DNA of 64,000 nt, taken from assembly GCA_000296795.1 (NCBI GenBank), contig BAFH01000003.1, positions 434,401 to 498,400 on the forward strand, given 5' to 3'. The position numbers and the translations under genes were made by a program. This document shows positions 1 through 64,000 of this stretch, piece after piece. Origin of the DNA: Candidatus Jettenia caeni. GTDB taxonomy: Bacteria > Planctomycetota > Brocadiia > Brocadiales > Brocadiaceae. The notes below the pieces were generated by a model. It saw nothing but the letters and a program-made list of their open reading frames with translations, was not told the origin of the DNA and did not search any database. Each line of letters opens with the position of its first letter. Position 1 is the first letter of the stretch.

Positions 1-218
1 CGGGAAACAAAATAGCTGTTGGAAAAAATAACAAAAAGATTAAGGATGTGATAACTACTGATGGATTAAAGATTGTATTCGAGGATGGTTCATGGCTCTT
101 AATAAGACCATCCGGTACTGAGCCAAAGGTTAGATTTTATGTAGAAACAAGATCTCCGGAGGATCTTGAGGATATAATTAAAACAGCCGAGAGGCTGACA
201 AAAGAGGCCATTGCGTGA
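1..218 (+). CDS. Phosphoglucomutase/phosphomannomutase family, C-terminal fragment
   Basis: Only the last 71 codons are inside the window, read from base 3 to the TGA at 216-218. The fragment has the phosphate-binding loop RPSGTEPK of the C-terminal domain of alpha-D-phosphohexomutases, followed by the usual helix ending EDIIKTAERL. These enzymes interconvert hexose 1- and 6-phosphates in the cytoplasm. The following gene is malQ, which fits a glycogen/glucan metabolism setting, but the substrate cannot be told from this piece. Confidence 0.85.
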   Translation, partial: GNKIAVGKNNKKIKDVITTDGLKIVFEDGSWLLIRPSGTEPKVRFYVETRSPEDLEDIIKTAERLTKEAIA

Positions 219-360
219 TAATTTTCATTTCTCAGATCCATGAAACAGGCAATGAATCTGCCAGATAAAAATCTTTTTCACGAAAAGCGAAGAGGTTGAA
301 TTTCCTATACATTTAAACGGATATAACCGGATTTTGTAAGATTTATAAACGAGGAGAAAT

Positions 361-1860
361 ATGAAAAGAAGGGGTAGCGGTATTCTGCTTCACATTACTT
401 CACTCCCATCACGGTATGGAATTGGTGATCTTGGTACATGGGCCTATAAGTTTGCAGATTTCCTTGCAGAAACCAAACAAAGTTTTTGGCAGATACTTCC
501 GTTAAATCCTACCGATTTAATCCATGGTAATTCTCCTTATAATAGCGTATCTGCTTTTGCAAGTAATACTTTGCTTATCAGCCCGGATCTTATGATCCGG
601 AACGGTCTCCTCGAAAAAAGCGATGTTGAAGATACTCCGGATTTCCCGGATAATCAGGCTGACTACCATAAGGCCATGGTATATAAAAAAAAGCTCTTTT
701 ACCAGGCGTATGAACGTTTCAAGGAAGATAGCAGTAATACCTATGAATATGAAAAATTTTGTTTTGAAAACGCATACTGGCTTGAAGATTTTGTGCTTTT
801 TATCGCACTGAAAGATTATTTTCACGGACAGGCTTGGAGTGAATGGCCGTGGGAAATACGGGATAGACAACCAGAATCTTTACAAATGTTTAAAGAACAG
901 CATCACGATAGAATTACCATGGAAAAGTTTCTTCAGTTTTTGTTCTTTCAACAATGGTCTTCACTCAAAAGCTATTGTAATAATCGCGGCATCCAGATAT
1001 TCGGCGACATGCCTATTTACGTGTGCCATGATAGCGCAGATGTTTGGGCTAATCCTGATTTATTTAAACTTAATGAAAAAAAACAACCATACTGTGTTGC
1101 GGGTGTACCTCCCGATTACTTTAGCAAGACAGGGCAGCTCTGGGGTAATCCTGTATATCGATGGGATAGATTAAAAGAGACAGGGTATACCTGGTGGACT
1201 CAAAGAATACAGCAGAATTTACATCTCTTTGACATGATACGAATAGATCATTTCCGTGGCTTTATTGCATATTGGGAAGTCCCCTCAACAGAAAAAACAG
1301 CTATTCACGGGCGTTGGGTTGAGGCGCCGGCGGAAAATCTGTTTACCACGCTCCTGAAACATTTCCCTTATCTTCCCATTATTGCCGAAGACCTTGGTAC
1401 CATTACTCCTGACGTAAGAGAAATTATTCGCCATTTTGACTTTCCCGGCATGCGGGTGCTTCTCTTTGCCTTTGGCTGGGATCTCCCTACAAATCCCTAT
1501 GCGCCACACAATCATATAAAGAATTGTCTGGTGTATACCGGAACTCACGACAACAACACAGTAAAAGGATGGTTTGAGAAAGAGGCTACGCAGGAGGATA
1601 AAGAAAGGTTGTTTCGATACATTGGACGGGAAGTATCTGTGCAAGATGTCCATTGGGAATTTATCAGACTTGCAATGGCGTCTGTTGCAAATTTAGTAAT
1701 CTTTCCTATGCAGGATATTCTTGGCCTTGGCGAGGAAACTCGCATGAATTACCCTGCTACCACGCAAAAGAATTGGCTATGGAGACTTTTACCTACACAA
1801 TTGGACCCGCACATAACACAAAAACTCCTCAGGATGACTGAAATTTACGGAAGAGCATAG
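361..1860 (+). CDS. malQ: 4-alpha-glucanotransferase (amylomaltase)
   Basis: Glycoside hydrolase family 77 enzyme of 499 residues, the normal length. It transfers alpha-1,4-glucan segments between maltooligosaccharides in cytoplasmic glycogen/maltodextrin turnover. Visible family motifs are the N-terminal GILLHITSLPSRYGIGDLG, the nucleophile region RIDHFRGF (Asp296), the acid/base segment IAEDLG (Glu343) and the third carboxylate in TGTHDNN (Asp397), so the active site looks complete. The start is supported by GAGGAG about 5 bases upstream. It follows a phosphohexomutase gene on the same strand with a gap of about 140 bases, so the two may be transcribed together. Confidence 0.96.
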   Translation: MKRRGSGILLHITSLPSRYGIGDLGTWAYKFADFLAETKQSFWQILPLNPTDLIHGNSPYNSVSAFASNTLLISPDLMIRNGLLEKSDVEDTPDFPDNQADYHKAMVYKKKLFYQAYERFKEDSSNTYEYEKFCFENAYWLEDFVLFIALKDYFHGQAWSEWPWEIRDRQPESLQMFKEQHHDRITMEKFLQFLFFQQWSSLKSYCNNRGIQIFGDMPIYVCHDSADVWANPDLFKLNEKKQPYCVAGVPPDYFSKTGQLWGNPVYRWDRLKETGYTWWTQRIQQNLHLFDMIRIDHFRGFIAYWEVPSTEKTAIHGRWVEAPAENLFTTLLKHFPYLPIIAEDLGTITPDVREIIRHFDFPGMRVLLFAFGWDLPTNPYAPHNHIKNCLVYTGTHDNNTVKGWFEKEATQEDKERLFRYIGREVSVQDVHWEFIRLAMASVANLVIFPMQDILGLGEETRMNYPATTQKNWLWRLLPTQLDPHITQKLLRMTEIYGRA

Positions 1861-2015
1861 GGTAGAGGAAATTCTCATTTCATCGGTTGCTAAATATTTT
1901 TTTATTAAAGAAGAATTAAATGGGTATAAGCACAGTCTTAAGGTCTTAAGATGCTATTGTGATAATTTTATGCGATTTCCCTGGGGTGCTAAATAGCTTT
2001 GTCTGTTCTCTCTAC

Positions 2016-2345
2016 TCAACGTCTTGTCTCTCCAGTCTTGGGATCGATATATAACTTGATCTTCCTGCCGTCTTCGCGAAGTTCGACTTCCCAAAGCCCC
2101 TCATCAAATTCGACATTCGTGATGACGCCCTGATTGCGGTCTTCAAGCGACTGTACGATCGCTGAGAGCGGTTTGGTGTTTGCCGGTGGCAATTCATCAT
2201 CGGAATCATCTGTCTTTCGACGCTTCTCCTTACCGGACTTTGGGCTATGTAAAGTTCGAGGCAATCGGAACTTTTGCAAACCTTGATCTCCCACAACGAA
2301 TCGTCGAAACCGGCACTCGTGATGATTCCCAATTCCTGTTTTCAT
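2016..2345 (-). pseudogene. PepSY-like protein with two tandem repeats, frameshifted
   Basis: Two overlapping minus-strand frames each encode half of one protein. The 5' half (frame starting near 2332) reads GIITSAGFDDSLWEIKV..LELYIA, and the 3' half (other frame) reads GVITNVEFDEGLWEVEL..IKLYIDPKTGE. The halves are clearly repeats of one PepSY-like unit. Comparing LYIA-QS with LYIDPKTGE, one base appears missing near 2241-2247; restoring it gives LYIDPKSGKE and joins the halves. A TGA just upstream of the first repeat suggests the N terminus is also lost. PepSY-like units are usually exported or membrane-linked and of uncertain function. Either a decaying gene or a sequencing error. Confidence 0.6.
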
Positions 2346-2461
2346 AATTATTTCCTTTATTTCCCTAAGCGACGTTTTGGCAGTGAAAGAGGGGAGACAA
2401 AATATTTTTGGTTGTTTTCACGCCAGAGAAGACCCTCATTGCTTATATATATAATACATAA

Positions 2462-2531
2462 GGGCGAAGCATTTGCTGGTTGTGGAACAGGCACATCTTC
2501 ATGTGCCCTGTATCTTGCAAATGCTTCGCCC
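2462..2531. repeat. Nested inverted repeat
   Basis: Perfect 15-base arms (GGGCGAAGCATTTGC at 2462-2476 and its complement at 2517-2531) enclose a second, near-perfect hairpin with ACAGGCACAT-type arms. It lies between the broken PepSY gene and the 3' end of the ferritin-like gene. Such nested hairpins are typical of mobile palindromic repeats; it could also act as a transcription barrier. The rest of 2346-2591 shows nothing recognisable. Confidence 0.6.
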
Positions 2532-2591
2532 CTATAAACAACATTGCTACGGCCAATAGGATATTACATCCTGAACGAGCCGGATATAAAT

Positions 2592-3812
2592 TTATGTTAC
2601 GGCCATTTTCTCTCTGTACTCTTCAACAGGATGCGGTCCTGCCAGTTCTTGCCTGTAATCGTGTCCTTCCTTATCGATGATCCTTTCAATAACCTCCTGG
2701 CTTGGAACGCCTCCTGCATTCAGTATTTCCTGGTGCTTATAGTATCTGTGATCTTTGGGAACACGTTCTCCGGGGACAAATTCCGTATCCATGGCATTGT
2801 AATTATACTGAGTTCTCAGTATATGTCCTACGTAGGCTATATTAGACTTAAATAACAAGAGATGAGAGAATCCGAAAGGGATAAGCTCTTGCGGATCACG
2901 GTTTTCGTATTTTTTTATCATATCCGCAGCCAGCTTGAGATGTTCAATTTCCATGGCAAGATTCTTTTCCCAAACCCTCTTCGATCTGTCGTCATAATCA
3001 TTTTGCATCAATGAGTAGTACAGCCAGCATTCGGTTAATTCATGAAAAAACGCCTGCTCAAACCAGCTCATTTTTGGATCAAGCAAAGACTCATAGTGGG
3101 TTACGTGTTGTTCCTCAATTTGGGCAATTTCAAGGTAAAGACCTCTTCCTGTGCGATCCTCTATCCTATTGCCTATATTCATATAAAAGTTCATTGTCTG
3201 CTGTTCACCCGAAAGAAGCGTTAGAATATGGAGGATGGTCATCGGGTCTGCCGTATTCTTGTCGGCATATCTTCTTACGTCGTCAAAAGGATAACGGTGT
3301 TCCAGCGCCGTTGGTCTCCCTACGGTTATTTCTGTATATTGTTTCGTAACCGATGATGCTTCCTTTCCCATGGTAAGTTTCATAAGATTTGCATAGCGGT
3401 AGAGATGATCAAAATCCTCCAGGAGTCCAAAATCAAATGCCTGTTTCACATAGGGGTCTTTTTCATTTTCAGCCAGGTATGCAGTCAGGTCAACGGCAAC
3501 CTGCTCGTAACCTATGGTTACCTCTAGATTTGACTCATTTGCGGGTATCATCCAGTTTATCTCTTTCTGTTGGCACTGCTCTATTCTTCTTACCAATGCT
3601 AACTTCTTCTTGAGTTCCATATCATCGGTATGTCTGGCAAACTGATGGGAAAACAAGGCGCCTTCTACCTCAACCCCGTTCATTAATATTCCGGCTGTCC
3701 TTGCATAAGGATGAATGGTATTCTTATCATACGGTTTGGTATTCAATTCATTCCAGTTTTTAAACTGTTTTTCAATAGGCATTCCTTTTTCTTTTAAGGG
3801 ATTAAAAGCCAT
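2592..3812 (-). CDS. Ferritin-like-fold protein of unknown function
   Basis: This 406-residue protein has no signal peptide and is predicted mostly helical. Several helices carry Glu/His spacings of diiron ferritin-like proteins: EDFDH in the first half, then EEQH (in EIAQIEEQHVTHYE), ELTECW, and EIEH (in NLAMEIEHLKLA). The arrangement suggests one or two four-helix bundles able to bind two metal ions, as in rubrerythrin-like proteins. The C-terminal roughly 80 residues, rich in Tyr, His and Pro, look like an extra segment. No rubredoxin-type CxxC site is present. The gene stands alone on the minus strand. I do not recognise a specific function; oxygen or peroxide handling or metal storage would be guesses. 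Confidence 0.6.
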   Translation of the reverse strand: MAFNPLKEKGMPIEKQFKNWNELNTKPYDKNTIHPYARTAGILMNGVEVEGALFSHQFARHTDDMELKKKLALVRRIEQCQQKEINWMIPANESNLEVTIGYEQVAVDLTAYLAENEKDPYVKQAFDFGLLEDFDHLYRYANLMKLTMGKEASSVTKQYTEITVGRPTALEHRYPFDDVRRYADKNTADPMTILHILTLLSGEQQTMNFYMNIGNRIEDRTGRGLYLEIAQIEEQHVTHYESLLDPKMSWFEQAFFHELTECWLYYSLMQNDYDDRSKRVWEKNLAMEIEHLKLAADMIKKYENRDPQELIPFGFSHLLLFKSNIAYVGHILRTQYNYNAMDTEFVPGERVPKDHRYYKHQEILNAGGVPSQEVIERIIDKEGHDYRQELAGPHPVEEYREKMAVT

Positions 3813-4344
3813 ACGATGTCTCCTTTGTGTAAAATGTTAAGGAATTAAATAATTCAGAAAATAAATCTCATGGTATGAGAAAATTTCTCTTATTCGGTGT
3901 GCTGTTACTATGGTATTTGTTAGTGAATGCGTAAATCTTAAATTTTTTACTACCACTCAGACTAGTATTTCTTATTCAGATTTTTTGGATAGTTCCAATA
4001 AGGTGAGGGAGAAGAATGAGAGGTGATTATAAAAGTTTACAAACAACATCCAACAAACAAAAATTATAAAGATCTCATAAATTAACGGACAAATACTATT
4101 TTTTGATCAGGGAATATGGAGAAAATGGCATACCAAACTATAAAAAAATTATAAAATATTGCATCTTGTCAGGAAAATTCCTAAAAACCTTCTTTCTCAA
4201 ATTAATAGAATCACTGAATTTTATTACGTAATAAGTCAATAATAGAATAACATAGTGAGCTACAAAGGCTGAGAAATCTATGGTATTTACGTACTGCTAT
4301 AATAATTTAGAATAAAAAAAAGATTATAAGCTTTATCGTACGAT
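3813..4344. other. AT-rich intergenic region
   Basis: About 530 bases between the start of the ferritin-like gene (minus strand) and a doubtful small ORF. It must hold the promoter of the ferritin-like gene, but I see no convincing -35/-10 pair, no long hairpin and no coding remnant. The composition is strongly AT-rich. Confidence 0.4.
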
Positions 4345-4533
4345 ATGAAATTTAATAAAAATGATGCTGGTAAAATACTAATGAATCCGTGTGGCATGAC
4401 ACAGGAATGTGACATACCACACTGTGACATGATACAGGAAAAATACGTTATTCTTCATGAAGGAAATAAACCTAAAAGATTGTCTGAAAAGATGAAACGG
4501 AATGAATTCGCCAAAAAGATACTTGCTTTATAA
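4345..4533 (+). CDS. Small Cys-containing ORF, doubtful
   Basis: A 62-codon ORF with no clear ribosome binding site. Residues 16-28 (CGMTQECDIPHCD) are spaced in a CxxxxxCxxxxC pattern, and the C-terminal half is lysine-rich. A 34-codon ORF at 24103-24207 has a similar stretch (CDMAQGC), which makes some biological meaning possible. It ends only a few bases from the convergent kinase gene. I cannot name a family; it may be non-coding. Confidence 0.25.
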   Translation: MKFNKNDAGKILMNPCGMTQECDIPHCDMIQEKYVILHEGNKPKRLSEKMKRNEFAKKILAL

Positions 4534-4536
4534 AAG

Positions 4537-5352
4537 CTATACTGCTTCTAATTCGGCTTTTAATGTTTCTGCGGAATAGATGCGATTATTAGGGTCTTCC
4601 TCCAATAGTCCTAAAATAATTCTGTCTAATTTATCCGGAACGGTTTTGTTGATTTCTTTTGGGGGGATATTTGCCTCTTGCCATAATTTTTGTGTTAAAA
4701 CCTGATAAAGAATCAGGCCGATAGAATAAAGGTCAGAAGTTGGATTCAGTTGGACTTTTTGCAGCACAGATTTTTCGTTTTCGCCATCAGTGAGATTCCG
4801 TAATAATCGGATCATCTGTTTTTGTTCCGGTGAGGCATATTCCTTGCTCATACCACAAATAATTTCCCCTGTTTTTATAGTACATTCAAGATCTATCAGC
4901 GCTACCGTACCAGTACAAGGATTCAGAATGAGATGGCCCGGTTTGATATCCGAATGAATATATCCTTTGGAATGGATGTGCTGTAAGGGTAACGTAGCGT
5001 GAGAAAAATATTGAATCACGTGTCCGATTTCACGTTGGTCCGGCAAATCCTTTTTCCGGTAATATTCAACAATGTCTTCCCCCCCGAAGTGCGTCATAAT
5101 AAGATAGTTTTGGGCTATCACCGATTTACCATCCTTATACATGATATCATTTCCCTCCTTGTATCTCCCGGGGATTTGAGGATGTGAGAAGAGTGAGAGG
5201 ATCTTATACTCTCTCGAATAGTTGTTGGCAGGAGAGTATTTCATGCCCCATTGGTTTGTTTTAAATTCAGAATTACAGAGGGTGGCATAATTTGCCCGAT
5301 GTCCTGGTGTGATCTTAAATTCATGAAAGTGATACTGGCTGATAGAATACAC
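4537..5352 (-). CDS. Atypical Ser/Thr protein kinase-like protein
   Basis: A 271-residue protein made of a eukaryotic-type kinase domain only, without membrane segment or sensor domain. It keeps the catalytic-loop Asp in HSDIKPGH (residues 133-140), a candidate ATP-binding Lys38 (WGMK), an SPEQ segment in the APE position (174-177) and DLYSIGLILYQVL (207-217) of subdomain IX. It departs from the canonical pattern by HSD for HRD, His for the metal-binding Asn after the catalytic loop, and DLE (154-156) for DFG. The glycine-rich loop is not obvious. It may be a divergent active kinase or a pseudokinase. No partner phosphatase or substrate is adjacent. Confidence 0.8.
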   Translation of the reverse strand: MYSISQYHFHEFKITPGHRANYATLCNSEFKTNQWGMKYSPANNYSREYKILSLFSHPQIPGRYKEGNDIMYKDGKSVIAQNYLIMTHFGGEDIVEYYRKKDLPDQREIGHVIQYFSHATLPLQHIHSKGYIHSDIKPGHLILNPCTGTVALIDLECTIKTGEIICGMSKEYASPEQKQMIRLLRNLTDGENEKSVLQKVQLNPTSDLYSIGLILYQVLTQKLWQEANIPPKEINKTVPDKLDRIILGLLEEDPNNRIYSAETLKAELEAV

Positions 5353-5494
5353 GTTTAACCCTATACTTGAATTAAATTTCAGGGGTTAATTCAGATGTTT
5401 CATTGCTAGTATACCGGTAACTTCGTGTAAAGTAAACGAGAAATTGTTGAGAGATTTTAAGTGAATTATTTCATTGCAAATCTTACATAAGGAG

Positions 5495-5552
5495 AGGCCG
5501 GGCGGTATATCTTCGCCCGGCCGTGGAGTGAAGCGCTAGGGTTATTGGGCGC
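5495..5552. repeat. Two adjacent hairpins
   Basis: GGCCGGGCG...CGCCCGGCC forms a 9-bp GC-rich stem, and TGAAGCGC...GCGCTTCA forms a second stem directly after it. They lie between the kinase promoter region and the small Cys-rich gene. With no T-run on either strand they look more like a palindromic repeat than a simple terminator. The rest of 5353-5676 contains no recognisable gene. Confidence 0.5.
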
Positions 5553-5676
5553 TTCATGGCCTGGGTTGGCCAACAGTGTGTTTTTATTACCGCACAATGA
5601 ATACCATCTCATGGAGTATTCGATACCTTATCCCATTCAGCATGAGGTGTCCCGCCGTCAGAATGAATCAAACGGG

Positions 5677-5844
5677 TTATTGTTTACTTTTCTTTTGCTC
5701 TTGTACGGTATGTTGTATGTTTTGCACAACTTCCTCTGGCGTCGTTCCGGCTGCTTTTGCTGCTTTTTCAATGTCCTCCATGGTAATATGATCCTTGTTC
5801 CCATGATCAGCATTTGCCTCACCACAACCACAACTCATACACAT
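5677..5844 (-). CDS. Small Cys-rich N-terminus protein (55 aa)
   Basis: A 55-codon gene starting at the CAT of 5842-5844 and ending at the TTA of 5677-5679. The N terminus reads MCMSCGCGEANADHG, giving a tight cluster of four cysteines and a His, followed by ITMEDIEKAAKAAG and a charged helical tail. Small bacterial proteins starting with a CxxCGCG-type cluster, an HG pair and an 'IT..D' helix occur widely as conserved hypotheticals; I infer membership from this pattern. A purine-rich AAAGGTGGTG lies before the start. The Cys cluster suggests metal or Fe-S binding, not proven. Its upstream neighbour on the same strand is the metallo-beta-lactamase/rhodanese gene. Confidence 0.6.
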   Translation of the reverse strand: MCMSCGCGEANADHGNKDHITMEDIEKAAKAAGTTPEEVVQNIQHTVQEQKKSKQ

Positions 5845-6030
5845 AGGTATCACCACCTTTCTCTTGAAATTCTATAAATTCTGTCAAAAAAATTTTTTCT
5901 ATTCCGTTCTGTAGGGCAAGGCTAAAGTCTCGCCCTCCATCTCTCTCCTATCAAAGATAGCCTCCTGTATGATTTATATAAATACCGAATGAGAGAACCA
6001 TGATCAGGGGTGTTTTTCTTTCAGTTATCT

Positions 6031-7404
6031 CTAGGTTACGATAGGGCAACCGATCGCAGAGCACGCAGTCATTGAGCCCAGCCAATTTTCTACTTCTTCG
6101 AATCCATTCTTTTTTAAGAGCGAAGCAGCAATGGTAGCTCTTTTTCCGGTGCTGCAAAATACGGTTAATGGGTGATGGTCTCCGGGAATTTTATCTAAAT
6201 TGTCAGGCAGTTCACCTACATAAACATTGACAGCATTCGGCAAGTGGCCTCTTTCAAATTCTTCTTTACTCCGGACATCCAGAAGAGTGAAATCTTCTTT
6301 AGTATTTATACGCCGTATAATTTCTCCTGCATAAACAGTAGGAATGCTTTCATACTTACGGCCGCTGATTTCCCATTTATGCACTCCCTTTTCAAGATAA
6401 CCAAAAATAGTATCATATCCGATTCGTATTAAATACCGGACAGCAGTCTCTACCTGATCGTACCCGTCAACAATTAATCCAATTGGCTTATCGTACGGCA
6501 GAAACCAACCGGCAAAAGAAGGAACCATTTCTAAAGGAATTGCAATACTACCGGGAATATACGCCCCTGCAAATGCCTCTGGACTGCGCACATCAAGTAT
6601 GATCATTTCTTCGTTCATAGCCGTCTTATCAAATTCTTCAACGTTACCGGGTGCAGGCTTTGGTAAGTTTTTCAGTAAAGGTGCGCCTTCCTGGTTTAGT
6701 CTATGCATTCTCTTAAAATAGGGCGGTTTATAATGATGTTCGTTAACTTTATGCCTGATAAACTCATCACGATTCTTCTGAAGGATGGGATTGTACTTGC
6801 GTTCATAACCGAGGGTTGAAAAATCTCTCGATGCAATACCGGCGCCACATACAGATCCGGCGCCGTGTGCCGGATGAATAATTACCTGGTCGCCCATCGG
6901 AAGGAGCTTTTTAAAAATGCTATTGTACAGGAGATCTGCAACCTCTTCAGGTTTGTCCGGGAAAAAATCAGTGCGCCCAACATCACCGATAAAAAGAGCG
7001 TCTCCGGTAAATACCGCTATCGGGTCTCTCGTGCTGAATTTTTTGTCAGCTAAAATGATTGAGATACTATCGTAGGTATGACCCGGCGTTTCAAGTATTC
7101 GAAGGATGCAATTTCCCAATAGAAAACAGTCGCCCTCAGATACAGGGTTTCCGTATTGAAAAGGAAGATGTTTACTATGATAAATCTCCGCCCCGGTCTG
7201 GTGCGCTAATTCTTTTGAGCCGATAAGGTAATCTTCATTACGATGTGTTTCGAAAATGTGGGTAATTTGCGTATCGTGCTGATAAGCAATATCTCTGTAG
7301 ATATCACAATCACGGCGGGGGTCAATTACCGCTGCCTTACCTTTATCACCGATAATATACGATAGGTGTGCAAGTCCTTCAGAACGAATTGTTTCAAGGA
7401 ACAT
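6031..7404 (-). CDS. Metallo-beta-lactamase fold protein with two rhodanese domains
   Basis: 457 residues: metallo-beta-lactamase domain (about 1-240), rhodanese domain 1 (about 255-350) and rhodanese domain 2 (about 355-457). This layout is shared with persulfide dioxygenase/sulfurtransferase-like proteins of sulfide detoxification. The usual HxHxDH metal motif reads HRNEDY (54-59), so only His54 and Asp58 remain; downstream ligands His109 (TPGHT), Asp135 (TGDALF) and His180 are present. Rhodanese domain 1 lacks a catalytic Cys (IVDGYDQ), while domain 2 has one (Cys417 in VFCSTGKRA). Sulfur transfer by domain 2 is plausible; hydrolase/dioxygenase chemistry is uncertain. No signal peptide is visible, so it should act in the cytoplasm. 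Confidence 0.9.
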   Translation of the reverse strand: MFLETIRSEGLAHLSYIIGDKGKAAVIDPRRDCDIYRDIAYQHDTQITHIFETHRNEDYLIGSKELAHQTGAEIYHSKHLPFQYGNPVSEGDCFLLGNCILRILETPGHTYDSISIILADKKFSTRDPIAVFTGDALFIGDVGRTDFFPDKPEEVADLLYNSIFKKLLPMGDQVIIHPAHGAGSVCGAGIASRDFSTLGYERKYNPILQKNRDEFIRHKVNEHHYKPPYFKRMHRLNQEGAPLLKNLPKPAPGNVEEFDKTAMNEEMIILDVRSPEAFAGAYIPGSIAIPLEMVPSFAGWFLPYDKPIGLIVDGYDQVETAVRYLIRIGYDTIFGYLEKGVHKWEISGRKYESIPTVYAGEIIRRINTKEDFTLLDVRSKEEFERGHLPNAVNVYVGELPDNLDKIPGDHHPLTVFCSTGKRATIAASLLKKNGFEEVENWLGSMTACSAIGCPIVT

Positions 7405-7469
7405 TGTTATGTCCTTTCCTTATTGAAAAATAAACCTCTTGGGGAATCTGTAGGGCAAGGTTAAAGCCC

Positions 7470-7752
7470 ATACGCATCAAGCTAAACGCTACCCGACTTG
7501 TTCCCAAACTCTGTTTGGGAACATGCATGTCCGAGAAACTCTGTTTCTCGAATCAAGAAGGTGCTGATCGTATGATCTCTCAGAACTATGGAATCTCGAA
7601 ACAGAGTTTCCAGGCAATTGTGTTCCCAAACAGAGTTTGGGAACAAGCTACTACAAGCCATAAGAACCATTATAGGCTCGAAGGGCTGGAAGGTCTATAG
7701 GCTAAGGATGAAGGCTCCCTGGATACAAAAATCCTTAGCTTGATGCATATGA
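7470..7752. repeat. MITE-like element of nested palindromes
   Basis: Outer inverted arms of 17 bases (CATACGCATCAAGCTAA at 7470-7486, its complement with one mismatch at 7736-7752) flank internal palindromes: GTTCCCAAAC..GTTTGGGAAC at 7500-7522 and again at 7622-7644, and CGAGAAAC..GTTTCTCG at 7532-7550. A copy of the outer arm occurs near 20755-20775. No transposase is encoded. The whole gap 7405-7845 holds no other feature apart from the promoter region of the metallo-beta-lactamase gene. Confidence 0.65.
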
Positions 7753-7845
7753 AGTTAAAGCCCTGCCTTAGGTTGGCTCTGTTTTTTCAGGAATTGTTGG
7801 CTGTTGTATGAAAAAAGCAATTGTATCTTGTATAAAATTATCCCA

Positions 7846-8313
7846 TTACCTCTTGCCTGCCATGGTATTTTGGTTGATGTAGTTTATAAAAAATTCCTTT
7901 AAACCAGGCACATTGCACTCAAAACCCATTGATTCGGCTTTCTGAAGCGCCTCCTCACCTGTCAGTCCCTCTTTTAAAGCTAAATATATCATGGCCAGCG
8001 CTCCGGAACGTTTTCCTGTGTGACAGTGAATAAATATCGGTTTCGGCATATGTTCAATTTCAGTGCGAAATTGATCAACTTGTTCTGACTTAGGCCCTTC
8101 TATTGAAGATACGGGAATATTCAGATATTCCATACCTGATTCCCGAACAAGTTCCCCCTCTTCCTGAGGTGAAAAAGACATATCTTCTTCTCCTCCTGAG
8201 GTACGGAGGTTAACTACCGATTTAAATCCCTGCTGAGGTAATTTTTTAATCTCCTCTTGTGATGGCTGACTTGAGGATGTGATATCCTCGCTGATTTTCA
8301 TCTGATCTTTCAT
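7846..8313 (-). CDS. BLH/DUF442-type protein phosphatase-like protein
   Basis: 155 residues with the fold signature of the beta-lactamase-hydrolase-like (BLH, DUF442) branch of protein tyrosine phosphatases. The N-terminal part has the characteristic pattern SSQPSQEEIKKL..GFKSVVNLR. The active-site loop is HCHTGKRSG, a CxxGxR(S) form typical of this branch, with Cys as predicted nucleophile. Relatives are often found next to or fused with metallo-beta-lactamase/rhodanese sulfur proteins; here that protein is the next gene downstream at 6031-7404, which supports a link to sulfide stress. It is apparently cytoplasmic. Confidence 0.85.
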   Translation of the reverse strand: MKDQMKISEDITSSSQPSQEEIKKLPQQGFKSVVNLRTSGGEEDMSFSPQEEGELVRESGMEYLNIPVSSIEGPKSEQVDQFRTEIEHMPKPIFIHCHTGKRSGALAMIYLALKEGLTGEEALQKAESMGFECNVPGLKEFFINYINQNTMAGKR

Positions 8314-8397
8314 AAAAAAATCTCCTTTTTTGTTATCGATGCGTTCTTAATTCACAAAAATACGCATCAGTAAATTTTAATTATACTAAGAAAACCG

Positions 8398-8476
8398 GGT
8401 GGAGGCCGGAAAGGAGGGGAATCAATTTTCCGGTGGGCATGACCCTGATGGTAATTGATTATTTCAGACCTCCACC
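8398..8476. repeat. 3' hairpin element, copy 1 (after peroxidase gene 1)
   Basis: A 79-base element with outer inverted arms GGTGGAGGCC / acctCCACC and inner arms AATCAATT / AATTGATT. It begins with the conserved block GGTGGAGGCCGGAAAGGAGG on the plus strand. It lies within 11 bases of the stop codon of the minus-strand gene at 8487, so it would be in that gene's 3' untranslated region. Copies 2 and 3 follow the next two redox genes. Confidence 0.85.
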
Positions 8477-8486
8477 GCGCTATTTT

Positions 8487-10022
8487 TTATAGCTGGCGCA
8501 TAAATGCTACCAGGCCATTCTTTTCTTCCTGAGTAAGCTTTAAATTCAGAATAAGATTGAAGAATTCTACAGTATCCTCGAGTGTCAGAAGCCGGCCATC
8601 ATGCATATAAGGTGGCGAATCTTTAATTCCGCGAAGGGTGAAGGTTTTAATAGGGCCTTCAGCAGTAATCCATTGATCATGAATTATACGTGGATTATAA
8701 AAACGCTCAACCCTCAGGTTATGCATCTTATCATCAAGGTAAAATGGCGCAGGATGGCATTTTCCGCAGCGTCCCTTTCCAAAGAATACCGTTTGACCGA
8801 GAAGCTCTTCTTTTGATGCCTTTTCCGGATCAAGCATACCGAATTCGTCCAATTTTGGCGCTGGTGGAAAATCAAGTATATTCTGCATCTGTGCCATAAA
8901 GGATACCTGACTGGTGCGATCTGGAAGATTGGTTCCTTTTTTGGCCGCAGTCACCGTATCACCGTCAAAGTATGCTGTACGTTGCTCGAATTCTGTAAAA
9001 TCCTCAATAGACCTTAATGACCTTTTAGAACCGTGGATCTGTTGGTTAAACATCCCTCTCAGACTTGGGCTATCGAGTCTAAGACGAGCAGCATTAGGAC
9101 GGGTGTCGGGATTAAGATGAAAAGCGCCGTTCGTGTGACCATTAGCATGGCAGTCCAGGCACGAAACACCAAAACTCGCCTCCTCAACCAGTCTATCCTC
9201 GGTCTGATTGAATTGTTGTTGTGGGAATGGGGTGAGGAGTAATCTCAGGCCCTCCATTTGAACAGGTGTCAGGATGCCGGTCATAATCTCGTAGTAATTT
9301 TTGAGGGAAAGGAGCTTTCCTTGCGATACATCTCCTAAATATGGCCGTGTTGTTAAGAAAATAGGAGGTGGAAATTCTGGCAGAAAATGGTCTGGAATAT
9401 CAAAATCGACATCAAACCGTTCAAGAGATCGCTTTTCCAGCTTCAGTATTTCATCACTATGGAACTTCGGAAAAACCTGACCTCCAACTGCATGTTTCAC
9501 ATGGGGAAGAGGTAAGAAACCTTTTGGAAATAAATCATTGTTCCGAATTTCTTCGGGTGACATTTCGGATAGCTTTTCCCAGGTCATTTGCTCAGGTAGT
9601 TTAACCCTTACGCCTTCCTGAATAGGTTTACCACGGGACATTGTCACGCCCGTAGCCGGATGGTCGTTTAAGTCATAGCGATCATTCAGTAAACTCCTCT
9701 GATTTTCCATTACCTTAGGTTTTTCTTCCTTCATCCTGGACATAACTGTTGGAAAGTCCTCTTTGATAATAATAGGAAAATAAAAAGTCGGTCCCCTGTT
9801 TTCGGGTAATTTTGGGCCAGGTACTTTTTCCTCATGCGATTGAGCGCTTTTCAATGATCGGGAATGGCTTTCCTTCTTTATAGTCTTATTGTTTGCTGGC
9901 TCTCGCTTCGTATCTTTTTTGCGTACAGGTTCTTGTGCACAGGCAGTACTTAATAAAACACATCCTGCGGTAAGCAGTATGAGCAACTGTATTGTTCGAA
10001 ACCCCTGCGCTTTTTTTCTCAT
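8487..10022 (-). CDS. Exported di-heme cytochrome c peroxidase/MauG-like protein (1)
   Basis: 511 residues with an N-terminal export signal; a Cys at 21 or 28 could make it a lipoprotein, but the lipobox is weak. Two c-type heme sites are visible: CLDCH (288-292) and CGKCH (419-423). The C-terminal block SPPYMHDGRLLTLEDTVEFF (469-488) is typical of the bacterial di-heme peroxidase/MauG superfamily. Expected role is periplasmic peroxide reduction or an oxidation using two hemes. Residues 30-75 are a charged linker, and 76-280 are a long region not found in the short (about 330-residue) classical enzymes. It is paralogous to the next gene upstream, and a shared hairpin element follows its stop codon. 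Confidence 0.85.
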   Translation of the reverse strand: MRKKAQGFRTIQLLILLTAGCVLLSTACAQEPVRKKDTKREPANNKTIKKESHSRSLKSAQSHEEKVPGPKLPENRGPTFYFPIIIKEDFPTVMSRMKEEKPKVMENQRSLLNDRYDLNDHPATGVTMSRGKPIQEGVRVKLPEQMTWEKLSEMSPEEIRNNDLFPKGFLPLPHVKHAVGGQVFPKFHSDEILKLEKRSLERFDVDFDIPDHFLPEFPPPIFLTTRPYLGDVSQGKLLSLKNYYEIMTGILTPVQMEGLRLLLTPFPQQQFNQTEDRLVEEASFGVSCLDCHANGHTNGAFHLNPDTRPNAARLRLDSPSLRGMFNQQIHGSKRSLRSIEDFTEFEQRTAYFDGDTVTAAKKGTNLPDRTSQVSFMAQMQNILDFPPAPKLDEFGMLDPEKASKEELLGQTVFFGKGRCGKCHPAPFYLDDKMHNLRVERFYNPRIIHDQWITAEGPIKTFTLRGIKDSPPYMHDGRLLTLEDTVEFFNLILNLKLTQEEKNGLVAFMRQL

Positions 10023-10083
10023 ATATTTCTCCTTATATCTTATCTATTTGATATCACCTGAACGGAAAACCGGGAGAACATCA

Positions 10084-10157
10084 GGTGGAGGCCGGAAAGG
10101 AGGGGAATCAATTTTTGGATGCCGTATATTGGCGATTGATTATTTCAGACCTCCACC
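10084..10157. repeat. 3' hairpin element, copy 2 (after peroxidase gene 2)
   Basis: A 74-base copy, almost identical to copy 3 and sharing with copy 1 both ends and the GGAAAGGAGGGGAATCAATT block. It lies 13 bases past the stop codon of the minus-strand gene at 10171 and upstream of the next peroxidase gene. Confidence 0.88.
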
Positions 10158-10170
10158 ACTCTAGTATTTT

Positions 10171-11913
10171 TTATAGCCGTAGCATGAATGCTACAAGATC
10201 CTTCTTCTCTTCCTGGGTAAGTTTGAGCTCAAAAATCAGATTGAAAAACTCTACTGCATCATCCAGGGTTAATAATCTTCCATCATGGAAATATGGTGGA
10301 GAGTCCTTTATACCGCGTAAGGGAAATGTCTTGACAGGACCATCGGGGGCAGCCATTACACCATTGGTCAAACATGGCTCGTAAAATCGTTCGAGTTTCA
10401 GATCGTGCCTTTTGTTATCTGTGTAGGCAGGTGCTGGGTGGCAAACGCCACATTTAGCTTTCCCGAAGAATAATGCCTGGCCACGCGTCTCTGATTCTTT
10501 TGGATTCTGTTTAGGATCCAGCATGCCATACGCATCAAGCATAGGAGCAGGAGGAAAATCCAACATCCTCTGAAATTCAGCCATAGCTTCTACCTGGAGC
10601 CGGTCAGGCTGAAAAACTCCCTTCTTTGCTGCCGTTACATGATCGCCATCGAAATAGGCAGTCCGTTGCTCAAACTCGCTGAAATCCTCTATTGTTTGAA
10701 TAGACCGCTGCAAACCAAAGAACTGTTGTGCATATACACCTCGCATGGTTGGAGTATCGAGACGTTTACGAAATGGTTGAGGACGCAGATCCTGGAGAAG
10801 CTCTGTACTTCCATTGGTATGTCCGTTTACATGACAATCCAGGCAGGCAACTCCAAGCGTTGCATGTTCAGTACGGCGATCATCCGTTTGGTTGAATTCC
10901 TGCTGGGGAAAAGGAGTTACTAATAACCTCAAACCTTCAAGTTGCTTAGGATTCAATATACCCTTGAATATATCAGAAAAATTTTTAATATTTACCAATT
11001 TGCCCTGGGTAACATCACCGAGATCTGGCCGGGTAGTAAGAAATAACGGTGGTGGGAATTCAGGTAAAAAATGATCCGGCAGGTCAAAATCCACATCAAA
11101 CCGATTCAAGTCTCTATCCTCCAATCTCTTGATCTCATCAATCTCGGATTTAATAAAGACCATGCCTCCAATTGCATGGTTAGGATGAGGTAAGGGCAGA
11201 AACCCTTGAGGGAAGAGTCCTTTTCTTTCGATATCTTCAGAACTCATCATTCCTAATTTATCCCATGTCATACCTCCTGCTGCCAGTTTTACCCGTACGC
11301 CCTCCTGTACCGGTTTACCCCGGGACATTTTTATACCCTGAGCCGGTTTGTTACTGAGGTCATAGCGTTCTTCAAGTAAGGCATTATGCAGTTTTGCCGC
11401 TTCGGGTTTTGCAGCTTTCATCTTTTCCATCATCATGTCAAAAGGTTCTTTTATGGCAATAGGGAGAAAACTGGTACCCATCCTTTTCTCTATTTCCATC
11501 CTCTGCACAGGTGTTATCCTGGACTTTCCTTCATTACCTTCTTTTAGCCCGGTCATCAACTGCTTTTCTGCTTCGGATATCTCTCTTTTGCCAAACATAA
11601 TCTCTTTTTTAGACACCTGTTTCCCGTCCATCATCATCTTCTCAGATTCTACATCCTGGCCTTCCATTATCTTCTTCCCAGGCTCCTCTTTTTGGCCTGG
11701 GGCTGTTTCCTTTCCCATTATCCCTTCTTTAATATCTTTCATTTCCTTTTTAAAAGTCTCTACCACATCGGAAGTCATCTCTATATCAAAAATCATTCCC
11801 TGTCCCGGCTCTTTATCCTTTTCAGATTCATAAGCAAAGGTAGCTCCTGTGAGAACGCATCCTATAGTGAGCGCTCCTAATAAATTTCCTGTTACAAATT
11901 TCATTTTTTTCAT
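10171..11913 (-). CDS. Exported di-heme cytochrome c peroxidase/MauG-like protein (2), Met-rich N-terminal extension
   Basis: 580 residues with a cleavable signal peptide (core GNLLGALTIGCVLTGATFA, 9-27). Heme-binding motifs are CLDCH (357-361) and CGVCH (488-492), and the family block SPPYFHDGRLLTLDDAVEFF lies at 538-557. From about residue 150 it aligns along its length with the neighbouring paralogue (RGKPVQEGVRVKL, FDVDFDLPDHFLPEFPPP and FPQQEFNQT all match closely). Residues 30-150 are an extra Met-, Lys- and Glu-rich segment, including a run of three Met at 93-95, which may be metal-binding or disordered. Probably a periplasmic peroxidase. Gene order peroxidase 2-peroxidase 1 on the same strand points to tandem duplication. 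Confidence 0.87.
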   Translation of the reverse strand: MKKMKFVTGNLLGALTIGCVLTGATFAYESEKDKEPGQGMIFDIEMTSDVVETFKKEMKDIKEGIMGKETAPGQKEEPGKKIMEGQDVESEKMMMDGKQVSKKEIMFGKREISEAEKQLMTGLKEGNEGKSRITPVQRMEIEKRMGTSFLPIAIKEPFDMMMEKMKAAKPEAAKLHNALLEERYDLSNKPAQGIKMSRGKPVQEGVRVKLAAGGMTWDKLGMMSSEDIERKGLFPQGFLPLPHPNHAIGGMVFIKSEIDEIKRLEDRDLNRFDVDFDLPDHFLPEFPPPLFLTTRPDLGDVTQGKLVNIKNFSDIFKGILNPKQLEGLRLLVTPFPQQEFNQTDDRRTEHATLGVACLDCHVNGHTNGSTELLQDLRPQPFRKRLDTPTMRGVYAQQFFGLQRSIQTIEDFSEFEQRTAYFDGDHVTAAKKGVFQPDRLQVEAMAEFQRMLDFPPAPMLDAYGMLDPKQNPKESETRGQALFFGKAKCGVCHPAPAYTDNKRHDLKLERFYEPCLTNGVMAAPDGPVKTFPLRGIKDSPPYFHDGRLLTLDDAVEFFNLIFELKLTQEEKKDLVAFMLRL

Positions 11914-12147
11914 ATCCTTCTCCTTGCTTAAGACTATTTTTACCCTGAATTATATACCTGCAAACTTCTCAACAAAGACAATACCCGACTCATGAATTTT
12001 CTGTCGGGTATTATTTAGTAAATTTATTTCTATCTGCTTCTCTATTTCTTAGCATAAATTTCAAAATTACTAGCCGAAGGATTTTTTAGCATTCTCAATT
12101 TCATTCTTACTTACGAAACGTATGAATGGAACTATCATGGAAAATCG

Positions 12148-12221
12148 GGTGGAGGCCGGAAAGGAGGGGAATCAATTTTTGGATGCCGTATATTGGCAAT
12201 TGATTGTTTCAGGCCTCCACC
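12148..12221. repeat. 3' hairpin element, copy 3 (after superoxide dismutase gene)
   Basis: A 74-base copy differing from copy 2 at only a few positions. The outer arms here are GGTGGAGGCC and GGCCTCCACC, a perfect 10-bp stem. It ends 29 bases beyond the stop of the minus-strand superoxide dismutase gene. The 3' ends of all three redox genes in this cluster therefore carry the element. Confidence 0.88.
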
Positions 12222-12249
12222 ACCATTCTTTTATGATTTCTTATTACTC

Positions 12250-12978
12250 CTATTTTATCATACTTGCCTCTGCGGGGATGGGACGGTTAGCTAATCTCGA
12301 TTCCGCAGCAGACCAATTAATATTCTTAAAGAAAGCCTCAATATAATCAGTCTTCTTTATACCGTAATCAGGCATAAAGGCATGCTCAAACACATCCATT
12401 ATTAAAATAAGGTTACCGCCTGCAAGATGGTTGGTATTATGTTCATCTATCCAAAAATTAACAAGTTTTCCATTTGTAGTATCCTGATATAAAGCGGCCC
12501 AACCTATACCCCTCATTCCTCCTACTGCCCTGAAATCTTTTTCCCATGCACTATAGCTTCCAAAATCATCGTTTAGCCTTTTATTAAGGGTTTTTCCTAT
12601 ATCAGTACGGTTTTTCGTCAGATTTTCAAAATAATATTCATGAAGCCTCATCCCATTGTATTCCCATCCAAGTCTTCTCTTTAGCCCGGCAAACTCCGGA
12701 CTGCTTATGTTTCCATCTTCTAATATCTGTGATAGAGCGTTTACGAGCTTATTCGTATTTTTCACATACCCCTGGTAAAGAGTAAAATGGGTTTTTAAAG
12801 CATTTTCACTAAATCCATCTATTCCTATCAAACTTGAGTAGTCCTTTGCGTTATAATTCTCTGGCATGCTCTTTGTTTCCTTCTCCAATGTTTTTGCATT
12901 GAGATATGAAGTATTGCCAAGGAATAAAGCCGCTCCACCTACACCTGATGCTGTGAGAAATTCGCGTCTATTAAACAT
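12250..12978 (-). CDS. Exported Fe/Mn superoxide dismutase
   Basis: 242 residues. The N terminus has a Tat-like signal (NRREFLTASGVGG, then a hydrophobic stretch), pointing to export in folded form with its metal. The metal ligands are all present: His64, His113 (RLHEYYFENL), Asp195 and His199 (MDVFEHAF). It dismutates superoxide to oxygen and hydrogen peroxide; the product could be removed by the adjacent di-heme peroxidases. Metal specificity cannot be fixed from sequence, although the family segment GWAALYQD is conserved. It lies at the promoter-proximal end of a same-strand cluster, but gaps of over 200 bases suggest separate transcripts. A 74-base hairpin element follows the stop. Confidence 0.93.
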   Translation of the reverse strand: MFNRREFLTASGVGGAALFLGNTSYLNAKTLEKETKSMPENYNAKDYSSLIGIDGFSENALKTHFTLYQGYVKNTNKLVNALSQILEDGNISSPEFAGLKRRLGWEYNGMRLHEYYFENLTKNRTDIGKTLNKRLNDDFGSYSAWEKDFRAVGGMRGIGWAALYQDTTNGKLVNFWIDEHNTNHLAGGNLILIMDVFEHAFMPDYGIKKTDYIEAFFKNINWSAAESRLANRPIPAEASMIK

Positions 12979-13434
12979 TTGAGCCTCCTTCTATTCCTAA
13001 AATATCATAGAAGACAGATAATTTATTTATATGGGCATGAAAAACAAAGATATGCTTTACAGACATCTGTGTTGTAAACCATATTTATTAATAATAATAA
13101 AAATGAGGGATCATGCCTCAATCATGTGGTAACTGTTATGGCAATACGCTTGCCATAACAGTTCCTTAGGAAGAGATTTATCATAAAAATATACTTAAGT
13201 CATAAATCTTTACTAATAATTAGTTTATGATTATAATTTAAATATTCAAAATTATTTATTCATTTTTATCAATACATTATCTTAGCTTTATGTATGTACA
13301 TACATACTCATTTGTAAGCAGTAGTTTTAAATAGTTATAAGGTAAATATCTAGGTTTTATTGTATCTGTTTGAAAAAACATACGGAAGTTATGGAATTGC
13401 ATGCATTTTTTTTCTGAATTCAATAGGAAAATTG
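12979..13434. promoter_or_regulatory. Upstream region of sod with two palindromes
   Basis: This 455-base AT-rich gap holds a perfect 13-bp inverted repeat (AACTGTTATGGCA at 13131-13143 with its complement at 13151-13163) and a perfect 18-bp palindrome, TATGTATGTACATACATA, at 13289-13306. They sit about 155 and 310 bases upstream of the sod start. The first could be a terminator or operator; the second looks like a dimeric repressor site. No coding remnant is seen. Confidence 0.4.
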
Positions 13435-14585
13435 GGCTTTGTTGCACAAAGCCGGATAAATATCTGATATACTAAGAGAATAAGGGAAAGAGTACCATAA
13501 ATTATTTTGTAGGATAAGTATATCAGTATGAAGCAACAGAAACGGGACGTAAAGAAACTAGCAGGAACAGATAAAAGGCCGCTCCAAGAACAGAAAAAGA
13601 AGAAATCAAAGAAGGACTACCGGGTAAGAAACTGGTCAGAGTATACAGAGGCATTAAGACAAAGAGGGTCTCTTGATGTATGGATAGATGAGGGGGTACA
13701 AGAGAAATGGAATGCAGAGCCAACGGGCCAAAGAGGGTCTCCCCCTACGTATAGTGATCTGGCCATAACATCAACGCTTCAGTTGGGTATCGTATTTCAT
13801 CAAAGACTTCGTCAAACAGAAGGATTAGTCAAATCACTGTTTCGGCTCATGAATATCCCTCTGAAGGTTCCTGATTATTCAACCCTGTCTCGAAGAGGTG
13901 AAACAGTGGGAATTTCTTTAGCGAAAGAGAAGAAAGAGAATCTGGTATTAGTCCTTGATAGCAGTGGGTTAAAGGTCTATGGGGAAGGGGAATGGAAGGT
14001 AAGACAGCATGGATATACCAAGAGAAGAACATGGAGAAAGATTCATTTGTCCATTACTCCTGATGGAGAGATAAGAGCACAAGAGCTTACCGAGAATAGT
14101 ACTGGTGATTCAGAGGTAGTAGATAAGCTTCTAAGCCAGGAAGAGTCAAGGATTGATACCTTTGCCGGTGATGGCTCCTATGATAAGAGGAAGGTCTATG
14201 AGAGTTGTAAGAGAAGAGGGATTCTCAGAATACTTATTCCTCCGAGGAAGGATGCAAAGATATGGCAGCATGGCAACTGCAGTACAGAGCCACATGTCCG
14301 AGATGAGACGATAAGGCATATCAGAAGAACTTCCCTAAGACAGTGGAAAGAGCGTGTTGGTTACCACGTCCGCTCTCTGGTTGAGAATGCGATATTTCGA
14401 TTCAAAACCATCTTTGGCGATAGGCTTTATGCCAGAAATCTTGCTCAACAAAGAACAGAAGTAGGTATCAAGGCATCTGTTTTAAACCGTATGATGAAAT
14501 TAGGAATGCCGGAAAGTTATGCGATCTCATAAATTGCATACTACAGGGAAAAACTGCTTTTTTATCGGATTTGTGCAACAAAGCC
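13435..14585 (+). mobile_element. IS5 family, IS903-type insertion sequence, copy A
   Basis: A 1151-bp element with terminal inverted repeats GGCTTTGTTGCACAAA at both ends, closely resembling the GGCTTTGTTG ends of IS903. It is flanked by 9-bp direct repeats GGAAAATTG (13426-13434 and 14586-14594), the target duplication length expected for IS903-type elements. The intact duplication shows a simple insertion with no rearrangement at its ends afterwards. An almost identical copy lies in the opposite orientation at 24218-25368. Confidence 0.95.
13528..14532 (+). CDS. IS5/IS903-type DDE transposase, copy A
   Basis: A 334-residue transposase inside IS copy A, starting after a short basic N terminus. 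The DDE triad can be placed at the Asp of VLDSSGLKVYG, the Asp of FAGDGSYDKRKVYE, and the Glu of SLVENAIFRFK followed by the Arg/Lys spacing of the IS5 group. Length is normal and there is no frameshift, so it is probably active. It differs from the second copy by at least two bases in the coding region, one silent near 13690 and one changing Arg to Cys near codon 321. Confidence 0.95.
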   Translation: MKQQKRDVKKLAGTDKRPLQEQKKKKSKKDYRVRNWSEYTEALRQRGSLDVWIDEGVQEKWNAEPTGQRGSPPTYSDLAITSTLQLGIVFHQRLRQTEGLVKSLFRLMNIPLKVPDYSTLSRRGETVGISLAKEKKENLVLVLDSSGLKVYGEGEWKVRQHGYTKRRTWRKIHLSITPDGEIRAQELTENSTGDSEVVDKLLSQEESRIDTFAGDGSYDKRKVYESCKRRGILRILIPPRKDAKIWQHGNCSTEPHVRDETIRHIRRTSLRQWKERVGYHVRSLVENAIFRFKTIFGDRLYARNLAQQRTEVGIKASVLNRMMKLGMPESYAIS

Positions 14586-14721
14586 GGAAAATTGTAAAAC
14601 AGTTTTTCAGGAAATTATTAAGAAGAAGATAAACTACAGGAAGAGAAAAAGTGATCTGTTTCGTGGCAGAGGAATTTTCACGGTGCTCGGTTTTATTTTT
14701 GGAGTACTATTGGGAATGCTC

Positions 14722-16212
14722 CTATGGATTTTGACTGATCCGGAGTCCTTTTGGTACAAAATAGCGTTCTGCTAAGTCGAAGAAGCCCTGGACTAAAAGT
14801 GCTAATAGTGCAGCCGGTATGGCGCCCTGTAAAATAAGACCCATATCATCCAGTCGGATACCGGTAAGAATGGGTTGGCCGTAACCGCCGGCGCCGATAA
14901 GTGCGCCAAGGGTTGCAGTTCCTACATTAATCACGGCAGAGGTTTTTATTCCTGCGAGAATTGAACGGGAAGCAAGAGGGAGTTCCACAAGCCAAAGGCG
15001 TGGCAGGGCCGGTAAACCTAATGCTTGAGCCGTTTCACGGATCTCGGGCCGGATGTTGCCCAATCCCGTATAGGTGTTGCGCACAATAGGAAGCAAACTA
15101 TACAGAAATAAGGCAAGAATGGCTGGCTGGCTCCCTACTCCGAGGAAAGGTATCATGAAAACGAGGAGCGCCAACGATGGGATTGTCTGTATAATTCCAA
15201 CGATACTGAGAACGATTTGGCCTATTTTCTTTCGTTTGAAAGAGAGAATTCCGAGTGGTATTGATAGAATTATTGCGCCTGTTAATGAAATAGCTACCAG
15301 AAAGAGATGTTCCCGGGTTCTTAAAAGAAGCCGGTCGGTGATTGTTTCGATATGGATTTTTGGATGAATACCAAATTCTTTCGCCAGAAACTGAGATGCG
15401 ATTTGATTTTCAGGGATTTTTTTGATCTTTGCCTGAGCATTCATCTTTATCATTTCTGATTCAGAGATACGCCCCTCTAGTTGTAACATTGCCCTCAATG
15501 CATTAGGCCAGCGATTTGCAAATTCTGTGCGATAAAGTAAAACGGCATGATAGTCAGGGAAATAATGTAAATCATCCTTCAGAATGACAAGGCTATAATA
15601 GTCAATATCGGCATCAGTCGAATATATATCTGTTACCTGGATGGTGTCACTCTCAATACCGCGGTATGCGAGATCATGATCGAGTTCCAATACTTCGAGC
15701 TGTGGAAGGTTATAATATTTCCTGAGGCCACTCCAGCCATCCTTGCGGTTCATAAACTCATGGGTAAAACCAAATTTTAAATCCGGGAAATTACGTAAAT
15801 CAGAAATCCTGGCAATTCCCAGTCTTTTAGCTGTTTCAGCTTTCATCCCAATTGCATACGTATTGCTGAATCCCAGTGTTTTGCTCATCCGAATCCCTCG
15901 CTGAGAAAGCGCTTCCTCTATTTCTCCTGCTAATCCCCTCTCAGCCAGGATCTCGTTTATTATCGTGCCGGTATACTCCGGATATATATCAATATTTCCA
16001 TTCAGCAAAGCGCTCCATAGTACTCGGGTGCTGCCAAGTTGTTTACGATGGATAGCGGGAATTTCTCCGTGATTTATCAGAAGGGTAGTAATTTCACCGA
16101 GAATCACGTTCTCAGTAAATTTTTTTGATCCGATTTTTACTGAAGGAAGGGTTTGTTCAGCAAGGGCCGTTTCTATCATTCCTATACCTGCCAACACGGA
16201 GAGAAGTATCAA
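14722..16212 (-). CDS. OpuB/OpuC-type ABC importer, fused substrate-binding protein and permease
   Basis: 496 residues joining a periplasmic substrate-binding domain (about 20-290, starting VKIGSKKFTENVILGE) to a MetI-like permease (about 303-480, with the segment ALGLPALPRLWLVELPLA contacting the ATPase). Such fusions import glycine betaine, choline, carnitine or related quaternary amines for osmoprotection. The first residues form a signal peptide. The called start is a TTG; an in-frame CTG at 16219-16221 would give MKKLILLSVLAG, a better signal peptide, and would overlap the TGA of the upstream ATPase gene. The pair forms a translationally coupled operon with the ATPase at 16218-16988. Confidence 0.92.
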   Translation of the reverse strand: MILLSVLAGIGMIETALAEQTLPSVKIGSKKFTENVILGEITTLLINHGEIPAIHRKQLGSTRVLWSALLNGNIDIYPEYTGTIINEILAERGLAGEIEEALSQRGIRMSKTLGFSNTYAIGMKAETAKRLGIARISDLRNFPDLKFGFTHEFMNRKDGWSGLRKYYNLPQLEVLELDHDLAYRGIESDTIQVTDIYSTDADIDYYSLVILKDDLHYFPDYHAVLLYRTEFANRWPNALRAMLQLEGRISESEMIKMNAQAKIKKIPENQIASQFLAKEFGIHPKIHIETITDRLLLRTREHLFLVAISLTGAIILSIPLGILSFKRKKIGQIVLSIVGIIQTIPSLALLVFMIPFLGVGSQPAILALFLYSLLPIVRNTYTGLGNIRPEIRETAQALGLPALPRLWLVELPLASRSILAGIKTSAVINVGTATLGALIGAGGYGQPILTGIRLDDMGLILQGAIPAALLALLVQGFFDLAERYFVPKGLRISQNP

Positions 16213-16217
16213 TTTTT

Positions 16218-16988
16218 TCAGACATCACCGCCTTTCTGTATCTCCAATGGACTGCGATGTGTTTTGATAAATCGGGTTACGAAGGGATCGGCAGGTGCTT
16301 CAATGAATTCGTGAATCGTGCCCTGCTGAATGATACGCCCGGCTTGCATCAATACCATTTGATTACCAAAGAATTTTGCCTCTTCAATGTTATGGGTAAC
16401 TAACACTACACTTTTCCTTAATTTGTGGAAAATTTCTTTTAGATCATTTTGTAAATCATAACGGGTAATTGGATCAAGCGCCCCCAGTGGTTCATCTAAC
16501 AGGAGGACGTTAGGATTTAACATTAACGCCCGCATAAGCGCTACCCGCTGCTGTTGTCCGCCTGAAAGTTGCGCAGGGAAACGTTGTAGTCCGTCCTTTG
16601 GGAATTGAGTCAATTCTGCCAGGGCAAGCAAATGCTTCTCTATGAGTGTTTTTTCCCATCCCAGATAATTTGCCATCAGGATTACATTTTTACGTGCCGT
16701 TAGATGAGGAAAGAGTCCGCCAGTTTGCGTAACATAACCCATGCGCCGGCGCAACAGGAGTGCATTCATTGGTGTAATTTCTGTTCCTTCAAAATAGACC
16801 TTGCCGGTATCCGGCCTTGCCAGTCCAATCATAAGCCGCAAAAGAGTAGATTTTCCACAACCGCTTGGTCCAATAACTACGGTAGTTTGTTCTGACGGAA
16901 CCGATAAATCGATGCAAGATAAGGCTTGTGTGGAGTCGTAAATTTTTGAGATACCTTTAACCTCAAAAACGGAATTTAAGGTTTGCAC
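16218..16988 (-). CDS. OpuBA/ProV-type ABC transporter ATPase
   Basis: 256-residue cytoplasmic ATP-binding subunit that drives the adjacent osmolyte permease. Walker A GPSGCGKST, Q-loop VTQTGGLFP, signature LSGGQQQRVAL, Walker B VLLLDEPLGALD and the switch histidine in VLVTHN are all present. It has no C-terminal CBS domains, unlike many ProV/OpuAA proteins, so osmotic gating through CBS is not expected. It is first in the two-gene operon and its stop codon abuts or overlaps the next start. Confidence 0.94.
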   Translation of the reverse strand: MQTLNSVFEVKGISKIYDSTQALSCIDLSVPSEQTTVVIGPSGCGKSTLLRLMIGLARPDTGKVYFEGTEITPMNALLLRRRMGYVTQTGGLFPHLTARKNVILMANYLGWEKTLIEKHLLALAELTQFPKDGLQRFPAQLSGGQQQRVALMRALMLNPNVLLLDEPLGALDPITRYDLQNDLKEIFHKLRKSVVLVTHNIEEAKFFGNQMVLMQAGRIIQQGTIHEFIEAPADPFVTRFIKTHRSPLEIQKGGDV

Positions 16989-17481
16989 ATGATATACTCC
17001 TTGTCAATGGTTATCGGCCTGATGGTACAGGAATTTGCTTTTTGAGATTCAGAAAGAGTACTTATAGTATTCCAAATATGAAACCAAACATATCCTCAAC
17101 AGAGGAAAGACTGTCCCGATAGTCATCTATGAAAAAGCATGTCAAGAAAAAATAATGTTCCTGTTGACAAAAAAACAAAGGAACTGTTTTCTTGCCATGC
17201 GTCCTTCCCGCTTAATTGGGGCTAATCAAGCTATTAAAGTATCGAGTGCATGAATGACAAACGGGTTATTATCGTTCTCTTTCTCTTACCTTCTCTGAAA
17301 TACCTTTGGCAATCGGTTTTCAGTCATCTATCGGTGCTCTTTGCTGAGCATGGTAATTTTAGATTTAAACAAGGGCGGATCAACCATTGCGTTGGACCTC
17401 TTTGGGTCAATGACATCTGGATCTCATCCCTCTGTCAAGAAAACAGGTGCGAACCAGCCTTTCATGCCTTCTTACCCTGTT
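16989..17481. other. Intergenic region with probable IS110 downstream sequence
   Basis: This gap of about 490 bases lies between the ATPase start (transcribed away to the left) and the 3' end of the broken IS110 transposase. The part from about 17170 to 17480 is plausibly the non-coding end of that element, but I could not define its boundary or inverted repeats. The promoter of the transporter operon should be in 16990-17150. No other gene is recognised. Confidence 0.35.
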
Positions 17482-18213
17482 TTACTTGATGAGATTGCCG
17501 GTGATCAGTCTGTCATTATAGTTCTCACTCTTCCTCCATACGCTTAAAGATATTGCCGCTATCTTACGACATACTGCATTATAGGCATTGTCATGACTGA
17601 TACCTCTCAACCGCAAGGTATCGTAATAGTTCCTTAAACCGCTCTTACCCTTTAAAACCGAATGTCCTGCCATCTTGTATACGCATTTTAATATCCGATT
17701 TCCCCAAATCTTTTCACTCCCATATCCCCTGCCGTCACTTATCCTCTTATGCCTCACCAACCCACAGTAGCTGTAATATTTGTACTTACTGCTAAATCTC
17801 TCCGGGTCTATTACCTGGGAGACGATCTTCGCCGCCTGGATACTCCCAATACCGGGAATGCTCTTGAGATATTTTATCTCTTGAAATCCCTTACTGCATC
17901 GAACGATCTCTTTTCCATATTCCTGCCTGCTTTCTTCCATCTTCTCCGTCTTTTTCTTCTTGTAGTCACCATTTGCTACTGGATTGCATACGATCAGCTC
18001 ATCTACTTCTGGTCTCAATATCTCATAGAGCCAGTTGCTTAATTCACACTCTTCAAAGGTCAGTTTCTTAACACCCTCTATGCCCCTCAAATACTTTACC
18101 AAAAGCCGACCGTTGCTCTCAATCGTAGTGTTGTCTGCTTCCCTCCCTCTTTCATCCGTTACATTGAATGTACAGGTTGACGAATGTGCATCCAATCCTA
18201 TATACTTTATCAT
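17482..18213 (-). pseudogene. IS110-family transposase with internal deletion
   Basis: 243 residues, against about 330-400 for intact members. The N-terminal RuvC-like DEDD domain begins normally (YIGLDAHSSTCTF, then LTFEECELSNWLYE) up to VANGDYKKKKTEKM, where family members continue with KTDxxDA and about 100 more residues. Here the sequence jumps directly to the helix before the C-terminal Tnp20 domain (LKSIPGIGSIQAAKIVSQ). The join is in frame near 17935-17950. The later acidic catalytic residues are therefore missing and the protein should be inactive, although the reading frame is open. The C-terminal serine region cannot be judged with confidence. Confidence 0.85.
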
Positions 18214-18740
18214 ACAGCCTCCTTTCCAAGGTTTAAAGTCTTACCACCTTCATTGGTGGTCTCAAGCCTTTATGATATTTAATATCACAAAAGGTTATTG
18301 CCTGTTCAAGGCTTTTTAACCTCCTTGGAAGGACGCTGCTTTTTCATATTACCATTGCGAGGGGTTTTTCCGAAGCAATCCTTTGCATGTTTCAGAAGAG
18401 ATTGCTTCGGAAAAACCCCTCGCAATGACATGGTTAAGGATTCCGTATGTTCCCTATACCTGCATACAACCAAAGATCAACTTTTGCCACATTCTGTTCG
18501 GTTTCATCCCTTGGATGCTATGGGTATAGAATAATATAAGAATCTGGAAATTTTCAATCCCTATTTTTATTTTTCAGTATTTTTCAGTACACAGAGTTAC
18601 CTGTTTTTTCTCAAAAAGACTTATGAATATCAAAGGCTCATTTCCTTCTTTTTTTCTGTTGACACAAAGGTTTTAAAGGCTGTATATTCGCTTAGCTGGA
18701 TAGCAATTACTTACCTTACATTTGCGATTAAGTACGGGTT
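18214..18740. other. Intergenic region upstream of IS110 remnant and of yihY
   Basis: About 525 bases between divergent genes. 18214-18330 has a short hairpin (CCACC..GGTGG near 18245-18260) and may be the non-coding leader of the IS110 element, where such elements encode their guide RNA. 18353-18427 is a long inverted repeat listed separately. The yihY promoter should lie in 18540-18740. No other coding remnant is seen. Confidence 0.4.
18353..18427. repeat. Long perfect inverted repeat (28-bp arms)
   Basis: Arms at 18353-18380 (beginning CATTGCGAGGGGTTTTTCCG) and 18400-18427 are perfectly complementary over 28 bases with a 19-base loop. This 'CATTGCGAG...GAAGCAATC' element resembles widespread non-autonomous palindromic repeats found between genes in many bacteria. 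It would form a very stable hairpin in RNA. Confidence 0.85.
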
Positions 18741-20507
18741 ATGGACTCTGTAAATCCTCTGGTATTCTATAACAAAATAAAAAGGTTTATTTCCGTCGAT
18801 ATTTGGGCCGATGTTGAAGAGCCTTCTGCCTCAAGACGATTTTTTCGCAGACTCCTGAAGGTCTGCCTCCTTACCGTAAGAGAATTTACTGATGGCCAGT
18901 GGCCGTTAAAAGCCTCGGCGCTGACCTTTGTTTCTCTTATCTCGCTTGTTCCCTTTTTGGCTTTTATTCTGTCTATTTCGAAAGGTCTTGGCGCAGAAAA
19001 GGTACTGAATCAGAAAATTGATGATTATATTATTGACCTGCCGGGTGGTAAAATGACCTCTTCTGTTGTTCGTTTTAAGCGGAAATTACTTACTCAGATT
19101 GATATGCTAAATTTTGCAGATCCGAGTAGCAAAAATAAACTTTTGAATACTATTGAATCTTTCGATGCCGTTATTACTCTTGAAGATAAGGGAGAAAATC
19201 AGAACGATTTTCCGAAAGGAGAAAGAGCAGAAGATATACCGGTTTTCAGTGAATTAAGCCCATCTCAGAATCTATCTATGAATAAAGAGGAGTTAAAAAC
19301 TGCCGTTGAAAATTTTGAATCAGAGCTTGTTGAGGCTGTTAATTCGGTAAACTTTAGTGAAGAAGATGCAAAAAAGAAGCTGAGAGAAGAGGTCGAACTT
19401 ACTACACTCTCCGTCCCTACAAATATCAGTTTAAATGCCTTGCACTACAAGAGCCAAATCATGCACTTTATTGAAAAGACGAGTTTTGGATACTTGGGAG
19501 CGATTGGGCTTTTTAGTCTTATTTTTATCATAATCAGGGCATTAGGAACGATTGAAATGTCTTTTAACGACATCTGGAAGATTAAAAAATCTCGTTCAAT
19601 CTTTCGGAAGTTTAGTAACTATATCAGTATGCTGATTATTATTCCCATGCTTCTTCTTGCATCAACGACGGTTACTGCCGCTTTAACGAATGCAAAATTG
19701 GTAGCTTTCTTAAACAGGATTTGGGTTGGCGAGGCCTATTTAAGTATTCTTAAGTGGCTCCTTCCGATTGCGGTACTATGGATTGCATTTATCGCTGCCT
19801 ATATTCTTGTTCCGAATACCCGGGTTAAGTTTATTCCCGGCGTAATTGGAGGTTTGGCAGGAGGAACGATATTCCATTTGCTTCAAATTTTTTACTTTAG
19901 AGGCCAGGCTAGTGTTGCCGATTATAATGTGATTTACGGGGCGTTTGCAGCGATTCCTTTCTTTCTCTTGTGGCTGCAAACAAGTTGGATCGTTATTCTT
20001 TTCGGGGCAGAGCTTTCTTTTGTTATTCAAAATATCAAGTCCATTAAGATGAAAGGCCACTCGATTGGTATAAATTACGCATCTCGTGAGCTTTTAGGCC
20101 TTATGATTATGGGAAGAATTGCCTCCCAGTTTTTAGAAGGAAAAACGGAAAAATGGTCAGATGAGCATTTATCAGAGGAGTTGAATGTTCCCATCGGGGT
20201 GATTCAGGGAATTATTCTTGAACTCTCAGATGCCTCTCTGGTTATAGAAATACCTGCGAAACAAAATGTTTACTATATGCCCGCCCGGGATTTAAATTCA
20301 ATTTATGTAAATGAAGTCTTACATGCAATGAGGAGCTACGGAGAACATCGCGTACCTGTTAAAATGACACATTATGATAAAAATATAATAGAACTTATAG
20401 GGAAGACCCGGGATATCATAAAAAATAACCTGCAATTTACCATAAAAGATATTATCCTGAAAACCGATGTTAAAAAAGAAACCCCGCCTCCTTCATTAAC
20501 TCAATAA
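18741..20507 (+). CDS. YihY/BrkB family inner-membrane protein with C-terminal winged-helix region
   Basis: 588 residues. The family N terminus (LKASALTFVSLISLVPFLAF) and the later membrane segments (GAIGLFSLIFIIIRALGTIE, SMLIIIPMLLLAST, AVLWIAFIAAYILVPNTRV, AIPFFLLWLQTSWIVILFGAEL) match the YihY/UPF0761 group, formerly misnamed ribonuclease BN. About 150 polar residues are inserted between the first and second hydrophobic segments, unlike compact members of about 280-400 residues. The cytoplasmic C terminus (about 445-525) resembles a winged helix (SDEHLSEELNVPIGVIQGII). Function is unknown; a transport or envelope role is usually assumed. Confidence 0.85.
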   Translation: MDSVNPLVFYNKIKRFISVDIWADVEEPSASRRFFRRLLKVCLLTVREFTDGQWPLKASALTFVSLISLVPFLAFILSISKGLGAEKVLNQKIDDYIIDLPGGKMTSSVVRFKRKLLTQIDMLNFADPSSKNKLLNTIESFDAVITLEDKGENQNDFPKGERAEDIPVFSELSPSQNLSMNKEELKTAVENFESELVEAVNSVNFSEEDAKKKLREEVELTTLSVPTNISLNALHYKSQIMHFIEKTSFGYLGAIGLFSLIFIIIRALGTIEMSFNDIWKIKKSRSIFRKFSNYISMLIIIPMLLLASTTVTAALTNAKLVAFLNRIWVGEAYLSILKWLLPIAVLWIAFIAAYILVPNTRVKFIPGVIGGLAGGTIFHLLQIFYFRGQASVADYNVIYGAFAAIPFFLLWLQTSWIVILFGAELSFVIQNIKSIKMKGHSIGINYASRELLGLMIMGRIASQFLEGKTEKWSDEHLSEELNVPIGVIQGIILELSDASLVIEIPAKQNVYYMPARDLNSIYVNEVLHAMRSYGEHRVPVKMTHYDKNIIELIGKTRDIIKNNLQFTIKDIILKTDVKKETPPPSLTQ

Positions 20508-20941
20508 TCGTAGCATCAATTAATAAAAAATTCTTCCTTCTTTCTTTCCCCCCTTTTTTAAAGGGGGGTTAGGGGGATTAGAGGGGAACATGAACACACA
20601 GTGCTCTTTCTCCAAGGAGATACCTCTTTTTCATGGAACACTATTTTTAGCTTGATTGTAGAGGAATTTTCATTTTATGTAAGCGGTTTTCAGGGTGGCA
20701 CGGACTGTACAGACGCATAATAATGCGTCTCTCCGTTTGTCCGTGTTGCCGTCTTTAGCTTGATGCACATAAGGTGCGTCCCTGCCATAATCCAACAATA
20801 TTTTGAGTAACTATCTTTTGTGCAAGAAGTTCGTGTGGATGATAGATAAAATACTTGTGTATCTCAGAGAAAATAAGTATGCTTTAAATTTCTGGAATTT
20901 TTATTGTACATACCTTAAGAAAACCGTAAAGGAGTTGTGAA
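20508..20941. other. Intergenic region with several short palindromes
   Basis: Holds CCCCCCTTT/AAAGGGGGG (20548-20568), which could end the yihY transcript, a stem AGACGCAT/ATGCGTCT (20711-20730) inside a GGTGGCACGGAC...GTCCGTG repeat, and a copy of the TTAGCTTGATGCA arm also seen near 7736. AAGGAG lies just before the next gene. No gene is seen. Confidence 0.5.
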
Positions 20942-21730
20942 ATGAGAAGATTATCGATGTTGTTAGCCGTAAATTTAACTTTTGTAACTTCTGCCTTAAT
21001 TCATAGCGCTTATGCCTATACGATGAAGCCTGTTGAGCCACAGCGTAAACAGGCTACGGACATGAAAGCTGCTCAGCCGGATACGTCTTCCCTTTCTGGC
21101 AAAATCGTTGAGACAATGAATAGTGGCGGTTATACCTATTTGTGTATTGAGAAGGATGGTAAAAAGACCTGGGCTGCTGTACATGAAATGAAAGTATCTG
21201 TTGGAGATGAAATTTCTCTTGAGCCTGGATACGAGATGGAGGGTTTTACCAGTAAGACGCTTAACCGGACATTCGATAAGATTGTTTTTTCTGCCGGACC
21301 TGTCGGATCTGCTTCACCGCACGGTCATGGAGGAATGGGACATGGTGGAATGGGCAGTAGTGAAGGAATGGGCAGCAAGGGAACGGCAGTTGTTCCTCAG
21401 GAAAAAATAAAGGTGGAAAAGGCCTCCGGTAAGAATGCATATACGGTAGCTGAATTGCATGAGAAGAGAGCAGAGCTTGACCAGAAAAATGTTACGGTTA
21501 AGGGTAAGGTTGTTAAGGTTTCAGGTGGAATTATGGGAAAGAACTGGATACACATTCAGGATGGAACGGGAAATCCTGATGCCGGCAGTCACGATATTGT
21601 TGTGACAACCAAGGATGTTCCTTCTGTAGGTGATATGGTGACAGTAGAGGGAACGGTGTATAAGGACAAGGACTTTGGAAGTGGTTATCGATACAATGTG
21701 ATCATAGAAAATGCGAGTATTAAAAAATGA
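20942..21730 (+). CDS. Exported protein with NrfJ-like and OB-fold domains
   Basis: 262 residues with a signal peptide ending near SAYA. Residues about 50-120 (GKIVETMNSGGYTYLCIEKD, then SKTLNRTFDKIVFSAG) match the NrfJ-like domain found beside cytochrome c nitrite reductase and other exported redox proteins. A Gly/His/Met-rich linker (HGHGGMGHGGMG) follows and could bind metal. The C-terminal half (about 160-262) is a second OB-fold with VTVKGKVVKVSGGIMGKNWI and HIQDGTG. It probably works in the periplasm in redox or cytochrome assembly, but its molecular role is not known. AAGGAG sits about 7 bases before the start. It appears monocistronic. Confidence 0.82.
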   Translation: MRRLSMLLAVNLTFVTSALIHSAYAYTMKPVEPQRKQATDMKAAQPDTSSLSGKIVETMNSGGYTYLCIEKDGKKTWAAVHEMKVSVGDEISLEPGYEMEGFTSKTLNRTFDKIVFSAGPVGSASPHGHGGMGHGGMGSSEGMGSKGTAVVPQEKIKVEKASGKNAYTVAELHEKRAELDQKNVTVKGKVVKVSGGIMGKNWIHIQDGTGNPDAGSHDIVVTTKDVPSVGDMVTVEGTVYKDKDFGSGYRYNVIIENASIKK

Positions 21731-22077
21731 TGCTGGTTATGAAGGTAGTTCTCTGTTTATTACCGTAGATACCAATGTGCAGGGGCACGATGCACACCGT
21801 GTCCCTGCAAAACCGAAAATATATGAGCGTTAATTTATAGAGAAGTGGTTTCCGGAGGTATGCTTCAAGGCTGGTTCAACTCTTTGATTGAACTGTATAT
21901 TTAAACTCAATTATCGTGATCAACGGGTATATTTATAGCAGAGATGCAAGATTTTATGTCTCTCCGTATAGAAATAGATTTTGGGATAGCTTCTCATATC
22001 AAATATCCCGGTCAACCGAAAGGCGATGAAATCAGCGAAAGAAGAAAAGTCTGTCGGAAAGGTGTTTGTGGGTTAAG
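21731..22077. other. Convergent intergenic region with a hairpin
   Basis: Between the convergent NrfJ-like and asparagine-synthetase genes. CAGGGGCACG (21780-21789) pairs with CGTGTCCCTG (21798-21807) with one G-U pair; it resembles other 'GGGGCACGATGCACACCGTG' repeats more than a terminator. Nothing else is recognised. Confidence 0.4.
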
Positions 22078-23913
22078 TTATGGAGCTACCCATAGCTTGT
22101 GGGAAATCTCAAATACCGTTAGAGCAGCCACAAGGGTTTCCCAGTTCTCCTTTCCTGAAAAATGCTGATTCAGAAGGGTTTCAACCGTTTCCCCGTTGAG
22201 ATAGGTCCGGAATGCAGCCTTAGGGTTGTATACAATGTCGGTAATGGTATTTCGCATCTCTTCCCGAATCCATCGGGAGTAGTAGCTCGTCGGGACCTCA
22301 GCAGGGCCGCGATAGGCAAGTCCCAGCCGTTGATACCCCCTCTGTTTAATTCCCCGGTAGTATTTTATTGCATTGACCTTCCAGGGAGGCGCCGATAAGG
22401 GGATAAGATTCTTTGCATAAGGAAAATCCAGGATTTGCGGACAAAGTCTCCTGATCAGATCAATTTGTATTCTGTTGGTTATTCGCTCAGAGATAGGAAT
22501 AGCGGCAACAGCTTCTATCCATTGATGATCTAAGTAGGGAAAATAGACATCTACGCTGGGACGAACGGTTAAGATTCCCTTATTAAGGAATTTTCGGCAG
22601 CGCTCGTGGAGATAAAGATAATCCATGACGGATGCGAAAGAAGAATCTTGAGAAGTGTATCCTGAAAGAATGGTATTTATATGTTCTTCAGGGGCGCGAA
22701 GGCCGAGGGTTCGAAACTCTTGTTTCCATAGTTGTTCCAGATATCGGGGTCTTTTTTTACCCAACATCCTTTGCTTTAGGAGTTTTTGTACGGTAGTAAA
22801 ATTACTGATAGTAAGATCCTTCGGAGTGGCCCAGAAACTACGAATAAATTCTCCACCAATTCCATGAACTACAGCGTCAAATGAAGGATGAGAGTAAAGG
22901 ATTTGACAAGTATGACTATGGAGGGTGGCCATTATTCCGCCCTGATGAAGCACCATAGGAGTGAGCCATTCGCTTAATGCGCGGGGGTCTGTCAATTCAA
23001 AGGAGTGTTGCACTCCCGTTTGGTTTGCTAGCTGTTTAGCAAGCACAACATCTGTGCTGTTAGGTTGACCACTCGTATGGGTGAAAAATGATAATTTTTG
23101 ATTGGCAGCAGCCGCCAATATGCATCGTGAGTCCAGTCCGCCTGTCATGGCAATAGCGCAGTTCAAGTCTGATCGGGTGGAACGCCTGACAGCTATTTTG
23201 AGAATATTCTCCAGTTCATCCAGTCTCCGTTTATCGTACCTTCCATGAGGTTGTATATGATCCAGATGCCAATATTGTTCGATATGTACTGTGGTGTCCT
23301 TATACGTAAGATAACTAGCGGGTGGTAAGATATAGATGTCTTTAAAAAGCGTTTTTTCACCAAGGATGTATTCATAGCTGAGAAGATCTGCAAAACCCTC
23401 CACATCGATTTCTCTGGGTAGCATACCAGTTGCCATGATTCTTGCGAGCATTGATGCAAAGACAAGGGCGCCATTCCGCGCCCCCCAGAATAGGGGGCGT
23501 TGACCAAATTTATCGTTTGCCAAAACCATACGGCGGTTTTTTCCATCCCACCATGCTACATTGAAGCTACCGTTTATTTTCCTTAAGCAATCAATTCCCG
23601 ACCTGAGATAGTGTTCGAGCAATAAAGTTGCCCCATCATGCTCAATAAGATCTTCTCTGCCAAGATCGTTATTATCACGATAGATGATACCATCAAAAAC
23701 ACACCATAGACCATTCGATGCGTCTTCGGCGAAGTATATTGATCCGCCAGTTCTTGAAGGGTGAATCGTTCCAAGACCAGCATGGCCCTCCTGGGCAACC
23801 CAGTGATATTTGACTGATGATTCCGGAGATGGAATAGCTTTGAGCATTCTATTGAGTATATCAGTAGGATCGGAAACTCCATTGTGTGCTGCAAATCCAT
23901 GAATACCACTCAT
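22078..23913 (-). CDS. Asparagine synthetase B homologue lacking the Cys2 nucleophile
   Basis: 611 residues in two domains: Ntn-type glutaminase (about 1-215) and an ATP-pyrophosphatase synthetase domain (about 240-600) with the PP-loop TGGLDSR. AsnB enzymes begin MCGI, the Cys being the glutamine-hydrolysing nucleophile. Here the protein starts MSGIHGF, with AGT for the expected TGT, so it should not make ammonia from glutamine by the normal route. It could use free ammonia, or belong to an amide-forming branch such as beta-lactam-synthetase-like or natural-product/polysaccharide amidotransferases. It stands alone between IS copies; no biosynthetic partners are adjacent. Confidence 0.88.
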   Translation of the reverse strand: MSGIHGFAAHNGVSDPTDILNRMLKAIPSPESSVKYHWVAQEGHAGLGTIHPSRTGGSIYFAEDASNGLWCVFDGIIYRDNNDLGREDLIEHDGATLLLEHYLRSGIDCLRKINGSFNVAWWDGKNRRMVLANDKFGQRPLFWGARNGALVFASMLARIMATGMLPREIDVEGFADLLSYEYILGEKTLFKDIYILPPASYLTYKDTTVHIEQYWHLDHIQPHGRYDKRRLDELENILKIAVRRSTRSDLNCAIAMTGGLDSRCILAAAANQKLSFFTHTSGQPNSTDVVLAKQLANQTGVQHSFELTDPRALSEWLTPMVLHQGGIMATLHSHTCQILYSHPSFDAVVHGIGGEFIRSFWATPKDLTISNFTTVQKLLKQRMLGKKRPRYLEQLWKQEFRTLGLRAPEEHINTILSGYTSQDSSFASVMDYLYLHERCRKFLNKGILTVRPSVDVYFPYLDHQWIEAVAAIPISERITNRIQIDLIRRLCPQILDFPYAKNLIPLSAPPWKVNAIKYYRGIKQRGYQRLGLAYRGPAEVPTSYYSRWIREEMRNTITDIVYNPKAAFRTYLNGETVETLLNQHFSGKENWETLVAALTVFEISHKLWVAP

Positions 23914-24102
23914 ATTTGATCCTCCATAATCTTATAGTAGTGAAGAAAATCAATAAATATCGGGATCTTATTGGGTTTATTGAGTTACTAACTAAATATC
24001 AAAAAATGTACCATACAGAGAGAAAACTATTTGAATTTAAATTTTTACTTCAGATTGAATGGTATTTGGTGATAAAAGAGCTATTATTACAGGAAGGAGA
24101 AA

Positions 24103-24207
24103 ATGAGGTGCAAGAAAATAAAAATACAAAAGTGTGACATGGCGCAGGGGTGTATTGCTAAAGGTGTGACATGTTACAAACGGAAGAGAAATAAAAATTC
24201 AAAGTAA
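24103..24207 (+). CDS. Small Cys-rich ORF (34 aa) with strong ribosome binding site
   Basis: ATG at 24103 follows AGGAAGGAG, the best ribosome binding site in this stretch. The 34 codons give a basic peptide with four Cys (KCDMAQGC and VTCYKRKR). The CDMAQGC stretch resembles CGMTQEC in the doubtful ORF at 4345-4533. The stop lies one base before the target duplication of IS copy B. I cannot name a family. Confidence 0.35.
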   Translation: MRCKKIKIQKCDMAQGCIAKGVTCYKRKRNKNSK

Positions 24208-24217
24208 GATAATAAAC

Positions 24218-25368
24218 GGCTTTGTTGCACAAATCCGATAAAAAAGCAGTTTTTCCCTGTAGTATGCAATTTATGAGATCGCATAACTTTCCGGCATTCC
24301 TAATTTCATCATACAGTTTAAAACAGATGCCTTGATACCTACTTCTGTTCTTTGTTGAGCAAGATTTCTGGCATAAAGCCTATCGCCAAAGATGGTTTTG
24401 AATCGAAATATCGCATTCTCAACCAGAGAGCGGACGTGGTAACCAACACGCTCTTTCCACTGTCTTAGGGAAGTTCTTCTGATATGCCTTATCGTCTCAT
24501 CTCGGACATGTGGCTCTGTACTGCAGTTGCCATGCTGCCATATCTTTGCATCCTTCCTCGGAGGAATAAGTATTCTGAGAATCCCTCTTCTCTTACAACT
24601 CTCATAGACCTTCCTCTTATCATAGGAGCCATCACCGGCAAAGGTATCAATCCTTGACTCTTCCTGGCTTAGAAGCTTATCTACTACCTCTGAATCACCA
24701 GTACTATTCTCGGTAAGCTCTTGTGCTCTTATCTCTCCATCAGGAGTAATGGACAAATGAATCTTTCTCCATGTTCTTCTCTTGGTATATCCATGCTGTC
24801 TTACCTTCCATTCCCCTTCCCCATAGACCTTTAACCCACTGCTATCAAGGACTAATACCAGATTCTCTTTCTTCTCTTTCGCTAAAGAAATTCCCACTGT
24901 TTCACCTCTTCGAGACAGGGTTGAATAATCAGGAACCTTCAGAGGGATATTCATGAGCCGAAACAGTGATTTGACTAATCCTTCTGTTTGACGAAGTCTT
25001 TGATGAAATACGATACCCAACTGAAGCGTTGATGTTATGGCCAGATCACTATACGTAGGGGGAGACCCTCTTTGGCCCGTTGGCTCTGCATTCCATTTCT
25101 CTTGTACCCCCTCGTCTATCCATACATCAAGAGACCCTCTTTGTCTTAATGCCTCTGTATACTCTGACCAGTTTCTTACCCGGTAGTCCTTCTTTGATTT
25201 CTTCTTTTTCTGTTCTTGGAGCGGCCTTTTATCTGTTCCTGCTAGTTTCTTTACGTCCCGTTTCTGTTGCTTCATACTGATATACTTATCCTACAAAATA
25301 ATTTATGGTACTCTTTCCCTTATTCTCTTAGTATATCAGATATTTATCCGGCTTTGTGCAACAAAGCC
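24218..25368 (-). mobile_element. IS5 family, IS903-type insertion sequence, copy B
   Basis: 1151 bp, the same length as copy A and in the opposite orientation. Ends are GGCTTTGTTGCACAAA inverted repeats, and the flanking 9-bp direct repeat is ATAATAAAC (24209-24217 and 25369-25377). Because each copy has its own matching target duplication, they inserted independently and the DNA between them has not been inverted by recombination between the copies since. Confidence 0.95.
24271..25275 (-). CDS. IS5/IS903-type DDE transposase, copy B
   Basis: 334 residues, identical to copy A except Cys in place of Arg near the C terminus (LNCMMKLGMP). The DDE residues described for copy A are unchanged. 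This substitution is outside the catalytic core, so the copy may still be active. Confidence 0.95.
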   Translation of the reverse strand: MKQQKRDVKKLAGTDKRPLQEQKKKKSKKDYRVRNWSEYTEALRQRGSLDVWIDEGVQEKWNAEPTGQRGSPPTYSDLAITSTLQLGIVFHQRLRQTEGLVKSLFRLMNIPLKVPDYSTLSRRGETVGISLAKEKKENLVLVLDSSGLKVYGEGEWKVRQHGYTKRRTWRKIHLSITPDGEIRAQELTENSTGDSEVVDKLLSQEESRIDTFAGDGSYDKRKVYESCKRRGILRILIPPRKDAKIWQHGNCSTEPHVRDETIRHIRRTSLRQWKERVGYHVRSLVENAIFRFKTIFGDRLYARNLAQQRTEVGIKASVLNCMMKLGMPESYAIS

Positions 25369-25609
25369 ATAATAAACTATAAGGTATCGAATTACCGGTA
25401 ATTTTAAAATCGTTTCTTATCAGAAATATACTGGTAACTCAGGAAGTGGAATAGTTTCAGGCATTCTCTTTGGTTTGAGATTTTATTGTATTTTGGTAGA
25501 AAAAAAGAATATTATGACAGAAAAGTATCGTAAATAAGAATTACAAATCGGAAATTCCAAAACTGAACTTTTGTGATACATGAGAACTTCATGAAGGGAG
25601 GTTTGAAAA

Positions 25610-26020
25610 ATGTCTGACAGAAAGAAATGTATTTTTATAAGCGATATGCATATTGGAGCGAAAAGGGTTCCGAGAGAGAGCCGTTACGCTTACGATTGGC
25701 TTAGCCCGTCAAGAACGAAGATGCTTGAGGATTTTTTAAGATATTTAGCAACAGTTAAGGATATTGAAGAGATAGTTCTCTTAGGTGATATTATGGATAA
25801 TTGGGTTTATCCTGTTTATGAAATTCCTCCTACATTTGAGGAGATTATCGAATCTCCGGATAATAAACATGTTTTTGCTGCTCTTAAAGATCTTGCTGCC
25901 CGTAAAAAGGTTATCTATATGCCCGGTAATCATGATATGTTAATTACGAAAGAATGTGTAGACGAAAAATTTCCGGGTATTACTTTTGATGGAAATATAA
26001 CACATAGAAATATCTTGTAA
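25610..26020 (+). pseudogene. Metallophosphoesterase, C-terminally truncated
   Basis: The 136 residues hold the first half of a calcineurin-like phosphoesterase: SDMHIG (DxH), LLGDIMDNW (GDxxD) and MPGNHD (GNHD). The later histidine motifs (H and GHxH) that complete the two-metal site are missing because the frame stops at TAA after HRNIL. Family members of the LpxH/YbbF-like group run to 230-300 residues. A good GGGAGG ribosome site precedes the ATG, so the start is intact and the 3' part has been lost. The sequence after the stop shows no continuation in other frames that I can see. Confidence 0.7.
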
Positions 26021-26136
26021 CCCTGTAGTTTTTTAAAAAATAACCCCATAGGGGGGAAATGTTTATGGAAACTATTCTATTCCAGGTTTCTTTAACTTCA
26101 AATAATCTTCATTCGTAAAATACAAAGGAGGTTCCT

Positions 26137-26766
26137 ATGCGCACAAAATATTTCATTCTTGTTGTAGCAATCATTTCTGTACTTTGGGTTGATAGCGCCA
26201 TTGCCGATAAGAAGTGGAGTATGCAAGGTGTCTTTGTTGAAGGATGTAGTTGCAAGGCTCCATGTCCCTGTGAGCTGATTGGCTTAAATGAGGGGTGTAA
26301 TGCTGTTGGCGTGGTATCTTTGAGTGAAGGGAATTATATGGGCGCTGACCTGGCAGGAACGAAAATCGCCTATGCAGTTGCCCCAGGTGAATGGGTTCGT
26401 ATCTATGTAGATGGGAAGAATGACGGGCAGAGAGAAGCAGCCATTGGGTTAGCAAAAGGTATGTTTAGCACTTTTGGAAAGATTGAATCAACAAGTTCTG
26501 CGAACATTGACATATCAGGTATGGATGGCAGTTATACCGTAAAGGTAAATAATGGAAAGCTCATGCAACTTACCACTGAGCCTGTGCTTGGCGGAGATAA
26601 TAAAACTCCAATTACTCACACAAATATCAAAAATAGATTCATTTTAGTATTCATGCAAGGCAGAACCATTTTTGGCAGCTTTCATGATGGAGAAAGGAAA
26701 TTCGAATTGAAGGGCGGCAATTCATATTTTAACAATCGTGTGGGAAGTGAAGGTACATTTAAATAA
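26137..26766 (+). CDS. Exported DUF1326 protein
   Basis: 209 residues with a signal peptide (cleavage near IADKK). The DUF1326 hallmark is present at the mature N terminus: W.MQGVFVEGCSCKAPCPC, with a Cys cluster (CSCKAPCPC) and a further Cys at GLNEGC. These cysteines suggest metal or thiol chemistry in the periplasm. Function of the family is not established. A near-perfect Shine-Dalgarno AAGGAGGT precedes the start at ideal spacing, predicting strong translation. It is flanked by a truncated phosphoesterase and a decarboxylase gene on the same strand. Confidence 0.85.
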   Translation: MRTKYFILVVAIISVLWVDSAIADKKWSMQGVFVEGCSCKAPCPCELIGLNEGCNAVGVVSLSEGNYMGADLAGTKIAYAVAPGEWVRIYVDGKNDGQREAAIGLAKGMFSTFGKIESTSSANIDISGMDGSYTVKVNNGKLMQLTTEPVLGGDNKTPITHTNIKNRFILVFMQGRTIFGSFHDGERKFELKGGNSYFNNRVGSEGTFK

Positions 26767-26893
26767 TCATACAGTTTTATTTTTACTAATAATCCTTTCA
26801 GCTACAATAAACACGTTCCATGGTTAGATAATTCCTGTATTACAGAAGAGTAAACAGAGGAAAATTTTACTGCACCGATCAGAGGATAAAGCA

Positions 26894-28528
26894 ATGGAAA
26901 TGAAAAACACTCTTGGCAACTACCTCATTGAGCAACTCTATAATTGTGGAGCCCGTCATGTCTTCGGTGTTGCAGGCGATTATGTGCTTCGCTTTTTCGA
27001 TGACCTCGTTCATAGCAAGCTTAACGTAATCTGCACCTGTGATGAGCAGGGGGCAGGATATGCGGCAGATGCTTATGCCCGCTTGAATGGACTAGGGGTT
27101 GTATGTATTACCTACTGCGTTGGCGGGTTAAAGGTAGTTAATCCGGTAGCTCAGGCGTATGCTGAAAAATCCCCCGTCGTTGTTATAAGCGGAGCGCCCG
27201 GGATCAAAGAACGCAAAAAAAATCCGATGCTTCATCATAAAGTGCGCGACTTTGATACACAAAAGAAGATATTTGATGAAGTCACGGTTGCTTCTACCGT
27301 ATTAAGTGATCCAGGAACCGCTCCTCGCGAGATTGATCGTGTTCTGAATGCAGCTCAACGCTATAAACGCCCGGTCTATATCGAACTGCCCCGGGATATG
27401 ACCTCTGAGCAAGTTACCCATCAGTATGAATTCCGCGAGATGCAAGAAAAAAGTGATCCTGTTGCTCTTCAGGAAGCAGTTACAGAAGCTATAACTATGA
27501 TACATGCAGCGAAAAAACCGGTTATCATCGCTGGTGTTGAATTGCAGAGGTTCGGGTTACAAAGTGAACTCGTAAAATTCATAGAAAAAACAAATATACC
27601 TGTTACATCGTTGCTTCTCAGTAAATCGGTGATCAGTGAACGACATCCTCTGTATCTGGGGTTATATGAAGGCGCAATTGGGCATGATTTTGTCCGCGAA
27701 TATGTTGAATCCTCAGATTGTCTGGTATTGCTGGGAGCTCTTTTGACAGATATTAATCTTGGTGCCTTTACGGCACATCTTGATCAGGGGAGAATGATTT
27801 ATGTCACGAGTGAAAAAACCGCTATTCGTCACCACAATTATGAGAATATCTATCTGCAAGATTTCATGTATGAGTTGATGAGAGCCAATATTAAACGTCA
27901 GGAGCTGAAAGGTATTCAGCATCAGGAGGTTCAGCCGTTTTCACCGGTAAAAGGGCAAAAGGTTACCGTTCAGCGATTATTCCAGTGCTTGAACTCATTC
28001 CTGACCGATGATACGGTTGTTATAGCAGACGTTGGCGATGCCTTGGTTGGCGGTTCTGATCTTGTTGTTCACCGCCGCACCGAATTTATATCTCCGGCAT
28101 ACTATCTTTCGCTTGGTTTTGCAGTGCCTGCAAGTATAGGAGCCCAATTAGCCAGTCCCTCTCTGCGTCCCTTAGTGTTGGTCGGCGATGGCGCATTTCA
28201 AATGACGGGTATGGAGCTTTCAACCATAGTGAGGTACCATCTTAATCCAATTGTTGTTGTCTTTAATAATTATGGATACGGGATAGAACGTCCTATGATG
28301 GACGGTCCGTTTAATGATTTGCAATTGTGGCAATATAGTCGTATCCCTGAAATAATTGGTGGTGGTAGAGGCTTTATTGTTAAGACTGAAGAACAACTGA
28401 GTGAGGCGCTCGAAGCTGCCGAAAAATATAAGGATGGTTTCTGTATCCTGGATGTCCATCTGGATAAGTATGATATGTCGCCTGCTTTACAGCGACTAAC
28501 AAGCCTGTCTGCGAAGAGAGCACGATAG
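26894..28528 (+). CDS. Thiamine-diphosphate-dependent 2-oxoacid decarboxylase (pyruvate/indolepyruvate decarboxylase type)
   Basis: 544 residues with three typical domains. The N-terminal domain has GVAGDYVLRFFDDL and the conserved Glu in CTCDEQGAGYAADAYARLNG; the catalytic His pair is in MLHHK. The C-terminal domain has the thiamine diphosphate motif GDGAFQMTGMELSTIVRY ending in NN, then GYGIE with the Glu equivalent to Glu473 of Zymomonas pyruvate decarboxylase. The Asp/His-His/Glu set is thus complete, so a non-oxidative decarboxylation of a 2-oxoacid to an aldehyde is expected in the cytoplasm. Substrate (pyruvate, indolepyruvate, phenylpyruvate or branched oxoacids) cannot be decided. 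Apparently monocistronic. Confidence 0.9.
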   Translation: MEMKNTLGNYLIEQLYNCGARHVFGVAGDYVLRFFDDLVHSKLNVICTCDEQGAGYAADAYARLNGLGVVCITYCVGGLKVVNPVAQAYAEKSPVVVISGAPGIKERKKNPMLHHKVRDFDTQKKIFDEVTVASTVLSDPGTAPREIDRVLNAAQRYKRPVYIELPRDMTSEQVTHQYEFREMQEKSDPVALQEAVTEAITMIHAAKKPVIIAGVELQRFGLQSELVKFIEKTNIPVTSLLLSKSVISERHPLYLGLYEGAIGHDFVREYVESSDCLVLLGALLTDINLGAFTAHLDQGRMIYVTSEKTAIRHHNYENIYLQDFMYELMRANIKRQELKGIQHQEVQPFSPVKGQKVTVQRLFQCLNSFLTDDTVVIADVGDALVGGSDLVVHRRTEFISPAYYLSLGFAVPASIGAQLASPSLRPLVLVGDGAFQMTGMELSTIVRYHLNPIVVVFNNYGYGIERPMMDGPFNDLQLWQYSRIPEIIGGGRGFIVKTEEQLSEALEAAEKYKDGFCILDVHLDKYDMSPALQRLTSLSAKRAR

Positions 28529-28617
28529 ACCCTGCGTACTTACGTGAAGGTAAAACCGGAGAATTGAGTTTAAGGGATTGATTGAAAAAGTTGTTAGTAA
28601 GAAAAAGAAATTGTTTC

Positions 28618-31386
28618 TCAACTTTGATATTCATACTTCATGACAAGAGTTCCAAAACCCATATTCATGATTACAGCATTATGAGGTATCAAAATGTATT
28701 TCCAGGGTTTTCCTTCATGTTTGGTAGTGTATTCAGTTGCATACTTACAATATTGAAAGGCAGCTTGCGCTTTTTCTTTACTATCCGTTAATTCGATGTC
28801 ATCTTCTTTTTTTGTTTCCACTATACAAATAGTATCAACAGTTTCCACAACAAAATCAGGAATATATTGTTTCGAATTGTGCTTCCAATATATCATGAAT
28901 TGATCCGGAGCTGGTCTCATCCATTTAAGAACGGATTTATCTTGCTCTAAGATAGCAGCAAGGTCCTTCTCTGATTTAGAATCAAACTTATACAGGTTAT
29001 GACAAGCCTTTCTAAAACCGCTAAATATTTTATTTAGAATGGCGCTTGTTGGAGTAATTGTTTCTGTAAAATGATGAATGCTATCTTTTGTGTACTTTGA
29101 AAAGTTATGTTCTTCAATCCTTGTAAATGGCTTTACAACGGGTTTTTCATAGCCCGGTGCCTCATAATAAAAGTGTTGCATTAACTGTGAATGAATATAC
29201 TTTCCAATTTCTTTTTTATGATATTGGACAACGTTCGTACACATATCATTATCAAGATACGTTTTGAATTTTCCAACAGCTTGTTGTGCCAATGTAAATA
29301 ACAAATCCGCTTGTGTATCATAATCTATTTCCGGATAATTCATAAGCTCGTTAACTATAAGATTCTCAGGCTTATCAATAATAATTCTCCCTTTATCTAT
29401 ACCATTTAAGATATCAATGCTATTCTCCTGCTCGCGAAGTTTCCTTATTAATATTTCCTCTGATACTGGCTGGTAATTAAGACTTTTCGTATCCAGATCA
29501 AAATCCCTGAAACCAGACTTTGTTTCATTGCTTTGTTGGATGGTAATCCGTGGAATTTCTATGATATTTCTGACGAATTCATGTACTACTGTCTCATATG
29601 CAGCTTCAACTTCCTTTATCATTTCTAGGGCAAACAAGTTTTTTTGTGGAGAACTATACATCTTTTGTTTTATCTTCTCTAATGCGATTTGTTTAATTTC
29701 AGGCTTCGTTAGTTCATGAACATTTTTAACTGCATTGTTCATTTCCGGAAGGGTTGAAAGGATTGTCTTTTGAAGCTCCAGGTTAATCAGTGCTTTTTGT
29801 TTGCTTTCCGGTTCAGTAAGATTATATATCCTTTTTTGTTCCTCTTCAAACTTCTGTTCAATGCTTGAAACAGAGGTAATAACTTCTTTTTGTTCATTCA
29901 ATTCTTGTGCATCAATTACAATAATATTTTGCCGCTTAATGATAGAATCGGGTTTATTTGCTTCATCTATTATTTCCTGGAATTTATCATGAGCTACAAT
30001 TGTTAATTTATCTACTTTGTCATTTCCCGTCTTTTTCCTGTAAGGCAATCGTAATCCTCTACCAATAGTTTGTTCTCGTAAAGTCAATGATGTTGCTGTC
30101 CGCAGGGGGATGATTGTGTAAAGGTTTGTTACGTCCCAGCCCTCTTTTAACATGTTAACGTGGATTACAATTTCTATTTTATTCTCAGGGTTTTCCAGAG
30201 AAATTAACTTCTCGATATTTTCATCTTTTTCTTCTCCGGACTGATTCGAATGAATCTCCATTACCTTATCTGCATAATCACCATGAAAGAATGAATTTGA
30301 GGTTATTAACTTTTTCAGGTCACTTGCATGTTCTGTATGCTGAGCAACAACTAATACGAATGGCTTGACCCGTTTTTCCTTATTATTCCTTGTGTAAATA
30401 TCCAATGCTACTTTCGTGTCTTCATGAATTCGTATGCCATCTTCCAGTTTTATCCTATCCAATTCTTCATTGGAGTACTGTGCAGGATTGAAATCCTTTC
30501 TGGTGGCCACTGCGGGTTCCTTTACAAATCCATCCTGAATAGCTTTAGCTAATGAGTATTCGTAGACGACATTTTTAAATTTGATAGCACCTCCGCTTCG
30601 TTCTATCTGTGGAGTAGCTGTAACCTCTAGTCCTAAAACCGGGTTTAATTCATTAATAACCTGCATTCCTCTGTCTGCACGATAATGATGAGATTCATCC
30701 ATCAACAGAACCAGATCATCAAGATTAGAAAGGTAGTTGAAATAAGAAACACCTAAATATTCCGAAAGCCTTTTAATGCGTGGAAGTTTACCGCCCTTTG
30801 TTTCGGCGTTTATCTTGGAAACATTAAATACGTTAATATGTACGTCTGATTCAAGAAAGGAAGTTTGTGGGAGGGTGTTGTAATTATCTCCTGTAATAAT
30901 ACGTGGTTGTTTGTGAACAAACTCACCGATACCCTGAAATACATATTTTGGGCTGGTGGGATTGGAGAAATCTTCGATCAATTTGTTATAAATGGTGATA
31001 TTGGGAGCCAAAACAAAAAAGTTTCTCATGCCTTTTGACAAATACAGGTAAACTACAAATGCCCCCATAAGCCGGGTCTTACCAACCCCGGTAGCCAACG
31101 AAAAACAGATCGACGGGAAATTTCTCTCAAAATCAGTACAAGTAGGATAGGCGCTTCTTACTATCTCCAGTGCAGTAGATAAATCGCCATTTTTCTGAAG
31201 AGTCAATTTATCCATTAACTCTGCCAGTATGTTCAGGCTATCTGCCTGTGGTAGGCGAAGGCTTAAGCGATTTTTAATTGACATGGCTATGCGGTTCATT
31301 TTTTGTCCTCTCATTTTCTTTATGCATCTATTACTACCCTTTAGTAAAGAGAGGATGGGAGGTTGATTGCTCAAGTTCTTCTTCAT
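28618..31386 (-). CDS. Type III restriction enzyme, Res (helicase-endonuclease) subunit
   Basis: SF2 translocase plus nuclease. Visible motifs are Walker A ATGVGKT (98-104), DESH (Walker B), EVTATP, and QTIGRGLRLPY (motif VI). The C terminus has a PD-(D/E)XK nuclease site, IPDFVVETVDTICIVETKK. The called start gives 922 residues, but ATG at 31299 (MNRIAMSIKNRL) has a GAGAGG ribosome site and is more likely (893 residues); the first 29 residues look like translated leader. It acts with the Mod protein encoded upstream to cut unmethylated asymmetric sites. The frame is intact over its whole length. Confidence 0.92.
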   Translation of the reverse strand: MKKNLSNQPPILSLLKGSNRCIKKMRGQKMNRIAMSIKNRLSLRLPQADSLNILAELMDKLTLQKNGDLSTALEIVRSAYPTCTDFERNFPSICFSLATGVGKTRLMGAFVVYLYLSKGMRNFFVLAPNITIYNKLIEDFSNPTSPKYVFQGIGEFVHKQPRIITGDNYNTLPQTSFLESDVHINVFNVSKINAETKGGKLPRIKRLSEYLGVSYFNYLSNLDDLVLLMDESHHYRADRGMQVINELNPVLGLEVTATPQIERSGGAIKFKNVVYEYSLAKAIQDGFVKEPAVATRKDFNPAQYSNEELDRIKLEDGIRIHEDTKVALDIYTRNNKEKRVKPFVLVVAQHTEHASDLKKLITSNSFFHGDYADKVMEIHSNQSGEEKDENIEKLISLENPENKIEIVIHVNMLKEGWDVTNLYTIIPLRTATSLTLREQTIGRGLRLPYRKKTGNDKVDKLTIVAHDKFQEIIDEANKPDSIIKRQNIIVIDAQELNEQKEVITSVSSIEQKFEEEQKRIYNLTEPESKQKALINLELQKTILSTLPEMNNAVKNVHELTKPEIKQIALEKIKQKMYSSPQKNLFALEMIKEVEAAYETVVHEFVRNIIEIPRITIQQSNETKSGFRDFDLDTKSLNYQPVSEEILIRKLREQENSIDILNGIDKGRIIIDKPENLIVNELMNYPEIDYDTQADLLFTLAQQAVGKFKTYLDNDMCTNVVQYHKKEIGKYIHSQLMQHFYYEAPGYEKPVVKPFTRIEEHNFSKYTKDSIHHFTETITPTSAILNKIFSGFRKACHNLYKFDSKSEKDLAAILEQDKSVLKWMRPAPDQFMIYWKHNSKQYIPDFVVETVDTICIVETKKEDDIELTDSKEKAQAAFQYCKYATEYTTKHEGKPWKYILIPHNAVIMNMGFGTLVMKYEYQS

Positions 31387-31508
31387 TCTCCTCCTTGGAA
31401 AGATTCTTCTTTAAGTTCCCCTCTTTGAAAGATCACCTTCTTCGCATTCCTCTCTTGGGAGATGTCCTCTTAAAATTCCCCTCTTGGGAGGGGTTAGGGG
31501 TGGGTTCA
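31386..31508. repeat. Palindromic repeat array in the 3' end of the DUF559 gene
   Basis: Repeated CCCCTCTTGGGAGGGG-type palindromes next to GGGGTTAGGGGTGGGTTC. In the DUF559 frame this reads EPTPNPSQEGNFKRTSPKRG and supplies the gene's C terminus and stop. Related arrays occur at 31944, 32484 and 33600. Confidence 0.75.
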
Positions 31509-31869
31509 TTCGCCCTTATCCATTCCCCAATTGCAGTAATAACCCCTTGTATATTTCCCTTAACATCTGAATCATAAAATCTTAGAAACCTTACTCCAAG
31601 AGATTCCAATTTTGATTGTCTTATTCTATCTTCTTCACTCTTATTTTCATGACTGATACCATCAATCTCAATTGCTAACATCAACTCATTACAGAAGAAA
31701 TCTACAATATAATTATCAATAGGTTTTTGACGATCAAAATCATGTCCCAGCAATTGCTTCCCTTTTAAATATCTCCACAAAGTACCTCTGATAAAGTACC
31801 GCTTTTTCTCAAACATCGTGCAACTTCTTTTAACTTTGGATTATATGGTAAAATAACTTTTCGTTTCAT
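31433..31869 (-). pseudogene. DUF559 endonuclease-like protein, frameshifted
   Basis: The true start is the ATG at 31867-31869, overlapping the mod stop codon as ATGA. That frame gives MKRKVILPYNPKLKEVARCL..LSEVL, the classic N terminus of DUF559 proteins, and then stops. The adjacent frame continues WRYLKGKQLLGHDFDRQKP, NYIVDFFCNELMLAIEIDG and FLRFYDSDV, the rest of the domain. One base is missing near 31770-31780. DUF559 is a Vsr-like PD-(D/E)XK nuclease fold. The last about 25 residues (NEPTPNPSQEGN...) come from an inserted palindromic repeat. It lies between mod and res, so it may have served the restriction system or be a passenger. Confidence 0.8.
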
Positions 31870-33776
31870 TCGAATAGTTTTCTCTGTTTATTATAGCTTT
31901 TAGAGTTATTATCTTTTTCAGACTTTTTCCTTTTGTCTGATTTACCCACCCCTAAATCCCCTCCCAAGAGGGGACTTTTATGTTTTCCATCCGAGAGGGG
32001 ACTTTCTGCATTCCCCGCCTGGGATGAGTTCTTCAAATTCCCCTCCTGGGAGGGGCCAGGGGTGGGTTCAGGCAAATTAACAATATTTAAACTATAATCC
32101 TCTTTCCCAAATTTACATCTACCGAGCAACATCTTGGGGATCTTTTTTATGGTAATACTAGCGTAACGATTTGCGCAAGCTTCTTGAAAAGATTTACAAC
32201 AGATCAGAAGGCTTTCATCCGGTTTCATTTCTTCGTGAATCTTATCTAAAAACTGTACCGTAATAAACTGAGTAGTGGTAAATATGTAATCCTGTTCAGT
32301 TGAACGGCCATGTTTCCAGTAAATATCCTCGTCCGGGCAGTATCTAAAACCTTCATGCTTTGCCATAGCCGCGGCAAGCATATCGGCATTGTAACGTTCA
32401 TCAATAATCCAGGTGTCATGTTTATCCTTTTTTAGCAGACTTGGGGCTAAGTAGTAATACTTGAAACCACCACCACCCTGCCAACCCACCCCTATTTCCC
32501 CTCCCAGGAGGGGACTTTCTTTATTCCCCTCTTGGGAGGGGTTAGGGGTGGGTTCATTCCTTTTTCGAGGGGGGCCAGGGGTGTGTACAATTCTTGATAT
32601 TCCGCCCTGATCCGTGCCGTCAATGACCTTCTTCAGTCGTAGCAAGCAGTGCGTATGGCAATGCTCGCCCAGTTCTATCCCTATCCACCTGCGGTTCATC
32701 TTATGGGCAACAGCGGCAGTCGTTCCGGAACCAAGGAAGGAATCGAGAACCCAATCACCTTCGTTCGTGGCTAATGTGAGAATGCGTTGAATTAAGCGTT
32801 CGGGCTTGGGAGTAGTAAAAACATCTTCACTATTAAAGGCTTTGATTTCTTTCTTTGCTTCCTGATTATCACCAACCTCGGTTCTAAACCAAATGGTTTT
32901 AGATACAGTGCCTTCTTGAACTTCAGATAAGAATCTTTTTAACCTTGGCATATTATTCCCTGATTCTCCGAACCAAATTCGATTGTCTTCAACCAATTCT
33001 AGAAATTTTTCTTTTGATACAGCCCAACATCGAGATTCAGTTGGATTTACTACTCTTCCAGAAGGAAGTGTTATGGGATAATCAGTATTAGGAGTGTACG
33101 TCTTAACAGACAAATCTGATGATGTCCACAATCCTCTTGGGTCATTATCAGGATTCTTATATCGGGAATCCATTTCTGCTGTTCTTGGCAACAGATTTGG
33201 TCTCCACAAATCTTTATTTTTGGCATAGACCAGGATATGGTCGTGACTGTCAGAAAGCCATTTTGCATCATTTTGAGGAGAATACTTCTTTTCCCAGATA
33301 ACAGTATTTACAAAATTCTTTCTTCCAAAAATCTCATCACACAATACCTTCAGATAATGGCATTCATCATCGTCAATAGAAATCCAGAGCGTTCCGTCTG
33401 ATCGTAAAAGTCGATGCAATATTTCTATTCTGGGTTTCATTAAACTCAACCAGATAGAATGCTCTAGTCCATCATCATAATGTTCAAAGGCATTGCCTGT
33501 GTTATAGGGCGGATCAATATAGATGCATTTGATTTTCCCGGCAAAATCCTGTTCAAGGGCTTTCAGGGCAAGGAGATTGTCGCCACAGATAAGCATGTTA
33601 CCCACCCCTAAATCCCCTCCCAGGAGGGGACTTTTCTTATTCCCATCTTGAGAGGGGCGAGGGGTGTGCCCGTAAGACTTTCCCGGGTCTTCTATCAATA
33701 TGCGCGGCTCCAGTTTCGGCTGGTTATCTTTGCCTATCCAGGTGAGCTCAAGTTTTTGAGTCTTGTTGTTGGACAT
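31866..33776 (-). CDS. Type III restriction-modification DNA methyltransferase (Mod)
   Basis: A 636-residue N6-adenine methyltransferase of the beta class: catalytic motif DPPYNTGNAFEHYDDG comes first and the AdoMet-binding motif DSFLGSGTTAAVAH comes later. Between them lies the target-recognition region. It methylates one strand of a short asymmetric site and sets the specificity of the Res subunit. Three in-frame insertions encoded by palindromic repeats are visible: near the N terminus (HTPRPSQDGNKKSPLLGGDL), after the AdoMet motif (EPTPNPSQEGNKESPLLGGE) and near the C terminus (EPTPGPSQEGNLKNSS). They fall outside the two catalytic motifs, so activity may survive. Stop and next start overlap as ATGA. 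Confidence 0.92.
   Translation of the reverse strand: MSNNKTQKLELTWIGKDNQPKLEPRILIEDPGKSYGHTPRPSQDGNKKSPLLGGDLGVGNMLICGDNLLALKALEQDFAGKIKCIYIDPPYNTGNAFEHYDDGLEHSIWLSLMKPRIEILHRLLRSDGTLWISIDDDECHYLKVLCDEIFGRKNFVNTVIWEKKYSPQNDAKWLSDSHDHILVYAKNKDLWRPNLLPRTAEMDSRYKNPDNDPRGLWTSSDLSVKTYTPNTDYPITLPSGRVVNPTESRCWAVSKEKFLELVEDNRIWFGESGNNMPRLKRFLSEVQEGTVSKTIWFRTEVGDNQEAKKEIKAFNSEDVFTTPKPERLIQRILTLATNEGDWVLDSFLGSGTTAAVAHKMNRRWIGIELGEHCHTHCLLRLKKVIDGTDQGGISRIVHTPGPPRKRNEPTPNPSQEGNKESPLLGGEIGVGWQGGGGFKYYYLAPSLLKKDKHDTWIIDERYNADMLAAAMAKHEGFRYCPDEDIYWKHGRSTEQDYIFTTTQFITVQFLDKIHEEMKPDESLLICCKSFQEACANRYASITIKKIPKMLLGRCKFGKEDYSLNIVNLPEPTPGPSQEGNLKNSSQAGNAESPLSDGKHKSPLLGGDLGVGKSDKRKKSEKDNNSKSYNKQRKLFE
31944..32070. 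repeat. Palindromic repeat inside mod, C-terminal insertion
   Basis: Begins ACCCACCCCTAAATCCCCTC and ends GGGGCCAGGGGTGGGT, with three internal CCCxxxxxGGG palindromes. It is translated in frame in mod as EPTPGPSQEGN..., SQAGNAESPLSDG and KSPLLGGDLGVG. Confidence 0.85.
32484..32587. repeat. Palindromic repeat inside mod, middle insertion
   Basis: Same family: ACCCACCCCTATTTCCCCTC ... GGGAGGGGTTAGGGGTGGGTTC, followed by a partial copy ending GGGGCCAGGGGTGTG. Translated in frame as NEPTPNPSQEGNKESPLLGG, preceded by VHTPGPPRK from the partial copy. Confidence 0.85.
33600..33669. repeat. Palindromic repeat inside mod, N-terminal insertion
   Basis: ACCCACCCCTAAATCCCCTC ... GAGGGGCGAGGGGTGTG, about 70 bases, translated in frame as HTPRPSQDGNKKSPLLGGDL just ahead of the segment NMLICGDNLLALK. 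Confidence 0.85.
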
Positions 33777-33818
33777 TACTCTATTATTTAGCCTTCCAGT
33801 TGTTTTTTCAATTCTTCC

Positions 33819-35105
33819 TTACAATTTCATTTCATCTGCGCTATTACCTGGAGATTCCAATGCTTGTAAGCCCAACCCTTCAATCTCCTGTAGCGTTTTC
33901 CCCGCAATCCCCTGCAAGTCGCCATACATACCGACAGTCGCCTGCATGACACGATCAATTTGTTCCTCACGTTTGGCCCATTGCTTTGTTATTACCTTCT
34001 TCTCCTTGTCGAGGTCTTCCTGCATTGATGAGAAAGCCTCAACAATAGCCTGAACTCGTTGGCGGAATCTTGGACCGGTAAGATACTGATAGACCATCTC
34101 CATCTTGGTCTGCTGACCATCGGTAGCCTGGCGAGCTGAAGCAACCTCAATCAACGTATGGCGTAGCGTAACGGCGACGGGGAGCGCCGCTCTCGGATGT
34201 GTCACCCAAACACCGTCTATCAATTCGAATGTTTCAACACCCTTTGGGAGGGTCTGACTGACAATTACGGCAATTTCTGCCTTGGCTGCACGTTGGTCTT
34301 CTCTGAGTTTTGACAACCAGCCATCGCTCCAGTTCTTTGTTCGTTTTGATTCCCACAAGATTGTTCCACAGCATTGACCCGGTATACTTGTAACGCGATG
34401 CAATACGTCGCCTCCATGCTCTCCCTTCGGGACAGGTTCGATTATGTCATGGGAAAATTTCGCGCTCAACAGCGCTTCAATTTCAAGCGCCTGAACTTCT
34501 CCCTGGAGTTGCTGTGATCCTTGCTCAGCTTTGCGCTTAAGTTCCTCTATCTGCTTCTGCATTGCGGCGATAGTATGCTCCTTCTCCAACACTTTGAGTT
34601 TCAGTTGCTCTCCTGCTTCTTTATGCGCTTGTTCACGGACGGCGGCAAGCCCTTCCTGAATCCGCTTCTCAACCGTCAAGTCAAACTCGCGCTTTGCATC
34701 ATCAAGTTCTCGCTGTTTTTTCATAACTTCAGCTTGGGTTTTTTGAGCTTCGGCAAGCTTTCCATCCCTCTGCTTGAGAATTTCCTGAAGGCTGGCAATC
34801 TCCCTGGTCTTTTGCTCAAGATCGGTCGTCAGAGCAAGTTTAGCCTTTCTGGATTCTTCGGCAGCGATCCTGGCGCGCTCCTGTCGCAGTTTCTCTGCTA
34901 CTTGATTGTCTATGGCCTCTTTTTCCTTAGAAAGAGCCTCTTCTTGCTTACGAAGCAACAATTCACGCCTGGCGATATCTGCGTCTTTCTGGGCCAATCG
35001 CCGTTCATATTCGCGCCGTGCTGATTCGATCATAGGCGCTGCAAGCGATTCGGTCAGTTTAATATCAGTTTGGCATTTCGGACAGGTAATCATTGGTTCT
35101 GTCAT
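33819..35105 (-). CDS. DUF2130 protein: coiled coil plus PD-(D/E)XK-like domain
   Basis: 428 residues. A small N-terminal CPKC motif (CPKCQTDIKL) is followed by a long coiled coil (about 25-215, rich in Glu, Lys, Arg, Gln), then a DUF2130 globular domain. In that domain GGDVLHRV and GTILWESKRTKNWSDGWLSK resemble the D...ExK core of PD-(D/E)XK nucleases. The function of DUF2130 is not established; members are often near restriction or defence genes, as here next to mod. There is a 42-base gap to mod on the same strand, so it may head the same operon. Confidence 0.85.
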   Translation of the reverse strand: MTEPMITCPKCQTDIKLTESLAAPMIESARREYERRLAQKDADIARRELLLRKQEEALSKEKEAIDNQVAEKLRQERARIAAEESRKAKLALTTDLEQKTREIASLQEILKQRDGKLAEAQKTQAEVMKKQRELDDAKREFDLTVEKRIQEGLAAVREQAHKEAGEQLKLKVLEKEHTIAAMQKQIEELKRKAEQGSQQLQGEVQALEIEALLSAKFSHDIIEPVPKGEHGGDVLHRVTSIPGQCCGTILWESKRTKNWSDGWLSKLREDQRAAKAEIAVIVSQTLPKGVETFELIDGVWVTHPRAALPVAVTLRHTLIEVASARQATDGQQTKMEMVYQYLTGPRFRQRVQAIVEAFSSMQEDLDKEKKVITKQWAKREEQIDRVMQATVGMYGDLQGIAGKTLQEIEGLGLQALESPGNSADEMKL

Positions 35106-35210
35106 AGGTCTCTCCTTGAAGATATCAACAAATCGGTTTTTGTAACAGCAATATTATCCATAGAAAGTTCCCTTGCCCTATCCATGTAAATTCATGTTGT
35201 CAGGGTTTGG

Positions 35211-35395
35211 GTATCAATACAATGCCATTAAGTTAAGAATCTGCCGTGAAACTCTCTATCACCAAAGGAAAAACAACCCCCTGAATCCCCCTTTAGTAAG
35301 GGGGAACAAACCATCAAATCCCCCTTAACAAAGGGGGACATTGGGGGTTGTTTAGCTAAAATAATCCTTAACTTAATGACATTGGGTATCAATAA
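35211..35395. repeat. MITE-like inverted-repeat element
   Basis: Outer arms read roughly GTATCAATACAATGCCATTA on the left and the complement of GATACCCAATGTCATTAAG on the right, continuing as TTAAG. Inside are AAACAACCCCC/GGGGGTTGTTT (35271-35281, 35343-35353) and two CCCCCTT..AAGGGGG hairpins. No protein is encoded. Its right end supplies the stop codon for the broken regulator gene next to it. Confidence 0.7.
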
Positions 35396-36051
35396 TCTCC
35401 CAATATCCTCCTTTGTCGGGACCGATACGGCGCAGACGTCCCTGCTGTTTAAGTGTTCGGATAGATTTTTCAACACCGGCAAGGCTCATCCCAAGTATTT
35501 CTGCAATCTCCTGTATCGTAATTGCCGAAGTCGCTCCTTTTTGCGCCGGGGAATACACCGGGATTGACTATTTCAACCCGATCATCATAAACCTCCACCA
35601 TCAGACTTGTGCCTCTCATGCTGTAATCACGGTGGATTATTGCATTTGCAACAGCCTCTCGCAATGCCTCAAATGGTATCTTCTCATAGATGTCTTTGCG
35701 GTTCACGCCTTTTATCTCGCTACGGCGGTTTAAATGTTTCATAAGGAAAAGCGCCGCTGTATTGAACTGAATAAGAAGGTCATCCTGCACGTCCTGCCTG
35801 TCATAGATGTGCACACGATCTCTTCCCTTAAAGGCAATCAGTGTCATTTGCGACTGAAGGATAAACTTGCGGGGATTTTTAGCAAAGAAAAGTACGCCTG
35901 CATTGGTAATCTTGTTGTCCCGCGCTATGCTTAAGCTTGTCAGGATGTCACGTGGAACTATTTTCCTGATATTGACACCCGCTTCTTTCAGGAAATTCTG
36001 TATCTTTTCCTTTGATATGTCATCCCATGTAACATCTTTGTTGACATCCAT
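35373..36051 (-). pseudogene. ATP-binding AlbA_2/HATPase_c_4-type regulator, degraded
   Basis: The main frame (start 36051) encodes GVLFFAKNPRKFILQ, then FEALREAVANAIIHRDYS and VEVYDDRVEIVNPG, hallmarks of the ATP-binding half of the AlbA_2/'RecG-like' transcriptional regulators. After NPG the frame runs out. The neighbouring frame supplies TIQEIAEILGMSLAGVEKSI and RIGPDKGGYWEI, the C-terminal winged helix of the same family. The N-terminal AlbA_2 domain and about 100 residues between NPG and the winged helix are missing, so this is a remnant of a protein of about 450 residues. Its stop codon lies in the repeat element described separately. Confidence 0.75.
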
Positions 36052-36307
36052 TATTTAAGCAATATTCCATCGAATAGTAAAAAGTTCTGTTTGTTGAATT
36101 TTCTGTTTCAGCCGTGTCTCAATTTCTTCAATTCATTATTCTGTTTTATTGTCTATGTCATCCTGCTGTGTATTGTTACCTTTTCTTCAGGATCCGGCAT
36201 ATTTTTTGCCCCAGTTTTTCGGTATTTTATCTCTTTATTTCATTCTTTCAATTCAATTTTGTTTTTATTCGTTGTAGTTAGATTAAAGTGTATATAAAAT
36301 AATACTT

Positions 36308-36790
36308 ATGCAGATGAATGCTTTTCATGAAAAATGTATGAGGCTTGCTATACACAAGGCAAGGGAGGGTATTGAGAAAGGACAAACACCTTTTGGGGCG
36401 TGTATCGTGAAGAATGAAGAGGTTATCAGTTGTACTCATAATATCGTCTGGCAAACTATGGATATAACCGCCCATGCTGAAATGAATGCGATCAGAGAAG
36501 CATGTAAGAAATTGAATACGGTTGACTTGTCGGGTTGTGTAATTTATTCTACCTGTGAGCCGTGTCCTATGTGTTTTAGTGCTTGCCATTGGGCGAAGAT
36601 CACAAAAATCATGTATGGTACACGGGTTGACGATGCAAAAAAGATAGGATTTAATGAGCTTACTATTTTAAATAAGGAGATGAAACGGTTTGGTAATAGT
36701 CCGGTTGAAATTGCCGGCGACCTTCTCCGGGAAGAGAATTTAGAACTTTTTAAAATCTGGTATAATCGAACGGATAAAAGGGTATACTGA
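36308..36790 (+). CDS. Nucleoside/guanine deaminase family zinc enzyme
   Basis: 160 residues of the cytidine deaminase-like fold. Zinc and catalytic motifs are HAE (56-58, in TAHAEMNAI) and PCPMC (85-89). The sequence around them (TPFGACIVK, then CEPCPMCFSACHWAKI) and the C-terminal NxxEIAGDLLREENLELF arrangement are closest to GuaD-type guanine deaminases rather than tRNA adenosine deaminase TadA, although the latter cannot be fully excluded. It hydrolyses an amino group from a purine or related base in the cytoplasm. The next gene begins 5 bases after the stop, so the two are probably co-transcribed. Confidence 0.85.
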   Translation: MQMNAFHEKCMRLAIHKAREGIEKGQTPFGACIVKNEEVISCTHNIVWQTMDITAHAEMNAIREACKKLNTVDLSGCVIYSTCEPCPMCFSACHWAKITKIMYGTRVDDAKKIGFNELTILNKEMKRFGNSPVEIAGDLLREENLELFKIWYNRTDKRVY

Positions 36791-36795
36791 TATTT

Positions 36796-37107
36796 ATGGC
36801 ATGGATTTATCTTTTGACCGCTGGTTTTTTTGAAATTGGATGGGCAATTGGCCTGAAATATACGGAAGGTTTTACCCGGTTTTGGCCAAGTGTTTGGACG
36901 GTGTTTGCCATGATAGCGAGCTTTTTTTTCCTGTCAAAGGCCGTTACTATCATTCCAATAGGGATGGCGTATGCAATTTGGACGGGTATCGGCGCGGTCG
37001 GTACTGTAATTCTCGGTATAGTGTTATTTGGTGAACCTTCTGACCCATTCCGTATTGTTTTTATCGGTCTGATTATAGCAGGGATTGTTGGACTTAAGTT
37101 TTCTTAA
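36796..37107 (+). CDS. Small multidrug resistance family transporter, Gdx/SugE type
   Basis: 103 residues with four transmembrane helices. The membrane-embedded Glu is in FFEIGWAIGLKYTEGF, and the pattern WAIGLKYTEGFTRFWPS is that of the SugE/Gdx branch, which exports guanidinium ions against protons, rather than EmrE-type multidrug pumps. It acts as a dual-topology dimer in the inner membrane. It is 5 bases downstream of a deaminase gene, a setting compatible with handling nitrogen-rich waste products. I saw no convincing guanidine riboswitch upstream. Confidence 0.88.
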   Translation: MAWIYLLTAGFFEIGWAIGLKYTEGFTRFWPSVWTVFAMIASFFFLSKAVTIIPIGMAYAIWTGIGAVGTVILGIVLFGEPSDPFRIVFIGLIIAGIVGLKFS

Positions 37108-37183
37108 GATTCTGTGTCAAATGTGCTGAATATTTCTGTGCTTTCGTGATTTGAGAGGTAATATTTCCGGATGTTTTATTATT

Positions 37184-38443
37184 ATGTGTAGACTTTTTCT
37201 CATCATTCCATTCTTACTCATAGTCGCGCCTTTTTGCTACGGACATGAGGCTGATTCTCAAGGCCAGTTATTAATCCGCAAATACCTCGAGAGTACTCAT
37301 GCAGATGAAATGGAGAATATCCTGCATGAACTGAATGGGTTACATATCAGTTTAAATACGGGTAAGGAATGGATTAAAACTTCAGCAAGCTATACATCTC
37401 AACCGTTGGGTTTACAAAGGAAATTGGTACCTATTGGGGAAAAACATGGCGAGTACTTTGTATATACCCCATCTCATTATGTGCCTGATAAATCATGGCC
37501 GATGATTCTGATACTCCATGGGGTTGGCAGCAGAGGTTACGATCCGGTGATGGCATGGTTAAGGTCATCGGCACATAACGATGAATTTATCCTTGTAGCC
37601 CCTACATACGGTCATGGGTTATGGTGGAAGGATGAGGCGGAGAGGCTTATACTTTCGGTATTTGATAAGATGAAACAGGAATACAACATTGATACCGACA
37701 GGGTTTACCTTACCGGATTTTCAAGTGGCGGTCATGGCGCATGGTATATGGCGCTTCGTTATCCCCATTTCTTTGCGGCTATAAGCCCTATTGCGGGTGA
37801 GTGTCCCATACCTTCTTTTCTGGTAAATCTGATGCATGTGCCGGTCTATATCGTACATGGCGCTCAAGATACTGTCATTCCGGCAGAAGCGGCAAGGGAT
37901 GCTCTTTCAAGACTGGAGAAGCTTAACTATCGTGTTGCTTATAAGGAACTGCCTGAAATGAAACATCGGTTTCCTCTTGACGAGACCGGAGAAATTCTTG
38001 ATTGGTTCCGTGCGAATGGAAGATTGCTCTATCCGAAGAAGCTGCGATTTTCCACAGAATCTATAAAATATTCTGTATCTTATTGGGTCGAAATTTTAGA
38101 ATTTTCCGAGATAGTAGGTCGGGTTTCCGGAGTTCAAAAGGACATTTCAGGGCATTTAATGAGGTCTGAAGCATTGCCGGTAACGGCATCCGTTGAGGCT
38201 GACATAAAGGATGAAAATAATGAAATCTTCCTGGTAACTCAGGGTATTAAGGCTATACGCCTGTATCTTGAAAATAGACTTATAGATATGGAAAGACCCT
38301 TGAGGGTATACATTAACGGTAAGATGGTATATTCTGAAAAAGTAAATGAGAATGTACGGGTGATTCTTGATACCGTGAAGAAGAGGAACGACCGGAAAGC
38401 ATTATTTTCTGCATATCTCGATTTGAAAGTTCCCTTTGAATAA
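37184..38443 (+). CDS. Exported alpha/beta hydrolase (esterase)
   Basis: 419 residues from the ATG at 37184, whose signal peptide CRLFLIIPFLLIVAPFCYG begins at once; an earlier TTG at 37151 is less likely. The catalytic triad candidates are Ser in GFSSGGHGAW, Asp in HGAQDTVIP and His in EMKHRFPLD, matching PHB-depolymerase/feruloyl-esterase-like hydrolases. The mature N terminus (about 60 residues) is helical, and the C-terminal part (about 290-419) is a beta-rich extra domain. It should hydrolyse an ester outside the cytoplasm; substrate unknown. Confidence 0.83.
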   Translation: MCRLFLIIPFLLIVAPFCYGHEADSQGQLLIRKYLESTHADEMENILHELNGLHISLNTGKEWIKTSASYTSQPLGLQRKLVPIGEKHGEYFVYTPSHYVPDKSWPMILILHGVGSRGYDPVMAWLRSSAHNDEFILVAPTYGHGLWWKDEAERLILSVFDKMKQEYNIDTDRVYLTGFSSGGHGAWYMALRYPHFFAAISPIAGECPIPSFLVNLMHVPVYIVHGAQDTVIPAEAARDALSRLEKLNYRVAYKELPEMKHRFPLDETGEILDWFRANGRLLYPKKLRFSTESIKYSVSYWVEILEFSEIVGRVSGVQKDISGHLMRSEALPVTASVEADIKDENNEIFLVTQGIKAIRLYLENRLIDMERPLRVYINGKMVYSEKVNENVRVILDTVKKRNDRKALFSAYLDLKVPFE

Positions 38444-38568
38444 TTCCTTAACATCCTTTTATTCTCACTCATGACAATTAGATTTGACAAAATATCTCTG
38501 AACCATTACGATACATTTGCTTATTATTTGAATAATTATAAAAATCTAAGAGGCTCGTGACTTGTTGA

Positions 38569-38967
38569 ATGGAGAAAATACCGGTAAAAACACAGGGAAG
38601 AACAGAGTTTGTTGATATAACGGTTGATGTAAACAGAATTGTTCAAAAATCAGGAGCTCAAGAAGGGGTATGTTATGTTTATGTGCCTCATACAACAGCC
38701 GCCGTTACTGTTAATGAGAATGCCGACCCTTCTGTCCAAAGGGATATAATAAGTGAACTTAATAAGATAGTACCCTGGGATGGCCGCTATAGTCACACGG
38801 AAGGGAACTCCGCTGCTCATATCAAATCTACCCTTGTAGGCTCATCTGTTTCTATTCCTATCTCAGATGGGAAATTAGCTCTGGGTACATGGCAGGGTAT
38901 TTATTTCTGTGAATTTGATGGACCTAGAAACAGAGAAGTATTTGTCCAAGCCATGGGAAATGTATAA
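38569..38967 (+). CDS. yjbQ: YjbQ family protein
   Basis: 132 residues, the full length of the YjbQ (UPF0047) family. Conserved blocks are VYVPHTTAAVTVNENADPSV, then HTEGNSAAHIKSTLVGSS and GTWQGIYFCEFDGPRNR. The His residues form the predicted metal site. Some members show weak thiamine-phosphate synthase activity, but the physiological role is unclear. No SD is obvious; ATG follows GACTTGTTGA directly. The next gene is a CPBP protease on the same strand. Confidence 0.9.
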   Translation: MEKIPVKTQGRTEFVDITVDVNRIVQKSGAQEGVCYVYVPHTTAAVTVNENADPSVQRDIISELNKIVPWDGRYSHTEGNSAAHIKSTLVGSSVSIPISDGKLALGTWQGIYFCEFDGPRNREVFVQAMGNV

Positions 38968-39079
38968 CAAAGCATAAAGGTAAAGAAAACCCGGAAAACT
39001 TCTCCTTTCTCTATGGTAAAATCATTATATATACCAGGCTAAGTATAAACTTATTATTGCAGATATCGAAATAATCAAA

Positions 39080-39856
39080 GTGAATCATATACAGAGAAGG
39101 CAAAAAATTATGCCTGATGGTCGTTGGAACATAAAGGATGCTATAAAGGTTTTCCTTGCATATCTTATGCTCATGTTTATTGGTATGCCTGTAATTGTGC
39201 AGATTATCCAGGTAATTTTTGGTTATGACGCCCTGAACAACATTGGAAATCGTATCGTAGTTCTCTTCTTTTCCTTTTTTATTAATGTATCAGTTTGTTT
39301 CTATATATTTTATATTGTGGGCGTGGAACATCATCAACCGATTACAGCTCTGGGTTTATCTTCGGTACATTTATCGGACAACATAAAACAAGGCATTAAA
39401 TATTATCTGATTGCGCTTCCTTTTATTATGTTTGCAGGTTTTATCGTCAACCTGATTTCCCGTTATTACAATACGGCTCCGGATGCGCAAGATGTTGTTA
39501 AATGGGTGTTAGAAGAAAAATCACTCTTCGTTATAATTTGTCTTGTATTCTTTGGAGTTATTGTTGCCCCCATCCTTGAAGAAATCTTATTTCGCGGATT
39601 TCTTCAATCGGCATTGAAAAATACCTTTGGAAGCCGGTATGCCCTGGTGATAAGCGCATCTCTTTTTGCTGCTGTACATATGGATGTATTTGCTTTTTTA
39701 CAGATATTCATCTTGGGTATACTCCTGGGTTATTTATACGAAAAGACTCAAACTCTTGCGGCTTCCATCTTCGTACATATCTTACACAATTCGTTAACTC
39801 TTGTTTTTTTATTATATTTTAAATATTTCTTAAAAGGAAAGGTTCCGGTATTTTAG
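39080..39856 (+). CDS. CPBP family intramembrane metalloprotease
   Basis: 258 residues with about six to seven transmembrane helices. The CPBP/Abi motifs are EEILFRGFL (Glu167-Glu168, Arg172), FAAVHMD and FVHILHNS, supplying the Glu and His residues of the active site. Relatives include Rce1-type prenyl proteases and bacteriocin self-immunity proteins. No prenylation or bacteriocin genes lie nearby, so the substrate is unknown. The family fit is clear. Confidence 0.9.
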   Translation: MNHIQRRQKIMPDGRWNIKDAIKVFLAYLMLMFIGMPVIVQIIQVIFGYDALNNIGNRIVVLFFSFFINVSVCFYIFYIVGVEHHQPITALGLSSVHLSDNIKQGIKYYLIALPFIMFAGFIVNLISRYYNTAPDAQDVVKWVLEEKSLFVIICLVFFGVIVAPILEEILFRGFLQSALKNTFGSRYALVISASLFAAVHMDVFAFLQIFILGILLGYLYEKTQTLAASIFVHILHNSLTLVFLLYFKYFLKGKVPVF

Positions 39857-39907
39857 CGGATGTCACGTTGTATTCGTAATAGAGTGCCTTGAGTGGGATA
39901 TATTTGA

Positions 39908-41161
39908 ATGCAACTTGTAACAGAATTGGACCATGGAGGTAGTATGTTTAAGGATGCGGATGAACAATTAGAGACTATATTGCGTGGAACTGTAGACGTT
40001 GTTACAAAAGAGGAATTCATAAAAAAACTGGCAAGGTCCGTAAAAGAGAATAAGCCGCTTCGCATAAAATTAGGACTGGATCCAACCGCTCCCGATATTC
40101 ATATCGGAAATGCCATCCCGATACATAAACTGCGTGCATTCCAGTCGCTTGGCCATACTGCTATTCTCATTATCGGGGATTATACTGCAACGGTAGGTGA
40201 TCCTTCGGGGGTTAATAAAACACGCCCCATGATTACCTATGAAAAAGTTTTAGAAAATGCAAAAACATATCTTACACAGGCCAGCAAGATACTTGATTTG
40301 AATAAGACAGAAGTGGTGTATAACAGTCAATGGTTCAAGAAAATGACCTTTCATGATGTTATTCAGCTTACGTCAAAAATGACTGTAGCCCGAATGATGG
40401 AACGGGATGATTTTACAAAACGTTATCATACGGGTATCCCCATTAGTGTGCATGAATTTATCTACCCTCTTATGCAGGGGTATGATTCCGTAATGGTAAA
40501 AAGTGATGTAGAACTGGGAGGAACAGACCAGTTATTTAGCTTGCTTGTGGGGAGGGACCTGCAAAAGGATGCAGGTATGGAACCGCAGATCGCATTGACT
40601 ACAGCCCTCCTGGAAGGAATCGATGGAAATAAGAAAATGAGCAAGAGTCTGGGGAATTATATCGGTATAACCGAATCGCCTCAAGAGATATTTGGTAAGG
40701 CGATGTCTATTCAGGACGACTTGATGGGTAAGTATTTTGAACTTGCGACAGACTTGAGTACGGATGAGATTAAACAATTGATTGATCCTATTCGCACTCA
40801 CCCGCGTACTGCAAAGGTAACTTTAGCCAGGGCTATTGTTCGGCGTTACCATGGTGATAAGGAAGCAGAAGCATCCGCTGCAGAGTTTGACCGTATTTTT
40901 AAGGAACATGCACTTCCGGATAAAATTCCTGATATCGTGCTATCACCCGATGAGCTAAAGGACGGTAAGATATGGATTGCTCAGCTTATCGTTCTCTGTG
41001 GTTTTGCAACTACGAACAGCGAAGCACGCCGGTTGATACAACAAGGTGGTGTAAGTGTTAATAGTGAGATCATTGATTGTCCCACCCTGAATGTTGAGAT
41101 AAAATCTGGTATGATTCTTAAGGTAGGAAAGCGCAGATTTGCACGTATAGTATTACCGTAG
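39908..41161 (+). CDS. tyrS: Tyrosyl-tRNA synthetase
   Basis: Charges tRNA-Tyr in the cytoplasm. The class I signature is HIGN (in PDIHIGNAIPIHK), and the second ATP-binding motif is KMSKSLGN. The C-terminal S4 RNA-binding domain (about residues 350-417) is complete (SEARRLIQQGGVSVN). The called start yields 417 residues, but GGAGGT lies just before the ATG at 39944 (MFKDADEQLE), giving 405 residues, which I prefer. The sequence type resembles TyrZ-like enzymes (GLDPTAPDIHIGN). Confidence 0.95.
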   Translation: MQLVTELDHGGSMFKDADEQLETILRGTVDVVTKEEFIKKLARSVKENKPLRIKLGLDPTAPDIHIGNAIPIHKLRAFQSLGHTAILIIGDYTATVGDPSGVNKTRPMITYEKVLENAKTYLTQASKILDLNKTEVVYNSQWFKKMTFHDVIQLTSKMTVARMMERDDFTKRYHTGIPISVHEFIYPLMQGYDSVMVKSDVELGGTDQLFSLLVGRDLQKDAGMEPQIALTTALLEGIDGNKKMSKSLGNYIGITESPQEIFGKAMSIQDDLMGKYFELATDLSTDEIKQLIDPIRTHPRTAKVTLARAIVRRYHGDKEAEASAAEFDRIFKEHALPDKIPDIVLSPDELKDGKIWIAQLIVLCGFATTNSEARRLIQQGGVSVNSEIIDCPTLNVEIKSGMILKVGKRRFARIVLP

Positions 41162-41191
41162 ATACTTACCATTACTTACCCCTGTTTTATT

Positions 41192-41304
41192 TGTCATTCC
41201 CGAATGCTTCCCCGTTTTCACGAGGACAAGTTTATCGGGAATCCAGTTTCTTTCCTGTTTTCTTCCCTATGCTGGATTCCCGAGACAGAAATTCGGGAAT
41301 GACA
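41192..41304. repeat. Inverted repeat 'TGTCATTCCCG' type
   Basis: Outer arms TGTCATTCCCGAAT (41192-41205) and ATTCGGGAATGACA (41291-41304) are perfect; inside, TCGGGAATCCAG pairs with CTGGATTCCCGA. This is a widespread non-coding palindromic element, here just after tyrS. Confidence 0.8.
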
Positions 41305-41411
41305 GGAAGAGCCACCGTTGTCAGATATTACAGAAATAATAGCAAGGTTTTATCCTTTGAGACATAGGAGGTATAAGGAGAGAATTTTTCATACTCTGTA
41401 AGCCGGTACCT

Positions 41412-41511
41412 GGGGTGGCACTGACAAACTTTGTTTGTCAGTGTTTTGTAATCCATATCCATGTACGCAGGTAAATAAGCACGGACAAACGAGGTTTGTC
41501 CGTGCCACCCG
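41412..41511. repeat. Double hairpin between GGGTGGCA / TGCCACCC arms
   Basis: Outer arms GGTGGCA (41414-41420) and TGCCACC (41503-41509) enclose CACTGACAAAC..GTTTGTCAGTG (41419-41443) and GCACGGACAAAC..GTTTGTCCGTGC (41479-41505). A related half is seen near 20695-20750. The rest of 41305-41620 shows no gene. Confidence 0.75.
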
Positions 41512-41620
41512 GTCCGGGGAGTTATCTAAAAACCTTACTTTAGTATTTAGGATCATTTGAAGATAGAGAGGTTCCCGTTCAGAAATAGGTTTTGGGATAG
41601 CTTTTAGAAAAATAGCTGAC

Positions 41621-42658
41621 CTATAACAATCCCGTCTTTTCATCAAATCCGCACATTATGTTCATATTTTGCACTGCCTGACCGGAAGCGCCTTTGATGA
41701 GGTTATCAATAGCAGAAAGGATAATAATGCGGTTATCGGTAACCTTTGTGGCAATATCGCAAAAATTTGTGTAGATTACGTCTTTTGTCTTAGGTATTTC
41801 ACTTCCCTCTTTCAGACGGATAAAGGGTTCGTTGCTGTAAAATTCTTTGTAGAGGTTACGTACCTCCTCGTCACTAAGGATTATAGTGGTCTCTCTTAGC
41901 TTATGTTTTGGCTTGGCGTAGATCGTACACAAGATTCCACGGTTCATGGGAATGAGGTGTGGAACAAATTGGATAGATATTTTTTGACCTGTTTTAAGAG
42001 AGAGAATATGTTCAATTTCCGGGCTATGGCGGTGACCTCCTATGCTGTAAGCCTCAATATTCTCATTGCACTCACAGTAATGGGTATCCTCTCTTGGTTC
42101 ACGTCCGCGTCCTGATACGCCCGATTTTGCATCCACGATAATATCGTCTGAACAGATAAGCCCTTTTGCAAGCAAGGGGGCTAATGCTAATATCGTTGAG
42201 GTAGTGTAACAGCCCGGGTTTCCTACGAGATTTGTTTTTTTAATCTCATTCCTGAAAAGTTCCGGAAGTCCATATACAGCTGTCTCTATGCCTTTATCAT
42301 CGGTATGCTGCGCCTTGTACCATTTTTCGTAAAGCGATTTATCGCGGAAACGGTAATCGGCGCTAAGATCTATAACCTTGATTCCTTGTTTCGTAAATAG
42401 CGGGACGTATTGCATAGAAATGGTTGGCGGCAAGGTGATAAAAGCCAGGTCAAGAGTATCAGGGACTTCTTTCTGCTCAACAGTCTCGCACGGTAAATCA
42501 AGCATTGATTTCAATGATGGGAAGATATCTGATATCTTAGGCCGGTCTGTCCTGCGTACACCGAGATAGGTAATCTTTACTTCCGGATGGCGTAGGAGAA
42601 TTTTTATGAGTTCCAGGCTGGTATAAGCTGTGGCACCGATTATCCCTATATTTATCAT
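41621..42658 (-). CDS. argC: N-acetyl-gamma-glutamyl-phosphate reductase
   Basis: 345 residues, the standard length of the type 1 enzyme. It reduces N-acetylglutamyl phosphate to the semialdehyde with NADPH in arginine biosynthesis. It has the dinucleotide fold start IGIIGATAYTSLELIKIL and the catalytic Cys150 in LVGNPGCYTTS. GHRHSPEIEHIL is the conserved His segment. The gene follows lon on the same strand with a 25-base gap and could be read from the same transcript; no other arg genes are near. Confidence 0.96.
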   Translation of the reverse strand: MINIGIIGATAYTSLELIKILLRHPEVKITYLGVRRTDRPKISDIFPSLKSMLDLPCETVEQKEVPDTLDLAFITLPPTISMQYVPLFTKQGIKVIDLSADYRFRDKSLYEKWYKAQHTDDKGIETAVYGLPELFRNEIKKTNLVGNPGCYTTSTILALAPLLAKGLICSDDIIVDAKSGVSGRGREPREDTHYCECNENIEAYSIGGHRHSPEIEHILSLKTGQKISIQFVPHLIPMNRGILCTIYAKPKHKLRETTIILSDEEVRNLYKEFYSNEPFIRLKEGSEIPKTKDVIYTNFCDIATKVTDNRIIILSAIDNLIKGASGQAVQNMNIMCGFDEKTGLL

Positions 42659-42683
42659 GTATTAAGCGTAATCCCGGATATGG

Positions 42684-45098
42684 TTAAATTTTTGCAGGTT
42701 CCCTTGTTCCAAAGACGATAGGCAACATCTCGTCAACCTTTTCTACAAATATGAAATTCATTTCTTTCCTGGCCTGTTCAGGCACATCCACGAGATCTTT
42801 TTCATTCAGTTTTGGTAAGATAACGGTGGTAATTCCCGCCCGTTTTGCTGCCAGGACCTTTTCTTTAATGCCGCCGACCGGCAGTATGTTTCCACGAAGG
42901 GTAATCTCGCCTGTCATAGCCACGTAAGGGACAATGGGTGTTTCTTTCAGTAACGAGATAAGCGCCATGGCTATTGTCACGCCGGCGGAAGGACCGTCCT
43001 TAGGGATTGCTCCGGCGGGGACATGAACATGAAAATCATATTTGGTAAAATCACTAAGGGTGATTCCTAATTTGTTTGCTCTTGCCCTGATATAGCTCAT
43101 TGCAGCTTGAGCTGATTCCTTCATGATATCGCCAAGATGGCCTGTTAAGGTAAGTTTTCCGGTGCCTGGCATGGTCGTAGCCTCAATAAAAAGAATATCA
43201 CCGCCACTCTGTGTCCAGGCAAGGCCTGTAGCTACACCTGCTTCGGTAGTCCGTTCGGCAACCTCTGAAAAGAATTTGATAGGTCCCAAAAAATTGTATA
43301 ACTGATCGGCCGATACATGAACGGATTTTTTCTCATCAGAGGCAATAGCTTTTGCAGCTTTTCTACAAAGGGTTGCAATTTCGCGTTCCAGATTACGGAT
43401 ACCTGCCTCGCGTGTGTAATCGGTGATAACGGATCTGATCGCATCATCATCGATGGTTACCTGGTCTTTTGTAAGACCGTGTGCCTTGAGCTGCTTAGGT
43501 ATACTGAACTGCTTAACAATAAATATTTTTTCCTCCGCAGTATATCCGGGAAGTTCCAGCACCTCCATGCGGTCTTTCAATGCAGGAGGTACGGGGTCCA
43601 GAATATTTGCTGTTGTAATAAACATTACCTTTGAAAGATCAAATGGTATGTCCAGATAATGATCCGAGAATGAATGATTTTGTTCCGGATCCAGAACTTC
43701 CAGTAGCGCTGCAGAAGGATCTCCCCTAAAATCGGCGCCTAGTTTATCAATCTCGTCAAGCATAAAGAGAGGATTATTCGTTCCTGCTTTTCGCAACCCC
43801 TGGATAATACGTCCTGGTAATGCACCGATATAGGTACGTCTGTGGCCTCTGATCTCAGCCTCATCTCGTACTCCTCCCAATGACATGCGGACAAATTTTC
43901 TGCCCAGAGCGCGCGCAATTGACATCCCCAATGAGGTTTTTCCTGTACCTGGCGGTCCGACAAAACATAAAATAGGCCCCTTCATATCTTGTTTTAGTTT
44001 TCTCACTGCCAGATATTCCAAAATTCTCTCTTTAACCTTATCGAGGTCGTAATGATCTTCGTTGAGTATTTTATGTGCTCCTTGAATATCAAGGTTATCG
44101 ATTGTGCTGACTGACCAGGGAAGGTCGACCAGCAGGTCGAGATAAGTTCGGGCGACGGTATATTCTGCAGAGGCAGAAGGTATTTTCGAAAGCCGGTTCA
44201 GCTCCTGTTCAACCTCTTTTTTTGCTTCAGGGGGCATTTTAGCTTCTTCAATCTTCTTCTTTAACTCCTTAATCTCAACGGTGCGCTCATCTCCCTCGCC
44301 TAATTCATCCTGAATTGCCTTCAATTGCTGTCTCAGGTAATATTCTCTTTGTCCCTTCTCCATTTCATTTTTTACCTGTGATTGTATCTTTGTTGCCATT
44401 TCCATAACTTCCATCTCTCTGGTAAGAAAGGCAGTTATCTTCTGTAACCGGTCCTTAACATTCGTTGTCTCGAGCACCTGTTGTTTTTCGGCTATACTGA
44501 GATTCAAATGGGATGCAATCATGTCGGCCAAACGACCCGGACTATCAATGTTGACGATTGCTATTTTGAGTTCTTCCGGTAAAGTCGGTACCATATTTAC
44601 CATGCGGATAAATTGATCACTGGCGTTTCTAAATAAGGCATCCATCTCCTTGTCAGACTCAACAGTATCTTCCAGAATAGTTACCTTAGCCTTAAAATAA
44701 GGTTCTATTTGCGTGTATTTATCAATCTTAACCCTTCTAATGCCTTGTACCAGCATCTTTGCGGAATTATCCGGCATACGAAGCATTTGGAGTACTACTG
44801 CTGCTGTAGCATAATCGTACAGGTCTGACTGTTTTACAACCTTAATATCTTTTTCTTTTTGAGCTACAAGCGCCAGAAACCGGTGACCGGCCAGGACATG
44901 ATTCAGGAGTGTGAGGTCTCTTTCGGTAAAGATATTAATGGCAGCTACCATGCCAGGAAAAAGTACGGTGTCTTTGATAGGAAGTACATGGAGTTCATCC
45001 GGTATTTTTAATCTATCTGTTCTGTCATTTACTGCGTCAGATTCTGGGATTGGTGGGTTCATAATCTCCGGGGGATCTTTATCTTCTTTATTTGTCAT
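42684..45098 (-). CDS. lon: ATP-dependent Lon protease
   Basis: 804 residues in the LonA order: N-terminal substrate-binding domain (about 30-240), helical linker with coiled coil (240-310), AAA+ domain with Walker A GPPGTGKT (381-388) and the Walker B FMLDEIDKLG, and the peptidase domain with Ser704 in PKDGPSAGV and Lys747 in the GGIKEK segment as the catalytic dyad. It degrades misfolded and regulatory proteins in the cytoplasm. It directly follows the hsp20 gene (23-base gap) with groEL further upstream, a proteostasis cluster on one strand. Confidence 0.97.
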   Translation of the reverse strand: MTNKEDKDPPEIMNPPIPESDAVNDRTDRLKIPDELHVLPIKDTVLFPGMVAAINIFTERDLTLLNHVLAGHRFLALVAQKEKDIKVVKQSDLYDYATAAVVLQMLRMPDNSAKMLVQGIRRVKIDKYTQIEPYFKAKVTILEDTVESDKEMDALFRNASDQFIRMVNMVPTLPEELKIAIVNIDSPGRLADMIASHLNLSIAEKQQVLETTNVKDRLQKITAFLTREMEVMEMATKIQSQVKNEMEKGQREYYLRQQLKAIQDELGEGDERTVEIKELKKKIEEAKMPPEAKKEVEQELNRLSKIPSASAEYTVARTYLDLLVDLPWSVSTIDNLDIQGAHKILNEDHYDLDKVKERILEYLAVRKLKQDMKGPILCFVGPPGTGKTSLGMSIARALGRKFVRMSLGGVRDEAEIRGHRRTYIGALPGRIIQGLRKAGTNNPLFMLDEIDKLGADFRGDPSAALLEVLDPEQNHSFSDHYLDIPFDLSKVMFITTANILDPVPPALKDRMEVLELPGYTAEEKIFIVKQFSIPKQLKAHGLTKDQVTIDDDAIRSVITDYTREAGIRNLEREIATLCRKAAKAIASDEKKSVHVSADQLYNFLGPIKFFSEVAERTTEAGVATGLAWTQSGGDILFIEATTMPGTGKLTLTGHLGDIMKESAQAAMSYIRARANKLGITLSDFTKYDFHVHVPAGAIPKDGPSAGVTIAMALISLLKETPIVPYVAMTGEITLRGNILPVGGIKEKVLAAKRAGITTVILPKLNEKDLVDVPEQARKEMNFIFVEKVDEMLPIVFGTREPAKI

Positions 45099-45121
45099 AC
45101 AATCTCACACAATCTTATAAG

Positions 45122-45577
45122 TTATTCCTGAAAATTAATTTTTATTAAAAGTGTTTTAGATAATTGTTGTTGTGCCTTGGGTAAAACCACTTCCAGGAAC
45201 CCATCCTTATACACGGCCTGAATAGTATCGGTATTGACGGGTTTCGGAATATAGATACTTCTTTCAAAGTATCCGTAACGAATTTCTACCTGATAAAAGC
45301 AGGTCTTTTGGTGTGGCGAGCTATCAGTTCTAAATCCACTGATAGTGAGGATTTCATTTGAAAAGGTAAGTTGAATATCCTCTGGTTTCGTCCCTGATAG
45401 GGACATCTTTACTATTATTTCGTCTGGAGTTTCATATACATCAGTAGGAGGTTGCCATGGAGCTGAGGAACCGCCCTGAAAATCTTTACTAAAGGCAAAA
45501 AGGTCTTTAAAAAGATGTTCTAATTTATTCTGTTTTGCATCGGTTTGATATTTAATAATATGATAATCTATTGACAT
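45122..45577 (-). CDS. Small heat shock protein Hsp20
   Basis: 151 residues with one alpha-crystallin domain (about 45-140). Visible hallmarks are PPTDVYETPDEIIVKMSLSG, the central TFSNEILTISG, and the VYKDGFLEVVLPKA end. It is an ATP-independent holdase for unfolding proteins. The C-terminal I-x-I type tail is short (LLIKINFQ). It lies between groEL and lon on the same strand; a terminator hairpin separates it from groEL. Confidence 0.95.
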   Translation of the reverse strand: MSIDYHIIKYQTDAKQNKLEHLFKDLFAFSKDFQGGSSAPWQPPTDVYETPDEIIVKMSLSGTKPEDIQLTFSNEILTISGFRTDSSPHQKTCFYQVEIRYGYFERSIYIPKPVNTDTIQAVYKDGFLEVVLPKAQQQLSKTLLIKINFQE

Positions 45578-45710
45578 GTTCAGTTTTTATCAACCTCCCT
45601 ACGTGAAATTGCTAAAACTAAAATTTACTATAGCAATTTATTCTTTCAAGTGCAAGGTGTTTAACGAATAGATTCTTAAAATTACGGAGGCATGTTGGAG
45701 GATTATAACG

Positions 45711-45747
45711 AAAAGACCCCGCGTATATACGGGGTCTTTTCTTTTTT
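45711..45747. terminator. Bidirectional intrinsic terminator after groEL copy 1
   Basis: AAAAGACCCCG (45711-45721) pairs perfectly with CGGGGTCTTTT (45730-45740) around an 8-base loop; TTTT ends the stem on the minus strand and a longer T-run follows on the plus strand. It lies about 35 bases past the minus-strand groEL stop and separates it from hsp20. Confidence 0.85.
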
Positions 45748-45774
45748 TGTGAGAAAGTACGGTATCCAGACTTA

Positions 45775-47412
45775 TTAATACATATCTCCATATCCGCCAT
45801 ATCCACCGCCCGGGGGCATGGGAGGCATCTTTTTCTTTTCTGGTATTTTTCCTACAATAGCATCTGTGGTAAGGAGTAAGGTTGATATGCTGGCAGCGTT
45901 TTGCAGCGCTGTTCTGACCACCTTTGTTGGATCAATAATGCCCTCAGCAACCATATCACAATACCGGTCTGCACTTGCATCGAAACCCTCATTTCCTTTT
46001 GCTGTTTCTACTTTTTGGACAACGATTGCGGCGTTTACGCCTGCATTTGCAGCAATTTGCCTTAGGGGTGCCCGTAACGCTCTTTGGGTAATATCAACAC
46101 CTACAGCCTCATCACCGGTGAGTTTGAGTGAATTTAAGGCAGGAAGGGCCCTGAGAAGAGATACACCTCCTCCTGGAAGAATTCCCTCTTCGACTGCAGC
46201 ACGGGTAGCATGAAGGGCATCTTCTACACGGGCTTTTTTTTCCTTCATTTCGCTTTCCGTTGTAGCGCCCACATTGATCTGAACAACTCCACCAGCCAAC
46301 TTCGCTAACCTTTCCTGGAGTTTCTCACGGTCATAGTCTGATGTCGTTATCGAAATCTCCTTTTTGATTTGCTCAATACGGGCTTTTATCTTTTTGCCAT
46401 CGCCCAATCCCTCGATAATAGTCGTATTTTCCTTATCAATTTCAATTTTCCTTGCACGACCAAGATCTTTAAGCTGGATAGATTCCAGATTAATACCAAG
46501 GTCTTCAAAAACTGCCTGACCGCCCGTAAGAACAGCAATATCATCCAGCATAGCCTTGCGCTTATCTCCAAATCCAGGGGCCTTTACGGCTGCACATTTT
46601 AAAGCGCCTCGGAGTTTATTTACCACCAGAAGCGCCAACGCCTCACCTTCTATTTCTTCTGCAATGATTAAAAGAGGTTTTCCTGCCTGTGAGATCTTTT
46701 CCAATATTGGAACCAGTACCTTGGCGGTAGCAATCTTTTTCTCATGGATTAAGATAAAGGGATCTTCCAGCACACATCGCATAGTGTTTGGATCCGTGAT
46801 GAAATAAGGTGACAGATACCCTTTATCAAATTGCATACCCTCAATCCAGTTTGCCTCAGTTTGCAAACTCTTACCTTCTTCTACCGTTATGACTCCATCC
46901 TTTCCAACCTTTTCCATGGCATCTGCAATGATCTTCCCAATTTCAGCATCATAATTAGAGGCAACGGTAGCCACTTGTTCAATTTCTTTCCGGCCTTTAA
47001 CAGGAATACTCATTTCCTTTAGTTTTTGTACTACGAGTTCGACAGCCTTGTCAATACCACGTTTCAGCGCCATGGCATTTGCGCCGGCTGTTACATTCTT
47101 CAACCCTTCAACGAATATAGCCTCGGCAAGTACCGTTGCCGTAGTTGTACCGTCACCCGCAACATCACTCGTTTTTGATGCAACCGATTTTACCATTTGT
47201 GCGCCAATATTCTGCATATGGTCTTCAAGCTCAATTTCTTTTGCAACGGTAACCCCGTCTTTTGTGATTGTTGGTGAGCCAAAGCTCTTCTGAATAACTA
47301 CATTACGTCCCCGTGGTCCAAGGGTAACCTTTACTGCATCTGCCAGTTGCTTTACACCAGACTTAACGGTTTCCAGTGCATCGTGGTCAAATATAATCTT
47401 TTTTGCCGACAT
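45775..47412 (-). CDS. groEL: Chaperonin GroEL, copy 1 (no adjacent groES)
   Basis: 60-kDa chaperonin of 545 residues from ATG 47412 ([16 protein letters not shown]), which has GGAGG about 10 bases upstream; a TTG 18 bases earlier is less likely. The ATP-binding motif [13 protein letters not shown] and the conserved [16 protein letters not shown] are intact. The C-terminal tail is Met/Pro/Gly-rich, ending [11 protein letters not shown], unlike copy 2. It folds proteins inside the barrel together with GroES, which is encoded only with copy 2 here. hsp20 and lon follow on the same strand. Confidence 0.96.
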
Positions 47413-47430
47413 ATCTTTAGTATCCTCCAA

Positions 47431-47836
47431 AATTTTTCAATACCTCTAACGAGAACCTATTATTGTATAAATATTGTTGAATTAGCAAACTAAATGCCGA
47501 TAGAGTAATGTTATAATTTGTGTTTTGTATTATCTTTACTTATGTATAGAGCTAAGTTGTTATGTATCAAAATGCAATTAAATGTACCTATACGGTAATG
47601 AAAAAATATTGAAAGATTCCTTAATCGTTATAAACGTGTCATTTTGGCAGGGTTTTTGTTTAAATAATTATTGATAATGTGTCAATATGACAGTACCGTT
47701 ACACCTTGAGCTATTGAGATAGTGTAGTTGATAATAAGGTTAATTCTGATAAAATATCAACAGTATGGCCGGCAAGAAATTTGGAGAAAGATGGTAAAAT
47801 TATGAACATTACGAGGAATGGTGAGGTGTGTAGGTT
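47431..47836. promoter_or_regulatory. Divergent promoter region of groEL copy 1 and DUF2905 gene
   Basis: About 400 bases, very AT-rich. On the minus strand TTGCTA...TACAAT with about 15-base spacing near 47460-47490 is a weak sigma-70-like candidate for groEL. I do not see a CIRCE-type TTAGCACTC-N9-GAGTGCTAA repeat, so HrcA control is not supported. Nothing else is recognised. Confidence 0.3.
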
Positions 47837-48061
47837 ATGGGAGAATTAAACGCATTTGGCAAAATTTTAATATTCTTTGGAATTATTATGATCATTGTGG
47901 GTGGATTCTTTCTGTTTGGTCACAAGATTCCTTTTATTGGAAGGCTTCCCGGGGATATTGCTATTCAAAAGAAAAATGTTAGTTTTTACTTTCCTGTTAC
48001 AACCAGTATTATTATTAGCATAATCCTCTCTTTTATCATGTGGTTGTTAAGCAAAAGGTAA
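47837..48061 (+). CDS. DUF2905 membrane protein
   Basis: 74 residues with two transmembrane helices (about 8-28 and 48-70) separated by HKIPFIGRLPGDIAIQKKN, the conserved loop of the DUF2905 family. Function unknown; it is probably an inner-membrane protein. GAGGTG lies upstream of the ATG. It converges with the ubiA gene on the opposite strand. Confidence 0.85.
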   Translation: MGELNAFGKILIFFGIIMIIVGGFFLFGHKIPFIGRLPGDIAIQKKNVSFYFPVTTSIIISIILSFIMWLLSKR

Positions 48062-48116
48062 ACAGATACACTAACCCAATAGTTTTTTACTCCAGGAAAG
48101 AATTTACCGCTAAAAC

Positions 48117-49013
48117 TTATCCTGTAAATAAGTCTATTAGGGTTATACCCATTATGCCTATACTGATAATACCATTGATAGTGAAAAAGGCGGTGTTAAT
48201 CTTAGAGAGATTTTTTGGCCGTACAAGTGAATGTTCATATAAGAGTAAAGCAGCTACACTGTATATGCCAATGGTATACATAATTCCCAAATCTGTATAA
48301 TAGGGCAGTATGAGCAAAACGATCACCATGAGGAGATGTAATGTGCCGGAGAGTATTAATGCCCTTTTGAGTCCAAGTTTTTTGGGAATGGAATACAGGT
48401 TTAATTTTATATCATGTTCCAGATCTTGACATGCATAAATGATATCAAATCCTGCTGTCCATAAGACTACGGCAAGCGCCAGCAAAAAGGGCGTGACGGC
48501 CAGCGTCCCCTGTACCCCAATCCATGCGCCGATAGGTGAAAGCGCCAATGCAAAACCGAGTACAAAGTGAGATAAATGAGTAAACCGCTTTGTATATGAG
48601 TATCCCAAGATTACCATAATAGCTAACGGAGACATATAAAAAGCTAAAGAATTGAGTAACCATGCAAAAGTAATAAAAAGTACCATGCAGAGAACGGTAA
48701 ATGTCCATACATTTTTTCGGCCGATTTTGTTTTGTAACGTGACGCGATAAGCTGTACGTGGATTATGGACGTCATACTTGGTATCGATTAACCGGTTGAA
48801 AGACATAGCGGCGCTCCGCGCTGTTATGAGTGCTGCTAAGATTAACAAGAATTGCTTACTATCGGGCATACCTCCCGCGGCAAGAAATGCGCTCATTACC
48901 GCGAAAGGTAATGAGAATATAGTATGCGAGAATTTAATTAAGTCGAATAGAGAACGTGTCTTTTTTACTGCCTGTGAAATACCCATGTTTAGTATTATAT
49001 GCATTATTTGCAA
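48117..49013 (-). CDS. ubiA: UbiA family 4-hydroxybenzoate-type prenyltransferase
   Basis: 298 residues with 8-9 transmembrane helices. The two Asp-rich motifs that bind prenyl diphosphate and Mg are NRLIDTKYD (in SFNRLIDTKYDVHNPRTA) and DLEHD (YACQDLEHDIK). The sequence is of the UbiA/MqnP-like type, attaching a polyprenyl chain to an aromatic ring in quinone biosynthesis; in organisms with menaquinone this would be the futalosine-pathway MqnP rather than ubiquinone-forming UbiA. The first Met residues are alternatives (MQIMHIILNMGIS). No other quinone gene is adjacent. Confidence 0.88.
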   Translation of the reverse strand: MQIMHIILNMGISQAVKKTRSLFDLIKFSHTIFSLPFAVMSAFLAAGGMPDSKQFLLILAALITARSAAMSFNRLIDTKYDVHNPRTAYRVTLQNKIGRKNVWTFTVLCMVLFITFAWLLNSLAFYMSPLAIMVILGYSYTKRFTHLSHFVLGFALALSPIGAWIGVQGTLAVTPFLLALAVVLWTAGFDIIYACQDLEHDIKLNLYSIPKKLGLKRALILSGTLHLLMVIVLLILPYYTDLGIMYTIGIYSVAALLLYEHSLVRPKNLSKINTAFFTINGIISIGIMGITLIDLFTG

Positions 49014-49405
49014 AAATCGGACATAATCTTAATTATCTGAAATTTTTAGAAATTATAGTACGATAAAGTTTATTAATCAAGGATGTACTTATATAATGAT
49101 ATGAGTTCCTGCCATAGTGACAGCGATAAATAGATATAATGGCGGGAAGTGCCAAAATGGCAATAATAAAAATATTGATAAACAAAATAAAAACTTATAA
49201 AATAATTCCGAATTAAGGTTTTTATTATGATTATAAATGATTGCTTTATAAAGCACTGTGATAGTTTTCATGATAATAATTTCTATTGGTAATTATGATA
49301 GTAATTCATTAAATACCTATTGCAAAAATGATAATATTTTATGGGTATGTAATTTGCGTAAATTCTCTTAATATATTTTTTAAAAGTTAGTATAAGGATT
49401 CAAAT
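49014..49405. other. AT-rich intergenic region
   Basis: About 390 bases between the divergent ubiA and receiver-domain genes; it should hold both promoters. I see no strong hairpin or clear promoter consensus, and the one open frame in it (about 60 codons) looks spurious. Confidence 0.4.
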
Positions 49406-49810
49406 ATGATGGCAGTATTAGACCCACGTGCGGGACAATATTCACTTCTTATAACAGATGATGATGAATCATGCCGTGATAGTTTAAAAGACATATTCGA
49501 GCCTAAGGGTTATATTACCTATCTTGCTAGCTGTGGACGTGAAGCGGTAAAGATAGCCAGGACCGTAGATGTCGATTTATTAATTTTGGATGTACATCTT
49601 CCAGATTATAGTGGTCTTGAGACATTTAAGATTATAAAAAAAGAAATTAGATTTGGTATTCCTTGTATCTTTATATCAGGGGAAATAACAAAAGAGCTTC
49701 AAATAGACCTTATTAGCGCAAACGCCTATACCCTGATATCAAAGCCGATTAATGTTAATATTTTGAAAGATTCTGTAGAGCAAGTTATTGCCAAATATTA
49801 TTGGAAATAG
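49406..49810 (+). CDS. Stand-alone response regulator receiver protein
   Basis: 134 residues: a single CheY-like receiver domain with the acidic pocket DDDE, the phosphorylation Asp in LLILDVHLPDYSG and the conserved Lys in LISKPINV. There is no output domain. It lies about 90 bases upstream of groES-groEL on the same strand, so it may share their transcript. The first residues (MMAVLDPRAGQYS) are non-conserved. A cognate histidine kinase is not in the window. Confidence 0.88.
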   Translation: MMAVLDPRAGQYSLLITDDDESCRDSLKDIFEPKGYITYLASCGREAVKIARTVDVDLLILDVHLPDYSGLETFKIIKKEIRFGIPCIFISGEITKELQIDLISANAYTLISKPINVNILKDSVEQVIAKYYWK

Positions 49811-49900
49811 TCCATCTGTTGTGTATCAGCGAGAAATTGTAAGGTTAAAGCATCGATAAGATTTTTAAGGTGTTAGCTAAAGAAAGGAGTATTTTTATTT

Positions 49901-50188
49901 ATGAATGTAAAACCATTAGGTGAAAAATTACTCATAAAGAGAGTCGAGGCTGAAGGGAAGACTGCGGGTGGCATCGTGTTGCCTGATACGGCTAAGGAGA
50001 AACCCAGAGAAGGTAAAGTTATTGCGTTAGGAGATGGAAAATTGCTGAAGAATGGTGAGCGGGTAAAATTTCAGGTCAAAGCAGGCGATAGGGTACTGTT
50101 TAGCTCTTACGGTGGTACTGAAGTGAAGATCGATGGTGAAGAATATCTGTTAATGTCCGAGGATGATATTCTCGCTATAATTAGTTAA
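49901..50188 (+). CDS. groES: Co-chaperonin GroES
   Basis: 95 residues with the family start [26 protein letters not shown] and the mobile loop around residues 20-32, then [24 protein letters not shown]. It caps the GroEL ring. AAGGAG precedes the ATG. It is 17 bases upstream of groEL copy 2, forming the classic groESL operon. Confidence 0.97.
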
Positions 50189-50205
50189 TATTTTAGGAGG
50201 TAGCG

Positions 50206-51825
50206 ATGGCTGCGAAAAAGATTATCTATGGGTACGATGCCAGCGAGGCCGTAAAGAAGGGTATTCAGAAGTTGGCTCGCGCTGTTAAGGTCACGTTGGG
50301 GCCGAAAGGCCGGAACGTTGTCATTGAAAAGAGTTTCGGGTCACCAGTGGTGATTAACGATGGTGTTACTGTTGCAAAAGAGATCGAGCTTGAAGACCCC
50401 TATGAAGATATGGGCGCAAGGATGGTTAGAGAGGCTGCTTCAAAAACGAATGATATGGTAGGTGATGGAACTTCTACGGCAACACTTTTGGCTGAGGCTA
50501 TATTTGAGGAAGGTATTAAGAACATTACAGCCGGAGCAAATCCTGTTGATATTAAACACGGTATTGAGAAAGCTGTTGGCGCATTGACAAAAGAACTTAC
50601 CAGGATAAGTATTAAAATATCGGGGAAAAAGGAGATTGCTCAAATTGCTACCATTGCTGCAAATAACGATGAGGAGATTGGCAATGAAATCGCAGATGCA
50701 ATGGAAAAAGTTGGCAAAGATGGCGTTATTACGGTAGAGGAAGGAAAAAGCTTTAAGACTACCGTTGAACTTGTTGAGGGTATGCAGTTCGACAGGGGCT
50801 ATTTATCTCCTTACTTCGTGACCTCTCCCGATACTATGGAAGCCATATTCGAGAATCCTTATATTTTGATCCATGAAAAGAAGTTATCTGCTATAAAGGA
50901 TTTAGTCCCTTTATTAGAGAAGATCGCTAAGTCAGGCAGAGCATTAGTTATTCTTGCTGAAGATGTAGAAGGTGAGGCGCTTAGTACGCTGGTTATTAAT
51001 AAACTTCGAGGTACCTTGCAATGTGTTGCTGTTAAGGCGCCTGGTTTTGGCGATAGACGGAAAGCAATGTTAGATGATATTGCTATTCTTACGAATGGTA
51101 AAGCCTTGTTTGAGGATTTGGGAATACAGCTTTCCAGCATGCAACTTACTGATTTGGGTAGGGCAAAGAAGATTATTATCGATAAAGATAAGACTACTAT
51201 TATTAGTGGCGCTGGTGATTCAAAAGAAATCCAGGGAAGAATCTCACAAATCAAAGCAGAGATAAAAACAACCACTTCTGATTACGACCGGGAGAAATTG
51301 CAGGAACGGCTTGCAAAGCTCTCGGGTGGAATCGCACAAATTAATGTTGGCGCTGCTACAGAAGTAGAAATGAAGGAGAAAAAGGCACGTATTGAGGATG
51401 CGGTAAATGCTACAAGGGCTGCTGTAGAAGAAGGTATTCTGCCTGGAGGTGGAGTTGCTCTTATAAGGGCATCAAAGGTTTTGGATACCGTGCCTGCTAA
51501 AGGGGATGAGAAGATTGGAATAAATATTGTAAGGGTAGCTATTGAAAGACCTATCCAACAGATTGCTGAAAATGCCGGTCTTGAAGGCGCTGTTATATTA
51601 CAAAAGGTAAAAGAGGGTACAGGCAATTTTGGTTATGATGCTTTTCGTGAACAATTTACGGACATGGTCGAGTCGGGTATTGTTGATGCTGCAAAGGTTG
51701 TAAAAGTAGCATTACAAAATGGCGCTAGCATTGCTGCATTACTTCTTACGACCAATGCCGTTATTGGAGAAGTTCCTGAAGAGAAAGGAGCAGAAGGCGC
51801 TACTCCGCATATGCACAAACATTAA
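50206..51825 (+). CDS. groEL: Chaperonin GroEL, copy 2 (with groES)
   Basis: 539 residues. The ATP-binding [18 protein letters not shown] and conserved [15 protein letters not shown] are intact. The C terminus ends GATPHMHKH, lacking the GGM repeat tail of most GroELs and different from copy 1, which ends with Gly/Tyr. Loss of the Gly-Met tail may change cavity behaviour or client range. A clear AGGAGG ribosome site precedes ATG 50206. A strong terminator follows at 51855-51890. Confidence 0.96.
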
Positions 51826-51854
51826 TGAAAATTATCTACAGTATTGCATCTTTC

Positions 51855-51890
51855 AAAAAAGGCGTTGACTTTTAAATCAACGCCTTTTTT
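51855..51890 (+). terminator. Strong intrinsic terminator after groESL
   Basis: AAAAAAGGCGTTGA (51855-51868) and TCAACGCCTTTTTT (51877-51890) form a perfect 14-bp stem with a T-run. It should end the groES-groEL transcript about 30 bases after the stop. Confidence 0.92.
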
Positions 51891-52008
51891 TATTAAAGAT
51901 TGATTTTTATGCTTTTATTATTAAAATACTTAGCAACTATTACTCTGGAGAGACCATATTTTTTCATTTTTTCGAAATCTATTTTATTTTGAATGTATTT
52001 GGTGAATT

Positions 52009-53463
52009 ATGCCATTAACCAATCGTCGCAATCAGTATCAGTCTCCATTCTCTGAACGATATGCGAGTACAGAGATGTGCTATATTTTCTCTGACCAATA
52101 TAAATTTAGTACCTGGAGAAAACTTTGGATTGCCCTTGCAGAGGCGCAACAAGAACTTGGGTTACCATCTATTACTTCTGATCAGATTAATGAAATGCGG
52201 CGCTTTCAGGATACGATTAATTTTGATGTTGCAAGAGAGTATGAGAAGAAGCTCAGGCATGATGTTATGTCGCATATTTATGCCTATGGTGAGCAATGTC
52301 CAAAGGCAAGAGCAATTATTCATCTTGGTGCAACGAGTGCTTATGTACAAGATAATACTGATCTCATCCAAATGAAAGCAGGGCTGTATATTATCCTTGC
52401 AAAGCTGATAAATACGATAAAAATTCTTTCACATCAAGCGATGAAATATAAAACTCTTGCAACCTTAAGCTTTACTCATTTCCAGCCAGCCCAGCCGACA
52501 ACATTAGGAAAACGTATTTGCTTGTGGATACAGGACTATGTTTTAGATGTTGAGGAGCTTGAAATGAGAATCAGTCATTTACGGTTCCACGGCGTAAAGG
52601 GTACAACGGGCACACAAGCCAGCTTTATGTCACTTTTCCATAACGATACAGAAAAGGTCAAAAGACTCGATGAGCTTGTTACAAGAAAAATGGGATTTGA
52701 GAGTTCTTATCCGGTGACAGGGCAAACCTATCCGCGTAAGGTTGATAGCCAAATTATGTTTTGCCTTGCTGGTATAGCAGAATCAGCCCACAAATTTTCT
52801 AATGATATGCGATTACTTCAGCATCTGAAAGAGGTGGAAGAGCCGTTTGAGGAAGAACAGATTGGTTCATCAGCCATGGCTTATAAAAGAAACCCTATGC
52901 GCTGTGAGCGCATAGCTGCTCTTGCGCGTTACGTATTGTGTAATTGTCTGAATCCGGCATTTACTGCAGCATCACAATGGTTTGAAAGGACATTGGATGA
53001 TTCTGCCAATAAGAGAATTTCAGTTCCGGAGGCGTTTCTTGCTATAGATGGCATATTAAATATTGTACTCAATGTTGCTTCCGGATTTAACGTTTATTCC
53101 TCTGCTATTCATCGGCATCTTGTTGATGAGATACCTTTTATGATAACAGAGAATATCCTTATGGAGGCAGTAAATGCAGGAGGTGACCGTCAGGCGGTTC
53201 ATGAAAGTATCCGCAAACATGCAATGGAGGCAGCCTCAAGGATGAAGGAAGAGGGAAATACAAATGATCTTTTGGTGCGAATTTTACAAGATCCGCTATT
53301 TTCACGAATTAGACCAAAGATAAAGGAGATTTCTGATCCAATTAAATTGGTTGGCAGGGCGCCGCAGCAGACAGAAGAATTTATAACTCAGGTTATAGAT
53401 CCTCTCTTACATCGGCATAATCATCTTATTGATAAAAAATTAATACCAGCATTGTATGTGTAA
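52009..53463 (+). CDS. purB: Adenylosuccinate lyase
   Basis: 484 residues, fumarase/aspartase superfamily. It cleaves adenylosuccinate and SAICAR in purine biosynthesis. Diagnostic segments are GATSAYVQDNTD, THFQPAQPTTLGKR, the signature loop GSSAMAYKRNPMRCER with its catalytic Ser, and TLDDSANKRI. Length matches the longer PurB type. The following thiE and hisI genes on the same strand suggest a mixed housekeeping operon. The start has no perfect SD but the N terminus (NRRNQYQSPFSERYAS) is typical. Confidence 0.95.
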   Translation: MPLTNRRNQYQSPFSERYASTEMCYIFSDQYKFSTWRKLWIALAEAQQELGLPSITSDQINEMRRFQDTINFDVAREYEKKLRHDVMSHIYAYGEQCPKARAIIHLGATSAYVQDNTDLIQMKAGLYIILAKLINTIKILSHQAMKYKTLATLSFTHFQPAQPTTLGKRICLWIQDYVLDVEELEMRISHLRFHGVKGTTGTQASFMSLFHNDTEKVKRLDELVTRKMGFESSYPVTGQTYPRKVDSQIMFCLAGIAESAHKFSNDMRLLQHLKEVEEPFEEEQIGSSAMAYKRNPMRCERIAALARYVLCNCLNPAFTAASQWFERTLDDSANKRISVPEAFLAIDGILNIVLNVASGFNVYSSAIHRHLVDEIPFMITENILMEAVNAGGDRQAVHESIRKHAMEAASRMKEEGNTNDLLVRILQDPLFSRIRPKIKEISDPIKLVGRAPQQTEEFITQVIDPLLHRHNHLIDKKLIPALYV

Positions 53464-53504
53464 TGTGCGGATGCGGGTAATGTAACTTTGTTATTCTTTA
53501 TTTT

Positions 53505-54149
53505 ATGGTAAGGAAAGAATCATTAAGCAAGCTCTCTTTTATATTAATTACCGATAGGAATTTTTGTAAGCAATCGTTTCTTACTACGATAAAACTGGCG
53601 CTTAAAGGCGGTATTAAAACTATACAATTGAGAGAAAAGGGGCTTACGACATATGAACTTTATTCTTTAGCATCTGAATTACGAACGACAACCTCGGATT
53701 TCAAAGCAAATTTAATTATCAATGACAGGGTCGATATTGCCCTTGCAGTGGAAGCCGATGGTGTACATTTAGGATGGCAATCCTTGCCCTATAATATAGT
53801 AAGGAAATTGTTTGGTTTTGAAAAATTGATAGGTGTATCGACCCATACTATTCAAGAGGCACTGCAGGCTCAAGAGAATAAAGCAGATTATATTACCTTT
53901 GGGCCTGTCTTTACCACACCTTCAAAGGCGGGGCTTTTAGATGCTGTCGGACCCGATGAAATTCAAAAACTGAAAAATAAGGTACATATACCTGTTGTTG
54001 CTCTGGGCGGAATTCATGAAGGGAATGTAGAAGCTGTTTTGGATAAAGGGGCAGATGGGATTGCTGTTATTTCAAGTATTATGCATGCCGATAATCCAGA
54101 AAATGCAGCCAGATCTTTATCTCATAAAATCGGGATATATAAGAAATAA
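53505..54149 (+). CDS. thiE: Thiamine-phosphate synthase
   Basis: 214 residues forming one TIM barrel. It joins HMP pyrophosphate and thiazole phosphate. Motifs are IQLREKGLTT (diphosphate/Mg region), INDRVDIALAVEADGVHLGW, the GVSTHT segment and FGPVFTTPSKA, then VALGGIHEGNV for phosphate binding. The ATG at 53505 is about 40 bases after purB. Confidence 0.93.
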   Translation: MVRKESLSKLSFILITDRNFCKQSFLTTIKLALKGGIKTIQLREKGLTTYELYSLASELRTTTSDFKANLIINDRVDIALAVEADGVHLGWQSLPYNIVRKLFGFEKLIGVSTHTIQEALQAQENKADYITFGPVFTTPSKAGLLDAVGPDEIQKLKNKVHIPVVALGGIHEGNVEAVLDKGADGIAVISSIMHADNPENAARSLSHKIGIYKK

Positions 54150-54201
54150 TTTTGTTTTTCTTAAAGCGGCAGGGTTTTAAACAAAAATGATTAAATAGGG
54201 G

Positions 54202-54594
54202 ATGCCTATGCAATTGTTAGAAAAATTACATTTTAATGAGAAGGGACTTATTCCATCGGTGATTGTAGATATTATGGACGGAAAGGTACTTACGTTATGC
54301 TACATGAATAAAGAAGCGGTTACAAAAACGATTGAAACAAGTAAGGTGCACGTGTTTCGCCGTTCTCAAAATCGGCTTATGATTAAGGGAGAAAGTTCAG
54401 GTCATATTCAGGTTGTAAAAAGGGTATTTTTTGATTGCGAAGGGAACTCGCTTATTTTTATGGTAGAACAACAAGTAGCTGCATGCCACGCTGGTTATAA
54501 AACATGTTTTTATCGGGAATATTTTCCCAAAACAGATAGTATCCAGATTGTAGAAAATAAGATATTTGATCCTGATAAAGTCTATAATAAATAG
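54202..54594 (+). CDS. hisI: Phosphoribosyl-AMP cyclohydrolase-like protein
   Basis: 130 residues, the size of stand-alone HisI, which opens the adenine ring of PR-AMP in histidine synthesis. Family blocks NEKGLIPSVIVD, LCYMNKEAV, KGESSGHIQVVK and AACHAGYKTCF are clear, and the three Zn-binding Cys (DCE, ACH, TCF) are kept. The Mg-binding DxDxD block, usually DCDGD, here reads DCEGN, so two of three acidic ligands are changed. The SRS segment is also altered to FRRSQN. Either a divergent HisI or a relative with changed activity. No other his gene is adjacent. Confidence 0.8.
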   Translation: MPMQLLEKLHFNEKGLIPSVIVDIMDGKVLTLCYMNKEAVTKTIETSKVHVFRRSQNRLMIKGESSGHIQVVKRVFFDCEGNSLIFMVEQQVAACHAGYKTCFYREYFPKTDSIQIVENKIFDPDKVYNK

Positions 54595-54743
54595 GAGACT
54601 AAAATGATGATAACAGAATAAAATTCATTGAAAAAACGCTTGAAAACGATTATGTCAGATGTTATAGTTTAACTTTATTAAAATTTTGACTGTTTCATTA
54701 GAGTATCGATACTTTATTTTGCCTCACCTGTGGAGGAAAAGAT

Positions 54744-55493
54744 ATGTTTAAGCGTGGTAAATATGTAAAGTTTTTTCTTTTAATGGCCTTTATAGGAATG
54801 GCGGGTTGCGCTGAATTAAATGAACTGAGAGATTTAAACAGAAGACAGGCAATTACCATAAGAGACCAATCTGAAGAGATCGATAACCTTGAGAAACAGC
54901 TTTCTTCCGTTTCTGATAGGCTTAAATCAAGTGAAGCAGAAATGAGCAAACTTAGGCAGCTCGCAAAATCAATCGGAGGAGGTGTATCTGTCCGGGATAC
55001 CGTAGAAGGGCCGGTAATACTTTTTCCGGAAAAGATACTTTTTGATTCAGGTATGGCCATAATAAAATCCAATGGAGAAAAGGCGTTGGGAAAGATGGCG
55101 GAGTTCCTTGATGAAAATCCTTCCATTTCTATCAGGATAGATGGTCATACAGATACCGACCCGATTATAAAAACAAAACATCTCTGGGATTCTAATCACC
55201 ATTTATCATCGGCGCGAGCGCTTAGTGTATTCCATTTTTTAACGAAGACAGAGAATATCGCAGAAAAAAGGATTCATATTGCTGGGTTTGGTCCTAATCG
55301 TCCGATAGCGCCTAATACTACTTCCGCCGGAAAAAAAGAAAACAGGCGGGTAGAATTTTTGATATTAACGAGCGTTGCTTCCCTGCCTCCCAAAGACACT
55401 TCGCTATCTGAGGTAGAAGCAGAGAATCCTTATGAGGTTGAAGAAGAGTTGGAAGGAGCAGCTCCTCCTGTAACCGAAGAAAGTGAAGAATAG
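54744..55493 (+). CDS. OmpA-family outer-membrane lipoprotein
   Basis: 249 residues. A lipoprotein signal with lipobox GMAGC (Cys about 22) is followed by a coiled coil (about 25-72: NLEKQLSSVSDRLKSSEAEM), then an OmpA-like peptidoglycan-binding domain (about 90-215) with IRIDGHTDTDPI and NRRVEFLI. The C-terminal about 30 residues are acidic. It likely anchors the outer membrane or another layer to peptidoglycan. GTGGAGG lies before the ATG. Confidence 0.9.
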   Translation: MFKRGKYVKFFLLMAFIGMAGCAELNELRDLNRRQAITIRDQSEEIDNLEKQLSSVSDRLKSSEAEMSKLRQLAKSIGGGVSVRDTVEGPVILFPEKILFDSGMAIIKSNGEKALGKMAEFLDENPSISIRIDGHTDTDPIIKTKHLWDSNHHLSSARALSVFHFLTKTENIAEKRIHIAGFGPNRPIAPNTTSAGKKENRRVEFLILTSVASLPPKDTSLSEVEAENPYEVEEELEGAAPPVTEESEE

Positions 55494-55755
55494 TAGTTTG
55501 TGGAAATATTTCTTTTGATAGTCTTTACCATTGCATTATCACAAGAAATGTTGGTTTAGAAATTGTATTAATATAAAAATTTATATGCGTCTAACCTGTT
55601 TCATCCACAATTCCCAAACCAAGTTGTAAAACAACACCCAAACGCTGCCCAAAGGACTTCATCGCTTCAAGGACACGAGAATTGAGATATAATTTATAAA
55701 TATTGTTTATAGTATTTTATTAACTATTTATGGATCTATTATAGGTTTTGTTAAT
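55494..55755. other. Intergenic region upstream of the cytochrome maturation genes
   Basis: About 260 bases with the likely promoter of ccsB-ccsA in the AT-rich part 55680-55755. On the minus strand about 55590-55695 has a short open stretch (FGQRLGVVLQLGLGIVDETG) of coding character, possibly a remnant, without start codon. Confidence 0.3.
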
Positions 55756-57621
55756 GTGAAGAGTGTAAAAAATCAACCTGAGATACAAGAAAAAGAAATA
55801 AGCGGTAATGTTGTGCAGATGAGTAGAAGTCGGGTTATCCAAAACAAAAAGGATGATTCCAGTAAAATTTGGGAATTCTTTTGTTCTGTCAAGCTTGCTG
55901 TAGTGATTATTTTGATTATGGTTGTGGCTTGCATCTTAGGAACGGTAATTTTACAAGAGAGAACATTGGATGAGTATACTGCAAGATATGGATATGGATT
56001 GGCGACTTTCTTTAGAGTAACTCAATTAAATAATGTGTTTTACTCCTATTGGTTTTCGTTTCTTTTGATATTACTGTGTGCTAATCTCATTTGTTGCACT
56101 ATCAAACGATGGAGAAATACATTTTTACAAACGGGTTTTATTCTTACCCATCTAAGTCTTGTCTTAATATTGATAGGTGGTGTTGTAAAATTTCAACTAG
56201 GTGTAAAAGGTGGTGTGAATGTCTATGAGGGAAAAACGGTAAACTATTTTCTTACACAAATGATTAATCGGCAAGGAAAAATGGATTATATTAAAAAGGA
56301 TTTACCATTTTCTATTGCCCTGGATGACTTTATCTTAGAGAAAAATGAGCCGAAATACCAGCTTGTATCGTATGTGAAGGATAAAGATCGTCAGAAAGTG
56401 TTAGAGGTAAAATCCGGGAAAAGGCAGCGGGTTCCCGGATCAGACTATAAAGTGACTATTAAGGATTATATTCCGGATGCAGAATTAAAACAAGAGCCGG
56501 TAAACACATCCGACAAACCAGAAAACCCTGCTGTCTTTGTAAGGCTATTTGGCTCCGAGGATCTTGCTGCTGAGGGGTGGTTATTGGCGAATGCCCGAAA
56601 CTCTTATGATGATAAGAAGCAAAATTTACGTGTAGAATATATCTGGATGCCATCTCAGGAGGAACTGGATAAGGCTGTTAGTTCTGTTGGATCTTCTCAG
56701 GCGAAGTTGTCTGTCACCATATCGGGCCAATCTCAGGATTATCCTTTAGAGTTAAATAAAGTTTTTAAAATTGAAGGAACCAATTATTCCGCAAAGATGT
56801 TACAGTATGTATTTAACTATGGGGATAGACGTCCGATAGGCGAGCAGCCAATGGACAATCCTGCTGTTCAGGTAGAAGTCAATGGTCCAGAAGGGACTGA
56901 AACCCGTTGGGTGTTTGAAAAATTTCCTGATTGGGATAAAATGCATCCTTCAAAATATAAGAATTTAAAATTAACCTGTAGTGGGATTGAAAGTACCCAT
57001 ATGGCAAAAAATACCGTAAGGATTTTGCATTCGCCAGAAGGAAAGCAGGTAATGCTTTATATAAAGGATAAACGCATTGTTGAAACCATACCTTGGGAAC
57101 TGGGAAAAAAGTATACGATTCCTGGTGTAGGTAGCCAAATCATGGTATCTGATTATTTTCCGGCATTTGACTTCAAACAAGAAGTTGTAAAAAAATCAGA
57201 TGAGATAGGGGTACCGGCTATTTTTGTTGAGGTTGAAGGGCCAAGTGGAAAAGCTGATGATTGGTTGTTCTCCAATAATCAGTATGCCACATGGTATACT
57301 GATAATAATCTTGCTCTCGTTTACGAATCAACCGGTGATTCGATCAAGCATTTTACCAGTAAGTTGCGAATTGTGGATAATGGTCAAACGGTTGCGGAGA
57401 AGACTATCAGGGTAAATGATCCTTTGAAATATAAAGGGTATGTTATTTATCAGTCAAGTTACGATCCGGAAGCCGGGAATTTTTCTGGTTTACAAATTGT
57501 TAAAGATCCCGGTATTCCTGTAGTGTACTCGGGTTTTGGGGCGCTGTGCTTTGGCGTTATATTTATATTTTACGTAAAGCCATTTCTACGGAAAAAAACA
57601 AAGAAAGAGATGGAGGAATAA
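55756..57621 (+). CDS. ccsB: Cytochrome c biogenesis protein ResB/CcsB (Ccs1)
   Basis: 621 residues, GTG start. Three N-terminal transmembrane helices (LAVVIILIMVVACILGTVIL; SYWFSFLLILLCANLICC; FILTHLSLVLILIGGVV with a conserved His) precede a very long periplasmic domain (about 145-590) and one C-terminal helix. With CcsA it forms the System II heme transport and attachment complex that matures c-type cytochromes, such as the di-heme peroxidases in this window. The stop is 2 bases before the ccsA start, so the two are tightly coupled. Confidence 0.93.
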   Translation: MKSVKNQPEIQEKEISGNVVQMSRSRVIQNKKDDSSKIWEFFCSVKLAVVIILIMVVACILGTVILQERTLDEYTARYGYGLATFFRVTQLNNVFYSYWFSFLLILLCANLICCTIKRWRNTFLQTGFILTHLSLVLILIGGVVKFQLGVKGGVNVYEGKTVNYFLTQMINRQGKMDYIKKDLPFSIALDDFILEKNEPKYQLVSYVKDKDRQKVLEVKSGKRQRVPGSDYKVTIKDYIPDAELKQEPVNTSDKPENPAVFVRLFGSEDLAAEGWLLANARNSYDDKKQNLRVEYIWMPSQEELDKAVSSVGSSQAKLSVTISGQSQDYPLELNKVFKIEGTNYSAKMLQYVFNYGDRRPIGEQPMDNPAVQVEVNGPEGTETRWVFEKFPDWDKMHPSKYKNLKLTCSGIESTHMAKNTVRILHSPEGKQVMLYIKDKRIVETIPWELGKKYTIPGVGSQIMVSDYFPAFDFKQEVVKKSDEIGVPAIFVEVEGPSGKADDWLFSNNQYATWYTDNNLALVYESTGDSIKHFTSKLRIVDNGQTVAEKTIRVNDPLKYKGYVIYQSSYDPEAGNFSGLQIVKDPGIPVVYSGFGALCFGVIFIFYVKPFLRKKTKKEMEE

Positions 57622-57622
57622 G

Positions 57623-58471
57623 ATGAGCTTAATTAATATTACTTTGATTGTATATGTAGTGGCGTCTATTGCTTATATAGCAAGAGAAATCTGGCGGTCT
57701 GCCGGTATAAGATGGGTGTCTCTTGGATTGTTTATTTTAGCATTTTGTTTGAATCTGGCAATGGTAGCAAAACGTTCAATAGAAGCTGGTCATCCGCCTT
57801 TTTCTAACCTGTATGAATCGTTAATCTTTTACGCATGTTGTACAGCCTTTGTATATATTATATTTGAATTTATCTATAACTTTAGAATCGTGGGAGCATT
57901 AGCGTCTGTTTTATCGATGTTGATCTTACTTTATGCAACGCTTCAGGATGATACTATAAGACCTATTATGCCGGCATTGAAAAGCAATTGGATGTTAGTG
58001 CATGTTGTTACCTATATGCTTGGGTACGCTGCTTTTGGTATCTCCTTTGTGACGAGTATTATATTTTTAGTAGTCAAGCCTTTTGCCAAAAAAACACAAG
58101 GGAGTTCTCGCGAGGAAGAAAAAGAAATATTACCTCGAAATTTTGATAAGTTAAGTTACAAAATCGTTGCCTTTGGATTTCCTTTTCTGACGCTTGGTAT
58201 GGTTACTGGCGCTGTTTGGGCAAAAAAGGCATGGGGGGATTATTGGTCGTGGGATCCAAAAGAGACCTGGTCTTTAATTACGTGGCTTGCATACTTAGTA
58301 TATTTACATACTCCTCTCGTTTTACCAAAGATGAATATTAATAAATCAAAGGCATCTGTTATGTTAGCATTTTGGTTGCTTATTTCTTTTGGAATAGTAA
58401 ACTTTACCTTTGTTGGTTTGAACTATTTACCTTCTGCAGAAGACAGCGCTCACGTTTACGGGTCCAAATAG
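57623..58471 (+). CDS. ccsA: Cytochrome c biogenesis protein CcsA (ResC)
   Basis: 282 residues with about eight transmembrane helices. The tryptophan-rich heme-handling WWD motif is WGDYWSWDPKETW, flanked by candidate heme-ligand histidines (MLVHVVTYMLGYAAFG and YLHTPLVL). Together with ResB it presents heme to the CxxCH motifs of apocytochromes in the periplasm. It follows ccsB without a gap. Confidence 0.95.
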   Translation: MSLINITLIVYVVASIAYIAREIWRSAGIRWVSLGLFILAFCLNLAMVAKRSIEAGHPPFSNLYESLIFYACCTAFVYIIFEFIYNFRIVGALASVLSMLILLYATLQDDTIRPIMPALKSNWMLVHVVTYMLGYAAFGISFVTSIIFLVVKPFAKKTQGSSREEEKEILPRNFDKLSYKIVAFGFPFLTLGMVTGAVWAKKAWGDYWSWDPKETWSLITWLAYLVYLHTPLVLPKMNINKSKASVMLAFWLLISFGIVNFTFVGLNYLPSAEDSAHVYGSK

Positions 58472-58571
58472 TCTCTTGAGATAAATACAGGTTCCAGGAA
58501 TTATACTAGTTGTCTGTATTTTATCTGTATGCACAATAACATCTCAAGAGTATTATTGAGAGAGGATAAAC

Positions 58572-58859
58572 ATGCCGATGACAAGAGAACATGTTTCTAT
58601 TCATGGTAAGGTTCAAGGTGTGTTTTTTCGCGCTTCTGCAAAAGATATGGCTTATCTTCTCGGTGTTAAGGGATGGATTAAGAATTGCTTTGATGGCAGC
58701 GTTGAGGCTGTTTTTGAAGGTGAAAAAGAAGCAGTCGATAGTGTTGTGAATTGGTGTAGAAAAGGACCTCCTGGCGCTTTAGTTACCAGTATAGATGTGG
58801 AAAAAGAAAAATATTTGGGTGAATTTAACGATTTCTCAATAGTTTACTCGCATGCTTGA
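58572..58859 (+). CDS. acyP: Acylphosphatase
   Basis: 95 residues. The catalytic Arg is in HGKVQGVFFRASAKDMA, and the second catalytic residue, Asn, is in KGWIKNCFDGSVEAVFEG. It hydrolyses acyl phosphates in the cytoplasm. Its stop overlaps the start of the next gene (ATGCTTGA), suggesting translational coupling. Confidence 0.94.
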   Translation: MPMTREHVSIHGKVQGVFFRASAKDMAYLLGVKGWIKNCFDGSVEAVFEGEKEAVDSVVNWCRKGPPGALVTSIDVEKEKYLGEFNDFSIVYSHA

Positions 58860-59145
58860 TATCACTCCAACAAATTCTGGTGTTATCCTGTCTATTCGGA
58901 CTCAACCAAGATCAAGTAAAAATCGTATTATTGGTGAATACGGGGGACGTTTAAAGTTAGCTGTCACCGCTATAGCTGAAAAGGGTAAAGCAAATAAAGC
59001 TATAATTGAATTGTTAGCAGATACATTCCATGTTCGTGAATCTTCCATACATATTATTTCAGGCGAATCATCCCGAGACAAGAGATTAATGATTGAAGGA
59101 TTAACCCCTGAAGACTTAAAATCTTTGTTAAATCATCAATCTTAA
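58852..59145 (+). CDS. DUF167 (YggU family) protein
   Basis: 97 residues matching the small YggU/UPF0235 fold: SIRTQPRSSKNRIIGEYGGRLK, then AEKGKANKAIIELLADTF and IISGESSRDKRLMIEGL. The function is unknown; some members may bind nucleic acid. Starts inside the acyP gene's last codons. Confidence 0.92.
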   Translation: MLDITPTNSGVILSIRTQPRSSKNRIIGEYGGRLKLAVTAIAEKGKANKAIIELLADTFHVRESSIHIISGESSRDKRLMIEGLTPEDLKSLLNHQS

Positions 59146-59162
59146 GGAAATCACCCATCTCA

Positions 59163-61970
59163 ATGGATTATAAAAAAACACTGAATTTACCTACCACAAA
59201 ATTTCCTATGAAGGCAAATCTCCTCGAAAAAGAGCCTGAAATTCAAAAGAAATGGGAAAAAGAACAGCTCTATAAAGAGGTACGCAAGGCACGTGCAGGC
59301 AAGGAGAAATATATACTGCACGACGGGCCTCCTTATCCTACGGGTGAATTACACATCGGTACCGGTTTAAATAAGATATTAAAGGACTTTATTGTCCGCT
59401 TTTATACCATGAGAGGTTATGATGCACCGTATGTTCCTGGTTGGGATTGTCACGGGCTGCCTATTGAACATCGTGTAATGCAAGAGGTTGGGGCAGAAAT
59501 TAAAAACTTAACGAAACCAGAAATAAGAAAAAAATGTAAAAAATACGCGGAGAAATTTGTAAAACTCCAAAAGGAACAGTTTAAGGCCTTAGGAGTAATG
59601 GGAGACTGGGAACATCCATATTTAACATTCAATCCTCAATATGAGGCTGGCGTTATTGAAGTTTTTGAAAAACTGGTAAAAAGGGGGTGTATCTACAGAA
59701 GCCAAAAGCCTATCCACTGGTGTACCCGATGTCAAACAGCTCTTGCAGAAGCAGAACTTGAATATCGTAATGAGACAAGCCCCTCGATCTATGTAAACTT
59801 TAAAATTACTGATAATGGTGTGAATGATCTATTGAAAGGCATTGATAACGATGCTTTGTACGTTATGATATGGACGACAACACCGTGGACACTTCCCGCA
59901 AACCTTGCTGTTGCGCTTCATTCAGAATACGAATATGCTGCTATTCGCTATATGAATCCAAGAACACACAAGAAGGAAGTTTCTATCCTCGCTGATAAGA
60001 GGGTAGAATTTGTTATGTCTCTCTTAGGTATTCAGGGTTACGAATATCTTGGTAAGGTACACGGGGGGGTATTGGAGGGTATAAAATACCAGCATCCTTT
60101 TCTGAAGAGAGTGGGTTCTATTGTGTTAGCAAGTTATGTAACCTTATCGGATGGCACAGGATGTGTTCATATAGCGCCCGGACATGGTCAGGAGGATTAT
60201 CTTACGGGTATTAAATATCAGCTCCCTCCACTAAGTCCCGTTAATGCGGTTGGTATATTTACCGATGAAGCGGGCGAATTTGCCGGACAAAATATTAAAG
60301 AGGGAAATACCTCTATAATAAAAAAACTAGAGGATGCAGGGATATTGTTTTACAAAACAGATTTTACTCATTCCTATCCTCACTGCTGGCGTTGTAAGGA
60401 TCCAGTTATTTTTAGAGCAACAGAGCAATGGTTTGTAAATCTCGATCATAATAATTTGCGCCAGAGGATATTAGAAGAGATAAAGCAGGCTCAATGGATA
60501 CCTTCCTGGGGTGAGAGCAGAATGGCAAAGATGATATCAGAGCGTCCAGATTGGTGTATCTCTCGACAGAGGTCATGGGGTGTGCCAATTCCTGCCTTTT
60601 ATTGTATTGATTGTGGTCAGGAGTTGATAAATACCGATACAATACATTCTGTGAAAGATAAATTTGAGGCTGAAGGAGCTGATATATGGTTTTATAAAGA
60701 TGTATCCTATTTTTTACCGCCAGGTACTAAATGCTCTCAATGCGCAGGAATTCGGTTTGAGAAGGAAATGGATATCTTTGACGTCTGGTTTGAATCAGGC
60801 TCAAGTCATCGCGCTGTTTTGCAGAAACGTAGTGACTTAGCATATCCAGCCGATCTATACCTCGAAGGGACAGATCAACATCGGGGGTGGTTTCAACTCT
60901 CATTACTTCCATCTGTTGGGGCATGGGATAAAGCTCCCTTCAAATCTGTGTTAACCCATGGGTTTGTTGTAGATGAAAAAGGCGAAAAGATGTCTAAGTC
61001 TCTCGGAAACTTTATATCAGTTGAAGATACTTTAAAGGAATTTGGTGCAGATATTCTCAGACTGTGGACTTCCTCTATGGATTACCAAAATGATATGAAT
61101 GTGTCCCATAATTTAATTGTTAGATGCTCAGATGCCTACAGGCGCATTCGCAATACATTCAGGTATTTACTGAGTAATCTCTACGATTTTGATCCTAAGG
61201 TAAATACCACTTCCTACGAAGAATTATTAGAGATAGACCGCTGGGCGCTTCATAAAACACAAGAGTTGATTAAGGATGTTACATCAGCTTACGAGTCTTT
61301 CCAATTTCACCGGGTTTTTCACAATATCTACAATTTTTGTACTGTGGAAATGAGTGCTTTTTATTTGGATATCCTGAAGGATCGGTTATATACCTTCGCG
61401 CAAAATTCAAAAGAGCGACGTGCTGCACAGACGGTAATATACTATATCCTTCCGAATTTAGTAAAATTGTCTGCACCGATTATTGTCCATACGGCTGAGG
61501 AGGCATGGTCTGCTATCATCCATAAAGACGAAGACGTATGGAGTATTCATTTAGCAACATTTCCTAACTATACTCCTGAATGGATAGATAACTCTTTGCA
61601 TGAGAAATGGGAAAAACTGATCAATATAAGAAGTGATGTGGCAAGGGAGCTTGAAAAGATGCGTTCCGCCAAGTTGATAGGCAACTCACTGGAAGCATCT
61701 GTCAATCTTTATCCGGAGAATGAAGAACTTTGGCGATTTCTCAAAAACTACGAGAATGAACTTCCTACAGTATTTATTGTATCTGAGGTAAAATTAGATA
61801 GGAATATTTCATCAAAAGCAGTGAAAGGGGAATTAACGAATGGTCTTTGGATAGAATGTAATGTGTCACAACATAAGAAGTGTGAAAGGTGTTGGAACTT
61901 TAGAGAAAGTGTGGGATTAAGCAAGGAGCATCCTACACTCTGTGGAAGGTGTATTACAGCACTTCAATAG
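59163..61970 (+). CDS. ileS: Isoleucyl-tRNA synthetase
   Basis: 935 residues, a full-length bacterial type 1 enzyme. The class I HIGH motif is in DGPPYPTGELHIGTGLNKIL; KMSKSLGNFIS is the second motif. The editing domain (about 190-400, with WTTTPWTLPANLA) is present, and the C-terminal zinc finger CERCWNF...CGRC is intact. It follows DUF167 after 17 bases, so it is probably in the same transcript. Confidence 0.97.
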   Translation: MDYKKTLNLPTTKFPMKANLLEKEPEIQKKWEKEQLYKEVRKARAGKEKYILHDGPPYPTGELHIGTGLNKILKDFIVRFYTMRGYDAPYVPGWDCHGLPIEHRVMQEVGAEIKNLTKPEIRKKCKKYAEKFVKLQKEQFKALGVMGDWEHPYLTFNPQYEAGVIEVFEKLVKRGCIYRSQKPIHWCTRCQTALAEAELEYRNETSPSIYVNFKITDNGVNDLLKGIDNDALYVMIWTTTPWTLPANLAVALHSEYEYAAIRYMNPRTHKKEVSILADKRVEFVMSLLGIQGYEYLGKVHGGVLEGIKYQHPFLKRVGSIVLASYVTLSDGTGCVHIAPGHGQEDYLTGIKYQLPPLSPVNAVGIFTDEAGEFAGQNIKEGNTSIIKKLEDAGILFYKTDFTHSYPHCWRCKDPVIFRATEQWFVNLDHNNLRQRILEEIKQAQWIPSWGESRMAKMISERPDWCISRQRSWGVPIPAFYCIDCGQELINTDTIHSVKDKFEAEGADIWFYKDVSYFLPPGTKCSQCAGIRFEKEMDIFDVWFESGSSHRAVLQKRSDLAYPADLYLEGTDQHRGWFQLSLLPSVGAWDKAPFKSVLTHGFVVDEKGEKMSKSLGNFISVEDTLKEFGADILRLWTSSMDYQNDMNVSHNLIVRCSDAYRRIRNTFRYLLSNLYDFDPKVNTTSYEELLEIDRWALHKTQELIKDVTSAYESFQFHRVFHNIYNFCTVEMSAFYLDILKDRLYTFAQNSKERRAAQTVIYYILPNLVKLSAPIIVHTAEEAWSAIIHKDEDVWSIHLATFPNYTPEWIDNSLHEKWEKLINIRSDVARELEKMRSAKLIGNSLEASVNLYPENEELWRFLKNYENELPTVFIVSEVKLDRNISSKAVKGELTNGLWIECNVSQHKKCERCWNFRESVGLSKEHPTLCGRCITALQ

Positions 61971-61998
61971 TTAGTTAAAAGAATATTTATCGGAGTTG

Positions 61999-63039
61999 TT
62001 ATACGTTCATTCTGTTGCCGAATTGGATCTGAAGTATTTTTGTTATCATATTTTCAACTAATAAAGCAATGTTGGCATTGTAATCAAGATATTCAAGCGA
62101 TGCCTTAATTACCTTAACAATGCTGAATAATGCATCTTCCGATAAGGAGATGCTTTTGCATAGTAAATCATCTCTCCTTTCGATATAGTAAATAGGTAAT
62201 TCGGAATTATCTAATTTACAAACAAGTAAATCACGATAATAGAGAAGAAATAAGAGAATAAGCTCTTTTATGTACGATCGCTTCTCTTCTAATGTATCTA
62301 AATCCTGAATATGCCATTCGTTGAATAGTTCTTTTGAAAAGGCCAGATTATCATCAATTTCTAATCTCAAAACCTTGTCAATAAACCAGTTTCTCTTCTC
62401 AATGGCATTCGTATGAGAGAGTAACATGGCTCTCTCTATGCTACCATTGGATAAGTAAGCTAATCGTTCTGCCTGCCTGCTATCTAATTGAAAACTATTT
62501 ATAAGGATTTCTTTTACAGCAATTACTGATAAAGGAGAGAATCTCATTATCTGGCATCTTGAACGAATTGTTTCTTTAACAGATTCTAAAGATGTTACGA
62601 TTAACATAATAATAGCATACGATGGAGGTTCCTCTAAGGTTTTTAATAAACAATTAGATGCCTCTTCATTCATCTTATCGGCTGATTGGATAATTACTAT
62701 TTTATATTTCGATTCTAAAGGTTTAACGTTCAAGATATCCTGAAGATGTTTTAACTGTTCTATTTTAATTACCCTACTGTTTTTTTCAGGAAGTATCAGA
62801 AATAAATCTGAAAAATTATCCTTAGAGATTCTTTGGCAGTAACTGCAGGTATCACATGCATCGCCACGTGAATTTTGGCAAAAAATCGCCTTCGCCAATT
62901 CTTTAGAGAATAGTGTTTTACCAATACCTTCCTGACCTACAAAAATATAAGCGTGTGCAAGGCGGTTCTTTATGATAGCATTTTGAAATAACTCTATAAT
63001 ACGGTTTTGACAAGATATGGTTTTAAAGGACATGAGCAA
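61999..63039 (-). CDS. holB: DNA polymerase III delta-prime subunit
   Basis: 346 residues. Walker A GQEGIGKT, a zinc module CDTCSYCQRI and the SRC motif (SRCQIMRF) identify a clamp-loader AAA+ protein. The presence of SRC but a modified P-loop (QEGIGKT) suits delta-prime rather than gamma/tau. It helps load the sliding clamp. It converges with ileS, and shares its strand with the lipoyl protein gene 74 bases upstream. Confidence 0.9.
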   Translation of the reverse strand: MLMSFKTISCQNRIIELFQNAIIKNRLAHAYIFVGQEGIGKTLFSKELAKAIFCQNSRGDACDTCSYCQRISKDNFSDLFLILPEKNSRVIKIEQLKHLQDILNVKPLESKYKIVIIQSADKMNEEASNCLLKTLEEPPSYAIIMLIVTSLESVKETIRSRCQIMRFSPLSVIAVKEILINSFQLDSRQAERLAYLSNGSIERAMLLSHTNAIEKRNWFIDKVLRLEIDDNLAFSKELFNEWHIQDLDTLEEKRSYIKELILLFLLYYRDLLVCKLDNSELPIYYIERRDDLLCKSISLSEDALFSIVKVIKASLEYLDYNANIALLVENMITKILQIQFGNRMNV

Positions 63040-63112
63040 ATTTGTTTGAAGGCAAAAGTCTTATAAATTGATAAGTGAAATAAGAGATGGTATATAGCTA
63101 TTTAGTAGAAAA

Positions 63113-63487
63113 CTAATCTTCTTCCTCTTCATAATCATAATCTTCATCCTCCTCTTCGTTATCTTCATCTTCATCATCTTCTTCTTCTTCTTCTTCTTCT
63201 TCTTCTTCTTCTTCTTCTTCCTCCTCCTCCTCTTCTTCCTCTTCCTCCTCTGTTTCAAGTATAGCCATAATATCGCCTACTTTTACGACATCCCCTTCCT
63301 GAGAAAGTATTTCAACCAGTCTTCCGGATACTGGAGCTGTAACATTGAAAGTTGTTTTTTCTGTAATCATTTCAACGAGGTCTTCGCCCTCTTCAACTTC
63401 CTCGTCCTCTTCTACATACCAAAAAGAAACAGTTGCTTCATCTCCGTTATCTCCTTCCACTTCGGGTAATTCTACTTCAACTCTCAT
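63113..63487 (-). CDS. Lipoyl/biotinyl-domain protein with poly-acidic tail
   Basis: 124 residues. Residues 1-80 are a single lipoyl-type domain: VEVELPEVEGDNGDEATVSF, with the modifiable Lys44 in MITEKTTFNVTAPVSG and the turn GDVVKVGDIMAILE. Residues 78-124 are almost entirely Glu and Asp with a few Tyr/Asn. The tail is encoded by a GAA/GAG microsatellite and its length may vary. No dehydrogenase E2 catalytic domain follows, so it is a free carrier, such as a GcvH-like or E2-like shuttle. No lipoate-attaching enzyme is adjacent. The substrate of the carrier is unknown. Confidence 0.85.
   Translation of the reverse strand: MRVEVELPEVEGDNGDEATVSFWYVEEDEEVEEGEDLVEMITEKTTFNVTAPVSGRLVEILSQEGDVVKVGDIMAILETEEEEEEEEEEEEEEEEEEEEEEEEDDEDEDNEEEDEDYDYEEEED
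63178..63250. repeat. CTT/CTC trinucleotide microsatellite in coding sequence
   Basis: An uninterrupted (CTT)n run from about 63178 to 63220 (14 units), then mixed CTC/CTT triplets to about 63250. On the minus strand it encodes the Glu-rich tail of the lipoyl protein. Triplet slippage would alter tail length without frameshift. Confidence 0.92.
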
Positions 63488-64000
63488 AATCAGTTCTCCT
63501 TAATTATCAAAGCAATATTTCTGTAAAACATACCTAAATTTTCTTAAAGGATTTTTATAGATTATAGATTAAGGAAATGAATTATACTTAACGATAATTT
63601 GGTTGTCAAGCATCAACGCAATAAATAAAATAACAAAAAAGAGGCTGTTATTCACAAATTTTAATTTCTTAACTCTTTTGATAATATGGATATAAAATCG
63701 CTTGACTTGATTAAAATTATAGTTTAAAATTTGATCCTTAATGAATGTTGCATAATTATATCTTATGTTTTTGGAAGTAAATCATAGTAAGATATTTTTA
63801 ATAAATTGAATCTTGAGGTTAACATTATTATAGTTTTGTTAATGTTTACGATTTATTATACGCATTTAGTGTTAAATTAAGTAAAAAATAAGAAATTTGA
63901 CCTAAGAAAATGTTACTCAGATATTAAATATTAGTTAAAAAGTTGTAGAAATGAATAAAAAAATGGCGTATCAACGATTAGTATATCACCTTAGTTGGGA
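63488..64000. other. AT-rich intergenic region at window end
   Basis: About 510 bases, strongly AT-rich. A TTGACT (about 63702) followed by TTAAAAT-like sequence may be a promoter on the plus strand. ATG at 63951 opens a frame (MNKKMAYQRLVYHLSW) that runs off the window end and could be the start of a gene, but lacks an evident ribosome site. Confidence 0.3.

Follow-up and report, generated by a model that had tools for sequence, protein, structure and literature searches.

Intrinsic terminators and REP/REPIN palindromes are GC-rich hairpins that lie after stop codons. Repeated hairpins exposing an anti-Shine-Dalgarno (aSD) motif have been described in alphaproteobacteria, namely the alpha-r14/cuckoo (NfeR1) and CcsR1-4 RNAs (PMC10746234, PMC8307010, PMC10253847). 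In Staphylococcus aureus, the icaR 3′-UTR carries an anti-SD motif, UCCCCU(G), able to pair with its own SD (PMC3868564), and in Streptomyces an sRNA of about 90 nt, s-SodF, is processed from the sodF 3′-UTR and covers an RBS (PMC3919588). Here we describe a hairpin element that follows three genes of Candidatus Jettenia caeni and points to a control signal common to these message ends, so far undescribed.

The locus lies in a window of 64,000 nucleotides (the whole stretch of DNA analysed) from a genome of 4.09 Mb in 4 contigs. On the minus strand, the gene order is: a TAT-exported Fe/Mn-type superoxide dismutase homologue of 242 aa (SOD, 12250..12978), a MauG/CcpA-like di-heme peroxidase homologue of 580 aa with CxxCH at residues 357 and 488 (px1, 10171..11913), its paralogue of 511 aa with CxxCH at residues 288 and 419 (px2, 8487..10022; 60% nucleotide identity with px1), a BLH/DSP-type phosphatase-like (TIGR01244-like) gene (7846..8313) and the gene of an MBL-rhodanese protein (6031-7404). 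The earlier note on this DNA had recognised two di-heme peroxidase paralogues and an exported superoxide dismutase, which was broadly borne out: the SOD protein matched Pfam Sod_Fe_C (E=5e-24) and a TAT signal, the peroxidases have two CxxCH motifs apiece, with MauG-type NCBIfam matches below threshold, and px2 matched the solved di-heme peroxidase 1iqc (E=2e-7). A 2023 study argued that the Brocadiaceae Sod is without His24 and His75 and is probably non-functional (PMC10156729); the window SOD keeps H64, H113, D195 and H199 opposite the matching residues of the Aquifex SOD in a pairwise alignment, so that a role of this gene in redox defence is plausible but unproven.

The element occurs in three copies of 74, 74 and 79 nt on the minus strand between 8398 and 12221, which confirms the observation of near-identical copies after three genes. 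The SOD copy (12148..12221, 74 nt) reads as RNA 5′-GGUGGAGGCC...AUUCCCCUCCUUUCCGGCCUCCACC-3′; the px1 copy (10084..10157, 74 nt) is 95% identical to it, and the px2 copy (8398..8476, 79 nt), upstream of the phosphatase-like gene, has a diverged apical loop. The distances from the stop codons are 28, 13 and 10 nt for SOD, px1 and px2, respectively; of the values given before (29, 13 and 11), the second was right and the other two were one off. Each copy contains a 25-nt block, located on the minus strand at 12148..12172 (SOD, where it reads 5′-ATTCCCCTCCTTTCCGGCCTCCACC, with CCCCTCC, the unpaired bulge discussed below, at 12163-12169), 10084-10108 (px1) and 8398-8422 (px2). The window contains the block sequence GGAAAGGAGGGGAATCAATT at exactly 3 places, and a 20-mer shared by the copies was found in none of 100 dinucleotide-shuffled windows, even with 3 mismatches allowed. 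When the whole genome was searched by BLAST and by a covariance model, exactly three copies were retrieved. The genome-wide check of position relative to stop codons, as proposed earlier, thus led to only three places, all directly after SOD, px1 and px2. A mobile or dispersed repeat, REP/REPIN included, would need many dispersed copies and is excluded in the genomes searched, since only these three copies exist genome-wide, in one cluster; the earlier judgement that a chance mobile repeat was less likely therefore stands.

Related genomes, 98 by BLAST and 117 by the covariance model (own genome included), were also searched. Two other Jettenia genomes hold three copies each in the same gene cluster, and Ca. 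Loosdrechtia aerotolerans holds two, after SOD and px1 in the same gene neighbourhood, with none after px2; this brings the total to 11 copies. Exact element matches in named records belonged to Ca. Jettenia ecosi and Ca. Loosdrechtia aerotolerans. The restriction to the 3′ ends of these linked genes, already noticed in the window, is therefore found genome-wide and in a second genus. The remaining 113 of the 117 genomes gave no convincing copy; a second Loosdrechtia species and most other searched Brocadiaceae have SOD and/or peroxidase homologues, yet the element is absent from them. Several weaker candidates were rejected: matches to the model in two order-level genomes (E 0.02-0.05), where the block or the outer stem is missing; exact 17-/20-mer matches outside anammox bacteria (viral contigs, an actinomycete and a Flavobacteriales genome), which come without the element; one-mismatch block matches in other Brocadiaceae, also without it (alignments of at most 16 bits or none); and a diverged element at other peroxidase loci, where CCTCC is absent within 160 nt of the stop codon in 24 homologues. 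In Rfam no match was found for the element at the gathering threshold, and at E<=2 there were just two spurious CRISPR-repeat matches, both outside the elements. An integron attC site was discarded by inspection, the ends being GGTGGAGG/CCTCCACC and not the R′/R″ core sites RYYYAAC...GTTRRRY.

The predicted fold of the gene-strand RNA has two stems, of 10 bp and of 3-4 bp, the asymmetric bulge CCCCUCC and an inner hairpin specific to each lineage. All copies share the arms GGUGGAGGYC/GGCCUCCACC (in DNA letters of the gene strand, GGTGGAGGYC/GGCCTCCACC) with a constant 1x1 mismatch, the short GAA(A)/UUUC stem and, on the 3′ side, the bulge, which is predicted to be unpaired with P>=0.96 in 11 of 11 copies. 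The stem is followed by a weak T-rich trailer (4-6 T of 8) in which three T are invariant in all copies. The inner part consists of AAUCAAU/AUUGAUU and a small apical hairpin in Jettenia and of CGCC/GGCG alone in Loosdrechtia. Folding z-scores of the gene strand ranged from -2.9 to -5.8; in five copies the two strands were compared, and the gene strand scored better every time. Thus, of the two sets of arms that had been described, the outer ones are shared throughout, whereas the nested AATCAATT/AATTGATT arms belong to the Jettenia copies and are missing from the Loosdrechtia ones; the inner stem that had been highlighted is not among the parts kept, which are the outer stem and the unpaired CCCCUCC. 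As for compensatory changes in the stems, on which the earlier note had made its proposal depend, RNAalifold found a two-sided change at 1 of 21 consensus pairs. They are scarce because the outer stem barely varies, so that covariation gives minimal support and decides neither for nor against the stem. One plausible compensatory change lies in the apical hairpin, where Jettenia SOD has UGCC/GGCA and Loosdrechtia CGCC/GGCG, with Jettenia px1 as a C/A intermediate.

The block AUUCCCCUCCUUUCCGGCCUCCACC shows one substitution among the 11 copies and zero fixed differences between genera, compared with 16 such differences in the central part (Fisher p=6e-4). Protein identity between Jettenia and Loosdrechtia is 67-74% and four-fold sites differ by 51-61%; parallel decay of a duplicated module, the other origin offered earlier, does not fit a block that has stayed nearly unchanged across this divergence. 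Within Jettenia, orthologous SOD and px1 element copies differ at 0-1 of 76 positions, and the four-fold sites of the two genes at 10-15%. In a tree of the element copies the genera split with 100% bootstrap; the SOD and px1 copies have 16 genus-fixed and 0 gene-fixed columns, and a gene-wise grouping was rejected (AU p=4e-8). The copies group by genus and not by gene, and therefore have evolved in concert. For the peroxidase genes, nucleotide identity is 70-72% between orthologues and about 60% between paralogues, so that the split of px1 and px2 is older than the genera. The element copies were therefore homogenised or re-copied in at least one lineage after the genera had separated, and gene conversion is the probable route. 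Since the letters that distinguish the paralogues have stayed the same in three Jettenia species, this homogenisation is infrequent. Duplication and later homogenisation account well for where the copies came from: they probably arose when the peroxidase unit was duplicated in tandem and were then made alike within each lineage.

The block has CCTCCTTTC in common with the 16S 3′ tail of its own genome, GGATCACCTCCTTTCTAA; a 9-nt match of this kind is reached in about 1% of composition-preserving block shuffles, for a comparison picked after seeing the sequence. The complement of the block is itself an SD. For the SD of SOD (AAGGAGG), the predicted energy of pairing with the block is -12.2 kcal/mol in Jettenia and, in Loosdrechtia, -12.0, but 11-14% of 36 window ORFs pair equally well; taken together, the cluster's SDs are good partners that do not stand out, equalled by 11-47% of the 36. 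Two extra perfect 13-nt complements occur in the Jettenia genomes, each just upstream of a possible start codon, where an SD would be expected. Perfect complementarity led only to single, unrelated genes in two species and to none common to the species, and a conserved trans target of this type was set aside. Capture in cis of the next gene's SD was likewise rejected, since in five folded intergenic mRNAs its pairing with the block had a predicted probability of 0.000. A plus-strand peptide using GGAAAGGAGG as SD was also rejected: frames and starts are not kept, element lengths break the frame, and by inspection the Loosdrechtia elements are without ATG at the place of the putative start.

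We favour the reading that the element is a selected 3′-UTR RNA structure whose anti-SD-like bulge pairs with SDs of messages, and give it a probability of about 0.4. The element would be transcribed together with the SOD, px1 and px2 genes; the 10-bp stem and the short T-rich trailer would form or protect the mRNA 3′ end, as a weak terminator or a decay block; and the exposed CCCCUCC(UUUC), similar to the anti-SD tail of 16S rRNA, would pair with SDs of messages in cis or in trans, for example with that of SOD itself, and so tune jointly their translation or decay. This anti-SD mechanism is only moderately supported. The RNA element as such is well supported, and a 3′-UTR element, with SD pairing and plain 3′-end structure taken together, is rather probable. 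Such an element had been proposed in the earlier note; its exclusive position and its folding on the gene strand speak for the proposal, while the compensatory stem changes and the inner stem do not.

The main rival to SD pairing within the 3′-UTR reading is a role of the stem alone in termination or stability, that is an unusual intrinsic terminator or a REP-like decay block in which CCCCUCC has no pairing role. We consider this possible but somewhat doubtful. It would explain a GC-rich 10-bp stem placed 10-28 nt past the stops in the window and followed by a T-rich trailer with three invariant T, and a promoter-like stretch upstream of px1, which on inspection seems conserved between genera, is what separate transcripts would be expected to have. 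However, the loop exceeds 50 nt, the T tract has only 4-6 T of 8, the Loosdrechtia SOD copy lies about 88 nt beyond the stop codon, and the unpaired bulge shows no more variation than the stem, although terminators need no such bulge. A terminator scan did not call the element, which its 8-nt loop limit excludes. With the next start codon of the same strand 61-234 nt downstream, each copy could also belong to the 5′-leader of px1, px2 or the phosphatase gene as an attenuator or riboswitch-like structure; this is unlikely, given that the spacing from that start is far from constant (234, 61, 84; 128, 77), that from the px1 element to the px2 start the genera show little conservation of sequence, that no alternative SD pairing was predicted, and that an antiterminator-like CACCTGA/TCAGGTG pairing of genome G000 is broken in G001 and G002 (inspection).

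An element acting at the DNA level, either as the binding site of a protein or through stalling at G-rich (G4-prone) sequence of the template strand, would account for a 25-bp block kept letter by letter and for a purine-rich plus strand with six GG runs. We regard it as improbable, since RNA folding on the gene strand exceeds that of shuffles, more so than on the opposite strand, the 10-bp arm is about 50 bp away at a variable spacing, and the element is always found after stop codons and never upstream of SOD. The element could finally be a neutral by-product of a tandemly duplicated peroxidase tail, with similarity due to gene conversion alone. The px1 and px2 tails do align through the stop codon into the element, and homogenisation has followed genus lines; the 60 nt that precede the SOD element in Loosdrechtia bear a weak likeness to the ends of peroxidase genes, a remnant that is suggestive at most (best p about 0.0025, uncorrected). 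Within-genome conversion, however, cannot hold the block equal between genera whose four-fold sites differ by 51-61%, and conversion is rare, as the stable paralogue letters of the three Jettenia species indicate, yet orthologous copies barely change. This origin is very improbable.

A 3′-UTR element common to linked genes, with few copies, strong constraint and concerted evolution, would be a clean bacterial case of a modular 3′-UTR "regulon tag". Only tentatively would we speak of a new RNA family, in which gene conversion keeps one anti-SD hairpin alike on the 3′ ends of an oxidative-defence gene cluster; the messages of the module would then all carry a single post-transcriptional signal, for instance through capture of each other's SDs or through a protein or sRNA that binds them all. 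To our knowledge, post-transcriptional control in anammox planctomycetes is almost unexplored, and oxygen handling by these anaerobic bacteria is a practical question. The element is compact and portable, and therefore testable in a model host.

Among known systems, by analogy, the element would work most like the alpha-r14/cuckoo and CcsR RNAs, the icaR 3′-UTR and s-SodF. We did not file it as a member of any of them because its motif differs, an Rfam match is absent and its placement is different. From REP/REPIN palindromes and intrinsic terminators it is distinguished by 3 copies per genome in one cluster, an invariant unpaired bulge and a long structured loop. The SOD copy is like s-SodF in that it would belong to the 3′-UTR of a superoxide dismutase message, but s-SodF has a 19-nt match to a single target, sodN, and no comparable specific target was found here. 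The likeness to alpha-r14 consists in repeated hairpins whose unpaired regions all carry one and the same C-rich anti-SD motif (for alpha-r14, CCUCCUCCC; PMC10746234). In the element, however, the motif is CCCCUCCUUUCC in an asymmetric bulge and not CCUCCUCCC in loops, the two having only CCUCC in common, which is exposed in the element; moreover, the cuckoo, alpha-r14 and CcsR hairpins form a tandem sRNA array, whereas each hairpin here follows a different long enzyme gene, in another phylum and with other genes. The icaR message has an anti-SD motif in the 3′-UTR, as the messages described here would, and the SOD SD is a good predicted partner in our case; but icaR has one long 3′-UTR on one mRNA, with the motif 260 nt past the stop codon (PMC3868564), while the element of the anammox cluster is a compact hairpin, with predicted pairing, copied onto three genes.

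Between the superoxide dismutase (SOD) element and px1, the window carries a second hairpin (11980-12012), with the arms AATACCCGAC/GTCGGGTATT; on the gene strand, GTCTTTGTTG comes after it. When the Jettenia genomes were compared, its counterpart in G001 showed compensatory changes in the stem (CCTAAC/GTTAGG), and the stem was also changed in the other genome, G002; because of these changes, the hairpin looks like a real terminator-like structure.

In G001, px2 (locus L046, about 6758-8312) has apparently lost its last ~31 residues, and its stop lies about 108 nt ahead of the element, which is still present despite this apparent shortening. Downstream of px2 in the window, between the phosphatase-like and MBL-rhodanese genes, two 27-nt arms (7497-7523 and 7621-7647) form a perfect inverted repeat, with an imperfect inverted repeat nested within it; the region 7497-7647 appears to be a separate repeat, MITE-like or palindromic in kind.

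Directly upstream of SOD, the window contains a DDE transposase (DDE_Tnp_1/DDE_Tnp_1_5; 13528-14532); no transposase is present at the corresponding place in Loosdrechtia. In Loosdrechtia, the noncoding sequence that separates SOD from the element following it (locus L048, 9593-9640) weakly resembles the 3' end of peroxidase genes (TTYATGCGG...), and is possibly the remnant of a deleted peroxidase copy. Another peroxidase-SOD pair (65%/63% identity) was observed in the window's own genome (G000:C2:475303-477371), in reversed order, peroxidase then SOD, with a spacing of about 20 nt and without any element; the SOD match is listed with one in-frame TAA inside the aligned span.

It has been reported that the Sod of Brocadiaceae is without two histidines (PMC10156729). 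The alignment of the window SOD homologue (12250-12978) with the Aquifex SOD revealed that the candidate metal ligands H64, H113, D195 and H199 are kept, which is at odds with that claim.

What the first reader, a model, noticed from the sequence alone, without database searches (positions are those of the whole stretch)
22078..23913. Asparagine synthetase homologue with Ser in place of the Cys2 nucleophile
The N terminus is MSGIHGF, not MCGI. One base (TGT to AGT) separates Ser from Cys. The synthetase PP-loop TGGLDSR is intact, so it may use ammonia, or form amide bonds with a non-glutamine donor as in beta-lactam-synthetase-like proteins.
Basis: partly seen in the sequence, partly recalled or inferred. 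Interest (0 to 1): 0.5.

Follow-up and report, generated by a model that had tools for sequence, protein, structure and literature searches.

The report
Cysteine-less asparagine-synthetase relative, not glutamine-using
The gene makes a relative of asparagine synthetase whose glutamine-cutting half has lost its working parts, not just one cysteine; it belongs to an old, widespread and little-studied branch of such proteins in bacteria and archaea, so its serine is unlikely to be a substitute nucleophile.

Summary
The ORF (22078-23913, minus strand, 611 aa, MSGIHGF..., codon AGT) is real, has a good Shine-Dalgarno sequence, and is under purifying selection. It is neither a sequencing error nor a recent Cys-to-Ser change. 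The host is a Candidatus Jettenia species (anammox Planctomycete). All four orthologues have Ser2 (AGT), but the 61%-identical paralogues have Ser or Gly, and most deeper relatives have Pro, so Ser2 is probably not a catalytic replacement. The glutamine pocket of the GATase domain is lost too: the E. coli AsnB residues C1, R49, N74, E76 and D98 are changed in 7 of 7 close homologues. On trees the protein falls in a deep clade (99.8% SH-aLRT) with no Cys2 in any of 21 rows. All 21 carry an Arg directly after the ATP PP-loop (GGxDSR), seen in none of the Cys2 proteins examined. The clade spans Planctomycetes, Desulfatirhabdium, Methanoperedens and haloarchaea, often beside exosortase or polysaccharide genes. 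The asparagine-synthetase active site is remodelled (GEGSDE to GIGGEF) while the PP-loop is intact. Best reading: an ATP-consuming amide-forming ligase that takes its nitrogen from an amine or ammonia, not glutamine. Substrate unknown. It meets no named family tested.

The parts
22078..23913 (-). CDS, 611 aa: Cys2-less AsnB homologue of the GGxDSR clade
23921..23925 (-). Shine-Dalgarno GGAGG, 7 bases upstream of the ATG
   Evidence: also in the other Jettenia orthologues and Loosdrechtia
23908..23910 (-). Codon 2, AGT = Ser, in the place of the Cys nucleophile
   Evidence: AGT in 4 of 4 orthologues
23314..23910 (-). Glutaminase-like (GATase_6/GATase_7) domain, residues 2-200, with C1, R49, N74, E76, D98 of E. 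coli AsnB replaced by S, H, D, I, G
22081..23241 (-). Asn_synthase (PP-loop ATP pyrophosphatase) domain, residues 225-611
23125..23145 (-). PP-loop TGGLDSR, residues 257-263; Arg263 is the clade mark
22846..22866 (-). HGIGGEF, residues 350-356, remodelled counterpart of the AsnB GEGSDE motif (E348 to Ile352, D351 to Glu355)

Best explanation
It is a working, vertically inherited member of a deep Cys2-less branch of the asparagine-synthetase superfamily marked by GGxDSR at the PP-loop. Shown: Cys2 and the other glutamine-pocket residues are missing, the PP-loop is intact, the predicted fold is that of AsnB, and the gene is under purifying selection in both halves. Inferred: the N-terminal domain is kept as a scaffold and does not hydrolyse glutamine; the C-terminal domain adenylates a carboxylate with ATP, releases pyrophosphate, and passes the acyl group to an amine (or free ammonia) that binds directly, giving an amide. 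The replaced AsnB residues (E348, D351, K429) mean that the carboxylate is probably not aspartate. For the clade as a whole, gene neighbours suggest a sugar or glycan carboxylate or amine at exosortase/polysaccharide loci; for the window gene itself the substrate is open.
For: Residue map to E. coli AsnB: five GATase residues changed in 7 of 7 close homologues. Cys-less clade: 20 of 55 rows in the first tree, SH-aLRT 99, and 21 of 49 in the second, 99.8, none with Cys2. GGxDSR in 20 of 20 clade rows, 0 of 27 Cys2 rows and 0 of 8 other Cys-less rows. In a further eight plasmid proteins picked from the hit list by annotation and coverage, 5 of 5 with DSR lack Cys2 and 3 of 3 without DSR have it. 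PP-loop GG.D kept in 20 of 20. Model pLDDT 81, pTM 0.86; best fold matches TsnB9 (Z 30.5, 525 aligned, rmsd 3.0), AsnB (26.9, 451, 3.4), beta-lactam synthetase (26.7, 426, 3.1). dN/dS against Loosdrechtia 0.12 over the gene, 0.17 in the GATase part, 0.10 in the synthetase part. Precedents named in a paper: AS-like enzymes that make lactams, isopeptides and nitriles, one of which also uses ammonia (passages).
Against: No substrate, product or partner is known. The Lys of AsnB position 449 is not kept across the clade: K in 6 of 20 rows in a badly aligned stretch; the paralogues read YTHDPFP where the window has YAKNLIP. Residue D98 is alignment-dependent: an Asp lies one position away in the window protein (Asn in Loosdrechtia). 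N74 to D also occurs in 4 of 27 Cys2 proteins, so that change alone is not disabling. The window gene has no biosynthetic operon around it. The link between the paralogue's two neighbours and FemAB-type transferases is only a sub-threshold Pfam hit (19.7 bits, cut-off 22) and a failed profile comparison.
Confidence: 0.6

Rival explanations
1. Ser2 acts as an N-terminal nucleophile in place of Cys, so the enzyme is still a glutaminase or an amidase with another donor.
For: Ser2 follows Met1 and would become N-terminal after Met removal; it is kept in 4 of 4 orthologues. N-terminal Ser nucleophiles exist in the Ntn-hydrolase superfamily (recalled).
Against: Gly in one of three 61% paralogues; Pro, Val or Thr in the rest of the clade apart from one further Ser. 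R49, N74, E76 and the aligned D98 position are changed as well.
Confidence: 0.05
2. Ammonia-dependent asparagine synthetase: dead GATase, normal aspartate amidation.
For: PP-loop intact; best NCBIfam model is the asparagine synthase one (129.8 bits); an anammox cell has free ammonium (recalled).
Against: Far below that model's cut-off of 267.1. E348, D351 and K429 of AsnB replaced. The genome already has three Cys2 AsnB-type proteins.
Confidence: 0.06
3. Cyclase of the beta-lactam-synthetase or lasso-peptide kind, forming an intramolecular amide.
For: Same fold as beta-lactam and carbapenam synthetases (Z 26.7 and 23.0); those proteins work without a glutaminase (recalled).
Against: AsnB is as close in fold (26.9) and TsnB9 closer. 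Lasso cyclase model 103 bits against 525; no lasso B2-type Transglut_core3 in the genome (the control rang in only 2 of 14 genomes). The nearby TPP enzyme is a keto-acid decarboxylase by best match. No precursor gene was sought beyond ORF lists.
Confidence: 0.06
4. A non-catalytic pseudoenzyme in which both sites are dead and the protein binds ATP or a partner.
For: Both the GATase residues and several synthetase residues differ from AsnB; it stands alone in the genome, without pathway neighbours.
Against: PP-loop GG.D kept in all 20 clade rows and dN/dS against Loosdrechtia lowest in the synthetase part.
Confidence: 0.17
5. Sequencing error or a recent point mutation of a normal Cys2 AsnB.
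For: AGT and TGT differ by one base.
Against: AGT in four genomes; AGC or GGC in the paralogues; whole clade without Cys2.
Confidence: 0.005

Closest known systems
Asparagine synthetase B (E. coli AsnB, PDB 1ct9; TIGR01536)
   Same: Two-domain architecture, PP-loop SGGxDS, fold (Z 26.9, 451 aligned, rmsd 3.4)
   Different: No Cys, R49, N74, E76 or aligned D98; E348, D351, K429 changed; 129.8 bits against a cut-off of 267.1
TsnB9 hydroxyamidotransferase (PDB 7ylz)
   Same: Highest fold match (Z 30.5, 525 aligned, rmsd 3.0) and best PDB sequence match (E 4.6e-12)
   Different: 14% identical over the fold alignment; takes hydroxylamine from a glutamyl donor according to PMC6133997 (passages), for which the window protein has no evident site
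Beta-lactam synthetase and carbapenam synthetase (PDB 1m1z, 1q15)
   Same: Fold (Z 26.7 and 23.0); synthetases of this kind work without glutamine (recalled)
   Different: 12-14% identity; not shown to share their Tyr-Glu dyad; no pathway partners nearby
WbpS / eps_aminotran_1 (TIGR03108), uronic-acid amidotransferase of polysaccharide and exosortase loci
   Same: Second-best NCBIfam model (113.4 bits); other members of the Cys-less clade lie in exosortase or polysaccharide loci
   Different: Far below the cut-off of 816.9; the window gene has no such neighbours
Lasso-peptide isopeptide cyclases and macrolactam cyclases (NF033535, NF033561)
   Same: AsnB-derived ligases
   Different: 103 bits against 525 and 38.8 against 300; no B2-type protease found in the genome
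'Asparagine synthase-related protein' of haloarchaea (wording of the plasmid records)
   Same: Same clade: no Cys2, DSR at the PP-loop, in 6 of 6 read here
   Different: Low identity to the window protein (22.8, 22.5 and 22.1% where it was itself the query); no specific function assigned in the records seen

Membership tests
Glutamine-dependent asparagine synthetase (AsnB) | N-terminal Cys nucleophile | tested here: not met
   Ser2
Glutamine-dependent asparagine synthetase (AsnB) | Glutamine-pocket residues R49, N74, E76, D98 (recalled roles) | tested here: not met
   H, D, I, G; an Asp sits one position from D98 in the window protein, Asn in Loosdrechtia
Glutamine-dependent asparagine synthetase (AsnB) | PP-loop SGGxDS of the ATP site | tested here: met
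   TGGLDS, then Arg instead of Ser/Ala/Thr
Glutamine-dependent asparagine synthetase (AsnB) | TIGR01536 score above 267.1 | tested here: not met
   129.8 bits
Beta-lactam / carbapenam synthetase | Fold of a Cys-less AsnB homologue | tested here: met
   Z 26.7 and 23.0; a shared fold shows no function
Beta-lactam / carbapenam synthetase | Tyr-Glu catalytic dyad (known to me from a reference title and recall) | tested here: inconclusive
   Residue at the AsnB E348 column is Ile (Thr in the paralogues), not Tyr, but no beta-lactam synthetase was in that alignment
Beta-lactam / carbapenam synthetase | Partner thiamine-diphosphate synthase making the substrate (as in clavulanate, recalled) | tested here: not met
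   The enzyme at 26894-28528 is best matched by indolepyruvate/phenylpyruvate decarboxylase (398 bits, cut-off 554.5) and keto-acid decarboxylase structures; no carboxyethylarginine synthase among the 60 of 149 matches shown
Lasso-peptide cyclase | NF033535 score above 525 | tested here: not met
   103 bits
Lasso-peptide cyclase | B2-type Transglut_core3 protease in the genome | tested here: not met
   0 matches in G000; control rang in 2 of 14 genomes
WbpS / EPS amidotransferase (TIGR03108) | Score above 816.9 | tested here: not met
   113.4 bits
WbpS / EPS amidotransferase (TIGR03108) | Polysaccharide or exosortase neighbourhood | tested here: not met
   None among the window neighbours scanned by Pfam (7 of the ORFs listed) or read as ORFs
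Cys-less GGxDSR clade (named here) | No Cys2, Arg after the PP-loop, groups with the clade on a tree | tested here: met

The most novel reading that the evidence does not exclude
The GGxDSR clade is a separate, uncharacterised enzyme family, spanning bacteria and archaea, in which the glutaminase was dropped early and the synthetase was rebuilt to join carboxylates directly to an amine (amino sugar, amino acid or, in anammox cells, ammonium, hydrazine or hydroxylamine); in exosortase loci it could make the unknown amine-bearing glycan to which sorted proteins are attached.
Probability: 0.2. Interest if true: 0.6.

Novelty: new variant of a known kind. Interest (0 to 1): 0.33.

Why it matters
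Cys-less AsnB relatives are a known source of new amide chemistry. This one marks a whole clade with a simple sequence sign (GGxDSR without Cys2) that automatic annotation blurs: one Cys-less member (L043, MPGLVGI) scores 274.5 bits against the 267.1 cut-off of 'asparagine synthase (glutamine-hydrolyzing)', so it would be named after an activity that its sequence argues against. The presence of several clade members at exosortase and polysaccharide loci makes the clade a candidate for the unknown chemistry of those systems.

Tried and rejected
Sequence error or recent mutation: rejected by four orthologues with AGT.

Beta-lactam pathway by neighbourhood: the Cys-less protein lies within about 3 kb of a thiamine-diphosphate enzyme in 3 of the 4 orthologues read, directly beside it in Loosdrechtia (in the fourth, G002, the contig ends and the enzyme is on another contig); clavulanate clusters pair such genes (recalled). 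Tested and dropped: the enzyme is a keto-acid decarboxylase by best match, and it also occurs in genomes with no match to the window protein, such as G003 and G038.

VimA/FemAB-WbpS module (PMC7468200, passages read): attractive because the 61% paralogue is followed by two paired genes, one with a faint GNAT match, and L053 is followed by a FemAB gene. The paralogue's neighbours do not match L053's FemAB protein by profile comparison and have no NCBIfam hit, so this stays a lead. 4 of 39 relatives have a homologue of those genes, one of them (G003) without any match to the window protein.

Phage and viral origin: 11 phage records match, all under 60% identity and none over 80% of the length; one viral contig matched, MSGIAGE with SGGLDSS, so not of the DSR clade. 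S. clavuligerus pSCL4 was fetched in the hope of a beta-lactam synthetase reference; the stretch holds an MCGF-type protein and was not used. The fold listing shows no lasso cyclase; that is absence from a list only.

Rows dropped: nine entries were skipped (five duplicates, four without a readable start or PP-loop: L066, L069, L071, L085), and two of its ten 'other Cys-less' entries (L024, L093) are start-picking errors, since the residues around the chosen start read VCGI, so they are Cys proteins. In one search eleven rows were removed from the first tree (L087, L015, L066 as partial or long; eight more as near-duplicates or to thin the set) and five haloarchaeal rows added. G253 (matched from position 108) was fetched but its N terminus was not read.

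Full report
What is there. The reading frame at 22078-23913 on the minus strand encodes 611 residues beginning MSGIHGF. A GGAGG sequence sits seven bases before the ATG, and codon 2 is AGT. Pfam finds Asn_synthase (71.9 bits, cut-off 21) and GATase_7 (57.1, cut-off 25).

Orthologues. Among 98 genomes searched, including the window's own, orthologues occur in four: the window's own, two other Jettenia (97 and 96%) and Loosdrechtia (68%). All four have ATG AGT. The three Jettenia genomes also hold a 61% paralogue; its second codon is GGC (Gly), AGC and AGC. Gene order around the window gene is largely kept: OpuC-type transporter, BrkB, OB-fold protein and a keto-acid-decarboxylase-like gene; in G002 the contig ends just past the gene. 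dN/dS is 0.15 to 0.19 within Jettenia and 0.12 against Loosdrechtia (dS 1.76, near saturation); there the GATase part gives 0.17 and the synthetase part 0.10. In the short within-genus comparisons of the window gene the GATase part reaches 0.42, and 0.53 in the paralogue, on few sites. So the gene is maintained, and the GATase part is somewhat less constrained.

The glutaminase half. Aligned to E. coli AsnB (fetched), the residues at C1, R49, N74, E76 and D98 are S, H, D, I, G in the window protein and all five are changed in all 7 close homologues. Their roles in AsnB are recalled, not tested here. Two cautions: N74 to D also occurs in 4 of 27 Cys2 proteins, and an Asp lies one position from the D98 column in the window protein, though Loosdrechtia has Asn there. 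Taken together a working glutaminase is unlikely.

The clade. In a first tree of 55 proteins, 20 rows (Pro2 11, Ser2 7, Gly2 1, Val2 1) split from 35 rows (27 with Cys2) with SH-aLRT 99. In a second tree of 49 rows with five new haloarchaeal proteins, the 21 rows with Arg after the PP-loop form one side of a branch with 99.8 support and none has Cys2. Both are quick trees without bootstrap, and several branches are long; the root is not inferred. The window sub-clade sits on a stem of about 2 changes per column, so its exact sister is unsure. Arg at that place: 20 of 20 clade rows, 0 of 27 Cys2 rows, 0 of 8 other Cys-less rows. Over the wider set of 80 proteins, 20 have the Arg and all 20 lack Cys2. 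Of eight more plasmid proteins chosen from the hit list by coverage and annotation, 5 of 5 with the Arg lack Cys2 and 3 of 3 without it have Cys2. Some clade rows came from searches with an alignment of Cys-less proteins, which favours finding such proteins; the plasmid test is the least affected, though its query too was a clade member. Of the 11 listed places that match at least 580 of 610 profile positions, 10 had their N termini read and none has Cys2.

The synthetase half. The PP-loop GG.D is kept in 20 of 20 clade rows. AsnB E348 is Ile in the window and never Glu or Asp in the 20 rows, against 19 of 27 Cys2 rows with Glu or Asp; D351 is Glu in 14 and Asp in 6; K429 is kept in 5 of 20. 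The AsnB K449 column is poorly aligned and carries no weight here. The AlphaFold2 model (17 rows, pLDDT 81.3, pTM 0.86) matches TsnB9 (Z 30.5, 525 aligned, rmsd 3.0), AsnB (26.9, 451, 3.4), beta-lactam synthetase (26.7, 426, 3.1) and carbapenam synthetase (23.0, 442, 3.5). AsnB and beta-lactam synthetase are tied.

Neighbourhoods of the clade. Polysaccharide export and a glycosyltransferase beside the third Jettenia homologue L039; a polysaccharide flippase beside L051; a FemAB protein after L053; an exosortase near L044; UbiA-type genes beside L108 and L109; by annotation a polysaccharide deacetylase beside L077 and a lipopolysaccharide gene and a glycosyltransferase near L122. Not all fit: L120, L121, L123 and L127 show no clear glycan genes, and the window gene has none. 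So the glycan idea is for the clade and not for this gene.

Mechanism. Shown: the sequence changes, conservation, predicted fold and selection. Inferred: no glutamine use; ATP-dependent activation of a carboxylate other than aspartate; attack by an amine or ammonia. Related AS-like enzymes form lactams, isopeptide bonds and nitriles, and PesC accepts ammonia (PMC13060819, passages); FzmA and TsnB9 handle hydrazine or hydroxylamine from glutamyl donors (PMC6133997, passages). An anammox host makes ammonium, hydrazine or hydroxylamine thinkable as nucleophiles, but nothing here tests it, and the clade is not confined to anammox bacteria.

Known families. All NCBIfam models score below their cut-offs for the window protein. 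It is therefore filed as a new variant of a known kind: a Cys-less AsnB homologue of an unnamed GGxDSR clade. Nine literature searches listed nothing on this clade, in an open-licence library only.

Noticed in passing
13528-14532 (+) and 24271-25275 (-): Two nearly identical IS5-like transposase ORFs (334 aa, one residue apart; family name recalled) in opposite orientation flank the region; neither appears at this place in G001 (L041) or Loosdrechtia (L040).
   Followed up: partly
25610-26020: Short metallophosphoesterase-like ORF (136 aa, 28.1 bits) beside the IS copy, probably a truncated gene.
   Followed up: no
L060:3587-5485, L064, L065:8001-9848, L068: A separate set of Ser2 proteins in Bacillota and Actinomycetota inside the Cys2 part of the tree, with most glutamine-pocket residues kept but, in L060 and L065, an altered PP-loop (SSGVDSS, SSEIEST): Ser2 with a near-intact pocket is the better test of a Ser nucleophile.
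   Followed up: partly
L043:7253-9094: Cys-less MPGLVGI protein passes the TIGR01536 'glutamine-hydrolyzing' cut-off (274.5 against 267.1), a likely misannotation trap.
   Followed up: no
L038:11015-13535: Two related genes (55% identical) follow the 61% paralogue; one has a faint GNAT match below cut-off; homologues in 4 of 39 relatives.
   Followed up: partly
26894-28528: Keto-acid-decarboxylase-like thiamine-diphosphate enzyme, best model TIGR03394 at 398 bits but below its cut-off of 554.5.
   Followed up: partly
L007 (G000:C3:1506754-1506936): Seventh PF00733 place of the genome (23.4 bits over 61 positions), in a locus with a prepilin-like frame; probably a chance or fragmentary match.
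   Followed up: no
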